A DNA stretch of 46,598 nt, from positions 1-46,598 of the IMG/VR virus record IMGVR_UViG_3300009285_002677; one strand, given 5' to 3'. This DNA comes from a virus. The notes below the pieces were generated by a model that was given only the letters and a program-made list of their open reading frames with translations, did not search any database and had not been told where the DNA came from. A program made the position numbers and the translations under genes. This document shows, in pieces, positions 1 through 46,598 of the stretch (the stretch's first letter is position 1; each line of letters starts with the position of its first letter).

Positions 1-136
1 GTCTGCCGCCTGACGTCAGAAACCCCTCATGCTTGCCTTCGTCGGGCGTCATCGGCAAGCGACCCGGAATGCTCTCCCCCGAAGGGGCATACCCGACACC
101 CTTGACCCCGGTAGCCGCCGGGGCTCTGTTTTCAGT
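1..136. other. Palindrome and hairpins downstream of the left operon
   Basis: No gene is supported here. A perfect 10-base palindrome CTGACGTCAG lies at 10-19. A 7-bp stem GCTTGCC (31-37) pairs with GGCAAGC (54-60). A CCCC/GGGG stem at 76-87 reads on the minus strand as CCCC-TTCG-GGGG, a form known to make very stable RNA tetraloop hairpins. These lie 3' of the leftward operon that ends at 275 and could help end or stabilise its transcript, but none is followed by a T run, so intrinsic termination is only a guess. Confidence 0.35.
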
Positions 137-243
137 CCCCATCCCCGCACCCGTCCCCGTCCCCGTACCCGTACCCTGACCCGTCCCCTGACCCGTCCCC
201 GTACCCGTCCCCGTCCCCGTACCCGTACCCGCCCCCGTCCCCG
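137..243. repeat. CCCGTN hexanucleotide repeat
   Basis: About 107 bases made almost entirely of six-base units CCCGTC and CCCGTA, with CCCTGA variants. The minus strand reads GGGGAC/GGGTAC units, so runs of three or four G recur every six bases, a pattern compatible with G-quadruplex formation on the strand transcribed by the left operon. Open frames through it encode only Gly-Asp-Tyr or Pro-Arg-Thr runs and are repeat artefacts. It starts about 30 bases past the stop of the DUF6948-like gene. Confidence 0.85.
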
Positions 244-274
244 GACAACGCCCAGCCCGGCACATCTCCGCGAA

Positions 275-559
275 TTACGCCCACGGCGCAGACTCCCATT
301 TGACTGCCGCCGCCGGGGTTACCTCCACGACCGATGTGATGCCGCGGAGTTCTATGTCCGCCGGCGGGCCGATGCGGCACGCGCTTGACGGTCCGAACCA
401 CGCCAGCCCCATAAACCCCCGCAAGTCGCTCGTCCAGCGCACACACAGACGCGCAGACCGGAGCGCGATTCGCTCGCCACCCGTGTCTCTGGCGTAACCA
501 AAGAACACGCCGCGGTGTTCTGTCGTCACAAGCACCGCCCGTTCGACCTGCTTAGCCAT
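275..559 (-). CDS. DUF6948-like small phage protein
   Basis: Encodes 94 residues. The text VLVTTEHRGVFFGYARDT near the N-terminus, a middle LRGFMGLAWFGPSSACRIGP and a C-terminal TSVVEVTPAAAVKWESAPW match my memory of the DUF6948 family, small phage proteins of unknown function whose sequence is strikingly conserved. The start at 559 is preferred over an in-frame ATG at 589 because AAAGGAGGAG lies 8 bases upstream. It is the last gene of the leftward operon, 35 bases after the previous stop. No catalytic motif is visible and no function should be assumed. The family call is from recall and needs a profile search. Confidence 0.72.
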   Translation of the reverse strand: MAKQVERAVLVTTEHRGVFFGYARDTGGERIALRSARLCVRWTSDLRGFMGLAWFGPSSACRIGPPADIELRGITSVVEVTPAAAVKWESAPWA

Positions 560-594
560 GGCTGGTTCTCCTCCTTTGGTGGTTGCCATTTCGT

Positions 595-909
595 TTACCG
601 CCCCGCCTTCGTGCGGAGCGTCTCGCCAATCAGCAAGAGCGCCAGGTGACAGCGCTCGGCCTCGGTTGGCGTAAGCCGCCGCGTCGAGTCCGCGAACGCG
701 CCGAGCTGGAGCATGAGAGTACTCAAAGCCACAGGTGCACAGCCGCAGCTGACACCAAGCTCAACCTCGCGGCCGGGCCTGAGCGGATCCGGGAGCACCA
801 CCAGCCGGTCTGCCGGGTGGCAGTAGCCGGCGATACTCACGCCAGGGCATTCGACGTAGTCCGGGCCCTCATCTCGCGGCGAGGTTCGTGGCTGGGGAAT
901 AGGGATCAC
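595..909 (-). CDS. Hypothetical protein, left operon
   Basis: Encodes 104 residues from a GTG that follows GGAGGTGCGGCC. The GTG overlaps the TGA of the upstream gene (GTGA), a sign of translational coupling. The N-terminal part has a Pro-rich stretch (PIPQPRTSPRDEGPDY). The middle holds Cys and His (VECPGVSIAGYCHP, VSCGCAPV) that could bind metal. The C-terminal third is helical and Leu/Ala rich (STLMLQLGAFADSTRRLTP, HLALLLIGETL). I do not recognise the family. A longer reading frame upstream to 1044 is rejected because it would overlap the next gene by over 100 bases and lacks a better ribosome site. Confidence 0.6.
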   Translation of the reverse strand: MIPIPQPRTSPRDEGPDYVECPGVSIAGYCHPADRLVVLPDPLRPGREVELGVSCGCAPVALSTLMLQLGAFADSTRRLTPTEAERCHLALLLIGETLRTKAGR

Positions 910-1055
910 GGCCGCACCTCCGCGCCGTAGTTCTTGGTTGCCGTCGCCCGGGGCTTCTCGCTCTTTCCGCGCGCCTTTTTGGTCTTTGGTCGACCGCAGC
1001 CCAGGGCGTGAGGTTTGCTCACACAGCGGTAACACTCGCGACATCGCGCGCTCAC
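906..1055 (-). CDS. Small Cys-rich basic protein
   Basis: Encodes 49 residues from a GTG preceded by GAGGTGCAGCC. It overlaps both neighbours by four bases (GTGA at each end), so it fits the coupled operon layout. The N-terminal CRECYRCVSKPHALGC holds four Cys and one His, compatible with a small zinc knuckle. The C-terminal half is Lys/Arg rich (KTKKARGKSEKPRATATK), which could bind nucleic acid. Function unknown. The small size makes the call depend on operon context and start spacing. Confidence 0.55.
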   Translation of the reverse strand: MSARCRECYRCVSKPHALGCGRPKTKKARGKSEKPRATATKNYGAEVRP

Positions 1056-1237
1056 GGCTGCACCTCGATCCGCTCGAACTCCGCGACGAATACTTGGCCG
1101 CGGACGCTGTGTGACCGCATGACCCACCCGCGCGCCGTCAGGCTCACAATCATGGGTCCGGCGTTGTCGAGCGGGTGGCATCGGACGTGCGCCCAGTTTT
1201 TGCCGTGGAAGCTCACCACCGAGTGAATGGAAGCCAT
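1052..1237 (-). CDS. Hypothetical 61-residue protein
   Basis: Begins MASIHSVVSFHGKNWAHV and has a compact beta-rich look (PMIVSLTARGWVMRSHSV, VFVAEFERIEVQP). The ATG at 1237 follows GGGGGTGCGGTA and overlaps the preceding stop as TAATG; its own stop overlaps the next GTG. An upstream extension to 1489 in the same frame is Arg/Gly rich and is the shadow of the neighbouring gene. I do not recognise the family; no membrane segment or metal site is evident. Confidence 0.58.
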   Translation of the reverse strand: MASIHSVVSFHGKNWAHVRCHPLDNAGPMIVSLTARGWVMRSHSVRGQVFVAEFERIEVQP

Positions 1238-1527
1238 TACCGCACCCCCTTGCAGCCATCCTGGCACTCGCCGACCTCGGTCAGCCCGCCGCAAACCGGG
1301 CACTCGCCGAACCCGAGAGCGTTGGCCCCACCGCGAGAAAACCCCGCGCACCCCGGCGAGCCGCCCACGTCCACCTCCTCGTCTGCCGGCGGGCACGGGT
1401 CGCACGTGCATCCCCGCGCACGGCACTCCTCGTGGAACCCGTCGCGGCAGGCGCTGCAGACGAGCTCGGCCTCGTCCATGCCGGTCCAATCATCGAACCG
1501 GGCGTCCCACTCCGTATCGGCGCTCAC
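1237..1527 (-). CDS. Putative zinc-binding protein
   Basis: Encodes 96 residues from a GTG that follows AAGGGAGGCCGAGC. Two cysteine clusters are visible: residues about 24-45 (CSACRDGFHEECRARGCTC, then DPC) and a C-terminal CPVCGGLTEVGECQDGC that resembles a small zinc ribbon. Such proteins in phage early operons often bind nucleic acid or host enzymes, but nothing here fixes a role. It lies 19 bases after the methyltransferase stop and is coupled by TAATG to the next gene. An in-frame ATG at 1557 is less likely because it would overlap the methyltransferase. Confidence 0.62.
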   Translation of the reverse strand: MSADTEWDARFDDWTGMDEAELVCSACRDGFHEECRARGCTCDPCPPADEEVDVGGSPGCAGFSRGGANALGFGECPVCGGLTEVGECQDGCKGVR

Positions 1528-1546
1528 GCTCGGCCTCCCTTCGGCA

Positions 1547-2515
1547 TCACGAAGCACCCGGCGATCTCGGTCGCCACGGCAGGCCAGACTGCGCTGTCCG
1601 TTGCCTGATGAGCGACCCGTAAGCTTCCGTCAGTTCGCAGCCCAGCCACTTTCTGCCGAGGCCTTCGGCCGCGAGCCCGGTGGTCCCGCTGCCCATGAAC
1701 GGATCGAGTACGGCCGTCCCAACACGGGAGCCTGCCATCACGCACCGCTCGGCGAGCGCGCGCGGCATCGTTGCGAAGTGCGCCCCGTCATACCCCTGGC
1801 TCGGCACGGTCCATACCGTGCGACTGTTCCTGGTGTCACCGACCGTTATCTTCCTCCCACGCGGCAGAGTCCTCTGCCGCGTGGGATCTGCATCATTGGC
1901 CTTCTGGTCGCCCGTGTAGTCGAGCACTCGGCCGGCATGCGTTGCCTTCTCCGCGATGGCCTGAGCGTCGAAGAAGTACCGCTCAGACTTCGACAGCAAG
2001 AACACATATTCGTGCGCCTTGGTCGGCCTGTCCGTGACGGACTCTGGCATCGGATTGGGTTTCGCCCAGATGATGTCGCTGCGCAGATACCAACCGTCGG
2101 CTTGGAGCGCCAAGGCGACACGCCAAGGGATGCCGCAAAGATCCTTCGGCTTCAGGCCAGCGACAACCTTGGTCGCCTTCTGCTCTCGCACACCAAGCCT
2201 TGCCGCAGCACGATCGAGGAACGCTGAATTCTTGCCCATGCCACCCCCGGCCGAAGCGGCGTACGAGTCTCCAAGGTTGAGCCACAACGTGCCGTCGTCG
2301 CGAAGCGCGCGACGCACGAGCCGAAAGACAACAACGAGGGCCTCGACGTACTCCAGCGGCGCCGACTCCATCCCAATCTGATCGGGATGCCCGTAGTCGC
2401 GCAGCAGCCAATACGGCGGCGAAGTAACGCAGCACTGGAACAGCGCCTCTGGCAGCGTCCCTAGCGTCTGTCGGCAGTCGCCGATGATCGTGCGGTTGAG
2501 AGCGAAGTCGCTCAT
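1547..2515 (-). CDS. Beta-class DNA methyltransferase (TSPPY type)
   Basis: Encodes 322 residues. The catalytic motif IV TSPPYW is at residues 31-36 and the S-adenosylmethionine motif DPFMGSGTT follows near residue 271. This order (IV before I) defines the beta class, which methylates N4 of cytosine or N6 of adenine; TSPPY is most typical of N4-cytosine enzymes. The target domain between them contains the usual aromatic segment (DIIWAKPNPMPES). The ATG at 2515 overlaps the upstream stop as ATGA and follows CGGAGGATGT; the upstream extension to 2593 is Cys/Gly rich and unsupported. No restriction enzyme is adjacent, so it is probably an orphan that protects phage DNA or alters host regulation. 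Specificity cannot be read from the sequence. Confidence 0.9.
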   Translation of the reverse strand: MSDFALNRTIIGDCRQTLGTLPEALFQCCVTSPPYWLLRDYGHPDQIGMESAPLEYVEALVVVFRLVRRALRDDGTLWLNLGDSYAASAGGGMGKNSAFLDRAAARLGVREQKATKVVAGLKPKDLCGIPWRVALALQADGWYLRSDIIWAKPNPMPESVTDRPTKAHEYVFLLSKSERYFFDAQAIAEKATHAGRVLDYTGDQKANDADPTRQRTLPRGRKITVGDTRNSRTVWTVPSQGYDGAHFATMPRALAERCVMAGSRVGTAVLDPFMGSGTTGLAAEGLGRKWLGCELTEAYGSLIRQRTAQSGLPWRPRSPGAS

Positions 2516-2730
2516 ACATCCTCCGTACAGCCCGCATCCGCTCCAGATACAGCCCGCCGTGCCCTCTCGATGCGCACGTAGTTCTGGATGCATGGCGGGC
2601 AGAAGTCGTAGGCCAGGAGCCCGGACTCCACTGCCCGCCGCGCCAAGCCCTTCCTCTCCTCGCGTTCTTGCTTCTTGATCTGCTCAAGCGCGAACCGCGC
2701 CATGAGGCTCTTCTGGATCTCGCTGGTCAT
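2512..2730 (-). CDS. Small protein with CPPC motif
   Basis: Encodes 72 residues, starting MTSEIQKSLMARFALEQI after AAGGGGAGACCACAC. The first half is a charged helix (EQIKKQEREERKGLARRAVE); the second half holds CPPC at about residue 44 and a lone Cys near the end. It is the first gene of the leftward operon, about 40 bases from the predicted transcription start, so it is likely made first after infection. The four-base ATGA overlap couples it to the methyltransferase. Function unknown; the Cys pair could bind metal or be redox active. Confidence 0.6.
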   Translation of the reverse strand: MTSEIQKSLMARFALEQIKKQEREERKGLARRAVESGLLAYDFCPPCIQNYVRIERARRAVSGADAGCTEDV

Positions 2731-2777
2731 GTGTGGTCTCCCCTTGCCGGCCGCTCTCCCATGGCGACCGTGAGACC

Positions 2778-2806
2778 ACGGTAGCATGTGTTGCCTGCGG
2801 TGTCAA
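2778..2806 (-). promoter_or_regulatory. Leftward early promoter
   Basis: On the minus strand TTGACA (2806-2801) and TACCGT (2783-2778) are 17 bases apart, a standard sigma70 spacing with a perfect -35 and a weak -10. A transcript would begin near 2771 and reach the first start codon at 2730 with a normal leader containing a ribosome site. It drives the methyltransferase operon. Confidence 0.65.
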
Positions 2807-2830
2807 CTGCCACGCGACGATTCCTCTGTC

Positions 2831-2859
2831 TTGACACGCCCGGCAACACACGCTACCGT
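2831..2859 (+). promoter_or_regulatory. Rightward early promoter, leaderless geometry
   Basis: TTGACA (2831-2836) and TACCGT (2854-2859) are separated by 17 bases. Only seven bases lie between the -10 box and the ATG at 2867, so the transcript should begin at or next to the start codon. No Shine-Dalgarno sequence is present upstream of that ATG, which agrees with a leaderless message. It drives the regulator and probably the whole early rightward operon. Confidence 0.65.
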
Positions 2860-2866
2860 GGTCCGC

Positions 2867-3085
2867 ATGCTGACCATTCTGGGTAAGTACCTGGCCGATC
2901 GCCTACTCTCGCACGCGGAATTCGCGGCAGCGGCCGAGGTCCCCCGCGTGATGGTGTCGTTCTGGGTCCATGGCCGCCGCAAGCCCGGACGCGACTACGC
3001 CCTAGCGATCGAGCGGGCGACGGGCGGTGCCGTGCCGGCGAGCTCGTGGAGCGGGCTTAAGTCACGGAAAGTGAACGCGGCGTAG
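2867..3085 (+). CDS. Cro-like transcriptional regulator
   Basis: Encodes 72 residues. The pattern LADRLLSHAEFAAAAEVPR, a turn, then VMVSFWVHGRRKPGRDYALA fits a Cro/YdaS-type helix-turn-helix; the ending RATGGAVPASSW is typical of these proteins, which recognise palindromic operators as dimers. The ATG at 2867 is chosen although no ribosome site precedes it, because the promoter places the transcript start at this point; a GTG at 2858 lies within the -10 region. It faces the methyltransferase operon across the symmetric operator, so it probably tunes both directions. No long CI-type repressor with a protease domain is present. Confidence 0.8.
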   Translation: MLTILGKYLADRLLSHAEFAAAAEVPRVMVSFWVHGRRKPGRDYALAIERATGGAVPASSWSGLKSRKVNAA

Positions 3086-3101
3086 CCGGCACGGTAAAGA
3101 A

Positions 3102-3233
3102 ATGCAGACTCCGCGGCGGTTCGGCTACAGTGACTTGGCGCTGATCGTCTTTGGCGCGGCGGTGTTCTTCGGGGCCGGTATCCACACCACGCTCCACTGG
3201 TTGGCCAGCAGGCTCATACCCCGGCAAACTTAA
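3102..3233 (+). CDS. Tiny single-pass membrane protein
   Basis: Encodes 43 residues. A polar start (MQTPRRFGYSDL) is followed by one hydrophobic segment, residues about 11-27 (LALIVFGAAVFFGAG), and a short basic tail ending RLIPRQT. The stop TAA is directly followed by the GTG of the next gene, so the spacing fits the operon. The ribosome site (GGTAAAGAA) is weak. Role unknown; small early membrane proteins of phages can block host functions or aid lysis, but nothing here decides this. Confidence 0.5.
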   Translation: MQTPRRFGYSDLALIVFGAAVFFGAGIHTTLHWLASRLIPRQT

Positions 3234-3503
3234 GTGTCCGCCGACCAGGACAGGGCGCGCACAGCGCGCATTCGTGCCCGACGTGGGCAGTATTGCACCG
3301 TAGAGCAATACCTGTCTGCGCGGCGATCGGAAGAGTACCGGCGGGCGCTGGCCAACCGGCTGCCCTGGCGACGCCTAGCCCCGGGAGAGGTGCTCACCGA
3401 GGGGCACAGCCACGACCTCGGGCACAAGCCTAACGTGACGCTGCTCTCGGACTTTGCCCGCGGCATTCGGGCATTGCCGGGGCGTGGGAGGAAAGGCGAA
3501 TGA
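3234..3503 (+). CDS. Hypothetical basic protein
   Basis: Encodes 89 residues from a GTG that abuts the previous TAA. It is rich in Arg and Ala (RARTARIRARRGQY, ARRSEEYRRALANRL), with a middle PWRRLAPGEVLTEGHSHDL and a C-terminal DFARGIRALPGRGRKGE. The composition suggests a nucleic-acid or protein-binding role but no family is recognised. Its TGA overlaps the ATG of the next gene, which supports the frame. Confidence 0.55.
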   Translation: MSADQDRARTARIRARRGQYCTVEQYLSARRSEEYRRALANRLPWRRLAPGEVLTEGHSHDLGHKPNVTLLSDFARGIRALPGRGRKGE

Positions 3504-3709
3504 TCTGCATTCACACCGAAGGCGAGAAGCATAGCTGCACCTATGTCGAGTTGCGCAACCAGCTAATAGAGAAGGCCGCGGCGAGGGCTACTGCCCTGGC
3601 CGGTGATGTGCGAGACGAGGCGCCAAAGACGCCCGCGGAGGCCGCCATGCAGCAGGCATGGAACCGGGCGTTCGCCGCGGAAATGGAAAGTCTTTGGGGA
3701 GAGACATGA
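3500..3709 (+). CDS. Hypothetical 69-residue protein
   Basis: Begins MICIHTEGEKHSCTYVELRN, with an early Cys/His group, then a helical segment (QLIEKAAARATALAGDV), and ends in an acidic helix (AAMQQAWNRAFAAEMESLWG). Both ends overlap neighbours by four bases (ATGA). No family is recognised. The ribosome site is the AGGAAAGGCG a few bases upstream, inside the preceding gene. Confidence 0.55.
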   Translation: MICIHTEGEKHSCTYVELRNQLIEKAAARATALAGDVRDEAPKTPAEAAMQQAWNRAFAAEMESLWGET

Positions 3710-3903
3710 TCGCAATAGACCTCGCCGCGGTCAGCCTGTTCTTTTTTCTATCATGGCGCTTTGTTATTCGGCCTGGGCTGTGCAGGTCTGGCAGGCACCA
3801 GCCGCCGCGAGGAGTGAACTACGACTGGGCGATCACGTTCCGCTGCGAGTGGTGCGGCCGGTTCTGCCCCGGCCGGCTCGGGCTGCGCAGGCGGGCAGCA
3901 TGA
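3706..3903 (+). CDS. Membrane protein with CxxC motif
   Basis: Encodes 65 residues. Residues about 2-21 form a membrane helix (AIDLAAVSLFFFLSWRFVI), followed by a Cys/His/Arg linker and a CEWCGRFC cluster near residue 50, then a basic end. The single helix plus cytoplasmic or periplasmic Cys pair suggests a membrane-anchored metal or redox site. It begins at an ATGA overlap and ends at another (ATGA at 3900), which supports the start over an upstream in-frame ATG at 3658. Confidence 0.55.
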   Translation: MIAIDLAAVSLFFFLSWRFVIRPGLCRSGRHQPPRGVNYDWAITFRCEWCGRFCPGRLGLRRRAA

Positions 3904-4343
3904 GCACGCTCGGCACGAAACTGAAGGGCCCAGGCAACAACGCTGCGCGCGAGGCGGCGCGCCGCTGGGGCGGACTAGGGACCGGGGATGCCCGCTACGA
4001 GCGCTTGTGCCCGACGCTGGAGTATGCCGTGGGCTTTGTCCATTACCCGGGCGGGGTGGAGACGTTCGTGGAGTGCGGGCGCGGCGGGTCGTGGGCGGGG
4101 GCGTTCGAGAATGCAGACCAGCGCGAGGCCATGCTTTCCCCTGAAGAGCGCAGGGAGCGGACGATCGTCGCCGCGAAAAAGAACCTGGCCCGGGCGAAGT
4201 TAGACGAGCACAACTTCGCAATACAGATCCGGCCACGAACGATGAATAGGTGGCGACGGGCGAAGGCGCGGGTGGAGGCAGCAGAGGCTGCGCTCGCGGC
4301 GGCGATGTCGGCGGCGCGCGCTATAGGGCAAAAGACATGCTGA
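3900..4343 (+). CDS. Hypothetical protein with C-terminal coiled coil
   Basis: Encodes 147 residues. The N-terminal half is a compact domain (EAARRWGGLGTGDARYERL, EYAVGFVHYPGGVETFVEC). The C-terminal half, from about residue 75, is a long charged helix (ERRERTIVAAKKNLARAKL, ARVEAAEAALAAAMSAARA). The start at 3900 is set by the ATGA overlap. Its stop overlaps the start of the ParB/methyltransferase fusion, so the two may be made together. I do not recognise the family. Confidence 0.58.
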   Translation: MSTLGTKLKGPGNNAAREAARRWGGLGTGDARYERLCPTLEYAVGFVHYPGGVETFVECGRGGSWAGAFENADQREAMLSPEERRERTIVAAKKNLARAKLDEHNFAIQIRPRTMNRWRRAKARVEAAEAALAAAMSAARAIGQKTC

Positions 4344-5512
4344 TCGCGGGGCGCGAGGTGCATCCGGCGTGTGGGTTGTTTCCGCCGATGGTTGGCGCGG
4401 AGTTTGACGAGCTGGTTACGTCCATTCGCAAGAATGGGCTCCGCACGGAGATCACACTGTACGAGGGCCGGGTCCTCGACGGCCGCAACCGGCTGGCGGC
4501 GTGCGACCAAGCCGGGGTGGAGCCGCGCTTCAAGGAGTGGGACCAGGCGGGCTCGCCTTGGGATTACGCGTGGGACATGAACGCCGGGAGGCGGCACCTG
4601 CCCGCCGACCAGAAGGTTGCGCTCCGGCTGAAATGCCTGGCCGCGTCCGGGGAGTGGCAGCGGCAGCAGGAGCAATTACTGGTGGCCGCCAACGAGGCTA
4701 GGAGCAAGGCAACGAAACGGCGGCCGCGGGTGAATGGCGGGCGGCGCCTGGGGGGCAAGTCGAGTGCAACGGTGCACACGACTAGAGAACCACAACCCCA
4801 CACCAAGGCCGCGCTGGCCGCCGAGGCCGGCGTGTCTCCGCGCACGGCGCAGGCGGTTATCACGATCCAAAAGACGGCGCCGGATCTCTTTGAGCGGGTT
4901 GCTGCTGGCGAGTTGTCCGCAAAGAAGGCGCTCGCCGAAGTGAAGTCGCGGAAGAAGGAGGCTACCGCCCAGGCAATCCGGGCAGAGCCTCCGTCCTTGC
5001 CACATGGTCCATACCGCGTGATTGCCGCCGACCCTCCGTGGAGGTACGGCAATCGGGTTGAAGACCACACCCACAGGGGGCGGAATCAGTATCCGGACAT
5101 GTCGGTCGAAGAGATTTGCGCCCTGCCGGTGCGGGGGTTGGCCCACGACGATTGCGTGCTGTGGCTATGGACTACGAATGCGTTCATGCGAGAGGCGTTC
5201 TCGGTCCTGGATGCGTGGGGTTTTACGGCAAAGACGATCCTGACGTGGGACAAGCGATTGCTTGGGCTGGGTGACTGGCTTCGCAATGTCACCGAGCACT
5301 GCATTCTGGCCGTCCGCGGGAGCCCGTTGGTGCAGCTCACAAACCAGACGACGCTTATCTCCGAGGCGCGCCGCGAGCACTCACGCAAACCGGACGCGTT
5401 CTATGGCCTCGTGGATTCGCTCTGTCCCGGCAACAAGCTGGAGATGTTTTCACGGGAGCCGCGCCCCGGGTGGGACAGGTGGGGCGCCGAGTCGGAGCAT
5501 TTCGCAGCGTGA
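4337..5512 (+). CDS. ParB-like domain fused to MT-A70 adenine methyltransferase
   Basis: Encodes 391 residues. The N-terminal 90 resemble the ParB/Srx nuclease fold (FDELVTSIRKNGLRTEITL, then RVLDGRNRLAAC with the DGRNR motif). A middle region near residues 150-195 looks like a ParB helix-turn-helix segment (AALAAEAGVSPRTAQAV). The C-terminal half is an MT-A70 methyltransferase: DPPW at residues 232-235, then DCVLWLWTTNAF and EMFSREPRPGWDRWG. MT-A70 enzymes methylate N6 of adenine in DNA or RNA; the ParB part probably gives DNA binding. The same two-domain design is common in phages. The next gene, overlapping by four bases, is a predicted nuclease. Confidence 0.88.
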   Translation: MLIAGREVHPACGLFPPMVGAEFDELVTSIRKNGLRTEITLYEGRVLDGRNRLAACDQAGVEPRFKEWDQAGSPWDYAWDMNAGRRHLPADQKVALRLKCLAASGEWQRQQEQLLVAANEARSKATKRRPRVNGGRRLGGKSSATVHTTREPQPHTKAALAAEAGVSPRTAQAVITIQKTAPDLFERVAAGELSAKKALAEVKSRKKEATAQAIRAEPPSLPHGPYRVIAADPPWRYGNRVEDHTHRGRNQYPDMSVEEICALPVRGLAHDDCVLWLWTTNAFMREAFSVLDAWGFTAKTILTWDKRLLGLGDWLRNVTEHCILAVRGSPLVQLTNQTTLISEARREHSRKPDAFYGLVDSLCPGNKLEMFSREPRPGWDRWGAESEHFAA

Positions 5513-6030
5513 CTTTTGAAGAACAACTGGCGTTTGCGCGGCGGTACGAGAAGGGCGTTGCGTTGTGGCTGATGGCCAGGGGGTGGAGAATCTTGCCTAC
5601 CTACGATTTTAGCGGGAGCGATGGCGACAAGGCGCCTCGCCTTTTGGCCGAGAATGATGACAAGTCGCTGGTGTTGCCGGACCTGTTGGCGTGCAAGGGT
5701 GGCAACTCGAGGTGGGTGGAGGTGAAATACAAGGACGCCGCCGACTGGACCCGCACAACGCAGCGTTTCGAGACGGGGATCAGCCTTCGCCTGTGGCGTC
5801 ATTACCTAATGGCGAAAGAGGCGAGCGGGCTCAACGTTTGGATCGTTTTCGTCCACCAGCGCGAGGGCGAGATGCGCGGCGCCGAGGTTGCGGCGCTGGC
5901 GGAAATGCCGCCGCGAATCTACGAAGGTAAGAAGATGGGGCGGGGCGGAATGGCGTTCTTCCCGTGGAACGGGCTGCGACTCATGGCGACGCTGGACGAA
6001 ATCGTTCAAGAAGAACGGGGCGCCGCATGA
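5509..6030 (+). CDS. Putative PD-(D/E)XK nuclease
   Basis: Encodes 173 residues from a GTG in a GTGA overlap with the methyltransferase. LPDLLACKGGNSRWVEVKYK contains P-D, a 12-residue gap and E-V-K, the signature of the PD-(D/E)XK nuclease fold, and an upstream acidic helix (FARRYEKGVALWLMARGW) fits the conserved first helix. Related small phage proteins are often called endonucleases or resolvase-like. Its coupling to an adenine methyltransferase raises the chance of a modification-guided nuclease or a restriction pair. The alternative is a recombination or packaging nuclease. Confidence 0.68.
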   Translation: MTFEEQLAFARRYEKGVALWLMARGWRILPTYDFSGSDGDKAPRLLAENDDKSLVLPDLLACKGGNSRWVEVKYKDAADWTRTTQRFETGISLRLWRHYLMAKEASGLNVWIVFVHQREGEMRGAEVAALAEMPPRIYEGKKMGRGGMAFFPWNGLRLMATLDEIVQEERGAA

Positions 6031-6227
6031 CCGCCGCGCAGCTTAGTTTCCCTGTTACGGATCCGCGCACGTGTTCCTGCGATAGCTGCGCAGGCTGGCG
6101 GGAGACGCTGGCCAGGTGGAGCCCGGTATTCGAGGCGGCGAAGGTGGGCAGGCCATACCGGCATTTATTGCCGCCGCCGTGGCCAGCCGGGCACCCGTGC
6201 GCGAAGCCAGTGAAGGGGGCGGCATGA
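6027..6227 (+). CDS. Small Cys-rich protein
   Basis: Encodes 66 residues. CSCDSCAGWRETLARW at about residues 17-32 has three closely spaced Cys; another lone Cys follows near residue 59 (PAGHPCAKPVKG), which could complete a zinc site. The start at 6027 is an ATGA overlap with the nuclease stop. Function unknown. Confidence 0.52.
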   Translation: MTAAQLSFPVTDPRTCSCDSCAGWRETLARWSPVFEAAKVGRPYRHLLPPPWPAGHPCAKPVKGAA

Positions 6228-6562
6228 GCCGCGACGCACTCCGCGATGTCGTAACCGATCTGCCGCTCTTCGGGCGACGGACAGTCCGCGAGACGCTGCC
6301 CTGCCAGCCGCACAGCGAGACCAGCAGGGAGGCAGCCGAGTCCATGGAGCCAGCCGCGGCGGTCATGCGCAACCGGGTGCTGGAGTGCCTGCGCCGGTAC
6401 GGGCCGCTCACGGACGAGCAGGTGCAAGAGCGACTGGGAATGAACCCCTCGACGCAGAGACCTCGCCGCGTGGAGCTCTGGCGGTCGGGGCTGGTAGAGC
6501 CGGCAGGGAAGGGCGTCGTCAAGAGCGGCCGGGCGGCAGTGCTTTGGAGGGCGACAACGTGA
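6224..6562 (+). CDS. Winged-helix DNA-binding protein
   Basis: Encodes 112 residues. The part ETSREAAESMEP followed by VLECLRRYGPLTDEQVQERL and STQRPRRVELWRSGLVEPAG reads as a classic winged helix: helix, helix, recognition helix with R-x-R-x-x-E-L, then a wing. Similar small proteins occur in phage replication regions next to a primosome protein. It overlaps by four bases both the upstream gene and the primosome-type gene downstream, so it probably works in replication or early control. Confidence 0.68.
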   Translation: MSRDALRDVVTDLPLFGRRTVRETLPCQPHSETSREAAESMEPAAAVMRNRVLECLRRYGPLTDEQVQERLGMNPSTQRPRRVELWRSGLVEPAGKGVVKSGRAAVLWRATT

Positions 6563-7392
6563 GCTGGTTTCGCGTGGACGACGGGTTTCCTGAGCACCCC
6601 AAGCTGGCCGCGCTCGAGGGCGACCCGGTATTGTGGGCAAAGGCGTTGGCGCTGTGGGTCGCGGGAAACTGCTACGCGACCAGAAACCGCACGGACGGGG
6701 AAATTGCCCGGGCACGCGTGGCGCGCCTGGTTCCGTTTCGCGACGCGGTCAAGGTAGCCGAGCAATTAGTGGCCTGCGGGCTGTGGGAAGACCGTGGATC
6801 TTACTTCCTGGTCCACAACTTCCTTGAGTACAACGCCAGCCGCGCAGAGCGGGAGGCAATGACCGCCAAGAAGACGCAGCGCCAGCAAAAATGGAGAGAT
6901 AGGCGCAGCACAGACGCGCATGTAGACGCTAGCGTAGACGCGCCTACCGTGCGGACGGTAGACAACAGTGTAGACCCCGCTCCCAAACCCATACCCAAAC
7001 CAAGAGAAAACCCCCTACCCCCTTCCGCGGCTTCGCCGCTGGTGCCGGCCGAAAAGCTGGTCGAGCTTTGGAACGTCGCCGCGAAAGGCACTCCATTACC
7101 GGCGGCCGTTGGGCTCTCGGACAAGCGCAAGCGTCACGCGACGGCGCGGCAACGGCCGGATCGCGACGAGGCGTGGTGGGGGGCGTTGTTCGCCAGAGTC
7201 GCCGCGTCGCCGTTCTGTCGCGGGGAAAAAACCGAATGGCGGGCAGACCTGGGCTGGCTCCTGTCGAGCGAGGACAACTTGCTGAAGGTCCTGGAGGGCA
7301 AGTACGATGCCCGCGCCGGACCTGGCCCTCCCTCCCGCCCCGCCGAGATCGTCCCGCCGTCGCACATGCCCTACCACCCGGAGACCACGTGA
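6559..7392 (+). CDS. Replisome organiser / helicase-loader-like protein
   Basis: Encodes 277 residues from a GTG in a GTGA overlap. The N-terminus SWFRVDDGFPEHPKLAALEG is typical of phage replisome-organiser N-terminal domains, which are winged-helix folds; the linker near residues 140-160 is Pro/Lys rich (PAPKPIPKPRENPLPP); the C-terminal part (WWGALFARVAASPF, DLGWLLSSEDNLLKVLEGKY) matches the DnaD/DnaT-like end that contacts helicase. It sits directly before the DnaB-type gene, the expected partner. By family knowledge it would bind the origin or DNA forks and load the helicase. No initiator ATPase (DnaC type, Walker A) is seen. Confidence 0.75.
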   Translation: MSWFRVDDGFPEHPKLAALEGDPVLWAKALALWVAGNCYATRNRTDGEIARARVARLVPFRDAVKVAEQLVACGLWEDRGSYFLVHNFLEYNASRAEREAMTAKKTQRQQKWRDRRSTDAHVDASVDAPTVRTVDNSVDPAPKPIPKPRENPLPPSAASPLVPAEKLVELWNVAAKGTPLPAAVGLSDKRKRHATARQRPDRDEAWWGALFARVAASPFCRGEKTEWRADLGWLLSSEDNLLKVLEGKYDARAGPGPPSRPAEIVPPSHMPYHPETT

Positions 7393-8738
7393 CGCAGACC
7401 AGCCCAGAGACAGCAAACGCCGAGCGAAGCGTGCTCGGCGCCGTGCTGCTCGACGGGCGAGCCCTGCTGTCCATTCCCGGCGCTCTTCGGCCGGAGGACT
7501 TCTCGGGGCAGAACGCGGCGGTGTGGGCGGCCATACGAGCGCTAGCCGAGAAGAACCGACCGGTGGACGTGCTGACGCTCTCGGAGCAACTCCGGGCGAC
7601 CGGGGACCTCGAGCGGGCTGGCGGGCCGGCCTACCTGGCGGCGCTGGAGACTGCGGTTGCCTCGGCGTCGAACGTCGCGCACTACGCGCGGATCGTGCTG
7701 GGGGATTCCATGCGGCGCCGGCTCGCGGAGTTCGGCCGGCGGGTGATCGCCGCCGCGGCCGACGAAGAGCAGGCCGTCGAGGACGTGGTAGCCCGAGCGC
7801 AGGGCGAGATCCTGTCGTTGGCGAGGCCCGACGACGACGCCGAGGCCGTGACGGTCAAGCAGCTCTGGAGCGAGACGCTGGACCACGTGGAGCGGCTCGC
7901 GAACGGCGGGCCGGTTAGCGGAGTTCCGACGGGGATCACGGACCTGGACGCCATGACCGGAGGTTTTCAGCGGGGAGAATTGACGCTGCTCGCGGCGCGG
8001 CCTGCTATGGGAAAAACCGCGTGGGCCGTGTGCAACGCGGCGACCTCGGCCGCCAGGTCGGGCGCGGCAGTGGTGGTGTTTTCGCTTGAAATGCCGCGGC
8101 GGCAGTTGGGCCAGAGGCTGATCGCCGCGTGGGGCGACGTGTCGAGCGAGCGGGTGCGGACAGGCCGGCTGTACCCCGACGAGTGGGAGCGGGTTGGCCA
8201 TGCCGGCAGCCGGCTCCCGGCCGGGCTCTGGATCCGGGACCGGGCGGGCGCGTCGCTGTTCGACGTGCGGGTGAGCTGTCGCCGCGTAGAGGCACGGGAG
8301 AAGCGTCCGGTCGGGCTGGTGGTCGTGGACTACGTGCAGATCATGCGGCCGACGGACCGGAGACTGCCGCGAGAGCAGCAGGTGGCCGAACTCTCGCGGG
8401 GGCTCAAGGACCTGGCGCGGGACATGGACTGCCCGGTCTTGGCGCTGGCGCAGCTCAGCCGCGAGGCCGAGAAGCGCGCGGACAAGCGGCCACTGCTCTC
8501 GGATCTTCGAGAAAGCGGCAGCCTCGAAGCTGACGCGGACGTGGTGATCGGGCTGCACCGCGAAGGACTCTACAACGCAAAGGTCTCGCCGAACGACGCT
8601 GAATTACTGGTGCTGAAAAACCGAAACGGAGCGACGGGCACGGTTGCGGTGGAGTTCTCGCCGACTCGTACGCTGTTCGCGAACCGGACAAGCAGGCCCG
8701 CAGGAGACTGGCAGTCAAACCAGGAGGCAAGCGCATGA
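7389..8738 (+). CDS. dnaB: DnaB-type replicative helicase
   Basis: Encodes 449 residues, the usual length for DnaB. The N-terminal domain begins NAERSVLGAVLLDGRAL; the RecA-like domain opens with PTGITDLDAMTGGFQRGEL, Walker A ARPAMGKTA lies near residue 202-210, Walker B VVVDYVQIM near residue 313, the arginine-finger region DLRESGSLEADADVV near 376. The enzyme unwinds DNA 5' to 3' as a hexamer. GTG start in a GTGA overlap with the loader-like gene. With no phage DNA polymerase or primase in the window, host enzymes must complete the fork. Confidence 0.95.
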   Translation: MTQTSPETANAERSVLGAVLLDGRALLSIPGALRPEDFSGQNAAVWAAIRALAEKNRPVDVLTLSEQLRATGDLERAGGPAYLAALETAVASASNVAHYARIVLGDSMRRRLAEFGRRVIAAAADEEQAVEDVVARAQGEILSLARPDDDAEAVTVKQLWSETLDHVERLANGGPVSGVPTGITDLDAMTGGFQRGELTLLAARPAMGKTAWAVCNAATSAARSGAAVVVFSLEMPRRQLGQRLIAAWGDVSSERVRTGRLYPDEWERVGHAGSRLPAGLWIRDRAGASLFDVRVSCRRVEAREKRPVGLVVVDYVQIMRPTDRRLPREQQVAELSRGLKDLARDMDCPVLALAQLSREAEKRADKRPLLSDLRESGSLEADADVVIGLHREGLYNAKVSPNDAELLVLKNRNGATGTVAVEFSPTRTLFANRTSRPAGDWQSNQEASA

Positions 8739-9280
8739 CCGCGAAGCGTTTTCCCGATGCAGACCCCGCCGCGCCGGACTTGGTTCGTTGTCCAGCTTTG
8801 GATTTGCATTTCACTCCCGGCGCTTGTGCCCTTCGCCAGGTGGTCCACGAGGCAAACGGAGACGCGACGTTCAAACCGTGCGGAACCGGGAAATGCGAGA
8901 CAGGCGCGGCGGTGATTGTGGAGCTCGGAGCGGACGCGCCGCAGAAAAAGAAGCTGGTTCCGTGTGGAAAGCACCCGCACCGGAAACACACGATCGCGTG
9001 CGCCGGGTGCAACCGGGCGGACAGGGAGCGGTCGGCAACGCTGGAGGCCGCCGCGCCAGGGTACTCCGAGCCTGCGGTTGACGGGCAGGACCTAGCGAGG
9101 GACAGGTTTGCCGGGCGGTGCTGGTCGCACGCCGGTGCGCCAGATGCTGCGCCCGGGTGCGAGAGGTGCGAAGCGCAGCGGGAGCGGTACGAGAGGCACA
9201 TTGCGGAGGGATCTGTTCCGGGGAAGCAGCCGTTCCGCCGGCGGCCGAGCCAGCCAGCAGTAGCCGAGGGGGCAGCATGA
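8735..9280 (+). CDS. Cys-rich hypothetical protein
   Basis: Encodes 181 residues. Several Cys/His groups are spread through it: CPALDLHFTPGACALRQ near residue 19, CGTGKCE near 49, PCGKHPHRKHTIACAGCNR near 76-94 and CWSHAGAPDAAPGCERC near 128. The last two look like metal-binding clusters. The C-terminal 30 residues are basic and Pro rich. ATGA overlap with dnaB sets the start. No family recognised; a DNA-binding role would fit both composition and position. Confidence 0.55.
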   Translation: MTAKRFPDADPAAPDLVRCPALDLHFTPGACALRQVVHEANGDATFKPCGTGKCETGAAVIVELGADAPQKKKLVPCGKHPHRKHTIACAGCNRADRERSATLEAAAPGYSEPAVDGQDLARDRFAGRCWSHAGAPDAAPGCERCEAQRERYERHIAEGSVPGKQPFRRRPSQPAVAEGAA

Positions 9281-9474
9281 GTCAGATGGGGCACCGCGAA
9301 ACGATGGCCCTCCGAGTAGCTGTTCTGGTAAAAGTGGCCAAGGCCAGCGCCCGGTACGTAGCAAGCCACCGCGGGCAAGCTGTTCGGTTCCAGGAGGTAG
9401 AGGGCAGGAACGAGTACGTGGCCGCAGCCAAGGCGCTGGACGAGGCGCTGGCAGAACTCCAGAGGACGGCATGA
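9277..9474 (+). CDS. Small helical protein
   Basis: Encodes 65 residues, nearly all predicted helix (ETMALRVAVLVKVAKASARY, VAAAKALDEALAELQRTA). The ATG overlaps the preceding TGA and its own TGA overlaps the next ATG. No metal site or membrane segment is evident and no family is recognised. Confidence 0.5.
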   Translation: MSQMGHRETMALRVAVLVKVAKASARYVASHRGQAVRFQEVEGRNEYVAAAKALDEALAELQRTA

Positions 9475-9884
9475 AGCCGCCGCGAAAGCCTGAGGCTCTG
9501 GTCCCCGCGGGGGTGGTTTATGTCCCGTCCACGCTACGCGCCGCGACCAAGGTCCTGGAATCTGTACTGCGCCGGGAGATCCGGGCTGGGAAGCGTGAGT
9601 TGCGCGAGGCCCCCATGGGCACGTGGCCACATGTGACCCGCAAGGCGGTGGAGCTTTGGTGCGCAGACACCGGGATGGTTTCCCGCGCCGGGAGACTGGC
9701 GCTGAAGCGCGCGGGACTGGGCGTCCGGGAATGGTACGACTGCCTGCCCGTCCGCACCCGCCGCGGACAGCTTGTACTTTGGTTCAACCTGCATGCGCGT
9801 GCAGTAACCACCACCAAGAAAGGCCGCCAGGCGTCCGCATTGCCAGCCAGGCGGGCGATCGGCAGCCGGGTGCAGGGGTGGTAG
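9471..9884 (+). CDS. Hypothetical basic protein
   Basis: Encodes 137 residues, last in the coupled early series. The middle part contains TLRAATKVLESVLRREIRAG, KAVELWCADTGMVSRAGRLA and ALKRAGLGVREWYDCLPVRT, which may hold a helix-turn-helix. The C-terminus is basic (TTKKGRQASALPARRAIGSR), suggesting DNA binding. It is followed by a 106-base gap holding the sigma-gene promoter, so the operon probably ends here. Confidence 0.52.
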   Translation: MKPPRKPEALVPAGVVYVPSTLRAATKVLESVLRREIRAGKRELREAPMGTWPHVTRKAVELWCADTGMVSRAGRLALKRAGLGVREWYDCLPVRTRRGQLVLWFNLHARAVTTTKKGRQASALPARRAIGSRVQGW

Positions 9885-9886
9885 CC

Positions 9887-9915
9887 TTGGCGCACCAAGT
9901 CTCGCCAAATTGGCG
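9887..9915. promoter_or_regulatory. Two short dyads before the sigma promoter
   Basis: CTTGG (9887-9891) and CCAAG (9896-9900) form a five-base stem with a CGCA loop, followed at 9903-9915 by the 13-base palindrome CGCCAAATTGGCG. They share the TTGGCG word. They could end the early operon transcript or act as an operator about 40 bases upstream of the sigma promoter. There is no T run. Confidence 0.4.
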
Positions 9916-9955
9916 TATAGGCCGCCAGGCACGATTTCGGTGTTTTGTGTCCCGG

Positions 9956-9983
9956 TTGACACGAAACGGCCCTGTGGTAGGCT
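9956..9983 (+). promoter_or_regulatory. Promoter of the sigma gene, leaderless geometry
   Basis: TTGACA at 9956-9961 and TAGGCT at 9978-9983 are 16 bases apart, with TG at 9975-9976 giving an extended -10. Seven bases separate the -10 from the GTG at 9991, the same distance as at the regulator gene. No Shine-Dalgarno sequence lies before the GTG. Host sigma70 would read it, which places the sigma factor under early control. Confidence 0.65.
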
Positions 9984-9990
9984 GGGTTCG

Positions 9991-10617
9991 GTGAGTTGGG
10001 TAGACGACCTGCTGGCGCAGGTACCGCGGCGGCTGCCGCAAACGGCCGAGGAAGAGCGGAGGCTTGCGCTCGGGGCGCAGTCCGGCGACAAGTCCGCCGC
10101 GAAAGAGCTTTCTGCCTGCAATATTCGCCTGGTAGTCAAGATTGCGCGTGGTTTTGGTTCGGCCGACAGCTTCGAGGACTTGGTACAGGAGGGCATGGTC
10201 GGGCTAATGCTGGCGATCAGGAAATTCGACCCTGATCTAGGCCGTTTCCGCCCCTACGCGGCGAAATGGATTCGAGCGCATGTGCGATTGGCGGCCGACA
10301 GGGAGCGGGCGCGTGGCGAGCGATTTGTTTTGCTTGAGGACGCGGCCAGCTCGGCGCCGTCGCCGGAAGAAGAATACCTCCGCGCCGAGGCCGGCAGGGA
10401 AGCGGCACTAGCGGTCAAGCGCGCCCGAGGCGGGCTGACGCCGCGAGAGGATTTGGTTTTCAGAGATCGCACGATGGCGGGCAAGAGTCAGGCCAAGATT
10501 GGCGCTGCCATGGGTCGATCACGCGAGAACGTGCGCAAGATCCATATCCGGTCGAGCGAGAAGGTCGCACTTGCGCTGCGCGCCGACTGGCGGCGATCCA
10601 GGTCTGGAATTCACTAG
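9991..10617 (+). CDS. Phage-encoded sigma70-family factor
   Basis: Encodes 208 residues. Region 2 is clear: NIRLVVKIARGFGSADSFED, DLVQEGMVGLMLAIRKFDPD and RFRPYAAKWIRAHVRLAADR (-10 recognition and strand opening). Region 4 follows from about residue 150: GLTPREDLVFRDRTMAGKSQ then a helix-turn-helix AKIGAAMGRSRENVRKIHIR. Region 3 is short or missing, and region 1.1 is absent, so it is smaller than a housekeeping factor and closest in style to RpoH/group 3 sigma factors. The GTG at 9991 is preferred over an ATG-initiated extension to 9910 because that extension runs through the promoter. It probably directs RNA polymerase to late promoters; this is inference. Confidence 0.88.
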   Translation: MSWVDDLLAQVPRRLPQTAEEERRLALGAQSGDKSAAKELSACNIRLVVKIARGFGSADSFEDLVQEGMVGLMLAIRKFDPDLGRFRPYAAKWIRAHVRLAADRERARGERFVLLEDAASSAPSPEEEYLRAEAGREAALAVKRARGGLTPREDLVFRDRTMAGKSQAKIGAAMGRSRENVRKIHIRSSEKVALALRADWRRSRSGIH

Positions 10618-11258
10618 GGTTTATCCACTCTCCCGAGGTCCCCGCCCGGGCGGTGCAGCGCCGCCCAGTCGGACAGCGCTTCGGCCGCGACCTCTTCGAC
10701 TGGCCGGCCAGATCTGTGCGCCAGGATCCAAAGTACATTGTGTGTGAACCTGGACACGGAGACGACGGGCAGTTTTACCCGGCGTTCCGCCGGCACCGTG
10801 GGCCCCAGCGAGTCCATCCGGATAGATCTGTATATTTGCATGTAATGCTGCTGACATAGGCTGCGTGCGTAGACGCGCTGCGAGCAGTTTGGAGCCAGGC
10901 AGGTCTTCTCGACCGCGGGCGGGTGACCGCACGGGTGGCGATTGTGGTGCACGCTGCATGTCGCGCAGATCTCCCACGCGCCCGGGCCGCCGCAACTCGG
11001 GCACGGGTCGGGTGGCTTGAGCGGGGCGAGGACGGGGCGAACGACCAGCACGATCGGGACGCCCTGTCGCTCCGGCCGGTAGTCGTAGGGCTCGAACTCG
11101 CCGCGGCGAAAAGCCTTTTCGTAGTGGCTCTTGCACCACCCTCGCGCGTAGACCTGTTTCTGGCAACCCTTCGTGCGGCAGATCCTGTCCTCCCGGGTCC
11201 TCGCGGGGAGCACGTCAAGCCTGCCTTCGAGCGGCGGACCACCGTCCCACTCAGTCAT
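10614..11258 (-). CDS. Protein with two C-x4-C-x9-C-x2-H zinc knuckles
   Basis: Encodes 214 residues. Two related metal motifs are visible, CRTKGCQKQVYARGWCKSHY near residue 27 and CLAPNCSQRVYARSLCQQHY near residue 119; both fit C-x4-C-x9-C-x2-H and share VYAR. Between them is another cluster (CPSCGGPGAWEICATC and HHNRHPCGH). The C-terminal RFTHNVLWILAHRSGRPVEE looks helical and may bind DNA. Such knuckles are frequent in small phage proteins, some near HNH nucleases, but no HNH core is present. The ATG follows GGAGGCCGC within the 48-base repeat. Its TAG shares the bases CTAG with the TAG of the sigma gene. Confidence 0.68.
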   Translation of the reverse strand: MTEWDGGPPLEGRLDVLPARTREDRICRTKGCQKQVYARGWCKSHYEKAFRRGEFEPYDYRPERQGVPIVLVVRPVLAPLKPPDPCPSCGGPGAWEICATCSVHHNRHPCGHPPAVEKTCLAPNCSQRVYARSLCQQHYMQIYRSIRMDSLGPTVPAERRVKLPVVSVSRFTHNVLWILAHRSGRPVEEVAAEALSDWAALHRPGGDLGRVDKP

Positions 11259-11267
11259 GCGGCCTCC
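11220..11267. repeat. 48-bp direct repeat, copy A
   Basis: Identical to 11788-11835 over 48 bases. On the minus strand it carries a gene tail (LEAA stop), the ribosome site GGAGGCCGC, an ATG and the first 13 codons MTEWDGGPPLEGR. Here these codons begin the zinc-knuckle protein. See copy B. Confidence 0.95.
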
Positions 11268-11286
11268 AATCGCGACAGATCGGGGA

Positions 11287-11315
11287 TGCGCCGCTCGTAA
11301 TCGTGGAGCGGCGCA
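11287..11315 (-). terminator. 10-bp hairpin between two leftward genes
   Basis: TGCGCCGCTC (11287-11296) pairs perfectly with GAGCGGCGCA (11306-11315) around a nine-base loop. It follows the stop of the gene at 11335 on the minus strand. There is no T run after it, so it may be a processing or stabilising structure and not a true terminator. It also overlaps an open frame without start that ends at 11255. Confidence 0.4.
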
Positions 11316-11334
11316 CGGCCCGAAAGGTGGAGCG

Positions 11335-11664
11335 CTACTCTGCTTCCGTGTCCACGGTCGGCGCGCGGTCCTCGGCCGCGGGTTGCGCCGCGCGCTTTTT
11401 CGCGTAGAGGTGCGCGGATTGCCGCGACATGGTGTTAAACGGCCCGGCCGTGGACACGTCGCCAGTCTTCGGGTTGAACCGCCGTGCGGTGTAGGCGCGA
11501 ACGTCGGAGGGGCCGCGCTCGCTCGTGACGAAGAAGATACCGCCCGGTCCCTCGTAGACCTGTTCCGAGACGCGCGACTTGAAAAAGCGCATGGTGTCCG
11601 GCTCGAAGTAGAACTTGCCGCAGTCCTTGTTCCGCTGTTTGATATTCCCGATCGTCCAGCCCAT
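11335..11664 (-). CDS. Conserved phage protein (GNIKQ family, unknown role)
   Basis: Encodes 109 residues. The start MGWTIGNIKQRNKDCGKFYF, then FEPDTMRFFKSRVSEQVYEG, GIFFVTSERGPSDVRAYTAR and KTGDVSTAGPFNTMSRQSAH, resembles small phage and plasmid proteins that I recall as conserved but unnamed (possibly DUF7447-like). The tail is Ala/Lys rich. The ATG at 11664 follows AAAAGGGGTACCAA. The frame stays open upstream to an ATG at 11826 inside the 48-base repeat, so a longer 163-residue form is possible; the added part has a different composition and I judge it unlikely. Confidence 0.62.
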   Translation of the reverse strand: MGWTIGNIKQRNKDCGKFYFEPDTMRFFKSRVSEQVYEGPGGIFFVTSERGPSDVRAYTARRFNPKTGDVSTAGPFNTMSRQSAHLYAKKRAAQPAAEDRAPTVDTEAE

Positions 11665-11708
11665 TTGGTACCCCTTTTGCGAGCGGACCCGCCGCTCCGG
11701 ATTTAGCC

Positions 11709-11826
11709 CTACTTGCCGATCTGGATTTGCTGCGCCGCGTCGAACAAGCCTTCCTGCCTCGAACCGTGCTTCCAGCAGTCCACATTGCCTGCCTTCGAGC
11801 GGCGGACCACCGTCCCACTCAGTCAT
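11709..11826 (-). pseudogene. Possible frameshifted small gene after repeat copy B
   Basis: An ATG at 11826, in an ATGA overlap and after GGAGGCCGC, opens MTEWDGGPPLEGR. After about codon 13 the +1 frame gives a more protein-like text (NVDCWKHGSRQEGLFDAAQQ) that ends at TAG 11711-11709, just before the ribosome site of the next gene. A single-base indel would make one 39-residue gene. The alternative is that the zero frame is used and joins the 11664 gene. Only the start, overlap and stop positions are direct observations. Confidence 0.35.
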
Positions 11827-11835
11827 GCGGCCTCC
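11788..11835. repeat. 48-bp direct repeat, copy B
   Basis: Identical to 11220-11267. Includes the end of the gene at 11823-12056 (RWEAA stop), the overlapping ATG and 13 codons. The two copies are 568 bases apart and bound the GNIKQ-type gene, so recombination between them would delete or duplicate that gene. Confidence 0.95.
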
Positions 11836-12056
11836 CACCGCGCCAGCGCCGCTTGGCAGTCGTCCAGGCGCGCGCGGAGCAGCATCCCGCCCGTCGTGCG
11901 CACGACGGCGCGGACATCGTAGGTGGACGGCTCGCGGCAGTCGTGGTCGATTAGGAGTCCAGCCTGGTAGCTCGTCGGACCGTACCGCACCACGCGCGGC
12001 TCACCGTCGTCACCGCGCCGCAACCAAACCAACACCCACAAATGCGCATCCCTCAT
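11823..12056 (-). CDS. Hypothetical 77-residue protein
   Basis: Starts MRDAHLWVLVWLRRGDDGEP after GGAGGAAGTC. It appears to be a small alpha/beta domain: VVRYGPTSYQAGLLIDHDCR, then a segment TYDVRAVVRTTGGMLLRARL and a C-terminal helix. Its TGA overlaps the next ATG. No family recognised. Confidence 0.58.
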   Translation of the reverse strand: MRDAHLWVLVWLRRGDDGEPRVVRYGPTSYQAGLLIDHDCREPSTYDVRAVVRTTGGMLLRARLDDCQAALARWEAA

Positions 12057-12092
12057 GACTTCCTCCATGTCCGCGGACCCCGCCGCGCCGGA

Positions 12093-12302
12093 TTAGCTCT
12101 CGATTTCGCTCTGTCTCTTCCCCAGCAGATCGCCCTGACTCGGCGCGTGCTTACACCTACCACCCACTCCAGTCCCCGACTCCACGCAAGCGCGGGAGTC
12201 TTCCGGTCCGACACCGCGCGCCCTGTGCCAGTCGTACCAAACGCGCGCCCGGTCCGGCAAGGCGCGCCGCGCCATGGATTCTATTTGCTCCCAGCAGGTC
12301 AC
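12093..12302 (-). CDS. Hypothetical 69-residue protein
   Basis: GTG start after GAGGTGCAAGA; first residues TCWEQIESMARRALPDRARV with an aromatic/basic part WYDWHRARGVGPEDSRAC and a polar C-terminus (KHAPSQGDLLGKRQSEIES). It lies 22 bases after the stop of the upstream gene and 36 bases before the next start. No family recognised; support is the start site and operon position. Confidence 0.5.
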   Translation of the reverse strand: MTCWEQIESMARRALPDRARVWYDWHRARGVGPEDSRACVESGTGVGGRCKHAPSQGDLLGKRQSEIES

Positions 12303-12324
12303 TCTTGCACCTCATCGTCGTGGG

Positions 12325-12696
12325 TCAGTTAGGGTCACAAAACGGGCAGACAAGGACGACCGAACCGCTAAAAATTTCCGCGACATCATGCACTTCCGAG
12401 ACTGGCCACCAGTCGCCGCACCATGCACACTCGGTTTCCACCAGCGACGCGAGCGACTCCAGCGCAAGGCCCGCCGCGTCAACGCTCTGCTCGATCGCCT
12501 GACAGATCAGGCAGATCTGACTCTCCGTGTCCGCGAGCTCGATTTCCCACGCACGCACCGTGCGCTGCTCGATCGCTGCGCCCTCACGCATTCCGCCAGC
12601 AACGCGCGCCTGCCCAGCCGATCGGGTGACCTTGCGCTCGCGCAACCTACGCTCGCCCGCCGACTCCTCGCCGACCATCCACGCGGGAGCTGCCAT
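12325..12696 (-). CDS. Putative zinc-binding protein
   Basis: Encodes 123 residues. The N-terminal third is basic; a central helix spans RAWEIELADTESQICLICQA. Three Cys pairs follow: CLIC, CAWC (in ECAWCGDWWPVSEVHDVAEI) and CPFC at the C-terminus. The last two pairs could form one zinc ribbon with the hydrophobic FSGSVVLV strand between them. The ATG overlaps the upstream stop as TAATG and has no strong ribosome site, so translation probably depends on coupling. Confidence 0.55.
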   Translation of the reverse strand: MAAPAWMVGEESAGERRLRERKVTRSAGQARVAGGMREGAAIEQRTVRAWEIELADTESQICLICQAIEQSVDAAGLALESLASLVETECAWCGDWWPVSEVHDVAEIFSGSVVLVCPFCDPN

Positions 12697-12815
12697 TAGC
12701 GTGCCCGCCGCGGGGGCTTACGCCCGCTCGCCATGGCCCGGAGCAAGGCAGCCAGGGCCCGCAAGCCCGCCGCGCTAGCCGTAGTCTTAGCTCTTCCCCT
12801 TCCCTGCGCTCTCAT
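12696..12815 (-). CDS. Tiny basic protein
   Basis: Encodes 39 residues: a basic start (MRAQGRGRAKTTASAAG), an Ala/Leu helix (LRALAALLRAMASG) and a basic end (RKPPRRAR). The ATG overlaps the upstream stop (ATGA) and follows GGAGAAGAGTC. It may be an amphipathic or membrane-active helix, or a nucleic-acid binder. The call rests on spacing and ribosome site. Confidence 0.4.
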   Translation of the reverse strand: MRAQGRGRAKTTASAAGLRALAALLRAMASGRKPPRRAR

Positions 12816-12997
12816 GACTCTTCTCCTAGCCTGGACACCACTTCCCGCGCCAGCCCACGAGCGTCCACGCCAGCGATCGAGGCTACAGCCACGCACATCC
12901 TCGCCAGCAACCCAGGCCGCGAGCTCCGCACCGCTCGCAAGGCCCAGTAGCGCACGAGCAGCGCGCACGCTAGGTCCCCGACCCGCAGCGCGCTCAC
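12812..12997 (-). CDS. Hypothetical 61-residue protein
   Basis: GTG start in a GTGA overlap with the gene upstream. The sequence SALRVGDLACALLVRYWALR and AVRSSRPGLLARMCVAVASI is hydrophobic with many Arg, and the end DARGLAREVVSRLGEES is an amphipathic helix. It could be membrane-associated, but no clean membrane helix is seen. No family recognised. Confidence 0.48.
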   Translation of the reverse strand: MSALRVGDLACALLVRYWALRAVRSSRPGLLARMCVAVASIAGVDARGLAREVVSRLGEES

Positions 12998-13245
12998 GTC
13001 CGCACCAGCTCGATCTTGACGATACGCCAGCCGTCCGCGTCCGGCCCCGAGTAAAACCGCTCGGCCGCGTGCTCAACGCCATACGCCCGAATCCGCTGCG
13101 CAAACACCGGGCAACACGGGTCAGAATCGTCAGTGTAGGACACCCGGTAGTCAGCCAATAGTGGACTGGATTGGTCCAGATTGAATAGTGGACCGGATTG
13201 GTCCGAAATGAGCTTCGCCTCTTGTTCCGCGCGGTTAGTCGTCAC
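12994..13245 (-). CDS. First gene of second leftward operon, with tandem 9-residue repeat
   Basis: Encodes 83 residues from a GTG after AAGGAGTGTGCCAG. Residues about 13-30 are two back-to-back copies of a nine-residue unit (ISDQSGPLF and NLDQSSPLL) made by a tandem 27-base DNA repeat. The rest is a small alpha/beta domain: ADYRVSYTDDSDPCCPVFAQ, then RIRAYGVEHAAERFYSGPDA and the closing strand RIVKIELVR. As the first gene after the operator-like repeat it could act in regulation, but no DNA-binding motif is seen. Confidence 0.6.
   Translation of the reverse strand: MTTNRAEQEAKLISDQSGPLFNLDQSSPLLADYRVSYTDDSDPCCPVFAQRIRAYGVEHAAERFYSGPDADGWRIVKIELVRT
13157..13210. repeat. Tandem 27-bp repeat
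   Basis: Two adjacent units, 13157-13183 and 13184-13210, both opening AATAGTGGAC and differing at four positions. Each unit contains a short stem (GGACC/GGTCC type) around GGATT. They lie in frame in the first gene of the leftward operon. The in-frame length (27 = 9 codons) explains why the duplication is tolerated. Confidence 0.85.
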
Positions 13246-13288
13246 CTGGCACACTCCTTGCTGGCCCTCTCGCGGCCCACGTATGATG

Positions 13289-13318
13289 ATAATACACATA
13301 CCGTGCCAATGACGTAAA
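13289..13318 (-). promoter_or_regulatory. Promoter of second leftward operon
   Basis: On the minus strand TTTACG (13318-13313) and TATTAT (13294-13289) are 18 bases apart. The -10 has five of six consensus bases in TATTAT versus TATAAT order. The transcript would start near 13282 and give a leader of about 37 bases with a good ribosome site. The -35 lies inside the inverted repeat at 13300-13335, so a bound repressor would block it. Confidence 0.55.
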
Positions 13319-13335
13319 ACGTCACCGGGCACGGT
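13300..13335. promoter_or_regulatory. Inverted-repeat operator
   Basis: ACCGTGCC (13300-13307) and TGACGT (13310-13315) recur in reverse complement as ACGTCA (13319-13324) and GGCACGGT (13328-13335), with a three-base centre AAA. The inner and outer stems are separated by two bases on one side and three on the other. GGCACGGTAA (13328-13337) recurs at 3088-3097, before the tiny membrane gene. The word ACCGTG is shared with the symmetric operator at 2774-2863, so the same regulator could act here; this is inference. Confidence 0.6.
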
Positions 13336-13355
13336 AAGCCAGCGTATTGACTGGC

Positions 13356-13521
13356 GACGCGCCGCGTCGAGCTATGCAAAAAGGTCAAGGTTGCTATGCA
13401 AACTTTGCATAGCTACGCAAAAAGGTCACGGTTTCCGCGTAAGCGCCTGGATATACTTGACGGCGCGCCGCGTCACGCTACGCAAACAGGTCAAGGGGCC
13501 CGGCAACGCGCCGCGTCACGC
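13356..13521. repeat. Iteron cluster
   Basis: Three 20-base direct repeats: 13371-13390 (GCTATGCAAAAAGGTCAAGG), 13412-13431 and 13477-13496, each differing from the others at one to three bases. Three copies of CGCGCCGCGTC lie at 13358-13368, 13464-13474 and 13507-13517, the first two directly before a 20-base repeat. This is the classical layout of a replication origin, partition site or recombination control site. No gene covers it. Confidence 0.8.
13393..13413. repeat. 21-bp perfect palindrome within the iterons
   Basis: GCTATGCAAA, a central C at 13403, then TTTGCATAGC. Its left arm starts like the iterons (GCTATGCAAA) and its right arm is the same word inverted, ending two bases into the second iteron. 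It gives a head-to-head pair of iteron starts and is a good candidate core binding site. Confidence 0.85.
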
Positions 13522-13894
13522 ACCGCCAGTGTGTCTAAACCGCGGTTTTCGGGACACTCGGCCGAAAACGCACGCACACCCAGTGTGGGTTGCGAGCTGG
13601 CGCGGCGCTTGCAAACTACTGTAACCACGCGGGCGCGGCCGCGGCACAACCGTCCGCTTGTGCCGCGCGCCGGCGCGAGCTCGCCATGGCGTGACAGATC
13701 GCGCGCTTGCGGGCACGGAGCGGGCGGCCCTTGTGCCGCGCAGGCGCGGCGGCGGCCCGCAGGAGCCTACACGGGCACGAGCTCGGCGCGCACGGCAGGC
13801 CGGCCGACACCTCGCCGCGCCGAGCGGATCTCGCTGACCCCGGGGGGTGGGTCGGTTACGGTATGCCGCTCGTCTGGCGGGAACCGCTCCGCGT
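13522..13894. other. Gene-free region with recombination-site-like repeats
   Basis: No credible gene on either strand; open frames here are Arg/Pro/Ala-rich shadows with no ribosome sites. The region holds a 26-base inverted repeat at 13641-13666 and two of the three direct copies of TTGTGCCGCGC (13658-13668 and 13731-13741). Base composition is extremely GC rich. Confidence 0.55.
13641..13666. repeat. Candidate recombinase site
   Basis: GCGGCACAA (13641-13649) and TTGTGCCGC (13658-13666) are perfect inverted nine-base arms around eight bases. The total, 26 bases, is close to the size of small serine recombinase crossover sites. The arm word TTGTGCCGCGC recurs directly at 13731-13741 and at 14538-14548, the latter just upstream of the recombinase promoter. 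Confidence 0.5.
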
Positions 13895-14470
13895 TCATAA
13901 CGCGCCGCGTCGTAGGGTGCGGTCGGAGACTCCAACCTGGGCGGCGACTGCGCGCCACGGGGTGCCGGCGGTGCGGAGTTCTTGGACTTGGGCGAGGAGG
14001 GGCGGAGGGAGTGGAATTCTTGGGCGGCCTATGGTTTTGCCTTGGGACTTAGCGCGGGACATACCGGACTTGGTGCGTTCGACGAGGCGGGAGCGTTCCT
14101 GTTCGGCGACCCAGGAAAAGACGTAGATGAGGAGGGAGCGGACCGGGCCGGAGGTGTCGAGCCATGGTTCGGAGTGGGAGATGAGGCGGACGTTGAGGTG
14201 GTCGAGTTCGAGGATGGTGGCAACGACCTCGTGAACGTTGCGGCCGAGGCGGTCGATGGCCCAGACGAGGATGGAGTGGACGTTGCCCTTGCGGGCGTCG
14301 TTGAGGAGGCGGGCGAGTTGAGGGCGGTCTCCGATGCCGGAGGCTGCCTGGTCTTCGTAGACGGCGGGTAAGCCGAGGTCTCTGGCTGCGGCGAGGCGTT
14401 GGAGGGCTGGGAGTTGGTTGGCTGTTGTCTGGGTGTCCGTGGAGGTTCTGAGGTAGAGGGCGGTGGTCAT
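13895..14470 (-). CDS. Serine recombinase, resolvase/invertase class
   Basis: Encodes 191 residues, typical for small resolvases and invertases. The N-terminal YLRTSTDTQ carries Arg8 and the catalytic Ser10; LPAVYEDQAASGIGDRPQLA, then SILVWAIDRLGRN (DRLGR motif) and the long E helix AEQERSRLVERTKSGMSRAK follow. The C-terminal helix-turn-helix is TPWRAVAAQVGVSDRTLRRG. The ATG at 14470 follows GGAGGGGCCGCCAC. It could resolve multimers, invert a segment or integrate the phage; the short length argues against the large-serine-integrase type. Repeats on both sides are the probable targets. Confidence 0.92.
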   Translation of the reverse strand: MTTALYLRTSTDTQTTANQLPALQRLAAARDLGLPAVYEDQAASGIGDRPQLARLLNDARKGNVHSILVWAIDRLGRNVHEVVATILELDHLNVRLISHSEPWLDTSGPVRSLLIYVFSWVAEQERSRLVERTKSGMSRAKSQGKTIGRPRIPLPPPLLAQVQELRTAGTPWRAVAAQVGVSDRTLRRGAL

Positions 14471-14499
14471 GTGGCGGCCCCTCCTGTGGGCCGGGAAGA

Positions 14500-14529
14500 A
14501 GCATACGCCAGCGCGCGGCAAAAGTCAAC
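14500..14529 (-). promoter_or_regulatory. Recombinase promoter
   Basis: On the minus strand TTGACT (14529-14524) and TATGCT (14505-14500) are 18 bases apart, each with five or four consensus bases. The transcript would begin near 14493 and carry a leader with the ribosome site before 14470. A copy of TTGTGCCGCGC lies nine bases upstream of the -35, so the recombinase may control its own gene. Confidence 0.68.
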
Positions 14530-14537
14530 CCGGCGGT

Positions 14538-14604
14538 TGTGCCGCGCTGCAGCCAAATTGGACGTTTGGGGACTAAATGGGACGTTTCGGGGACGTATTG
14601 GGGC
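14538..14604. repeat. Repeats upstream of the recombinase gene
   Basis: TTGTGCCGCGC at 14538-14548 is followed by GGACGTTTGGGGAC (14561-14574), GGACGTTTCGGGGAC (14581-14595) and a weaker GGACGTATTGGGG (14592-14604). The first two are spaced 20 bases apart, two helical turns. In resolvase systems such accessory sites lie next to the gene promoter. The repeats also overlap the 3' end of a small gene on the minus strand. Confidence 0.55.
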
Positions 14605-14872
14605 GCGTTGTGCTGCTTCGCTGTCGCCACGTCGCCCAGCATGAGTGGTCGTATGCCCACTCTGCACGGCAATCATGACCGCAGACCCTGCAGAAGCCGT
14701 TGACGGTGCGGAGCGAGAGCAGCGCCCACCAGACGCTTCGCAGCCCGCCGTCCTTGGCGAGATAGGCGCCGACAAGCGCGCCCATGAACGCGGCGGATGT
14801 CGGATTGGCCCAGTCCACGCCAACCACATTACCACAGGCCTCGCTCCATGGCGTGGTGTTGTCATTAAGCAC
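14573..14872 (-). CDS. Hypothetical protein with zinc-type cluster
   Basis: Encodes 99 residues from a GTG at 14872. The N-terminus is polar (NDNTTPWSEACGNVVGVDWA), then a hydrophobic part (SAAFMGALVGAYLAKDGG and SVWWALLSLRTVNGF) and a Cys/His cluster CRVCGHDC with later His and Cys. It could be a small membrane-associated zinc protein. The start has a weak ribosome site, and inner GTG starts at 14827 and 14818 are possible. It faces the small terminase gene. Support is moderate. Confidence 0.42.
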   Translation of the reverse strand: MLNDNTTPWSEACGNVVGVDWANPTSAAFMGALVGAYLAKDGGLRSVWWALLSLRTVNGFCRVCGHDCRAEWAYDHSCWATWRQRSSTTRPNTSPKRPI

Positions 14873-14890
14873 CCCATCTCATTACGTTGT
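14859..14890 (+). promoter_or_regulatory. Candidate late promoter region (terminase operon)
   Basis: TTGTCA (14859-14864) and TACGTT (14883-14888) are 18 bases apart, a weak sigma70 match. More notable is ATTACGTTGT at 14881-14890, which occurs again at 36649-36658 before another late operon. The start codon GTG at 14898 is only nine bases beyond the putative -10, again close to leaderless. Recognition by the phage sigma factor is a hypothesis. Confidence 0.42.
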
Positions 14891-14897
14891 CTATTGC

Positions 14898-15458
14898 GTG
14901 GCGGACAAACCAGTCCTTGGGCTGTTAGACCGGCCGGCCAAGGTAAGCTCAGTGAGGGAGTTCCTGATTGCCGGAGGGACGCGGCGGGAAGTAGCGGCGT
15001 TCGCGAGGGAGCAGGGGTGGGCTGATTCCGCAGCCGATATTCGGGAGTTCATTCGGGAGGCGCGGGAGGAGATCGCGTCCTGGGTAGAGCAAGACCGGAA
15101 GGCTGAGTTCTCGATGGCGGCCGAGAGGCTAAACGCCCTGTATCGGGCGTGCATGTACGACGACCAGGGGAACCCGCTGCCGGCAAACAAGCGGGACAAG
15201 AAGACGGCGTTCATGGTGCAGCGGGAACTGGCCGAGTTGTTCGGGTTGCATGCGCCCAAAAGGGTGGACGTGGACTCGACGGTAAGGGCGCTGTCAAAAG
15301 AGCAATTGCGGGCCGAGCTATTAGAGATGGCGACGAAGATTGAGGCGATCGACGCGCCGGACGCCGCCGTCGCCCTCCGGGGGGCCGATCTGCGGGAGGG
15401 GCTCCTGGAGATGATGACGGAGACCGAAGAGGAGCCGGAGAGCGAGGACGCCGCGTGA
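14898..15458 (+). CDS. terS: Terminase small subunit
   Basis: Encodes 186 residues from the GTG at 14898. It has an N-terminal helix-turn-helix style region (SSVREFLIAGGTRREVAAFA), a helical middle (FIREAREEIASWVEQDRKAE) and the common TerS ending: AAERLNALYRACMYDDQGNP, then FMVQRELAELFGLHAPKRVD. TerS binds the packaging site and regulates the large subunit. The acidic C-terminus (TETEEEPESED) is also typical. The longer reading from 14784 crosses the putative promoter and is rejected. It opens the late operon. Confidence 0.78.
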   Translation: MADKPVLGLLDRPAKVSSVREFLIAGGTRREVAAFAREQGWADSAADIREFIREAREEIASWVEQDRKAEFSMAAERLNALYRACMYDDQGNPLPANKRDKKTAFMVQRELAELFGLHAPKRVDVDSTVRALSKEQLRAELLEMATKIEAIDAPDAAVALRGADLREGLLEMMTETEEEPESEDAA

Positions 15459-15793
15459 TGTTTGCGTTTATCCGAGAACGCATTGCTGCACTCAGAGAGT
15501 ACAGGGCGCTGCGGGAACGGGTTCTGGATGCGATTGAGCACGCTAGCGCGATTGTCCCCGCTGGGGGCCGCATTCGTGTCGACGTGCCCCTTCGCCGGCC
15601 GCGCCCCGGCGTCCGTCGCCAGCTAGAGAAAATACTCTTATCACTACCGTCGCCGGCACATGCGCGCACCTACGAGGATGCCGGGCCGGTGGAGATTCAT
15701 CCGTACCGGGACGCGTTTTGCTCGCGCATCGAGGTCCCTGGAGGCCTCGTCGTCCTAACGTTTGAGGCCTCCAACCCAGAGGACGCCGCGTGA
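15458..15793 (+). CDS. Hypothetical 111-residue protein
   Basis: The ATG at 15458 overlaps the TerS stop (TGATG); a GTG at 15455 is an alternative. It opens with a helical region (RERIAALREYRALRERVLDA), followed by VPAGGRIRVDVPLRRPRPGV and a beta-rich end (FCSRIEVPGGLVVLTFEASN). No family recognised. The position between terminase genes suggests a packaging or head accessory role, or an independent passenger gene. Confidence 0.52.
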   Translation: MFAFIRERIAALREYRALRERVLDAIEHASAIVPAGGRIRVDVPLRRPRPGVRRQLEKILLSLPSPAHARTYEDAGPVEIHPYRDAFCSRIEVPGGLVVLTFEASNPEDAA

Positions 15794-15918
15794 CGGCCAG
15801 CGTTGCCGGCGGGGTTGGAATGGCGCTTCTCCTCTGCGTCCTTGTCGGCGGGTCGGCCGGGTTTCTGCTGGCGATGCTGAGCGACCGGATGCGGCGGCGA
15901 GGTGGGCGCAGGCGGTGA
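15790..15918 (+). CDS. Tiny membrane protein
   Basis: Encodes 42 residues from a GTG in a GTGA overlap. One hydrophobic segment (GVGMALLLCVLVGGSAGFLL) covers most of the chain, followed by a strongly basic tail (SDRMRRRGGRRR), which predicts the N-terminus outside and the tail in the cytoplasm. Length and form resemble small holin or pinholin-like proteins but nothing proves that. Its TGA overlaps the next GTG. Confidence 0.48.
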   Translation: MTASVAGGVGMALLLCVLVGGSAGFLLAMLSDRMRRRGGRRR

Positions 15919-16109
15919 GCGTCAACGTGGGCATGGATGTTGTTCGCCAACCGCACCACCGGTCGGTCATTTTCCGGGCTGGCCGATATTCCCTCACGCT
16001 CGCGCTGTCCGATTGGCAGTGGAGGTTGGGCATATGGGCCCGCCGCGAGGCAGCCGGGATGCATGCCGGCCCGTTGTCGCTGCTGCTGTGGGTGGGGCCC
16101 AGGCCATGA
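15915..16109 (+). CDS. Small protein, first of a tandem paralogous pair
   Basis: Encodes 64 residues from a GTG (GTGA overlap). The core RSVIFRAGRYSLTLALSDWQ and WRLGIWARREAAGMHAGPLS aligns along its whole length with the next gene. It looks like a small all-beta domain with alternating hydrophobic residues and a Trp pair (WQW). Function unknown. Confidence 0.55.
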   Translation: MSVNVGMDVVRQPHHRSVIFRAGRYSLTLALSDWQWRLGIWARREAAGMHAGPLSLLLWVGPRP

Positions 16110-16327
16110 GCGAGTGGCGCAAGCGGTGGAGCGTTGAGGCGAGTGTGGAAATTGCCCGCCTCCACGGGTACCGCTCGATTGAACTGCGAATTGGTCGCTA
16201 CTCCCTCACCGTTTCCGTGTCCGGATGGGAGTGGAGGTTGAGCGCATCAGCCAACCGCAGTTCTGTCGGACTAACCATCGGGCCGCTATCGATGCACGTC
16301 TGGGAGTACGCGCGGCCCCCATGCTGA
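16106..16327 (+). CDS. Small protein, second of a tandem paralogous pair
   Basis: Encodes 73 residues from ATG (ATGA overlap). RSIELRIGRYSLTVSVSGWE, WRLSASANRSSVGLTIGPLS and a final W match the preceding gene, sharing R-x-GRYSLT, S-x-W-x-WRL and GPLS. The pair arose by duplication and has since diverged strongly. The N-terminal 20 residues are extra. Role unknown. Confidence 0.55.
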   Translation: MSEWRKRWSVEASVEIARLHGYRSIELRIGRYSLTVSVSGWEWRLSASANRSSVGLTIGPLSMHVWEYARPPC

Positions 16328-16806
16328 TCGAGCCCTCCACGCCAGACGACCTGGCGTTCATCGTTGACTCGTGGCTTATGAGCATGCGGGATGCCCCGCT
16401 ATTCTCCTGGGTTTGGGTTCCAAACGGGCCCTACTTTCAGAGCACGGGGCGACGGATCCGCCGCGTCCTAGAGTCCGCCACGGTGCTAGTGGCGCGGCCG
16501 ACCCAGCAGGGCGAGGGCGAACACAAGGACATCGCGGCGTGGATCTGCGGCGAGAAGGACCCGCAGGCCCCTCCCCCTCCGGCCGCCACCGTTCCGTTGG
16601 TGCACTGGATCTATACCAAGCAGCCGTTCCGTCGCCTTGGCCTAGCCCGCCAACTCCTCGGGGCACTCGGCTGGGCAGACGGGCTGCCGATCGTTTGCAC
16701 GTCGTGGAGTTCTGCGTGCGAGGCGGTTGACCCCGGAATGCTCCTGTTCAGGCCCTCGCTCCTCTCTCGCACACGTAATGGAGATTCACCAAAGGCCGCC
16801 ACGTAA
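16321..16806 (+). CDS. GNAT-type acetyltransferase-like protein
   Basis: Encodes 161 residues. A GNAT-like pattern is visible: MLIEPSTPDDLAFIVDSWLM at the start, TVLVARPTQQ and DIAAWICGEKD as central strands, then VHWIYTKQPFRRLGLARQLL with the R-x-x-G-x-A acetyl-CoA loop and helix. Comparable proteins lie between the terminase genes of many phages, with unknown targets. The ATG at 16321 overlaps the previous stop. The loop deviates from the strict Q/R-x-x-G-x-G/A only mildly. Confidence 0.65.
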   Translation: MLIEPSTPDDLAFIVDSWLMSMRDAPLFSWVWVPNGPYFQSTGRRIRRVLESATVLVARPTQQGEGEHKDIAAWICGEKDPQAPPPPAATVPLVHWIYTKQPFRRLGLARQLLGALGWADGLPIVCTSWSSACEAVDPGMLLFRPSLLSRTRNGDSPKAAT

Positions 16807-16819
16807 GGCGGCAGAAAGA

Positions 16820-17206
16820 ATGGTCCCCATGCAGGTTACCCGGTTCTTCATCAAGCACGGATTCAACTCGTTCGGCTCCCAGTTCGGAGGGTCTGTCGCG
16901 TTCGGACCCAAGGCGCTCGGCGGCGCCCGCGGCGCGGTTGCCACGTTCAGGCCGGACCTCGGCAGCGTTGTCATGGAGAAGCCGGGATATCCGCCGGTGA
17001 TCGTCCCACTCGACAACATCTCCGGGCTCGAGGTCGAGTCGCTCTCTCGTTGGAACGCTCCTTCATCTCCGCAGCCAACAGCAACCCCTGAACCCGTCCA
17101 GCCGTTCTCGTCCGCGGCATGCACCCGCAAGCCGGGCTGCACAAAGGAGGCCAACCACAAGGGGTTCTGCAAGGGGGCACCGGCGCCGTCCGAGGCCAAC
17201 GCGTGA
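16820..17206 (+). CDS. Hypothetical protein with C-terminal zinc-knuckle-like motif
   Basis: Encodes 128 residues. The first 75 form a beta-rich domain (VTRFFIKHGFNSFGSQFGGS, PPVIVPLDNISGLEVESLSR). A Pro/Ser linker leads to CTRKPGCTKEANHKGFCKGA, which resembles the knuckles in the 10614-11258 gene but lacks the final His. The ATG at 16820 has a GGCGGCAGAAAGA upstream; a second ATG at 16829 is possible. Confidence 0.55.
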   Translation: MVPMQVTRFFIKHGFNSFGSQFGGSVAFGPKALGGARGAVATFRPDLGSVVMEKPGYPPVIVPLDNISGLEVESLSRWNAPSSPQPTATPEPVQPFSSAACTRKPGCTKEANHKGFCKGAPAPSEANA

Positions 17207-17445
17207 ATATCGCCCGCGCCATTCTCACGAACGTTGCAGTGTTCGGCCCGGTCCTCGTGGCTCGCTGCTCGGAAGATGGTTCTACGGCTGCCCGCTGCCT
17301 GCGCTGTGGACTGATCGCAGACTACCCACTCGTTACTCCAATCCACATCAAGGCCGCCGAGGTCCGTCAGTTCATCAAGTCGCACGCCGAGTGTTCGGAC
17401 CCCATCCCGGCGCCCGACCCGCCGAAGGTGGTTCTGGCGTCGTGA
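17203..17445 (+). CDS. Hypothetical protein with Cys cluster
   Basis: Encodes 80 residues from a GTG (GTGA overlap). Cys pairs in ARCLRCGLIADYPLV and a later H-x2-C (IKSHAECSDP) would suit a single zinc site. Ends with a Pro-rich tail before the terminase start. No family recognised. Confidence 0.52.
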   Translation: MNIARAILTNVAVFGPVLVARCSEDGSTAARCLRCGLIADYPLVTPIHIKAAEVRQFIKSHAECSDPIPAPDPPKVVLAS

Positions 17446-18965
17446 TCGACACCGCCCGCCTTGATGCCCTTCGCGGGGAGTTCAAGAGACGCTACGGCGC
17501 ACAGGGTGTCGTTCCGGCACTTCGCGGCGATCTGTACGACAAGCAACTCGCGCTGATCGATGACCCGAGCAAGCGCAAGACGGCACTGTGGGGTCGCCGG
17601 GCAGGCAAGAGCACAGCCGCCGCGTCTTACATGCTCATGACGGCGTTCGGAAATCCCGAACTAACGGTTCCGTTTATCACACTCTCCCGCGCAAGCGCCA
17701 AGCGCATTATGTGGGGGCCCCTCCATCGGCTGAATTACAAGTACTCGCTCGGGATCAACTTCAACAACACCGACCTTACGGCCACGCTCCCGAACGGGGC
17801 GAGCGTCTGGCTCTGCGGGGCCAACGAGGAAGACGACATCGAGAAGATCCGCGGCACCGACCGCGGCTATCCGCTCGCCGTTATCGACGAGTCCGCGTCC
17901 ATGGGCCGCCACCTGCGGCCCCTCGTGGAGGAGGTGCTCGACGCTGCGCTCTCCGACCACGATGGGACCACCGTCATGCTGGGGTCGGCGGGCGTTGTCT
18001 GCTCGGGGATCTTCTACGAGGCGACGACCGGCAAGCGGAAGGAGTGGACAAGCCACCGCGCCACGGTCCTGGACAATCCGCACTTCCCCCGCTGGGCCGG
18101 CAAGAAGGACTGGCGCGAGCGGGCGGCGCGGTTTCTGGCGGACAAGCGGGCGACCAAGGGCTGGGCAGAAGACCACCCAATCTACCAACGGGAGTGGATG
18201 AGCAACTGGGTGGCGTCCGACGCGGGGTTGGTCTACCGGTTCAGCGAGAGCAAGAACATCTACGCCGAACTCCCCACAGACTACGACTTCGAATATGTCC
18301 TCGGCGTCGATCTCGGCTACGACGACTCCACGGCTTTCGTCGTAATCGCGTTCTCCGAGGACCTGCCAGACCTCTACGAGGTCGAGAGCTACAAGCAAAC
18401 CGGCATGATCCCATCGGAGATCGCCGAGAAGATCACGTTCCTGGCCAAGAAATACGACTTTACCCGCATCGTCGCCGACACCGGTGGGCTCGGGAAGTCC
18501 ATCGTCGAGGAATTCCGCACCCGCCACGGCATTCCGATCGAGCCGGCCGAGAAGAACCGCAAGCAAGAGTACATCGAGTTGCTCAACGGCGACCTCGCTA
18601 CTGGCCGCATCAAGGTACGCGCCGACTCGCCGCTCGTCGAGGAGTGGAAATCGCTCCGATGGGACGACGACGGCGACTCCCTCTCGGAGGACGACGACGA
18701 TCGCGTTGTGCGCGCTGCCCGCGGAGGCATGGGGAAGCGTCGCCGCGAGGATGACAGAGACGAGAACCACGTCGCGGACAGCTTTCTTTACGGGTGGAGA
18801 GAGGCACGGCACTGGATGCACGAGCCAAAGGCCGCAACGGCCCGCCGCGGCACTGACGCCTACGCGGCGGCCACCGAGGCGCGCATTCAGGCCAACGTTT
18901 TCGCAGAGGTCGAGCGCGCGAAGCGGAAAACGCTGAACCCCGACATCGAATGGGAGGACGAATGA
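17442..18965 (+). CDS. terL: Terminase large subunit
   Basis: Encodes 507 residues from the GTG at 17442 (GTGA overlap). Walker A is WGRRAGKST near residues 49-57, Walker B LAVIDES near 144, with a coupling region MLGSAGVVCSGIFYEA near 180. The RNase-H-like nuclease domain has GVDLGYDDS near 288, VADTGG near 346 and DENHVADSFLYG near 441, the three acidic positions expected. It cuts and pumps DNA into the prohead. The next genes are the accessory pair and the portal, as expected. Confidence 0.95.
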   Translation: MIDTARLDALRGEFKRRYGAQGVVPALRGDLYDKQLALIDDPSKRKTALWGRRAGKSTAAASYMLMTAFGNPELTVPFITLSRASAKRIMWGPLHRLNYKYSLGINFNNTDLTATLPNGASVWLCGANEEDDIEKIRGTDRGYPLAVIDESASMGRHLRPLVEEVLDAALSDHDGTTVMLGSAGVVCSGIFYEATTGKRKEWTSHRATVLDNPHFPRWAGKKDWRERAARFLADKRATKGWAEDHPIYQREWMSNWVASDAGLVYRFSESKNIYAELPTDYDFEYVLGVDLGYDDSTAFVVIAFSEDLPDLYEVESYKQTGMIPSEIAEKITFLAKKYDFTRIVADTGGLGKSIVEEFRTRHGIPIEPAEKNRKQEYIELLNGDLATGRIKVRADSPLVEEWKSLRWDDDGDSLSEDDDDRVVRAARGGMGKRRREDDRDENHVADSFLYGWREARHWMHEPKAATARRGTDAYAAATEARIQANVFAEVERAKRKTLNPDIEWEDE

Positions 18966-19249
18966 ACCCCGCAGACAGGAAATGCATGCTCCACGTTGAC
19001 GTTGGCCTGCGCAACGGCATTCCGACGCTGGTGTTCACGGAGACGGACGGGTGCGCCGAGGACGCCTGTGCGATTATTGCCGACCACGTAGTCCGGTGGA
19101 GAGCGCGCCACGGGAAGGACGTGCGCCATCCGCTCGCCGGACTTGTGCCAGACACGGAGACGCGCGTTGTCGTGAACACTCGAGCGACGGTCAACGAACT
19201 GCACAGCCGATACGGGGTCGATGTCGAACTCCAGGGCGAGGCCAGATGA
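18962..19249 (+). CDS. Hypothetical 95-residue protein
   Basis: Starts MNPADRKCMLHVDVGLRNGI in an ATGA overlap with terL. The text reads as alternating strands and helices (TLVFTETDGCAEDACAIIAD, ETRVVVNTRATVNELHSRYG). No family recognised. Small genes at this place in other phages can be head accessory proteins; nothing confirms that here. Confidence 0.55.
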   Translation: MNPADRKCMLHVDVGLRNGIPTLVFTETDGCAEDACAIIADHVVRWRARHGKDVRHPLAGLVPDTETRVVVNTRATVNELHSRYGVDVELQGEAR

Positions 19250-19416
19250 CGACTGAGGAGATGCTCTTGTTCACCGAGAACATGAGGCGGCTCGGCGCCA
19301 AGCAGTTTGCCGTGCAGGACGCGGACGGATCCATCTCCGTGGAGCTCGACCCTAACGCAGCCGTGTTTCCGGAGGCCGAAACAGACCGGACAGGCACTCC
19401 CGGAGAGGAGGACTAA
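19246..19416 (+). CDS. Hypothetical 56-residue protein
   Basis: Starts MTTEEMLLFTENMRRLGAKQ in an ATGA overlap and ends directly before the portal ATG. It has an N-terminal helix, a strand pair (FAVQDADGSISVELDP) and an acidic tail. No family recognised. Position suggests expression together with the portal. Confidence 0.52.
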   Translation: MTTEEMLLFTENMRRLGAKQFAVQDADGSISVELDPNAAVFPEAETDRTGTPGEED

Positions 19417-21237
19417 ATGGCAATCTCGATTGACGGCCGCGGATGGTGGAAGAGGGACAAAGAGTCGGTCTCCTCGGATGTCTGCGCCGCGTTTCGGCAC
19501 CTCGACGCCGCCCAGCAGTACCGAAAAGATCGAAATCTAGAGAACCTCCACATGTCCGGGTTGCGGGTCCTCGGGCTCGGGCCCAACCAGTACGCCCAGC
19601 GCGACGGGAACACGCAGCCTCGCTACAACTGCATCGAGGCGGCGATAGACGCGCTGGTGTCGCACATCGGATCCAACAAGCCCTCGCCCTACTTTCTCAC
19701 CGACGGCGACGATTACCGCTCCCAGCGGCAGGCCGAACTGTGCACCAAGGCCGTGGTCGGCCAGTTTTACGCCGCCGGGACATACACCCTGCTCCGCAAG
19801 ATGCTCGCCGACGCCCTCCGTATGGACGGCGGGGTTATCAAGAGTTTCATCAAGGATGGCGAGGTCGTGGACAGGGTGGTTTTCCCGAACGATCTGCTCG
19901 TTGATGACGCAGATGCCGTTCACGGCCGCCCGCGGCAGTGGTACGAGATTGAATATTTCGACCGCGACGAGTTGATCGAGGAGTACCCGGACAAAGAAGA
20001 GGCCCTCGCATCCTCCGGACGGATCCGCGACGTTGGATGGACAGGGCAGCAGGGCCTCGCGGACCTCGTTGGGGTGATTCACGCCTACTGGCTGCCCGCC
20101 AAGGAGGGCAAAAAGGGCAAGTACGCCATGGTCGTGGAGAACGCGACCCTAGAGTTTGAGGACTACGACGAGATCTGGGCGCCGTACACGGTCCACGTGT
20201 GGATGGAGCAGACCCAGGGCGTCTGGGGCAAGGGATTGGCCGAGCAGGCAGGTGGTGCCCAGCGCCGGCTTGACGCCAACATGCGGAAGATCTCACGGCT
20301 GACTACCCTTGGCACCAGCAAGATCTACGTGAACCGGCTGTCCAAGGTCAACAAGGCCGAATTCAACAACGACGACCTCGGCGTGATCGAGGGGCTTGGC
20401 GATACACCGCCGAAACTGCTCTCCACCCTCTCTATCCCAGCAGAACTGTTCCAGCAGAATGACTGGCTTCGGAATTCCATCTACGAAATGGCCGGCGTGT
20501 CCCAACTCATGCTATCGGCGAAGGTGCAGCCTGGCATGGAGTCGGCCGTTGGCGTTCGGGCGGTGGCAGACCAGCAGGCCGGACGCTTCCGCAAGGCGTC
20601 TGACTCGCTCGACGAGACAGCGATGGAGGTCGCTCGCAAGCACATCGCGCTTTCTAAGAAGATCCCCGGGTACAAGGTCCTTGCCCAGGACGACGACCAC
20701 GTTTATGAGGTCGCATGGGACAGCCTGGACCCGAAAGTCCTCAAGGGTCGCATCAAGGTGTGGCCCACGAACCTCCTCCAGGGGTCTCCGTCGCACCAGA
20801 TGGAGCGGATCGCCGAACTTATCAGGCTCGGCATGGTCTCGCCCACGATGGGGCTGCGGATGCTCAACGTGAAAGACGTTCAGTCGGCGACAAACGCCCT
20901 GACATCGAGCATTAGGGTCACCGAGGCGCTCATTGAGCGCATGCTTGACCCGGACAACCCGGTCTACCGTGGCCCGGAGCCGTTTATGGACCTCGAAGGG
21001 GCGCTGGTAATGGCCCAGAACGCCTATCTTGAGGCGTGGCGGAAGGGCGCGCCCGAGACAAACCTCAAGATGCTCCAGGATTTCATGATGGCTGCGGACG
21101 AAATGAATAAAGCTCGGCTGGCCAAGCTCGCCGAGATCCAGGCGGCAGCGCAGATGCGGATGCAGCCTCCGATTGCGCCCATGGCGCCGCCGCCCAACCC
21201 CGCAACCCTCGCCGCGCCGATTCAGGCTGCGGCATAA
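19417..21237 (+). CDS. Portal protein
   Basis: Encodes 606 residues. Text typical of short-tailed phage portals is visible: PRYNCIEAAIDALVSHIGSN, LADALRMDGGVIKSFIKDGE, DDYDEIWAPYTVHVWMEQTQ and later SIYEMAGVSQLMLSAKVQPG followed by AVGVRAVADQQAGRFRKASD. The last 60 residues are a coiled, Ala/Gln-rich barrel-like tail. It forms the dodecameric vertex ring through which DNA passes. It follows terL and precedes the scaffold and coat genes. The ATG is immediately after the previous TAA. Confidence 0.88.
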   Translation: MAISIDGRGWWKRDKESVSSDVCAAFRHLDAAQQYRKDRNLENLHMSGLRVLGLGPNQYAQRDGNTQPRYNCIEAAIDALVSHIGSNKPSPYFLTDGDDYRSQRQAELCTKAVVGQFYAAGTYTLLRKMLADALRMDGGVIKSFIKDGEVVDRVVFPNDLLVDDADAVHGRPRQWYEIEYFDRDELIEEYPDKEEALASSGRIRDVGWTGQQGLADLVGVIHAYWLPAKEGKKGKYAMVVENATLEFEDYDEIWAPYTVHVWMEQTQGVWGKGLAEQAGGAQRRLDANMRKISRLTTLGTSKIYVNRLSKVNKAEFNNDDLGVIEGLGDTPPKLLSTLSIPAELFQQNDWLRNSIYEMAGVSQLMLSAKVQPGMESAVGVRAVADQQAGRFRKASDSLDETAMEVARKHIALSKKIPGYKVLAQDDDHVYEVAWDSLDPKVLKGRIKVWPTNLLQGSPSHQMERIAELIRLGMVSPTMGLRMLNVKDVQSATNALTSSIRVTEALIERMLDPDNPVYRGPEPFMDLEGALVMAQNAYLEAWRKGAPETNLKMLQDFMMAADEMNKARLAKLAEIQAAAQMRMQPPIAPMAPPPNPATLAAPIQAAA

Positions 21238-21252
21238 CCAGGAGACACACGA

Positions 21253-22224
21253 ATGGCCGAAGGAACCCAGGCAGTAGTCGACACCAAGGCCCCGCTTCCA
21301 CCGCCGCCGGCGCCCGCAAAGGTCACCGGACAGGCTGAACCCGGAGCCACGAAGGACGCCCCGGCAGAGGACCAGATCGCCAAGGGCCTCGAGGTCATCG
21401 CCGAGAGGGACCGCGCACACCGAGAGGCCGTCAAGAAGTTCGAGGCGTCCAGGCACGCCCACGAGTCTGAACTCGCCGCCGCGCGGGAGCTGTTGGCCCT
21501 CCGTGCGGAGTACAAGAAGACACGCGACCCGAGGCTTGGCGCAAAGATCCTGGAGTACGAGGACGCCAAAGAGGTTGTTCGCGACTTTGCCGTTAAGTTG
21601 GCCAACGAGGCCAAACCAAAGACGGCCGAAGACCGAGTTGCTGCCCTAGAAGCCAAGCTCGCCGAGATGAGGGAGTCGGCCGAGAAGGAGTCTGCCTCCC
21701 GGGCCCGCGCCGAAGAAGAATCCCGCACCGAGGCAGTGCGCTCGAACCACAGGACGCAGATGTCCGCGTTCGTCGCCGAGAAAGAGTCCGAGTATCCGAA
21801 CCTCGCCGCGCAAGATAACCCAGGCAGGGAACTCTCTGATATCATCTGGAATCATTGGACAAAAACGTTTGACAAGGACACCGGAGAGGGCGAGGTGTTG
21901 GCATCGGCCGACGCCGCTATTATGTTGGAGATGTACCTCGACGAACGTGCAAAGCGCGCGGAAGCGATCAGGGCGAAGCACAAGAAGCAACCCGAACCCG
22001 CACCCACGCCGAAGCCGCCCGAAGTAGAGAAGCAGAGCGAGGTGAAGGCAGAACGGCCAAAGTCGGGCGAAGAGGCTGGCCCGGAAGCGAAAGAAGAACA
22101 GGGCGCGGCCGAGTTCGACTTGGACAAAGGCGACCTCGACAAGCTAGACCCGGATTCCCTCTCTGATGAAGAGAGACACCGGCTCGCGCTAGCCCTGTTC
22201 CAACGGGGCCTGGCCAATAAATAG
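21253..22224 (+). CDS. Head scaffolding protein
   Basis: Encodes 323 residues of low complexity: a Pro-rich N-terminus (TKAPLPPPPAPAKVTGQ), long charged coiled-coil helices (ERDRAHREAVKKFEASRHAH, EAKLAEMRESAEKESASRAR) and a very acidic C-terminal segment (DKGDLDKLDPDSLSDEERHR). This makeup, and its place between portal and coat, fit scaffolding proteins that guide coat assembly and are then lost. The ATG has AGGAGACACACGA upstream. Confidence 0.82.
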   Translation: MAEGTQAVVDTKAPLPPPPAPAKVTGQAEPGATKDAPAEDQIAKGLEVIAERDRAHREAVKKFEASRHAHESELAAARELLALRAEYKKTRDPRLGAKILEYEDAKEVVRDFAVKLANEAKPKTAEDRVAALEAKLAEMRESAEKESASRARAEEESRTEAVRSNHRTQMSAFVAEKESEYPNLAAQDNPGRELSDIIWNHWTKTFDKDTGEGEVLASADAAIMLEMYLDERAKRAEAIRAKHKKQPEPAPTPKPPEVEKQSEVKAERPKSGEEAGPEAKEEQGAAEFDLDKGDLDKLDPDSLSDEERHRLALALFQRGLANK

Positions 22225-22230
22225 CCAGAT

Positions 22231-22256
22231 GGCTCGGCCCCCGAACACCGGGAGCC
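22231..22256 (+). promoter_or_regulatory. Hairpin before the coat gene
   Basis: GGCT (22231-22234) can pair with AGCC (22253-22256), and CGG (22235-22237) with CCG (22248-22250), with a GG bulge. The stem partly covers the GGGAG ribosome site of the coat gene. It may be a leader structure that tunes or protects the coat message. Short stem, modest support. Confidence 0.35.
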
Positions 22257-22260
22257 GTCC

Positions 22261-23523
22261 ATGTCCGTTGGCGTTCTTGACCGTACCGCTTTTGACCCCG
22301 CACTGAAGACCAAGTACACCCCGAAGCGCCAGTACAACGTGGCGATGAAGGGGAAGCCCTTCCTCTCGGCCGTGAACAAGGCGACAGGACTGGGAGGCGC
22401 CGGGGTCAAGGAGTTCATTCAGTACGGGAACCCCCAGGGCGTGTCCGTGACCTTCGCAGACGCCCAGGCCAACGCCTCGACGATTCTCACCAAGGCGTGG
22501 AACCTCACGCCGGTCAAGCTCTATGGCGTTTCGATTATCGACGGCATGGCGATTGCCACCGCCAAGTCCGACGCCGACGCATTCCTGCGCGCGCTGACCG
22601 CCCAGATCGACGGCACCCTGGATTCCGACGGCCAGCGCCTCGCCAAGTTCCTCTATGGCAACGGCAGCGGGTCCCTCGGCCGAATCGCATCCGGACAGAC
22701 CACGGCGACTATCACCCTCACCGATAAGTACGACATCGTGAACTTCCAGGCCGACATGAAGCTGGAAGTGTCCTCGACCGATACGGCGACCAGCACCGCC
22801 CGGACCGGAGAGGTCACCGTCAAGTCGGTGGACCGATCGGCCGGAACCATTACATGCATCGATTCCGAGACCGCATGGTCTACCCAGATCGCCGCCATCG
22901 CGGCGAACGACTATCTATTCGCAGACGGCGACGTTGGGCACGGCGGATTCGGGCTCAAGAGCTGGCTGCTTGATGCGGCCGCGAGCGCGACCACCCACGC
23001 CGGCGTTGACCGCTCCTCGGACAACCGCCTGTATGGCCAGTATTACGACGGGTCTGGCGAGAACGTGGCCGACGCGCTGGTCAACGGCCTGTTCTACAGC
23101 ATGCTGGAGAACGACAGCCAGGACCTGAAGATCTTCACCCACCCGGCGCAGGTCAGGGACCTGGTGAACCTGCTTTCCAGCAAGGTTCAGTACGTCCAGT
23201 ACCCCAGCCAGACCCCCAGCGGGCCGGACGCTGCGGTTGGGTTCAAGGCGATCAAGATCGTTACGCCGATGGGCGAGGTCGAGGTCATTCCCGACCGTTA
23301 CTGCGATTCAAACGTTGCGTTTGCGCTCGCCATGGACACGTTCACCCTGTGGTCGGCTGGGGCATTCCCCAGGATTCTCGGGGAGGGCAAGGACGAGGAC
23401 GGACTGTACATCCAGCGCCGGTCCGCGACTGACGACTACGAGGTCCGCACTGGCGGGTACTGGCAGCTCGGGTGCCAGACCCCCGGTCGATCGGTCCGAA
23501 TCAAGCTGCCCACCCCGGCATAA
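22261..23523 (+). CDS. Major capsid protein
   Basis: Encodes 420 residues; it lies after the scaffold gene where the coat is expected. The text VAMKGKPFLSAVNKATGLGG, EFIQYGNPQGVSVTFADAQA and AIATAKSDADAFLRALTAQI is helical like the HK97-fold spine and P-domain. Residues about 140-225 look like an inserted beta domain (TTATITLTDKYDIVNFQADM to ANDYLFADGDVG). C-terminal text KAIKIVTPMGEVEVIPDRYC and YEVRTGGYWQLGCQTPGRSV fit A-domain strands. Family assignment is inference; a structure comparison would decide between HK97-type and P22-type coat. Confidence 0.82.
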   Translation: MSVGVLDRTAFDPALKTKYTPKRQYNVAMKGKPFLSAVNKATGLGGAGVKEFIQYGNPQGVSVTFADAQANASTILTKAWNLTPVKLYGVSIIDGMAIATAKSDADAFLRALTAQIDGTLDSDGQRLAKFLYGNGSGSLGRIASGQTTATITLTDKYDIVNFQADMKLEVSSTDTATSTARTGEVTVKSVDRSAGTITCIDSETAWSTQIAAIAANDYLFADGDVGHGGFGLKSWLLDAAASATTHAGVDRSSDNRLYGQYYDGSGENVADALVNGLFYSMLENDSQDLKIFTHPAQVRDLVNLLSSKVQYVQYPSQTPSGPDAAVGFKAIKIVTPMGEVEVIPDRYCDSNVAFALAMDTFTLWSAGAFPRILGEGKDEDGLYIQRRSATDDYEVRTGGYWQLGCQTPGRSVRIKLPTPA

Positions 23524-23534
23524 AGGAGCCGATC

Positions 23535-26012
23535 ATGAAGAAGCTGCTCATCCTCGGGGTGCTCCTGGGCGGCTCTTTCGCCCTCGCGGCACCGTGGCTG
23601 CTCTACGACACGACCGCGAGCGCGACCGACCAGAACATCCGCATGGCCTCCGGGGCAAACGCCGCGGGGGAGTACGGGGTGGTGGTCGGGAGCAATGCCG
23701 ACGCGGCGGCGGACACCCCGCTGTTCGCTGTCTGCGAGAAGTGCGACGACAGCACGCCGACCTACGTCTGGACCATCGATTCTGACGGCGACTGGACGTT
23801 GGATAGCTCGGCGCCGCTCTTGACGACCACCAGCTCGGCCGCAGGGCTGAACTTGGGAGTCGCGTCCGGGGCGAATGCGTCGGGCGAGTATGGGGTGTCG
23901 CTGGGAACCACGGCTGCTGCGGCCGCAGGGCTGGAGCTTGTCGGGTTCGGCGTGGATCTCGACGGAACCCCGATCTACGCGGCGCAGCTCGAAACCATCG
24001 CGGCGGGCGGAACCGGGTTCCGGCTCTATTCGACAGCGACCGCCGCCGGGCAGAATGCCTCAATGACCTCCGGCGCAAATGCTGCCGGAGAGTATGGAGC
24101 GGTTGTCGGTACCGACGCGGCGGTGACCGATGGGACCCAGGTGTTTGCTGCGTGCTCTGATTGCGACGGCACCCCGACGTATCAATTCACGGTGAGCTCT
24201 GATGGCAATTTGCTGCTGGATGCCACGGCGCCAATTGTGTCCACTGCGAGTTCGGTTGCCGGGCTGAACTTCGCTCTCGCTTCTGGGGCCAACGCTTCAG
24301 GCGAGTATGGCGTGAGCATGGGCACCAACGTCGCAGGGGCGGCGGGACTCGAACTCGTTGGCTGGGGCTCGGATCTTGATGGGACCCCGGTGTACGCCGG
24401 GCAGGTGGAGACCATCGCGGCCGACGGCACCGGATTCCGCCTGTATTCGGCGGCGACGGCCACCGGACAGAACGCGTCGATGACCTCCGGAGCGAATGCT
24501 GCTGGCGAGTACGGTGCAGTGGTGGGCACGGACGCCGCCGTTTCCGACACCACCCAGGCGTTCGCGGTCTGCACCGATTGCGACGATGCGACCCCCGACT
24601 ACAGGTTCACCGTTCTGGCGAGCGGTGCGCTGACCATCACGGGCGACGCAACCGCCGACGCAGGACTCGCCGGCGGGTTCGACTTCATCGTTGCGGCTGG
24701 CGCTAGCGCGGCGGCCGGGAGCAGCTTCGATGTGACCGGCGGCGCCGGCGGGGCTGCCGCGGTTGACTCGGACGGGCAGGCTGGCGGGGCAGCTAGCATG
24801 ACCGGTGGCGCCGGTACCGAACTGAACGGACTGGGAGCGAATGACGGGTCCGGCGGCGACGTGGTTCTTCTCGGCGGCGCCCGCGGCGGGGCCACCGGTA
24901 CGGCAGTCCAGGGCATCGTTCGCGTCGGGTCCCCAACCGTTGGATCTACCAAGACCACCAACCTCCTCGCGGTGGCCGGCGGCATGGAGGTTGATGGAGA
25001 TGCCAGGTTCGACGGCGCGATGACCTTGGGAGATACGACCGCAGACCTCCTGACGTTCACCGGACTGCTGGCAACAGACCTTACGTGGGATACGGGACTC
25101 GCGGGCGGGGTCGATCTGCTGGTTACGGCTGCTGCGGCAGATACGGCCGGCGGAACCTTTGACGTGACCGGACAGGCGGGCGGCGCTGCGGGGGCGGGCC
25201 AAGTCGGACGCGCTGGCGGCGCGGTGACACTCACCGGCGGAGCTGGATCGGCCAAGGACGGCGCCGGGGCCAACGACGGAGACGGTGGAGACCTGGTTCT
25301 CCTCGGAGGTGCTCGCGGCGGCGCGACTGGTGGAGGCGAGGTCCACGGTATCGTTCGGGTTGGATCGCCCACCGTTGGAAGCACCAAGGCGACCAACGTC
25401 TTGGCCGTCGGCGGGGCGTTCGAGGTGGACGGCGCCGCGCAATTCGATGGTACGGTTGCATTCAACTCGACCACCACGTTCCAGGTGGGCGACATCATCG
25501 CAGCCGACATCCTGGATCTCACCAGGTCCATTCCGCTGCCGCTGGGCGCGTGGAATAACTGCACTACCCCGGCTGCCATGGACTGGTCGGCTGGCGCCGA
25601 CGACGACCCTGACTTTGCCCTGGTGAACTCCGCGCAGGCCATTGAGTGGGACGACACCGGCGGACAGGTGGATATTGACGAGATCTGCGTCTCGTTCACC
25701 GTCCCGGCGGATTATGTGTCCGGCGGATCCCTCCTGTTCAGGATTACCAAGGACGCCGATACCGGCCCGGGCACTGTCCAGGAGGCCATCACGTGTCGGC
25801 TCTCTGTGGACGGTGCTGCGATTGGTGCGCCGACCGAGGTGAACGCGGCGCATGCCATCGCCGTGCAGACGGTCACCGTGACGCCGGCCGGGACGTGGGC
25901 TGCCGGGGCAAGCATCAGCGCGCTTTGCGCGGTGGACCAGGATGGCGCTGGGCCGCGAGACGACATCGTTTACATGCACTCGGTCGAGGCGCGGTACACC
26001 GCTACGCAGTAG
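23535..26012 (+). CDS. Large repetitive fibre-like protein with Sec signal peptide
   Basis: Encodes 825 residues from the ATG at 23535 (AAAGGAGCCGATC upstream). The start MKKLLILGVLLGGSFALAAP is a textbook signal peptide with an ALA cleavage site. GANAxGEYG occurs five times (about residues 37, 110, 177, 249, 317) at spacings of about 67-73, showing a doubled unit of about 140. Two Gly-rich blocks follow (GGARGGATG with VRVGSPTVGSTK in each) with GGAGG and GGAVTLTGG text like polyglycine-type helices in phage adhesins. The C-terminal 150 residues resemble a jelly-roll or lectin domain. CxxC pairs recur (CEKC, CSDC, CTDC). A related gene is at 43137. Role: decoration or receptor binding; the signal peptide is unexplained. 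Confidence 0.72.
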   Translation: MKKLLILGVLLGGSFALAAPWLLYDTTASATDQNIRMASGANAAGEYGVVVGSNADAAADTPLFAVCEKCDDSTPTYVWTIDSDGDWTLDSSAPLLTTTSSAAGLNLGVASGANASGEYGVSLGTTAAAAAGLELVGFGVDLDGTPIYAAQLETIAAGGTGFRLYSTATAAGQNASMTSGANAAGEYGAVVGTDAAVTDGTQVFAACSDCDGTPTYQFTVSSDGNLLLDATAPIVSTASSVAGLNFALASGANASGEYGVSMGTNVAGAAGLELVGWGSDLDGTPVYAGQVETIAADGTGFRLYSAATATGQNASMTSGANAAGEYGAVVGTDAAVSDTTQAFAVCTDCDDATPDYRFTVLASGALTITGDATADAGLAGGFDFIVAAGASAAAGSSFDVTGGAGGAAAVDSDGQAGGAASMTGGAGTELNGLGANDGSGGDVVLLGGARGGATGTAVQGIVRVGSPTVGSTKTTNLLAVAGGMEVDGDARFDGAMTLGDTTADLLTFTGLLATDLTWDTGLAGGVDLLVTAAAADTAGGTFDVTGQAGGAAGAGQVGRAGGAVTLTGGAGSAKDGAGANDGDGGDLVLLGGARGGATGGGEVHGIVRVGSPTVGSTKATNVLAVGGAFEVDGAAQFDGTVAFNSTTTFQVGDIIAADILDLTRSIPLPLGAWNNCTTPAAMDWSAGADDDPDFALVNSAQAIEWDDTGGQVDIDEICVSFTVPADYVSGGSLLFRITKDADTGPGTVQEAITCRLSVDGAAIGAPTEVNAAHAIAVQTVTVTPAGTWAAGASISALCAVDQDGAGPRDDIVYMHSVEARYTATQ

Positions 26013-26021
26013 GAGCCAGCC

Positions 26022-26405
26022 CTGTCCGACTACGCCAAGATCGAGGTCAATGCGACCTACTCGAAGAACTCGGACTACTCTTTGCCCAAGAGCAAGACCG
26101 ACTTCGACGAATACGAGGCTACGCCAGACGAGTTTGACGCGTACCTCGTGGACGCAGTGGCTGCCGGAACCACGGTTAGCACCGCGAAGTACGACTCTCT
26201 TGACACGGTGATCGTCAAGAGCAACGCGGCGGCCGGTGGGTCCAACGTCACCGTGCGAGCCAGCACAACGGCCAACGCGGCGGTGGACCATGTACTCGCC
26301 CCCGGCAAGTTTCTGGTCCTGTCGGACGTGGTGAAGGCTGACGGCGTGATCCTGACGGCTGCCAGCGGCACCGTCGAGTGCGAAGTCTGGGTAATGGGGA
26401 CCTAG
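26022..26405 (+). CDS. Small structural-type protein with probable CTG start
   Basis: Encodes 127 residues if it starts at CTG 26022, giving SDYAKIEVNATYSKNSDYSL before the TTG at 26082. AGGAG (26011-26015) overlaps the TAG of the previous gene in the same frame and lies six bases before the CTG. No ATG, GTG or TTG occurs between the TAG and 26082, and the codons from 26022 read as normal protein. A start at TTG 26082 (107 residues) lacks a ribosome site. The body is beta-rich (SLDTVIVKSNAAAGGSNVTV, AVDHVLAPGKFLVLSDVVKA), like small head or tail decoration proteins. Readthrough of the TAG is an alternative. Confidence 0.62.
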   Translation: MSDYAKIEVNATYSKNSDYSLPKSKTDFDEYEATPDEFDAYLVDAVAAGTTVSTAKYDSLDTVIVKSNAAAGGSNVTVRASTTANAAVDHVLAPGKFLVLSDVVKADGVILTAASGTVECEVWVMGT

Positions 26406-26407
26406 CC

Positions 26408-26653
26408 ATGCGCGGAAAGATGCCAGGCTCTAGCGGAATGGGCGGAAAGGGTGGCATGATGTCTGGCCCGGCCGCCCTGATCATGGAGATGGCGCCGGCC
26501 GCAGAGGCCCCGGGCGAGAAGAAGTCAACCAGCAACTTTGACCTCGCGGCCGATCGCGTGTTTCAGGCCCTTGGCGGGGAAGGTGATTCGGTAGCGTTCC
26601 GCGCTGCTCTCCGGAGCGCGATCAAGACCGTTATCAACGACATGAGGCTGTAG
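26408..26653 (+). CDS. Small Gly/Met-rich protein
   Basis: Encodes 81 residues. The first half is Gly/Met rich (MRGKMPGSSGMGGKGGMMSG), then Ala/Glu rich, followed by a helical C-terminus (NFDLAADRVFQALGGEGDSV, FRAALRSAIKTVINDMRL). The ATG follows the previous TAG by two bases; the ribosome site is weak. It ends against the adaptor gene. Likely a minor virion component by position, not by sequence. Confidence 0.5.
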   Translation: MRGKMPGSSGMGGKGGMMSGPAALIMEMAPAAEAPGEKKSTSNFDLAADRVFQALGGEGDSVAFRAALRSAIKTVINDMRL

Positions 26654-27415
26654 GTGGGCCTCTTTACGGTCTTTGGCGCCGGGTCCGCCGCAGCCGCCGG
26701 CGACGCAACCACATCGCTGGTCAACGCCGACCGCGTACCGACTGTCGCGACCATGATCACCCGCGTGCGGGAGATGGCCGACGACCTCGGCTCCCAGCCG
26801 TTCAATCCCGACAGGGCGATCTTGAGCTGGCTCAACGACGGCGGCGCCGAGCTCCATTCCCTCTTCGTGACCTCGTACGAGGATTACATCAGGGCTAGGG
26901 TCACGATCACCTTCGATGGGCGGACACCGCCCGAGTACCCGCTGCCGCAGGGGCTCATGAAGTCCCTCGGCATGGACTACCTGGTCGGCGGCTCGACCAG
27001 CGACCGCCGGCGGATGGAGAAGTTCGGCAACGCCGAGCGGAACACCCGGCAGCGGATCCTGCCTATCAGGGACACGATTCCGCAATACCGGCTCGTCGGG
27101 AACGTGGTCGAGATCATCCCGAACATGAGCAGCGGAACGGCCGAGCTGTTCTACATCCCGGAGTTCAAGCGGCTCCTGGACGGCGACGCGGTGGCCGACA
27201 AGTGGCCGTACGTCAGGGAGGGATGGGAGGTCTACGCCATTCTCCACGCGGTTATCGAGTGCGCACTCCGGGAGGAGACGGACCCGCGGGCGTACATGGA
27301 GAAGAAGGCCGCTAAGAAGCAAGAGATCGTGGACATGCTAACTCCGCGGGACGCAGCCGAGTCGTGGGCCGTTACGGACACGCAGTCGGTGCGTGATCGC
27401 GAGGAATGGTGGTAG
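26654..27415 (+). CDS. Head-tail adaptor-like protein
   Basis: Encodes 253 residues from a GTG just after the previous TAG. It is mostly helical with a central beta part: MITRVREMADDLGSQPFNPD, RAILSWLNDGGAELHSLF, then YPLPQGLMKSLGMDYLVGGS, GNVVEIIPNMSSGTAELFYI and a long C-terminal helix (EGWEVYAILHAVIECALREE, PRAYMEKKAAKKQEIVDML). This fits the adaptor (gp4/gp11-type) proteins that sit under the portal and accept the nozzle. Assignment is by pattern and position. Confidence 0.65.
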   Translation: MGLFTVFGAGSAAAAGDATTSLVNADRVPTVATMITRVREMADDLGSQPFNPDRAILSWLNDGGAELHSLFVTSYEDYIRARVTITFDGRTPPEYPLPQGLMKSLGMDYLVGGSTSDRRRMEKFGNAERNTRQRILPIRDTIPQYRLVGNVVEIIPNMSSGTAELFYIPEFKRLLDGDAVADKWPYVREGWEVYAILHAVIECALREETDPRAYMEKKAAKKQEIVDMLTPRDAAESWAVTDTQSVRDREEWW

Positions 27416-27418
27416 CCA

Positions 27419-27730
27419 GTGGGCCGTTTCACGCGCTCAAAGGTCCCGCCCGAGGTGGCGGACTTCCACGAGCGGGTTGCCTCGGCGTTTGCTGACGCCG
27501 AACGCAGCCCGTTTTACTCGGCGGTTCTCCTGGAGGACATATCCCTTGACGGAGCAGCTACAACGCCGGTTCCGCACAAGCTAGGACGCAAGGTGCGCGG
27601 CTTCGTCGTGGTCAAGAAAGACACATCGTCTGACATCAGTTGGGATCTCGCAGACACCGCCGACCTCACCAAATATCTACCGCTGTTTACTGACGCCATG
27701 GACACCGTGGCTAGCCTGGTGGTGTTCTAG
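27419..27730 (+). CDS. Small tail-region structural protein
   Basis: Encodes 103 residues from GTG. It reads like a small virion protein common in short-tailed phages: FYSAVLLEDISLDGAATTPV then PHKLGRKVRGFVVVKKDTSS and a final strand DTVASLVVF. The PH-x-LGR-x-RG pattern is well conserved in that group as I recall it. The function is not established. The stop TAG overlaps the next GTG. Confidence 0.62.
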   Translation: MGRFTRSKVPPEVADFHERVASAFADAERSPFYSAVLLEDISLDGAATTPVPHKLGRKVRGFVVVKKDTSSDISWDLADTADLTKYLPLFTDAMDTVASLVVF

Positions 27731-27891
27731 TGGGACTCCTGGTGCCCAGCAATCTCACCGTGGTCCGCAACGCGGACGGGTCAATCCAGCGTACAGAGCT
27801 TGTTATCAAGACCAAGAAGTACACTAACACGATCACACGTAATGCGGACGGGTCAATTCAGAAGACAACGTTGACCGTTGGGCCGGCGTAA
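27730..27891 (+). CDS. 53-residue protein with an internal repeat
   Basis: GTG start overlaps the previous TAG (TAGTG). Two copies of RNADGSIQ occur at about residues 13-20 and 37-44, each followed by a strand (RTELVIKTKKY; KTTLTV), so the protein is a doubled beta-hairpin unit. The next gene starts 12 bases later behind AGGAG. No family recognised. Confidence 0.58.
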   Translation: MGLLVPSNLTVVRNADGSIQRTELVIKTKKYTNTITRNADGSIQKTTLTVGPA

Positions 27892-27903
27892 TAGGAGCAG
27901 AAC

Positions 27904-30300
27904 ATGCCAATTGCATCAGACATCAGCGTCGCGATCAACGGAAACATCCGATACGTCGGGACGGCAGGGACTAACTACACCGTCCTGGAGTTCCACCGAT
28001 ATCTCGGCGCGCTCATGGACGATGCGCAGGCCAGCGGCGACGACCTCCTTGACATCACATCCGACACGGCAGACGAGCGATCGACAGACCAGATCCTCAC
28101 GCTCAACTCGCCGTACAACATCGACGACACCCTTGCGCAGCACTTGTATGACGGATCCGTCGCGCAGAGCGGCGGGGACACGCTCTATTCTGGACTCCAG
28201 GTGCTCGGCGCGGTGGTTTCCGGCACGGAGATCATGATCGTCCAGGACGATAAAGTGTTGCCGTCCTACTGGGGCACCGGGATCAACGCGGACGCCGCGA
28301 ACAACATCATCATGCAACTGATGATCAAGAGCCGCACAGGCGGCGCCGACATTAACGGCAAGAAGATCATCACGCGCGCCATGGAATATGGCGATCAGTT
28401 CAAGGAATTCCAGGCCACGTTGGGACTCGCCAACTCCGTCAGCGCGCTTTCCACCGAGGCAGACCTCAACAACGCCAAGTCCGACGCAACGATCCAGGGT
28501 TACACGGACATCGCGAACGTCGAGGGCTTCCAGACCATCGACATCGACGGAAACGGAACGCCGGAGGAGTACTATGCAAAGTGGGACAAGGGTTCCCGCA
28601 CGGTCAACGACGTATACGAGCGCTCGAAGTGGATCCAGCAGCGCTCCCACCTCGCCGACTCTGGCGCGGACACTGGGTCAGATTTCGTCGTAGACAACGC
28701 TACGATTGTCGGACAGGGGCAGGAGTTCTCCGCGCGCCCACAGGCCGAAAAACTCACGGAAATGCGGTTCCAGCTCAAGGTTGGCGCCGGCACCCCAGCG
28801 GGAACGCTCGTGGCCGAACTGTACGACTCGGACGACTTGGCCACTGCCAAGCCCACCGGATCGGTACTCGCCACGTCTGAGGCCGTGCTGGTCAGCGCCC
28901 TGACATCCAGCTACCAACAGATCATCTTCAGGTTCAACGACAACGTAACACTCACCGCAGACCAGGAATACTTCGCCGTGATCCGCAATGCGGCCGGCGA
29001 TGCATCGAACTATGTCCACGTCAAGGGGCTGGCGACAACGGGCGCCGATGACGGCAACCTGGCAGTGGAGAACCCGGCGTCAACATGGACGGGCGTGGCA
29101 GCGGACGATCTCTGGTTCTCGGTCAGTTCCAGCCCGCTACACCATGGCCGGCCCGGCGAGAAATTCCGGGGCATCGACTACGAGATCGTTTACGACACGG
29201 AGACGGGTGGCCCGTTCACCGAGGACGAGATCCTCTTCTGGGGCACGCGCGTCACTTTCGATACCCCGTCCGGCACCTTCCTGGTCGGCGAGTACGTGAC
29301 ATTCGAGGCGGACGGGTCAGGGGTCATCAAGAACGCAGGCAAGGTGCTCAAGAACGCGGCCGGCATCTTGACAGTTGCCCTCGAAGACTCGGTGTCGGCG
29401 GACCTGCTCGATAACGACGACATCACCGGAGTCACATCTGGGGCCACAGGAAAGATCGCCACGACCATCGTTGACCAAAACAGGGCCGGAGGGGAGGGCG
29501 TACTGCTCGCGCTTGACGACGACGGAGCGGCCGGCGACTTCTACATCCAACTGATCTCCGGTTCGGCACCGGTGGACAACCTGCTTATTGTTGGCCGATC
29601 ATCCGCCGCGACGGCACTGGTGTCCACCACGGTAACCGCGCGCACGATCAAGCCGGAGTTCTTGGGCCAGAGCACCGGCACGAACATCATCGGTGCCTAC
29701 GGTGTTGGATTCGAGGCGCTGGACGTGGGGGCGAGCGATAAGCTTTTCGACCTAACCAACACACAGCGCGTGCCCCCGAACAACGTCACGTTTACCGTGT
29801 CCGGGCTGGTGAGCGGCGAGGATCGCATTTTGGTCGGACCGCGCACCGGCACATCGCTCAACAAGGCACAGCGCCAGACAGACACGACCCTCTCCGGTGT
29901 GTCCGAAACGCTGGTGCAGTGCTCTGCGGCCGTCCCAACGGGCACCCCGGCGGCCGGCAACGGAACGCTGAACACGCGGCTCAGAGTTGAGTTGGACAGC
30001 GGCATCTATCGGCGGGTGCGCTATTCATCGTACACCGGAAACGACTTCACGCTAGACACGGATGTTGACTGGACCGGCGCTAACGTCTCGACTCAACCGA
30101 AGGACGTATTCGTCGCGTACATCGACGTGCTAGCGGACGGGACATCCGAGGCGTACCAGGCGGTCCACAGCGGAACCGACGTGGACGTGCTTGTCCGTGT
30201 AAGGGATGGCGGCGCAACGCCGATCAAGACCATCGAGATCAGCGCCGTGTTTGGCTCGGCCAGCACAACCACCGCCGTTACTCGCCAGACCGACGCATGA
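27904..30300 (+). CDS. Large virion protein with jelly-roll-like domain
   Basis: Encodes 798 residues. The N-terminal 230 resemble a conserved podovirus structural protein (SDISVAINGNIRYVGTAGTN, MEYGDQFKEFQATLGLANSV). Residues about 260-390 look like a choice-of-anchor or lectin-like jelly roll (AEKLTEMRFQLKVGAGTPAG, YQQIIFRFNDNVTLTADQEY). Later parts are beta-rich repeats with Gly/Ala/Thr. The ATG has AGGAGCAGAAC upstream. It has no signal peptide and a single Cys, unlike the exported-type fibre proteins. Probable tail or appendage component. Confidence 0.62.
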   Translation: MPIASDISVAINGNIRYVGTAGTNYTVLEFHRYLGALMDDAQASGDDLLDITSDTADERSTDQILTLNSPYNIDDTLAQHLYDGSVAQSGGDTLYSGLQVLGAVVSGTEIMIVQDDKVLPSYWGTGINADAANNIIMQLMIKSRTGGADINGKKIITRAMEYGDQFKEFQATLGLANSVSALSTEADLNNAKSDATIQGYTDIANVEGFQTIDIDGNGTPEEYYAKWDKGSRTVNDVYERSKWIQQRSHLADSGADTGSDFVVDNATIVGQGQEFSARPQAEKLTEMRFQLKVGAGTPAGTLVAELYDSDDLATAKPTGSVLATSEAVLVSALTSSYQQIIFRFNDNVTLTADQEYFAVIRNAAGDASNYVHVKGLATTGADDGNLAVENPASTWTGVAADDLWFSVSSSPLHHGRPGEKFRGIDYEIVYDTETGGPFTEDEILFWGTRVTFDTPSGTFLVGEYVTFEADGSGVIKNAGKVLKNAAGILTVALEDSVSADLLDNDDITGVTSGATGKIATTIVDQNRAGGEGVLLALDDDGAAGDFYIQLISGSAPVDNLLIVGRSSAATALVSTTVTARTIKPEFLGQSTGTNIIGAYGVGFEALDVGASDKLFDLTNTQRVPPNNVTFTVSGLVSGEDRILVGPRTGTSLNKAQRQTDTTLSGVSETLVQCSAAVPTGTPAAGNGTLNTRLRVELDSGIYRRVRYSSYTGNDFTLDTDVDWTGANVSTQPKDVFVAYIDVLADGTSEAYQAVHSGTDVDVLVRVRDGGATPIKTIEISAVFGSASTTTAVTRQTDA

Positions 30301-30310
30301 GGCACGTGAA

Positions 30311-30493
30311 ATGGCCCGGCTCATTCGCGTAACGCTGGAGAGTGACGACGGCTCTGTGCGAGAGTTACTCGAGCCAGAGGCCGCGCGGTGGATGGAGTGG
30401 ATCTCCGGGCATGTCGACTGGGACATGTTGCCGGAGACCGATGTCGCCAACGGAGCGACGCGGTTCCTGTGGGTCGAAACGACGGGGGAGTGA
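30311..30493 (+). CDS. Small structural-region protein
   Basis: Encodes 60 residues: MARLIRVTLESDDGSVRELL then EPEAARWMEWISGHVDWDML and FLWVETTGE. GAGGCACGTGAA precedes the ATG. It may be a chaperone or connector of the fibre gene that follows; the two are separated by no bases. No family recognised. Confidence 0.5.
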   Translation: MARLIRVTLESDDGSVRELLEPEAARWMEWISGHVDWDMLPETDVANGATRFLWVETTGE

Positions 30494-32746
30494 TTGCCTG
30501 GATCAATCGTCAGCGATCAGACAGTCATCGACGCAGCGGAGGCTACGACGAACTGGGCGACGGTCGGGACGTGGGGGGGGGCCCCGGCCGCGTCGGCTGA
30601 TATCTTTTTGGAGCAGGCAAATGCTATCAACGCCCGCGCATCAGCAGCTAACGGGCCCGTCGAGCGCTATGCGGGGTCGCTCGTCGCGACCGCATCAAAC
30701 CTGGATCTGACGGTCAGCAACAGGCATCTCTATTTCTGGGTGAAGTGCTTCTCTCTCCCCTCGATGAACACCCGCGCAAAGGGTGGAATCGGCATTTCCA
30801 TCTCCTCCGACACGTCACCCACGAGATCGCCGGCGACGGGTGGCGAGCCGTGGGTGGGGCCGACAAACTCGAAGAACTGGTTCATGACCGGGAAGGATTT
30901 CGAGCCTGAGTCCGGGTGGGTCTGTTACGTCGTGAACCCGAATGGCACGCCCGACTTCACCCTCGGCAGCCCGGTCATGAGCACCACGAACCGCGCCGGC
31001 ATCCGCAGTGATGCGCTGCTGGTGGTCGGCGGCGGCTCGGTCAAGCCGCTCCCGACAATGTGGGACCGCATCGCCTACGGGTCGATGCTCACAATCAATG
31101 AAGGGACGGGAGGTGCCCCGGTAACGTTCGAGGATATCTATGCGGCCGACTCAGCGAACGCAAATCAGTATGGCATCCTCCGGAAAACGGTCGGCATCTA
31201 TCTCCTCGCGGGTAAACTCACCTTCGGTACGACCGGCCAGACGGCGGTCACGGTCTTCGCGGACACCAGCCAGGTCATCGTCTGTCAGGATTTTCCTGTG
31301 GCGGCTGGGCTCTATGAGTTGGTGCTGAATGGCGCCGGGAGTTTTGCCACTACCGTGACCCTGGGCAGCATTTCGGGCACGCTGACGAGCAAGGGCTGCA
31401 CGATTCGCGGTAGCGGACTGAACGAGCGGCGACTTATTGCGCCAGTCATCGTGTCCGGTGGGACGGGCTACACAGCGAACGACATCCTGACGGTCTCGGG
31501 GGGCACGTCAAGCATCGTCGCCAAGTTCAAGGTCATCACCGTGTCGAGCGGGGTCATCACCGAGATTCGCATGGAACAGGCCGGCGCTTACTCGGCGCCG
31601 GTGACTGGCACACTGGCCGTCACCGGTGGAACTGGAGCGGACGCGACATTCACCGCGACAGTCGCTGGTGGGTCGATCTGGACGCTGACCGCAAGCGCCG
31701 CGAATCAGACGCTCAATCTGTACGCATGCACGATCTCCGAAATGCTCTCGGCGGCACTCGCGTCCACCACCACTATGGACGGCTGCATCGTCCAGAACTG
31801 CGGCGAGATCACTGCCAGCGGCGCGACGATCAAGAACTGCACGTTTTTCGACCTGCGAACTACGACGCCGATCAGCGCGACCTATCAGATCCGAGTTACC
31901 ACAAGCACGCCCACCCTGACGAAAAACAAGTACGTCAACTGCGCAACGGCCGTCCTCTGGGATCGCGCTGCCGACCCGAACGGCAAGATCGATGGCAGCG
32001 AGTTCATTTTTGGCGGCGCCGGCCACGCGATCGAGTTCGGCACGAACACGCCGGGCGATCCGACCGAAATCAGCCTGACAGACGTGAAATTCACTAACTA
32101 CGGTGCTGACGACACTACCAACGCGGCGATCTACAACAACAGCGGTAAGCACCTCATCATCAACATCCTCGGCACCGGCAATTCCCCGACAGTGCGCAAC
32201 GCCGGCGGGTCGTCCACGACGATCGTGGCGAACACGGTTACAACCGAGGTCACGGTCAAGGCGCTCGACACGGGGGCGCTGATTACCGGAGCGCGCGTCC
32301 TGGTGATCGCATCAGACAACACCGGCCCGATGCCGTTCGAGGAGACGGTTACGGAGATTACCAGGGTGGACACGACGGCGACGGTAGCCCACACCGCGCA
32401 CGGGCTTGTGGACGGCAAGAAGGTCATGATCAAGGGCGCTAACCAGCAAGCGTATAACGGCGTCTTCGTGATCACCTACATCAATGCCAACTCCTACAGC
32501 TACGCGGTGAGCGGGAGCCCGGCCACCCCGGCGACAGGCACCATCAAAGCGACTGGCGTTGTTATCGACGGCACGACAGCGGCAGGGGTGATCAGCGACG
32601 TGCGCACGCATGCCTCTAACCAGCCGATCAAGGGCGCTGTGCGGAAAATGACGGAGTCTCCATTCTATAAGAATGGTTCGATCGTTGGCGTAATTGACAG
32701 CGCGGACGGCCTTTCAGTCACGGTACAACTGGTGCGCGATGAGTGA
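30494..32746 (+). CDS. Tail fibre or spike with right-handed beta-helix character
   Basis: Encodes 750 residues from a TTG behind GGGGGAGTGA. Many short repeats with N/T/G turns (TASAANQTLNLYACTISEML, TASGATIKNCTFFDLR, LTDVKFTNYGADDTTNAAIY) fit a beta helix in the middle. The N-terminal part (FYFWVKCF-type text, GTGGAPVTFEDIYAADSANA) and the C-terminal TVAHTAHGLVDGKKVMIKGA are separate beta domains. It probably recognises the host surface. Start codon choice is uncertain because the ribosome site is very close. Confidence 0.65.
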   Translation: MPGSIVSDQTVIDAAEATTNWATVGTWGGAPAASADIFLEQANAINARASAANGPVERYAGSLVATASNLDLTVSNRHLYFWVKCFSLPSMNTRAKGGIGISISSDTSPTRSPATGGEPWVGPTNSKNWFMTGKDFEPESGWVCYVVNPNGTPDFTLGSPVMSTTNRAGIRSDALLVVGGGSVKPLPTMWDRIAYGSMLTINEGTGGAPVTFEDIYAADSANANQYGILRKTVGIYLLAGKLTFGTTGQTAVTVFADTSQVIVCQDFPVAAGLYELVLNGAGSFATTVTLGSISGTLTSKGCTIRGSGLNERRLIAPVIVSGGTGYTANDILTVSGGTSSIVAKFKVITVSSGVITEIRMEQAGAYSAPVTGTLAVTGGTGADATFTATVAGGSIWTLTASAANQTLNLYACTISEMLSAALASTTTMDGCIVQNCGEITASGATIKNCTFFDLRTTTPISATYQIRVTTSTPTLTKNKYVNCATAVLWDRAADPNGKIDGSEFIFGGAGHAIEFGTNTPGDPTEISLTDVKFTNYGADDTTNAAIYNNSGKHLIINILGTGNSPTVRNAGGSSTTIVANTVTTEVTVKALDTGALITGARVLVIASDNTGPMPFEETVTEITRVDTTATVAHTAHGLVDGKKVMIKGANQQAYNGVFVITYINANSYSYAVSGSPATPATGTIKATGVVIDGTTAAGVISDVRTHASNQPIKGAVRKMTESPFYKNGSIVGVIDSADGLSVTVQLVRDE

Positions 32747-33164
32747 CGACAACAAGTACCCCGACACGCACTCTCCGAACGGCGAAGTGGTCAGGCTGTT
32801 CGGCCGAAAGAAGACTGCTCCCGCCATCAAGTGGGGAAGCGGCTACCTCAACAGGTCGGACCAGGACAAGATCTCTTACCTGGAAAAGCTCGCTTCCTCG
32901 CTTAACGATGCGTTGAGCGAGATGCAGGACGACCGGAACCGGCTTTCCAAGATCGCGTTCTCGCAGGAAACGCAGCTGCGGCAGGCCGGACTAGGCGCCT
33001 CCGCACAAAGCGACATGCTCCAGCAGCAGATCACCCGCTGGAACGCCGACAAGGAAGAGCGTCTCCAGCGCGTTCAGGCTCTCCAGGCGCAGGTCCGCGA
33101 ACAGGCGGCACGCATCAAGGACCTTGAGGCCATGTCAGGCAGCGATAAGGAGACGGCGCAGTGA
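32739..33164 (+). CDS. Coiled-coil structural protein
   Basis: Encodes 141 residues. After a short head (MSDDNKYPDTHSPNGEVVRL) two long coiled-coil regions cover residues 50-75 (KISYLEKLASSLNDALSEMQ) and 90-135 (SDMLQQQITRWNADKEERLQ, ALQAQVREQAARIKDLEAMS). Such proteins may be fibre chaperones or virion trimerisation parts. It overlaps the previous gene by eight bases (ATG before TGA). Confidence 0.58.
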   Translation: MSDDNKYPDTHSPNGEVVRLFGRKKTAPAIKWGSGYLNRSDQDKISYLEKLASSLNDALSEMQDDRNRLSKIAFSQETQLRQAGLGASAQSDMLQQQITRWNADKEERLQRVQALQAQVREQAARIKDLEAMSGSDKETAQ

Positions 33165-33577
33165 CCGTCAACTGGGCGACGGGTGTTATCACAATCCCGC
33201 AGTCGGATCTGACTCCCGTGGTAGGAACGTTGTACGAGTACAGCATTAACACGATGCGACTCGCGCTCAAGTCACTGGAGGACGACGAGGCCGGAATGCC
33301 ATTCCTCGACGCGCATAAGCACACTCCTCCAATTACGCTGGCAGGCGTGACGTTCGCCAGGCAGGTCGAGATCATCAACGGCTACACCATCACGTTCGTA
33401 GACGGTCAGTATGGCGTGAACATCATCGGAGGCAACAGCAATATCGGGGATGTGCTCAACCGGAACCAGGTGAGCGTGAACACCGCGAACAGCAGCGGCG
33501 GCGTGGATATGGCGACACTAGAAGCATCCGTGAATACAACCAAAGAGTTAGCCGAACTGATCTTCGTGAGTGGCTGA
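33161..33577 (+). CDS. Conserved tail-region protein
   Basis: Encodes 138 residues from GTG (GTGA overlap). Contains VNWATGVITIPQSDLTPV, then YTITFVDGQYGVNIIGGNSN and GDVLNRNQVSVNTANSSG, a pattern I recall as widespread in tailed phages near tail fibre or baseplate genes, of unknown detailed role. It may join fibres to the virion. Confidence 0.65.
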   Translation: MTVNWATGVITIPQSDLTPVVGTLYEYSINTMRLALKSLEDDEAGMPFLDAHKHTPPITLAGVTFARQVEIINGYTITFVDGQYGVNIIGGNSNIGDVLNRNQVSVNTANSSGGVDMATLEASVNTTKELAELIFVSG

Positions 33578-36500
33578 TGCTCAATTACCGTGAATTCACC
33601 ATAGACCTGTCGCGCGGGCTGAACACTAAGCTCGACTCCAAGCGGTTAACGCCGGGCGACCTGATCCTCCTGGAGAACGGCATCTTCTCCACGCCGGGGA
33701 CCATCAGGAAGCGCAAGGGCTACGGGCCCCAGGGGCGCGCGGTTGTTCCCGCTGGGTCGATCACGTCCGGGCGGGCGATGGGCGTCCGGGCGGGCGAAGA
33801 ACTGGTGATGATCGGGGACTCTACCGGACTCACTGGACCGGAGACCTCGCGGGTATTCAGCCGGTCAGCCGGCGCGCAGAGGTGGGTGGAGATCGGGACA
33901 GCCCTGCCCGTCGAGGTGTCGGCCGAAACGGTCTCGCAGCCCTACGGCTTCCACTCAATGCCGAACGTCTGCGTCGTGGACGACAAGTTTGCGGTGTACA
34001 CGGGAGAAACGCGGGCGACGCTGCTCTCTGCGGCGGCAACCGAGGCCCACGCAACCATTCGCGACATCGCCACGGGTGCGCGCGTGTGGGAGGGCGAGTT
34101 GGTCGCCGCACAGGAGAACACGCCCAAGCCGCTGGCCATGGGCACCAACGCGGTGATCCTCGTGGCCGACGACGGCGGACCAAACGTGCGCCGGTGGACG
34201 TGGAACTCCGCAACGCCAGCAACGGCGCCGGTGAACGGCGGGACGATTGTTACCGATCTTCAAACAACCGAGTTGTGGGACGCGTGCGAGGTGGATGCCA
34301 GCACGTGCGTGATCGCCAGGGCCACGACAGCCGGGGACATTAAGGTTCTGGCGTTCGACTCCGCTGGCGGCACGGTTGCAACGGCAACGATTCCCGCTGA
34401 GGTCGCAGTTGGCGCGGTTGCGGTATTCAAGGTGTCAAACGGCACGACCAACTACATATGCGTGGCGTGGTCGGTTGCGGGGAACGACGTTCGGTTCAGC
34501 TTGCGCAACGTGTCTACTCTCGTACAGGTGACAGCGCCCGGCGTAGCGTTTGCCGCCGGCGGGGCGGTGCGAAACATCACCGGGGCCAGGGAGACCGAGA
34601 CTGCGGGCGAGTGGATCCGGCTGTTTGCCGACATAGGCACGGCCGTTGTCTCCGGCCAGGTAACGTTTAGCGGCATCGGGTCGGTGTCCGAGGAGACGTT
34701 TTACGGACAGCAACTCGCCAGCAAGGCGTTTTATGCCAACACCCGCGCTAACGTGCTCTGCACCCACGGCGCGTCCGCTGGCGACAATCTCCAGCCAACC
34801 TACTTCCTCCGGGCCGTGGACGCTGCGCTATCGGTAACCAACGTGCCGGTTACTAACGCCAAGGTGCTCTATTCCCGCGGGGCCTACAGCGATGCGTATC
34901 GGCGGACGGTCGGCGCCAGCACCGCCGGCGGACTTCCCCAGTTTGTGGCGCTGGGTGATGACAAGTGGTTGACTGCTGGCCTCAAGCAGGAGCGACTGGT
35001 GCGATCCAGCGTCGCAGGGTCTGCTCCGTACGTTGCGCCAGAGACAACCAAGAGCCTGTGCGGATTCACGTTCGACATGTCGCCGGACATCGCGCCGCCG
35101 ACCGTTGACGCGGCCGGGTCGCTGTTTATTGGCGGATCTCGGCTCGGGCTCTTTGATGGCCGATGGCAGGAGCACGGGTACGATATGTATCCGTACTTTA
35201 CCGTGGCCGACGACGCGACGGCCAGAGATCTCGTTGCGGGCACGGCCTACGACTACGTTGTTGTCGCCGAGTGGACGGACAGGCAGGGGAATCTTCACAG
35301 GTCGTGTCCCTCTGCCTCCGTTGCGCATACTCTCGGCGGCACCATTCCCGGCGCGACGGGGGTTGCCGTTACGATCAACACGTTGACGACCGTGGCCGGG
35401 TGGTCGGACGCCGCATCGAAGGGCGTCCAAACAGTATTCCGGATATTCCGAAAGCTGGCGACCGAAACCGTCTATCACGATACGGGCGTTACGGTAGCAA
35501 ACAACCCAAACACAAGCACTGTCGTCACTGACGAGGGCACGCTCGCCGCTACAATCAACAGTAATCCCACCCTGTACACCACCGGCGGTGTCCTGGAGAA
35601 CATCGGCCCGCCGGCCATGACTTCACTCGCTGCCGGACTCAACCGGATGTTCGGCATCCCGGCCGACGACCGGACCCTGGTCTGGTTCACCAAGGAGAAG
35701 GAATCCGGCATCGCCTACGAGTGGAGCGACCTGCTTACCTTCCGCATCGAGTCCGGAGGTCCCAACATCGCTCTTGCTATCTACGACGACAAGATCTTCG
35801 TGTTCAAGGAGCGGGCGATCTACGTGGTATCCGGCCAAGGGCCCAACTCGCTGGGGCAGGGTAACTGGAACGACCCCTATCTCATTTCCGGCGACATCGG
35901 CTGCGTAGACCGAGCGTCTGTCCTGGTCACCAACGCCGGGGTGTTCTTCAAGAGCCAGAAGGGCATTTACCTGCTTGCCGGCGGGCTGAAGTACGTCGGC
36001 GCGGCGGTTGAGACCTACAACGCCGAGACCGTTGTTCGCTCCGTCCTGGAAGCAAGCTCCCACCGAGCGTTCTTCTTTCTGGAGTCTGGCACCGCGCTGG
36101 TTTTCGACTACGAGACCGGCCAGTGGGGAACCTATCCAAACCACAAGGCTATCGCGGCGGACATCTGGCAGGACAAGCTTACCTGGCTGGACGAGGACGG
36201 GTTTTGCCACCAACAGAATGACGACTTCCTGGACAACGGGGAGTCGTACGGCCTGAAGATCGGGCTCGGCTGGCTCGACATGAACGCGCCGGCCGGCTGG
36301 AAGCGCTTCCGGCGCCTTGGCTTGCTCTGCGAGTGGAAGTCTCCACACAACCTAGTTGCCCATGTTTACTACAGAAAAGGCGAGGTCCCGGACGGCGAGG
36401 GGACGGTCGTCGGCGATACCGTGCGCTACGACCTGACATTCGCCGCGCAGGCTGTCTCCGGTGGGTATTTGCTCCGGGCCCGGTTCCCGCACCAGAAATG

Positions 36501-36624
36501 CTCCGGAGTTCGCTTGGAAATTGAGGACACTGACGGCGAGGGCGAGAGCTACTCCATCTCGGCGATCATGCTTGAGGTGGGAATGAAGCGCGGAATGCAC
36601 CTGTCGGCCGAGAAGACCGTGTGA
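33577..36624 (+). CDS. Nozzle / tail-hub-like large protein
   Basis: Encodes 1015 residues. The start NYREFTIDLSRGLNTKLDSK, LLENGIFSTPGTIRKRKGYG is typical of tail proteins related to T7 gp12-like nozzles or P22 gp10-like stabilisers. Repeated beta blades (DKFAVYTGETRATLLSAAAT, VVAEWTDRQGNLHRS) and the segment LAAGLNRMFGIPADDRTLVW, KIFVFKERAIYVVSGQGPNS suggest a beta-propeller. The C-terminal part GWKRFRRLGLLCEWKSPHN is also beta. Its position after the adaptor and fibre genes supports a nozzle role. Confidence 0.68.
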   Translation: MLNYREFTIDLSRGLNTKLDSKRLTPGDLILLENGIFSTPGTIRKRKGYGPQGRAVVPAGSITSGRAMGVRAGEELVMIGDSTGLTGPETSRVFSRSAGAQRWVEIGTALPVEVSAETVSQPYGFHSMPNVCVVDDKFAVYTGETRATLLSAAATEAHATIRDIATGARVWEGELVAAQENTPKPLAMGTNAVILVADDGGPNVRRWTWNSATPATAPVNGGTIVTDLQTTELWDACEVDASTCVIARATTAGDIKVLAFDSAGGTVATATIPAEVAVGAVAVFKVSNGTTNYICVAWSVAGNDVRFSLRNVSTLVQVTAPGVAFAAGGAVRNITGARETETAGEWIRLFADIGTAVVSGQVTFSGIGSVSEETFYGQQLASKAFYANTRANVLCTHGASAGDNLQPTYFLRAVDAALSVTNVPVTNAKVLYSRGAYSDAYRRTVGASTAGGLPQFVALGDDKWLTAGLKQERLVRSSVAGSAPYVAPETTKSLCGFTFDMSPDIAPPTVDAAGSLFIGGSRLGLFDGRWQEHGYDMYPYFTVADDATARDLVAGTAYDYVVVAEWTDRQGNLHRSCPSASVAHTLGGTIPGATGVAVTINTLTTVAGWSDAASKGVQTVFRIFRKLATETVYHDTGVTVANNPNTSTVVTDEGTLAATINSNPTLYTTGGVLENIGPPAMTSLAAGLNRMFGIPADDRTLVWFTKEKESGIAYEWSDLLTFRIESGGPNIALAIYDDKIFVFKERAIYVVSGQGPNSLGQGNWNDPYLISGDIGCVDRASVLVTNAGVFFKSQKGIYLLAGGLKYVGAAVETYNAETVVRSVLEASSHRAFFFLESGTALVFDYETGQWGTYPNHKAIAADIWQDKLTWLDEDGFCHQQNDDFLDNGESYGLKIGLGWLDMNAPAGWKRFRRLGLLCEWKSPHNLVAHVYYRKGEVPDGEGTVVGDTVRYDLTFAAQAVSGGYLLRARFPHQKCSGVRLEIEDTDGEGESYSISAIMLEVGMKRGMHLSAEKTV

Positions 36625-36637
36625 GTTGCCACTTATG

Positions 36638-36666
36638 TTGACTCCCTATTACGTTGTAGCTAGGCG
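36638..36666 (+). promoter_or_regulatory. Candidate promoter of the core-protein operon
   Basis: TTGACT (36638-36643) and TAGGCG (36661-36666) are 17 bases apart; the -10 resembles the sigma-gene TAGGCT. Inside the spacer is ATTACGTTGT (36649-36658), the 10-base word also found at 14881-14890 before the small terminase. The gap between the 1015-residue gene and the next start is 66 bases, one of the few real intergenic gaps in the late region. Confidence 0.48.
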
Positions 36667-36690
36667 CCCTGCAGCGACGAGGAGTTGTGA

Positions 36691-37776
36691 ATGAGCTTTT
36701 GGAGTGACAGGATCGCCGAAAACCAGGCCGGCGAGTACGGCAAGGCGTTCTCGAACTTCTGGGACAAGCCGACTACGTGGCTTGCCGAGAAGGCCGGCAT
36801 GCGACTCACGCCGGAAGAGCTGCGACGCATCGAGGGCGCTGGGAAGCAGTATGACGACCGCGGCGTTCCGGAGTACACTGCGGGGGAAATAGCCGCAAAC
36901 ACCGCGCTCCGGAAGGTGATGGAGGGGCGGGTTGCCGGTACGGCTGCCTCACCAGCTGAACTCCAAATGCAGGCGGGACTCGCCCGCCAGTTGGCCGGAA
37001 TCAACGCCGCGGCGGCTTCTGGTTCCGGGGCTTCGAATCCGGGCCTCGCGCTGCGGCAAGCGCTGTTCTCTGGGCAGGCGGCCGGTTCCGCCTTCAACCA
37101 GGACGCGGCGATCCTTCGCGCCCAGGAGCAAGCGGCAGCCGAGGCCCGGCTTGCTGGGCTCCTCGGGCAGAACCAGGGGGCGGCGCTCCAGTCTCGCGGC
37201 ATGAACGACGTGCGAGCGCAGAACGCGCAGAATCTCCAAGCGAACATCGCAAACCAGCAGCGGGCGGCGCGGGCACAGTTTTCCGGAGCGGTGTTGGGGG
37301 CGGGCGGCAGCGGGCTAGCCCTTTTGAATGGCCGCGGTGGCGGCGGTGGCAGCGGGGCGCCGGACATCGACTTTGGCTCGGGAGACGCGGTTCCCACGCT
37401 ATTGGGTGATTTGCGGCCGGTAACGTTGCCGACTGAAACGTCGTCGCGGCCGTGGGGACAGAACCCTTACGCGCTGGTGCCTAGTAGGGCCCTCGCCGAC
37501 GGCGACATCGTGACCAGGCCCACGCGGGCGATCGTGGGCGAGGAGGGCCCCGAGGCTGTTGTGCCGCTCAAGACGCCGGCAGACGCCGCCATGGCGGCAT
37601 TCCTCATTCGCCGGGCGAGGGAGAAGCAGGAGGCAGAGGACCGCGGCAGGCAGATCGGGGAGGTGGCGTCCAGAATGTCCGCCGCTCCGGACCCTCGGGC
37701 ACTGATGCCGGCGCTGATGCGGGAACGCGCAGAGCGGCAGCTCGCCGAGCAAATGATGGCCGGAGGCTGGCGGTAG
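36691..37776 (+). CDS. Core/ejection-type protein with tape-measure signature
   Basis: Encodes 361 residues. Ala/Gln/Arg-rich helices dominate (AELQMQAGLARQLAGINAAA, ILRAQEQAAAEARLAGLLGQ), followed by a Gly-rich hinge (NGRGGGGGSG). The segment ADGDIVTRPTRAIVGEEGPE then AVVPL near residue 270-290 is the conserved end-motif of tape-measure and internal core proteins in many phages. GAGGAGTTGTGA precedes the ATG. Likely an internal virion protein released into the host with DNA. Confidence 0.65.
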   Translation: MSFWSDRIAENQAGEYGKAFSNFWDKPTTWLAEKAGMRLTPEELRRIEGAGKQYDDRGVPEYTAGEIAANTALRKVMEGRVAGTAASPAELQMQAGLARQLAGINAAAASGSGASNPGLALRQALFSGQAAGSAFNQDAAILRAQEQAAAEARLAGLLGQNQGAALQSRGMNDVRAQNAQNLQANIANQQRAARAQFSGAVLGAGGSGLALLNGRGGGGGSGAPDIDFGSGDAVPTLLGDLRPVTLPTETSSRPWGQNPYALVPSRALADGDIVTRPTRAIVGEEGPEAVVPLKTPADAAMAAFLIRRAREKQEAEDRGRQIGEVASRMSAAPDPRALMPALMRERAERQLAEQMMAGGWR

Positions 37777-39591
37777 ATGGGTGGCGCGCTCGACATCGAC
37801 GCGATGCTTGCGAATTACCCGGAGAAAGATCGCGGGGACATCCTCCGCGCGCTTGGACCCGACATCACGGGGACGCCCTCCGCCCTTGGACCCGACCTCG
37901 CTGGACCAAGCGCGGAGGATATCGCTGCCGGGATGGAGGTAGAGCAGGGCCCATCGCTTGAACAAAAAGTCTTCTCTGCGCTCATGGCTCCCGTTCCGCC
38001 TCCTCCACCAACCCCAGAGGAGGCGCAGTATGCGACTGAGCGCATGGAGTGGGAGCGGTCCAGGGCAGCAGCTGAGCGGGCAGGCGTACCGTGGAAGGTT
38101 GGTCCGCCACCTGTTGCGCTAAAGCCGCAATCGCCAGAAGACGCAGAGCGGTGGCGAACAATCAAGCTCCACGAAGGGCTGCTGGCGGCCGGAGTTCGCC
38201 CCGAAACCGTCATGTCTCCCGACGAATTGGCGGTTGTCAGGCCATCGACAGGGGGCGGGCCGGTTTCCAACGGCCCGAAGGGCGGGTCGCCTCCAGACAA
38301 AATCCCGGAGACCCCTGCCAAGGCCGCCGGCGCGTCTGTATCAGGCGCAGTGTGGGGCCCGGGCGCCGGGTCTGCGCGGGTCCTCCAAGAACTGGAGAAA
38401 GGCCGCATCGAGAACGAGAAGCAAACAGAAACGCTCCTTGAGGAGTCTGCCGGCGCAGCAAAGGCCGAAGCCGAGGCGCTCCACGAGGCGGCCACCCTGG
38501 AGAAGGCATATCGGGACGAGCAGGCGACGGCAATCGACCGGCAAGCCTCGCTCGACCTCTACGCCGAGACCCAGCAGAAGGCCCTCGCAACTGCGCACCG
38601 CGAGTACATGGAGAACGCCCAGAACGCGCTTGACGAGAACATGTCGGCGCTTGCCAATAGCAAGGCTGACCCGTGGGAGGGCGTGAGCCCGTTCGCCAGC
38701 TTCCTCGGGATCATGCTCGGTGGCATTGGGGCAGGCATCGGCGGCGGACCGAATCAGGCGCTGGCGGTCCTCGAACGGCGCCTTGAGCGGAATCTGGAGA
38801 CGCAACGGATCAACATGGCGAAGCAGGCCCAGGTCATCGGCATGCAGGGTCAGGCGCTGTCCCGCCGCGATGAGTTCTTCGCGAGCGACATCGCCCGACA
38901 GACAGCCCAGAGGGCCTCCGCATGGGCGCGGGTGGGCAGGGAGATGGACGCCAACGAGCACAGGTTCAAGGGCGACGCCGCGCATGCGGCATTCAAGCAG
39001 GCCCGCGCCGAGATCGAGCAGAGGCGGTTGAAGTTCGCTGGCGACTTCATGCAGAACGCCGCGCAGGAAAGCCGGATGAATCTCGCTACCCAGCTCCAGG
39101 GCTACGGGGCGCGCGAGCAACTGTCGTTGCAGGCACGGCTTGCGCAAAGCGGATGGGGCGAGCCGCCGCCGCCCATGACCGGCGAAACGCTGGAAAAGCT
39201 TGGCGCGATGATGGCGGCCAAGAAGCAGATCGAAAACATGGCGGACGACTTTGCAGAGCTGGATTGGAGCGCCGCGGTAACCAAGTGGATCCCCGGCACC
39301 GCGGGCCAGGACTACGAGGCCCAACGAAAGGCCGTAAGCCTGTTCACGGCATTCGCGCTGTCCGGGATGCAGTTGCCGCCGGCGCAAGAGGAGTCTATTG
39401 CCAACCTGTTTGCAACTCCGGGGGCGTTCAAGGGTACCGAGCGCGCCAAGTCTAGGGCCCTCCTTGGAGTGATTGGCTCTCGCATCGACGGCATAGTTGC
39501 GGCAAATCGGATGGGCGGGCGCGATACTAGCGGATTCACCGCGGCAGGCTACGGCGCGTCCGCATCGGCCATTCGGGAGCGGCCGCGGTGA
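37777..39591 (+). CDS. Internal virion protein, coiled coil
   Basis: Encodes 604 residues: an N-terminal domain (DIDAMLANYPEKDRGDILRA), a Pro-rich segment, then long Ala/Glu/Arg-rich coils (RIENEKQTETLLEESAGAAK, YRDEQATAIDRQASLDLYAE) and a Gly-rich membrane-like patch SFLGIMLGGIGAGIGGG near residue 310 that could insert in a membrane. Such mosaics are typical of ejection proteins. It abuts the previous stop and overlaps the next gene (GTGA). Confidence 0.65.
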   Translation: MGGALDIDAMLANYPEKDRGDILRALGPDITGTPSALGPDLAGPSAEDIAAGMEVEQGPSLEQKVFSALMAPVPPPPPTPEEAQYATERMEWERSRAAAERAGVPWKVGPPPVALKPQSPEDAERWRTIKLHEGLLAAGVRPETVMSPDELAVVRPSTGGGPVSNGPKGGSPPDKIPETPAKAAGASVSGAVWGPGAGSARVLQELEKGRIENEKQTETLLEESAGAAKAEAEALHEAATLEKAYRDEQATAIDRQASLDLYAETQQKALATAHREYMENAQNALDENMSALANSKADPWEGVSPFASFLGIMLGGIGAGIGGGPNQALAVLERRLERNLETQRINMAKQAQVIGMQGQALSRRDEFFASDIARQTAQRASAWARVGREMDANEHRFKGDAAHAAFKQARAEIEQRRLKFAGDFMQNAAQESRMNLATQLQGYGAREQLSLQARLAQSGWGEPPPPMTGETLEKLGAMMAAKKQIENMADDFAELDWSAAVTKWIPGTAGQDYEAQRKAVSLFTAFALSGMQLPPAQEESIANLFATPGAFKGTERAKSRALLGVIGSRIDGIVAANRMGGRDTSGFTAAGYGASASAIRERPR

Positions 39592-42116
39592 CTCCGACCG
39601 TCTACAACGTCGCCACGCGCGATGCCGAAAGGGTCCCCGAGGAGGAGATCGAGGCCCGCGTGCTGGCCGGAACGCACACGTTCTATCCGGGCACCGAAAT
39701 TGCCGCAATTGATCGGCGTGGGCGGGCGGTATGGATCCCGGCCGAGCAGGCTGCCGACGCATTCCAGCAGGGCTACCGACTGGAGACAGACGCCGATGTA
39801 AAAGCCCGCGAAGTTTACGAGAAGTACGGCAAGGGCTTCGGCAACGAGCTCCGCGCGTTCGCCGAGGGAGCGGCCAGGGCGGCAACGTTCGGCGCGTCAG
39901 ACGTAGCGTTCCGCGCGCTCGGAGTGGACGCGGAAGGACTCGCGGGGCGCAAGGAGGCTAGCCCGATCGCGGAGGGCGTTGGCGAGGCCGCAGGTGTCAT
40001 TGGGTCCCTGCTCGTTCCGGTGCCCGGCGCTACCGCGGCGGCCGCTGCCAGGGCCGCGGGCGCAACGAAGGCGATTGGCTTCGGAGCCAAGGCTGCCAAT
40101 GAAGCAAAGGCGTTGGCGGGGGCTCTTGCCCCGGTGCAGCAGGTTGCTCGTCTCGGCAAGGCTACGGAGTCCCTCGCCGCGCGCGGGCTCGAAGGCATTG
40201 CTGCGCGCGGTGGCGCGGCGAGGGTTGCTGCCAGGGCAGCCGAAGCGTTCGCCGGGACGGCCGTAGAGGGCGCCGCGTATGTCTCCGGCATGGCTCTCTC
40301 TGAGCAGGCGCTCGGGGACCCGGATGTTACTGCCTCTCGCGTGTTCAGTGATGTTGGGCTCGGAGCGGTTCTCGGCGGCGGGCTGGGGATTGCCGGGAAG
40401 GGTCTCTCTGCCGGCGCGTCGAAGATGAAGGGCCTGCTTGAGGAGACGTTCGGCGCGGAAGCGCTCTCAAGGAAGGCGGGGGAGTGGGGGGCAAAGGGGC
40501 TCGGGATCACCCAGGGTGCCGACAAGCTAGCCCGCAAGGGGATTGACCTCTCGGACATCGGAAACTGGGCGATGAACGAGAAGCACGCCGCGCTCGGCGG
40601 AAAGCCTATCGGCGGAATCGTCAAGAGCAAGAAGGCAGCGGCGAACGCCAGGGCCGTGATGGAGGACGCGATTGAGCGTCAGTCTACATATACTCGCGCG
40701 CTGGACGGGAAGTTGGGCCGTCCAGTGATGGACCTGGGCGACATGTATCGCCCGCCGTCTGCTGGGGCTAGCGGTGGCGTGATGTGGCGCGTCGTTGACG
40801 ACCTTGGCGACCCGGCACTTGCCGACATTCGCGCAGCAGTAGAGGCAAAACTAGGTGCGTTCCACGAAGCATTCAAGGATGGTCCAGTTACCTTTACGCG
40901 CGCAGTAGAGCACAAGCGGGCGCTGGACAGGTTCTTGCGGGACGCGTGGGGCCGGCAGAGCAATACCCCCGCCATGGCCGAGGCCAAGAAGATCCGACAT
41001 ACGCTCAACGAAGCCGTCGACTCGCGCATCGACTCGGAATCCCGCTCCGTCGGCATGGACGCGGCTGGGTGGATGAATGCCAAGAAAGACTACGGCTGGG
41101 CTGCGGAGGTCGAGAGGCTGGCGGGCAAGAAGGCGTTCGGGGAGGCGAAGCACCGCGTCATTTCGCTGTCTGATCACCTCTGGGGCCTTGGCATCGGCGG
41201 CTATACCGGGGGCATTCCCGGCGCGCTGCTGGGTGCCGTCGCAAACAAGCTTGCCCGCGAGTACGGTCCGCAGGTGGTTTCAGTGGCGATGAATCGCGTC
41301 GCCAAGCTGGACTTCCTACGTTCCTCGGCTGCCGCCGCGCAGGCCCGCATGAATGAAGCCCTCCGCGGCGTCGTCGCCGCCAAGGGTGCGGCAACGAAGA
41401 GCGGCGGCGTTCGCCCGGCGTTCAAGCGTTTCGATGCAAAGGACTGGCTGGCGCATCCAGGGGCCGCGAAGGCGTCGGCCAAATCTTCAATGCAGGCGGT
41501 TCTTGACGTAATCGACCGCTACGCTACGTCGCCCGAAGAACTCGCTTCCCTCCTGGACAAGAACCTTGCCGACATCTACGAGGTAGCTCCGGGCATCGGC
41601 ATGGCGATAGCCGCGCGGACTGCCCGTGCCCTCGTCTACCTGCACGCCGCTGCTCCGCGCCCGGAGAGGCCATTCAACGCGTTCTCTTCTCGCGGCCGGC
41701 CGGTCTCCGACATGGAGCAGGCGCGGTTTCTAGACCAGGTGCGGGCCGTGAGCGACCCGGTAACTCTGGTGGAAGACGCCAGGGACGGAACGCTGACCAA
41801 GGCCAAGGTGGCCGCCGTCGCCGAGGCCGCCCCGGAAGATCTGGCCGAGATTCGGATGAGCGTCCTGGACGCTGCCGCCGACCACGGCGACGAAATGAGC
41901 TTCGGGACGCTGGCGCAGCTCTCAATTCTGCTCGACGGGCCGGTTACCGCCGCGATGGCGAAGGACAACATCAGCACATGGCAGCAAACGTTTGCGCAGC
42001 AGGCGGCGACAGACGCGCAGGCGAGGCAGAAGGCCCCCGCAGGGTTCAACGGCGCGGGGCTGGCGCAGGGGTTGGAGTCGGAAACGCAAGGACTGGAAAG
42101 GCGGCGCGCCGCATGA
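39588..42116 (+). CDS. Large internal virion/ejection protein
   Basis: Encodes 842 residues from GTG. The N-terminal 75 form a small domain (YPGTEIAAIDRRGRAVWIPA, ADAFQQGYRLETDADVKARE); the rest is a long helical Ala/Gly-rich chain, with membrane-like patches (GEAAGVIGSLLVPVPGATAA; GLGAVLGGGLGIAGKG). The style matches T7 gp16-like and P22 gp20-like proteins that form a trans-envelope channel. No lysozyme or other enzyme motif is visible. Confidence 0.65.
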   Translation: MTPTVYNVATRDAERVPEEEIEARVLAGTHTFYPGTEIAAIDRRGRAVWIPAEQAADAFQQGYRLETDADVKAREVYEKYGKGFGNELRAFAEGAARAATFGASDVAFRALGVDAEGLAGRKEASPIAEGVGEAAGVIGSLLVPVPGATAAAAARAAGATKAIGFGAKAANEAKALAGALAPVQQVARLGKATESLAARGLEGIAARGGAARVAARAAEAFAGTAVEGAAYVSGMALSEQALGDPDVTASRVFSDVGLGAVLGGGLGIAGKGLSAGASKMKGLLEETFGAEALSRKAGEWGAKGLGITQGADKLARKGIDLSDIGNWAMNEKHAALGGKPIGGIVKSKKAAANARAVMEDAIERQSTYTRALDGKLGRPVMDLGDMYRPPSAGASGGVMWRVVDDLGDPALADIRAAVEAKLGAFHEAFKDGPVTFTRAVEHKRALDRFLRDAWGRQSNTPAMAEAKKIRHTLNEAVDSRIDSESRSVGMDAAGWMNAKKDYGWAAEVERLAGKKAFGEAKHRVISLSDHLWGLGIGGYTGGIPGALLGAVANKLAREYGPQVVSVAMNRVAKLDFLRSSAAAAQARMNEALRGVVAAKGAATKSGGVRPAFKRFDAKDWLAHPGAAKASAKSSMQAVLDVIDRYATSPEELASLLDKNLADIYEVAPGIGMAIAARTARALVYLHAAAPRPERPFNAFSSRGRPVSDMEQARFLDQVRAVSDPVTLVEDARDGTLTKAKVAAVAEAAPEDLAEIRMSVLDAAADHGDEMSFGTLAQLSILLDGPVTAAMAKDNISTWQQTFAQQAATDAQARQKAPAGFNGAGLAQGLESETQGLERRRAA

Positions 42117-42129
42117 CTTGGAGGACAGC

Positions 42130-43140
42130 ATGAAGCAGATCGCGATCGTAGCGGCATTCCTGGTGACGAGTTCGGCGGTAGTCGCGCAGGACATGCCAAA
42201 GGCCAAGTCGGCCAACCTCACCGGGGCAGGGGCCGCCGGCTGCGTTGAGTCTACATTGCCCCGCGGGTGCATGCTCATTCCGAGCAACGGCATGGGGTCG
42301 GTCCTCGTGCGCCTGTCTGGCACATGGGCAGGCACGGTGGTCGCCGAGGGGTCGGTTGACGGAGCCACCGACCCGTGGATTGCGCTGGACATCACCAAAC
42401 TGGCCACGGGGGCGTGGACGTTGGTGGCGAATACGACCGCTAACGCGAACTTCCTAGTACCCGCCGGCGGATTCAAGGCGATCCGCATCCGGGCTAGCCT
42501 GTACACGAGCGGAACCGTCGTGGTGGATGCGTGGGCGTCGCCCGTTCCGTTCGAGCCCATCTACTCCCGGGACGCCTCTGGCAATATGGTAGTCAGCGGC
42601 ACGGTCACGGTCTCCGAGCCGGTGAGCGTCGAGGGCAACGCGGCGGACGGCGCGGCCGTGTCCGGGACCCCTGTGCGCGTTGGCGGTAAGGACGGCGCCG
42701 GGCTCACCCAGGACATCCTCACGGACACGGGCGGGGCCGTTCAGGTGGACGTGGAGAGCATCGCAGGAGGAACCAATAACGTCGGCGACGTGGACGTTGA
42801 CAGCTTCCCGGCGGCAGCCATTGTGAACGCCGAGCAGGCGGCCAAGACCTCAGACGTAACGCTGATCGCGGCGGCTGCCAATACCCGGCTGGTATTCGCC
42901 CAGTGCGCCGAGACCGCAGCGGTGGCTGCGGCCGCGACCGTCATCCTGCGCCACGGCGAGGAGGCGGCCGGAAGCTGCTCCGGCAACTACGTCGCACGGA
43001 TCGAACTGGCGCCGAACGAAACCGGAGACCCGCTCAAGTGGGACGCCCGTGGGCTCGCGGTGGCGTCCGGCGTGTGCATGGACATCACAGCGGGTACCGT
43101 GGACTGCTGGTCTGCCTCGGTGGTGGAGACTGCCCCGTGA
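42130..43140 (+). CDS. Fibre-like protein with Sec signal peptide
   Basis: Encodes 336 residues from ATG behind TTGGAGGACAGC. MKQIAIVAAFLVTSSAVVAQ is a classical signal peptide with VVA cleavage. The rest is beta-rich: LTGAGAAGCVESTLPRGCML, VDGATDPWIALDITKLATGA, FKAIRIRASLYTSGTVVVDA, then a C-terminal domain with six cysteines in total (such as AQCAE, GSCSGN, SGVCMD, VDCWS). An exported, disulfide-linked protein is the simplest reading. It is translationally coupled to the next gene, also with a signal peptide. Confidence 0.68.
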   Translation: MKQIAIVAAFLVTSSAVVAQDMPKAKSANLTGAGAAGCVESTLPRGCMLIPSNGMGSVLVRLSGTWAGTVVAEGSVDGATDPWIALDITKLATGAWTLVANTTANANFLVPAGGFKAIRIRASLYTSGTVVVDAWASPVPFEPIYSRDASGNMVVSGTVTVSEPVSVEGNAADGAAVSGTPVRVGGKDGAGLTQDILTDTGGAVQVDVESIAGGTNNVGDVDVDSFPAAAIVNAEQAAKTSDVTLIAAAANTRLVFAQCAETAAVAAAATVILRHGEEAAGSCSGNYVARIELAPNETGDPLKWDARGLAVASGVCMDITAGTVDCWSASVVETAP

Positions 43141-45530
43141 GGACCCGGACCAAGGCCCTCCTGGTTGTGCTCCTGCTCTCGGCGGCGGCGCTGGGCAGCT
43201 CGGGCCCGAGGTTCGTGGACCTCTGGACCACGCAAACGGTCGCCGGGGCGAAGACGTGGAGCAACGACGCCACGTTCAGCGGCGACATCATCCTCAACGG
43301 CAGCAACATTTACAACACATCGAGTGCGTCGGGGCTGAACATGTCTGCGGCCAGCGACGCCAACGCAGGGGGCGAGTACGGTTTTGTCGGGGGCACAAAC
43401 GCGATTCTCGATGGCGCTGGGGCAGTGGACCTCACCGTGACTTACATCGGCGCGTTCGGAGAAGACCTGGATGGCACGCCGTCCTACCCCTGGAGATTCA
43501 GCGCGGGCGGACAGCTTTCCGTTGTGCCGCTTGCGTTGCCATCACAGGGCGCGGCCGACGGTCTGTGTCCGGGTGTTACCGCATGGAATACTCAAGCCGG
43601 CGGCGCAACGACGCGAACCGACGCGGCGGGCGTTGCCTGCCTTGGCGCTGACATGAACTTCGATCTCGGCGCCGGTGGCGCGTCGAGTGGCGTGAACGCT
43701 GCGCAGAACACGGGTGGGAAGGGGGGCAGTTGGACGGCGACCGGAGGCGTCGGCGGAGAGGCCACCAACGGCACGCCAAACGTCGGCGGCGCTGGTGGGG
43801 ATACGACCCTCCGCGCAGGCGACGGCGCAGCCACCAACGGCGCTGGGGGGGCGATCATCCTGGACATGGGTTCGGGGTCGGGCGCTGGCGCGAACGGCTC
43901 ACTCTCGGTCCGGCTGGCCAATAGCGAAGTGGCGCGCGTGGAGTCGGACGGTGACTTGCAGTGCGACGGCGACGCGACGATCGACGGCGGCGACCTCTCG
44001 CTGGGCACGGGTACGGCGCAAACGATCAAGTGCAACAACGTGGCGGACTGCACGCTCGCGTTTTCGAACGATACGGCCGCGATGAACGCCACCATCGACG
44101 GCACGTTCACAGCAACAGGCACCCTTACAGGCTCGAACGTGAGCGGCACGAACACCGGCGATGCGTCCTGCACCGCCGCAAATGGCCTCTCGTGCCCCAG
44201 CCAGGTGTTTGCTATGGCAGCCGCCAGCGTTTCCGCTGACGGGGCCGTTGTGACCGGTGCGCAATCATTTCAATCGAACTCGTCAAACGCAAAAACGCTC
44301 TCGGGCAATGGTAGCCCAACCGTGCTCTGGATGAACACCGACAATTCGGGACAAGGATTCGGCGCCATCGGGGCCGCCGGAACGCCAGCAGCGTTCGCGC
44401 TGGCGAACTTCTCTACGACAGAAGCCGCGATGTACTGCCTCGACGGTGCGGGGCAGTCTTGTCACCGCGCTGGACACGGCAAGCGCGACGATATCTACGC
44501 CTACCACGGGGTCCGAGTCTTGGGCGGCATGGTCGGCGTTCAACCGGCCTATGCAAACGGTGGAGAGGGCGCGGACCCATCCTTGACCGTGGTAGCGCCC
44601 GCGACGGGGCTCGCGCAGCAATGGCAGGACGCGGCATCTACCTCCATCGCGGAGATGTCGAGCGCGGGCGCCCTTCAGATTGACGGCGCGCTCACGGCGA
44701 CGGGCACGATCGCGGGGAGCAATGTTTCCTCGACGTTCACTGGTTCGGCGAGCGGCTCCGCGAGCGGCGCGAACACAGGTGACGTGACCATCGCCACCGC
44801 AACCAGCGTGTTCGGCCAAACTAGTATCAGCGGTCAAGCACTCTCGACCTACAGCGCCATCCCGGGACCTCTCTCTGCGCGATCGTTTTACGCCTGGCAG
44901 GGCTCGACCACCGCTACCGGGTTGGCCTATTCGTCTCAGATCACCGGCGGGTCGGTCACAGAAACCGGCACGGCCAGCGCACTGACCAACGTCGGCACCC
45001 GGGGCTATTCGCAGCGGGCGTCCGCGGCGTCGAACAACGCGCTAGCCGGTGTCGAGTCGGCCACCATGATCCATACATACACAAACTGGCGCCCGCGCAT
45101 TTCTGCGCTAGTGAGGACCGACACCGCCATCACGACCCGCCGAACGTGGATTGGCGTGGAGGAGAGCACGATCAGCCTTCTGGCCATCCGTACCGCCGCG
45201 TCCGGACCAGCGGCGAGCGCCGTAGACTTCGCGGCCATCGGTTTCGACACGGCAGTTGATCCAAACTGGATGCTCTGCACGGGCGACGGCACGAACTACT
45301 CATGCTCGGATACCGGCGTCGCCGTCGCGGTTAGCACGGAGTACTCGATCGTGGTCGACTGGCGCACGTCAGCGACAACAGTTACAGGCTGGGTGAACGG
45401 AACCAGCGTGGCGAAAACGTCAAACGTGAGCACCGACTCGGTCGCGCTCGGATTTATCATCTTGACGACAACGCTCGATGCAACCTCCCGAAACTCGCAG
45501 ATATCAGGGTTCATGCTGGAGCAGAACTGA
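43137..45530 (+). CDS. Large fibre-like protein with signal peptide and lectin-like end
   Basis: Encodes 797 residues from GTG (GTGA overlap). RTRTKALLVVLLLSAAALGS is a signal peptide. One GEYG-type unit (SAASDANAGGEYGFVGGTNA) is homologous to the repeats of the 23535 gene; Gly-rich blocks follow (TGGKGGSWTATGGVGGEATN). SGTNTGD and SGANTGD repeats appear twice, a common tail-fibre text. The last 220 residues look like a concanavalin-type lectin domain (WRPRISALVRTDTAITTRRT; SIVVDWRTSATTVTGWVNGT). Many paired Cys. Its role is probably binding a surface; export by Sec would be unusual. Confidence 0.7.
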   Translation: MRTRTKALLVVLLLSAAALGSSGPRFVDLWTTQTVAGAKTWSNDATFSGDIILNGSNIYNTSSASGLNMSAASDANAGGEYGFVGGTNAILDGAGAVDLTVTYIGAFGEDLDGTPSYPWRFSAGGQLSVVPLALPSQGAADGLCPGVTAWNTQAGGATTRTDAAGVACLGADMNFDLGAGGASSGVNAAQNTGGKGGSWTATGGVGGEATNGTPNVGGAGGDTTLRAGDGAATNGAGGAIILDMGSGSGAGANGSLSVRLANSEVARVESDGDLQCDGDATIDGGDLSLGTGTAQTIKCNNVADCTLAFSNDTAAMNATIDGTFTATGTLTGSNVSGTNTGDASCTAANGLSCPSQVFAMAAASVSADGAVVTGAQSFQSNSSNAKTLSGNGSPTVLWMNTDNSGQGFGAIGAAGTPAAFALANFSTTEAAMYCLDGAGQSCHRAGHGKRDDIYAYHGVRVLGGMVGVQPAYANGGEGADPSLTVVAPATGLAQQWQDAASTSIAEMSSAGALQIDGALTATGTIAGSNVSSTFTGSASGSASGANTGDVTIATATSVFGQTSISGQALSTYSAIPGPLSARSFYAWQGSTTATGLAYSSQITGGSVTETGTASALTNVGTRGYSQRASAASNNALAGVESATMIHTYTNWRPRISALVRTDTAITTRRTWIGVEESTISLLAIRTAASGPAASAVDFAAIGFDTAVDPNWMLCTGDGTNYSCSDTGVAVAVSTEYSIVVDWRTSATTVTGWVNGTSVAKTSNVSTDSVALGFIILTTTLDATSRNSQISGFMLEQN

Positions 45531-45787
45531 TGGCACACGCGCTGGTCTCGCAGATAGGTGGCGGAATGGGGCCTGGGGGCGGCCAAATTGGCTGCACCGT
45601 TATGTTCCTTGGTGCCGACGTTCCCGGGGGCGTGAGAGAGGAACGGGTGTTCGTGGGCATCGTTGGCCAATCGCTTGCGAGCCTAAAGACGGCGCTCATC
45701 GCTGCGTGCATCGCCGAAGGAGCGGCGCACGGATTGACGGTGGCCGACACGAACGTGTGGTTGCCATCGTACTCAAGAGGACCATAG
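45530..45787 (+). CDS. Small Gly-rich protein
   Basis: Encodes 85 residues, starting MAHALVSQIGGGMGPGGGQI, with strands VMFLGADVPGGVREERVFVG and a hydrophobic helix (SLKTALIAACIAEGAAHG). The start overlaps the previous stop. No family recognised. It may be a partner of the large fibre protein upstream or of the membrane protease downstream. Confidence 0.5.
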   Translation: MAHALVSQIGGGMGPGGGQIGCTVMFLGADVPGGVREERVFVGIVGQSLASLKTALIAACIAEGAAHGLTVADTNVWLPSYSRGP

Positions 45788-46189
45788 GTGGCCGTCCTTC
45801 GCTACATCTGGGCCGCGCCCCTCTCTATCCTGGGCCTTCTCGTGGCCTATGTCGGTGGCGCGCGCTATACGACCAAGAAGGGCGCGTTGCTGTTCGTCGC
45901 CCGGACTGGCTGGCCGCTGGCATGGTTCTTCCGGACGTTCGGCGTACTGGCGTTTACCTGGGGCTGGGTGGTCGTGTTCCGGGACCACAAGGCGCTGGGG
46001 AATGGCCGGACGCTGCGCCACGAGATGGAGCACGTAAGGCAGGCGTGCGCGTGGGGACCCCTCTTCCCGGCGGCCTACATCTTGGCGGGCGCCTGGGCGG
46101 CGGGGCCCGGCGGGAGCGGCTCGGGGATCTGGAGAAGCAGCAGCGCCAGCACGGTGCACCTCACACGCTGTAGTCGAGCACGCGGCTGA
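45788..46189 (+). CDS. Membrane protein with HEXXH metalloprotease-like motif
   Basis: Encodes 133 residues from a GTG next to the previous TAG. Two hydrophobic segments (APLSILGLLVAYVGG and LAWFFRTFGVLAFTWGWVVV) precede HEMEHVRQ at residues 78-85, which is a His-Glu-x-x-His zinc motif followed by a helix. The segment WGPLFPAAYILAG would be a third hydrophobic helix. The last 30 residues (GSGSGIWRSSSAST) look out of frame, while another frame over 46090-46173 reads ARRERLGDLEKQQRQHGAPH, so a one-base indel is likely. A membrane protease with unknown target is the best reading. Confidence 0.55.
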   Translation: MAVLRYIWAAPLSILGLLVAYVGGARYTTKKGALLFVARTGWPLAWFFRTFGVLAFTWGWVVVFRDHKALGNGRTLRHEMEHVRQACAWGPLFPAAYILAGAWAAGPGGSGSGIWRSSSASTVHLTRCSRARG

Positions 46190-46598
46190 TGATCCCCGCC
46201 GGGCTCTGCCCGGTCCCGAGAGCGCGCCCATCCGACGCGCGCCGCCCGGAGCGCGCCACGGTCTCGGCGCCCGGGGCCTCCCAGCCGGCGGGCTTCTCGG
46301 GCATGGAGGGATCGAGCGGCATCCACTCCGTGGGGTTGTCCGGCGGCAGCCCGGTCAGCAGGTAGATGTGGCTCCAGCTCGCCTTGCCGTTCGCGGCGAC
46401 GACCCGCAGCCGCACCGGGTGCCCGACGCTCTCGAGGAGTGCGCCCTCAAGGATTCCGAGCCCATCGCAGTCCTCGCCGTGGGTGATGAAGGCGGTGCGG
46501 TGGGCGGCGGAGAAGGTGTCCGCGAGCAGCATGTCGCGCACGTACCTCGCCGCGGCCTTCTCGTTCGGGTCGCAGATCGCTCGGTGGATCGCGAGGAC
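46161..46598 (-). CDS. Transglutaminase-like cysteine protease domain, 5' end cut by window edge
   Basis: At least 146 codons; the reading frame is open to the edge (VLAIHRAICDPNEKAAARYV), so the start lies outside. The papain-like core of transglutaminases is visible: Cys in GEDCDGLGILEGALLESVGH (nucleophile DCDG), His in SWSHIYLLTGLP and Asp in MPLDPSMPE. Such proteins cross-link or cleave peptides. A GTG at 46541 could give a shorter protein. It converges with the HEMEH gene, overlapping its 3' end by 29 bases. Whether it is phage or host flank is unknown. Confidence 0.68.
   Translation of the reverse strand, partial: VLAIHRAICDPNEKAAARYVRDMLLADTFSAAHRTAFITHGEDCDGLGILEGALLESVGHPVRLRVVAANGKASWSHIYLLTGLPPDNPTEWMPLDPSMPEKPAGWEAPGAETVARSGRRASDGRALGTGQSPAGIISRVLDYSV

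Follow-up and report, generated by a model that had tools for sequence, protein, structure and literature searches.

Predicted signal peptides on three fibre-like late proteins of a podovirus-like phage: candidate adhesins with a periplasmic stage

The window analysed here, that is, the whole stretch of 46,598 nucleotides, is a 46.6-kb virus record with a GC content of 64.8% and no end repeats, in which a tRNA search found none. Its late block is podovirus-like (Table 1), with the gene order of T7, where the gene 17 tail fibre follows the internal virion proteins; window genes without a family match were given function names from position alone. Three genes, P1, P2 and P3, stand at fibre positions in this late structural block, P1 and P2 being placed 3' of the internal-virion-like genes, as is T7 gene 17, and P3 between the major capsid protein (MCP) and the adaptor. 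The repeats of the spike-like protein at 30494 read like those of a right-handed beta-helix spike, which makes it the window's receptor-binding candidate lacking a signal peptide (SP). No relatives of the portal and MCP were found among viral contigs, nor any of the MCP, the portal, the nozzle-like protein and structural protein 27904 in the phage collection, and the window phage is very divergent.

Table 1. Late-block features of the window, with positions as first base or range
Feature	Position	Strand	Remarks
Terminase	17391		PHROG terminase match, 2e-32
Portal-like gene	19417		
Scaffold-like gene	21253		
SU10-type major capsid protein (MCP)	22261		PF17236, 3.5e-7; phrog_14242, 7e-10
P3	23535..26012	+	825 aa; immediately 3' of the major capsid gene, ahead of the adaptor-like gene
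P3 predicted Sec SP	23535..23588	+	Residues 1-18, MKKLLILGVLLGGSFALA, cut before AP
P3 GEYG units, n=5	23607..24644	+	Spacing 68-72 aa; P2 carries one unit (~70 aa)
Adaptor-like gene	26654		
Structural gene	27904		
Spike-like gene	30494-32746	+	750 aa, 9 Cys, without SP
Nozzle-like gene	33577		phrog_511
Internal-virion-like genes, n=3	36691, 37777, 39588		
P1	42130..43140	+	336 aa; SP, GTWxGT/VDG-type N-domain, DGAAVSGTPV motif segment, Cys-bearing C-terminus
P1 predicted Sec SP	42130..42186	+	MKQIAIVAAFLVTSSAVVA, cut before QD, after VVA (residue 19); equivalent place in homologue L035
P1 motif segment	42592..42792	+	Residues ~155-221; common to fibre-like proteins of 14 viral contigs
P2	43137..45530	+	797 aa, fibre-like
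P2 predicted Sec SP	43137..43196	+	Residues 1-20, VRTRTKALLVVLLLSAAALG, cut before SS
P2 GEYG unit	43299..43517	+	Residues 55-127; 43% identity to P3 (blastp 4e-9)
P2 C-terminal domain	44877..45527	+	Residues 581-797; homology with C-terminus of MW202657 tail fibre
Membrane protein	45788-46189	+	133 aa, HEMEH motif; directly 3' of the fibre genes; possibly a small membrane metalloprotease

P1 and P2 are coupled, as the initial annotation had it: P1 starts with ATG directly 3' of the ribosome-binding site (SD) GGAGG, and the GTG start of P2 (SD GGAG) shares four bases, GTGA, with the TGA stop of P1. Its description of both as cysteine-rich proteins with signal peptides likewise stands, the SPs being of the Sec type and the cysteines numbering 6 and 11; P3 (SD AAGGAG) has 10. 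None of the three carries a lipobox (Cys at +1 of the mature protein), the first Cys lying at residues 38, 144 and 67 of P1, P2 and P3, respectively.

The SPs were called with a purpose-written scorer, not SignalP, which looks for a basic n-region, an uncharged hydrophobic core and small residues at -3/-1, and which 0.7% of shuffled N-termini pass. By this scorer, P1-P3 have tripartite SPs with the -3/-1 cleavage residues; their scores were matched in 5, 0 and 0 of 3000 own-composition shuffles, and they are the only SP-like proteins among 47 script-called window genes. The earlier view that three such genes exceed chance is supported. We reject an artefact of start choice, since SPs recur on homologues, the match of P1 to one of them (L035) includes the SP, and the SD sites fit. 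For P2 an alternative downstream start is possible (V27, 'MDLWTTQTV'), but its SD spacing is only ~3 bases, and P1 and P3 have no such start.

P2 and P3 share a GEYG unit, while P1 lacks it and matches neither, so that the initial annotation, which gave homology to the 23535 protein for one of the two only, is exact; the homology is through this single domain. In P3, units 1, 3 and 5 carry CxxC and units 2 and 4 are Cys-free and of DLDGTP type, an alternation that looks as if a two-unit block got duplicated. The repeat was not found in other phages or hosts: there are no GEYG relatives in 50,697 phage records and no protein matches to P3 in viral contigs, a DNA-motif search of the viral contigs gave three matches in short frames that look non-coding, and the repeat alignment found no match in 85k genomes. 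None of P1-P3 has a Pfam or PHROG match above noise, a lysis domain, or a relative in the 50,697 phage records. Sequence search of solved structures gave nothing useful, and AlphaFold2 models made without alignment (pLDDT 30 and 37) were set aside.

Links to fibre domains come from P1 and P2, and P3 is tied to a known fibre domain via P2 only. Over their full length, the C-terminal 217 residues of P2 can be aligned to the C-terminus of MW202657.1 (Smith-Waterman z 11.1, 0/1000 shuffles; tblastn alone, E 3), an SP-less siphophage protein with a tail-fibre annotation. The TQTVAGAKTWSNDATF motif of P2 resembles one in three phage tail fibres (TQTVxGxKTFSNDA), and since those also lack SPs, it supports the fibre identity of P2 and not its export. 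Two further matches to the P2 C-terminus (L015, L016) were dismissed as located in an unrelated 106-aa gene. P1, in turn, is homologous only to fibre-like structural proteins, with no significant match between its C-terminal domain and six relatives.

Relatives carrying the P1 motif were gathered by a degenerate DNA pattern over viral contigs, of which 14 matched. In eight of the 14 the motif lies within an SP-bearing protein (L024, L026, L028, L029, L030, L031, L033 and L035), in five the protein has no SP (L022, L023, L025, L032 and L034), and in one it is cut (L027). The best blastp matches to P1 among called proteins all bear an SP (L024/G006, 8e-23; L033, 3e-19; L029, 5e-17; L028, 1e-12; L035, 1e-12), and SP-less matches begin at 2e-11; the SP of L024 (MRRILALWLLELLLLPTLALA, cut before Q), overlooked by the scorer owing to a Glu in the core, was assigned by eye. 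The match of P1 to L035 starts from residue 1 of both proteins (31% over 141 aa, E 4.6e-10), which places the SP within the conserved unit. Across the P1 relatives, SP sequences differ and the physical pattern is kept. The possibility raised at the outset, that homologues might be plain cytoplasmic fibres, is therefore partly true, at the level of domains (L004, G008, G015 and the MW202657 tail fibre have no SP), but the closest relatives of P1 all carry one.

SP cassettes were found in nine other records, as tandem fibre-like genes with few-base overlaps or short gaps. Record G001 contains five successive SP-bearing genes with overlapping ends (L036, 16576-21089), the last of which is apiosidase-like (PF13204). 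In G002, which has TerL and shares the MCP, portal and nozzle PHROG families with the window, one SP gene follows the nozzle and three occupy the interval from MCP to adaptor, where P3 sits in the window. Its portal leads to a complete deposited podovirus, MW202554.1 (ctLwi270; 27% identity over 83%), whose SP-bearing proteins comprise a PF07484 Collar protein (1.7e-23), a pectate-lyase/GH28-type spike, a LamG lectin (8e-14) with the domain beginning just behind the SP, a 195-aa protein and an 846-aa P1-like fibre. For the GH28-type spike (L043, 24079-25638), the SP is left out by the start as deposited, and a start further upstream (25677) is preceded by a good SD. We found no clear SP-less fibre or spike candidate in the late block of MW202554.1. 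The cassettes of MW202554.1 and G002 resemble the window in their SP-bearing fibre-like late-block genes, MCP family phrog_14242 and P1-type domains, but lack the GEYG unit; the window, for its part, has none of the Collar, LamG and GH28-type members of MW202554.1. The system was initially put forward as undescribed, and this applies to the class so far as the literature found goes, but other uncultivated phages also carry such genes.

The same scorer found no SP on fibres or spikes in the late blocks of five cultured podoviruses (T7, BPP-1, SU10, epsilon15 and phiKMV). The genes that it did retain there are all of lysis type: Rz-type spanins, phiKMV lysozyme gene 45 with a gene overlapping its end, and a gene with a putative-holin annotation. 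A role of P1-P3 as spanin, SAR endolysin or holin was ruled out by their size (336-825 aa) and the absence of a lysis domain in Pfam/PHROGs. Two other phages also have no SP fibres: Cellulosimicrobium phage DS1 and MW202795, which has the MCP family of the window and whose host is probably actinobacterial and monoderm, because of its whiB genes. These two cases are compatible with a need for a periplasm.

A second kind of evidence, not tied to the SP scoring method, comes from cysteines. In a comparison of proteins with fibre-like composition from 15 records, Cys content is 1.18% in the SP-bearing (n=31) versus 0.56% in the SP-less ones (n=48; p 1.2e-6), the records having been chosen through the P1 motif, the proteins being mutually related and four SP calls made by eye. 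Cysteine numbers are even in 23/29 SP-bearing proteins (p 0.0012), and C-x2/3-C motifs are ten-fold denser (1.18 versus 0.12 per 1000 aa). In homologous loops a Cys pair is gained where an SP is present: SP-less L004 has LRVNVIAGGGGGGTQYAEDT and LKVNIKAGAGSGGT, SP-bearing L029 has LQVECSAGCGGGTQYAEDT and LQVECTSGCGGSGGT, and MW202554 has LQVECVSGCAGSGGT. The contrast is absent inside G001 and inside MW202554, where the SP-less group included the spike whose SP the scorer missed. The enrichment in paired cysteines over SP-less kin is thus a property of the class; in the window the numbers are even for P1 and P3 and odd for P2. Such a signature is the expected trace of real passage into an oxidising compartment, and supports actual export.

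Taking together the SPs, start sites, cysteine pattern, homology and gene positions, export, cleavage and disulfide formation appear very probable for P1-P3, with the odd Cys number of P2 speaking against disulfide-paired export. With less support than for export, we infer a diderm host, retention until lysis and docking on the virion. The reading that we tentatively favour is that P1-P3 are late-gene adhesins of a podovirus-like phage, exported by Sec, folded in the periplasm and joining the virion at lysis. We favour it because of the fibre positions, the Collar fibre in the class, and the fact that MW202554 and G002 offer hardly any receptor-binding candidates other than the SP-bearing proteins. 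The host Sec pathway would take the three proteins across, with removal of their SPs; in the periplasm of the assumed diderm host they would fold and form disulfide bonds, and they would stay there, having no outer-membrane export signal. Lysis would then free them together with the virions, and docking on particles could follow, perhaps on the head for P3, judging from its gene position, and on the tail for P1 and P2. Production and assembly in the cytoplasm without an SP, as for an ordinary tailed-phage fibre, is not what the predicted SPs of P1-P3 point to, and the three proteins would work like such a fibre rather than being one. The analysis suggests that some phages send attachment proteins across the host inner membrane before the cell bursts. 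It is possible, if rather doubtful, that an uncultivated tailed-phage group passes its receptor-binding fibres and spikes through Sec and the disulfide machinery of the host; some virion parts would then mature in the periplasm and join the particle at lysis.

The main rival holds that the exported proteins fold in the periplasm, stay off the virion and, at lysis, serve in free form as lectins, glycan enzymes or soluble receptor-binding decoys. Around the burst cell they would cover or remove receptors and polysaccharide and thereby free the progeny. The LamG lectin, with its domain right after the SP, the GH28-type spike and the apiosidase-like protein of G001 have the look of independent secreted proteins, the mature N-termini have no docking domain in common, and a spike candidate lacking an SP is present in the window (30494); all of this speaks against docking on the virion. 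We nevertheless consider a free existence unlikely, in view of the Collar fibre, the homology to a tail-fibre C-terminus, the location of the genes, whether between MCP and adaptor or behind the nozzle, and the lack of another clear receptor-binding candidate in MW202554 and G002.

Since the usual site of tailed-phage fibre assembly is the cytoplasm, and related domains exist without SP, the hydrophobic N-termini might instead stay uncleaved and serve as anchors or assembly segments in virion proteins folded in the cytoplasm. This seems improbable to us: the full n-h-c pattern with its -3/-1 residues is present across many unrelated sequences, and the gain of cysteines tracks the SP.

A role on the surface of, or secreted by, the living infected cell, in superinfection block or adhesion, as the initial annotation proposed, is improbable: masking of receptors from the outside would agree with the SPs and the fibre-type binding domains, but there is neither a lipobox nor a recognised outer-membrane export domain, Sec reaches only the periplasm in a diderm, the genes occupy fibre positions in the late structural block whereas exclusion genes are usually early or prophage-expressed, and the P1 motif, with no confirmed relative in 85k bacterial and archaeal genomes, gives no sign of prophage use. 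Since the recognisable spike and fibre genes of MW202554 and G002 bear SPs, at least some of these proteins are more likely phage receptor-binding proteins.

One study read the absence of SPs from phage DGR target proteins as support for their phage origin (PMC6199706). SPs serve in this way as an argument against phage membership of fibre-like proteins, and here they are predicted on spikes and a Collar-domain fibre within otherwise ordinary phage structural blocks, together with a cysteine signature that fits. If the proteins are virion-borne, tailed-phage assembly extends beyond the cytoplasm and receptor-binding proteins in environmental data escape notice, one cause being starts annotated downstream of the SP; if they remain off the virion, phages carry a common late secretome of lectins and glycan enzymes.

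An open-access literature search gave no account of SPs on tailed-phage fibres, an absence that is no proof, and we know of no cultured tailed phage with SP-exported attachment proteins, nor of two-compartment assembly in tailed phages. T5 Llp and TP-J34 Ltp, two exclusion lipoproteins, are phage proteins exported by an SP, and so is lambda Lom (PMC12309495). P1-P3 share this with them, but Llp and Ltp are small lipoproteins and Lom is an outer-membrane barrel, whereas P1-P3 are large, fibre-like and have no lipobox. The filamentous phage M13 makes its virion proteins pIII and pVIII with SPs and inserts them in the membrane before assembly. P1-P3 would resemble them as putative virion proteins made with a predicted SP, but pIII and pVIII are not homologous to them and assemble at the inner membrane without lysis, whereas the window phage is tailed and terminase-bearing. 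Closest in kind are podovirus fibres and spikes (T7 gp17, BPP-1 Mtd, epsilon15 tailspike) and PF07484 Collar fibres, with which P1-P3 have in common the late position, the low-charge, beta-rich composition and tail-fibre motifs, the C-terminal domain of P2 being that of an annotated tail fibre. The fibres and spikes of cultured podoviruses have no SP, and P1-P3 differ from them by their SPs and paired cysteines; known parts, fibre domains and Sec export, are thus brought together in what seems to be a new combination.
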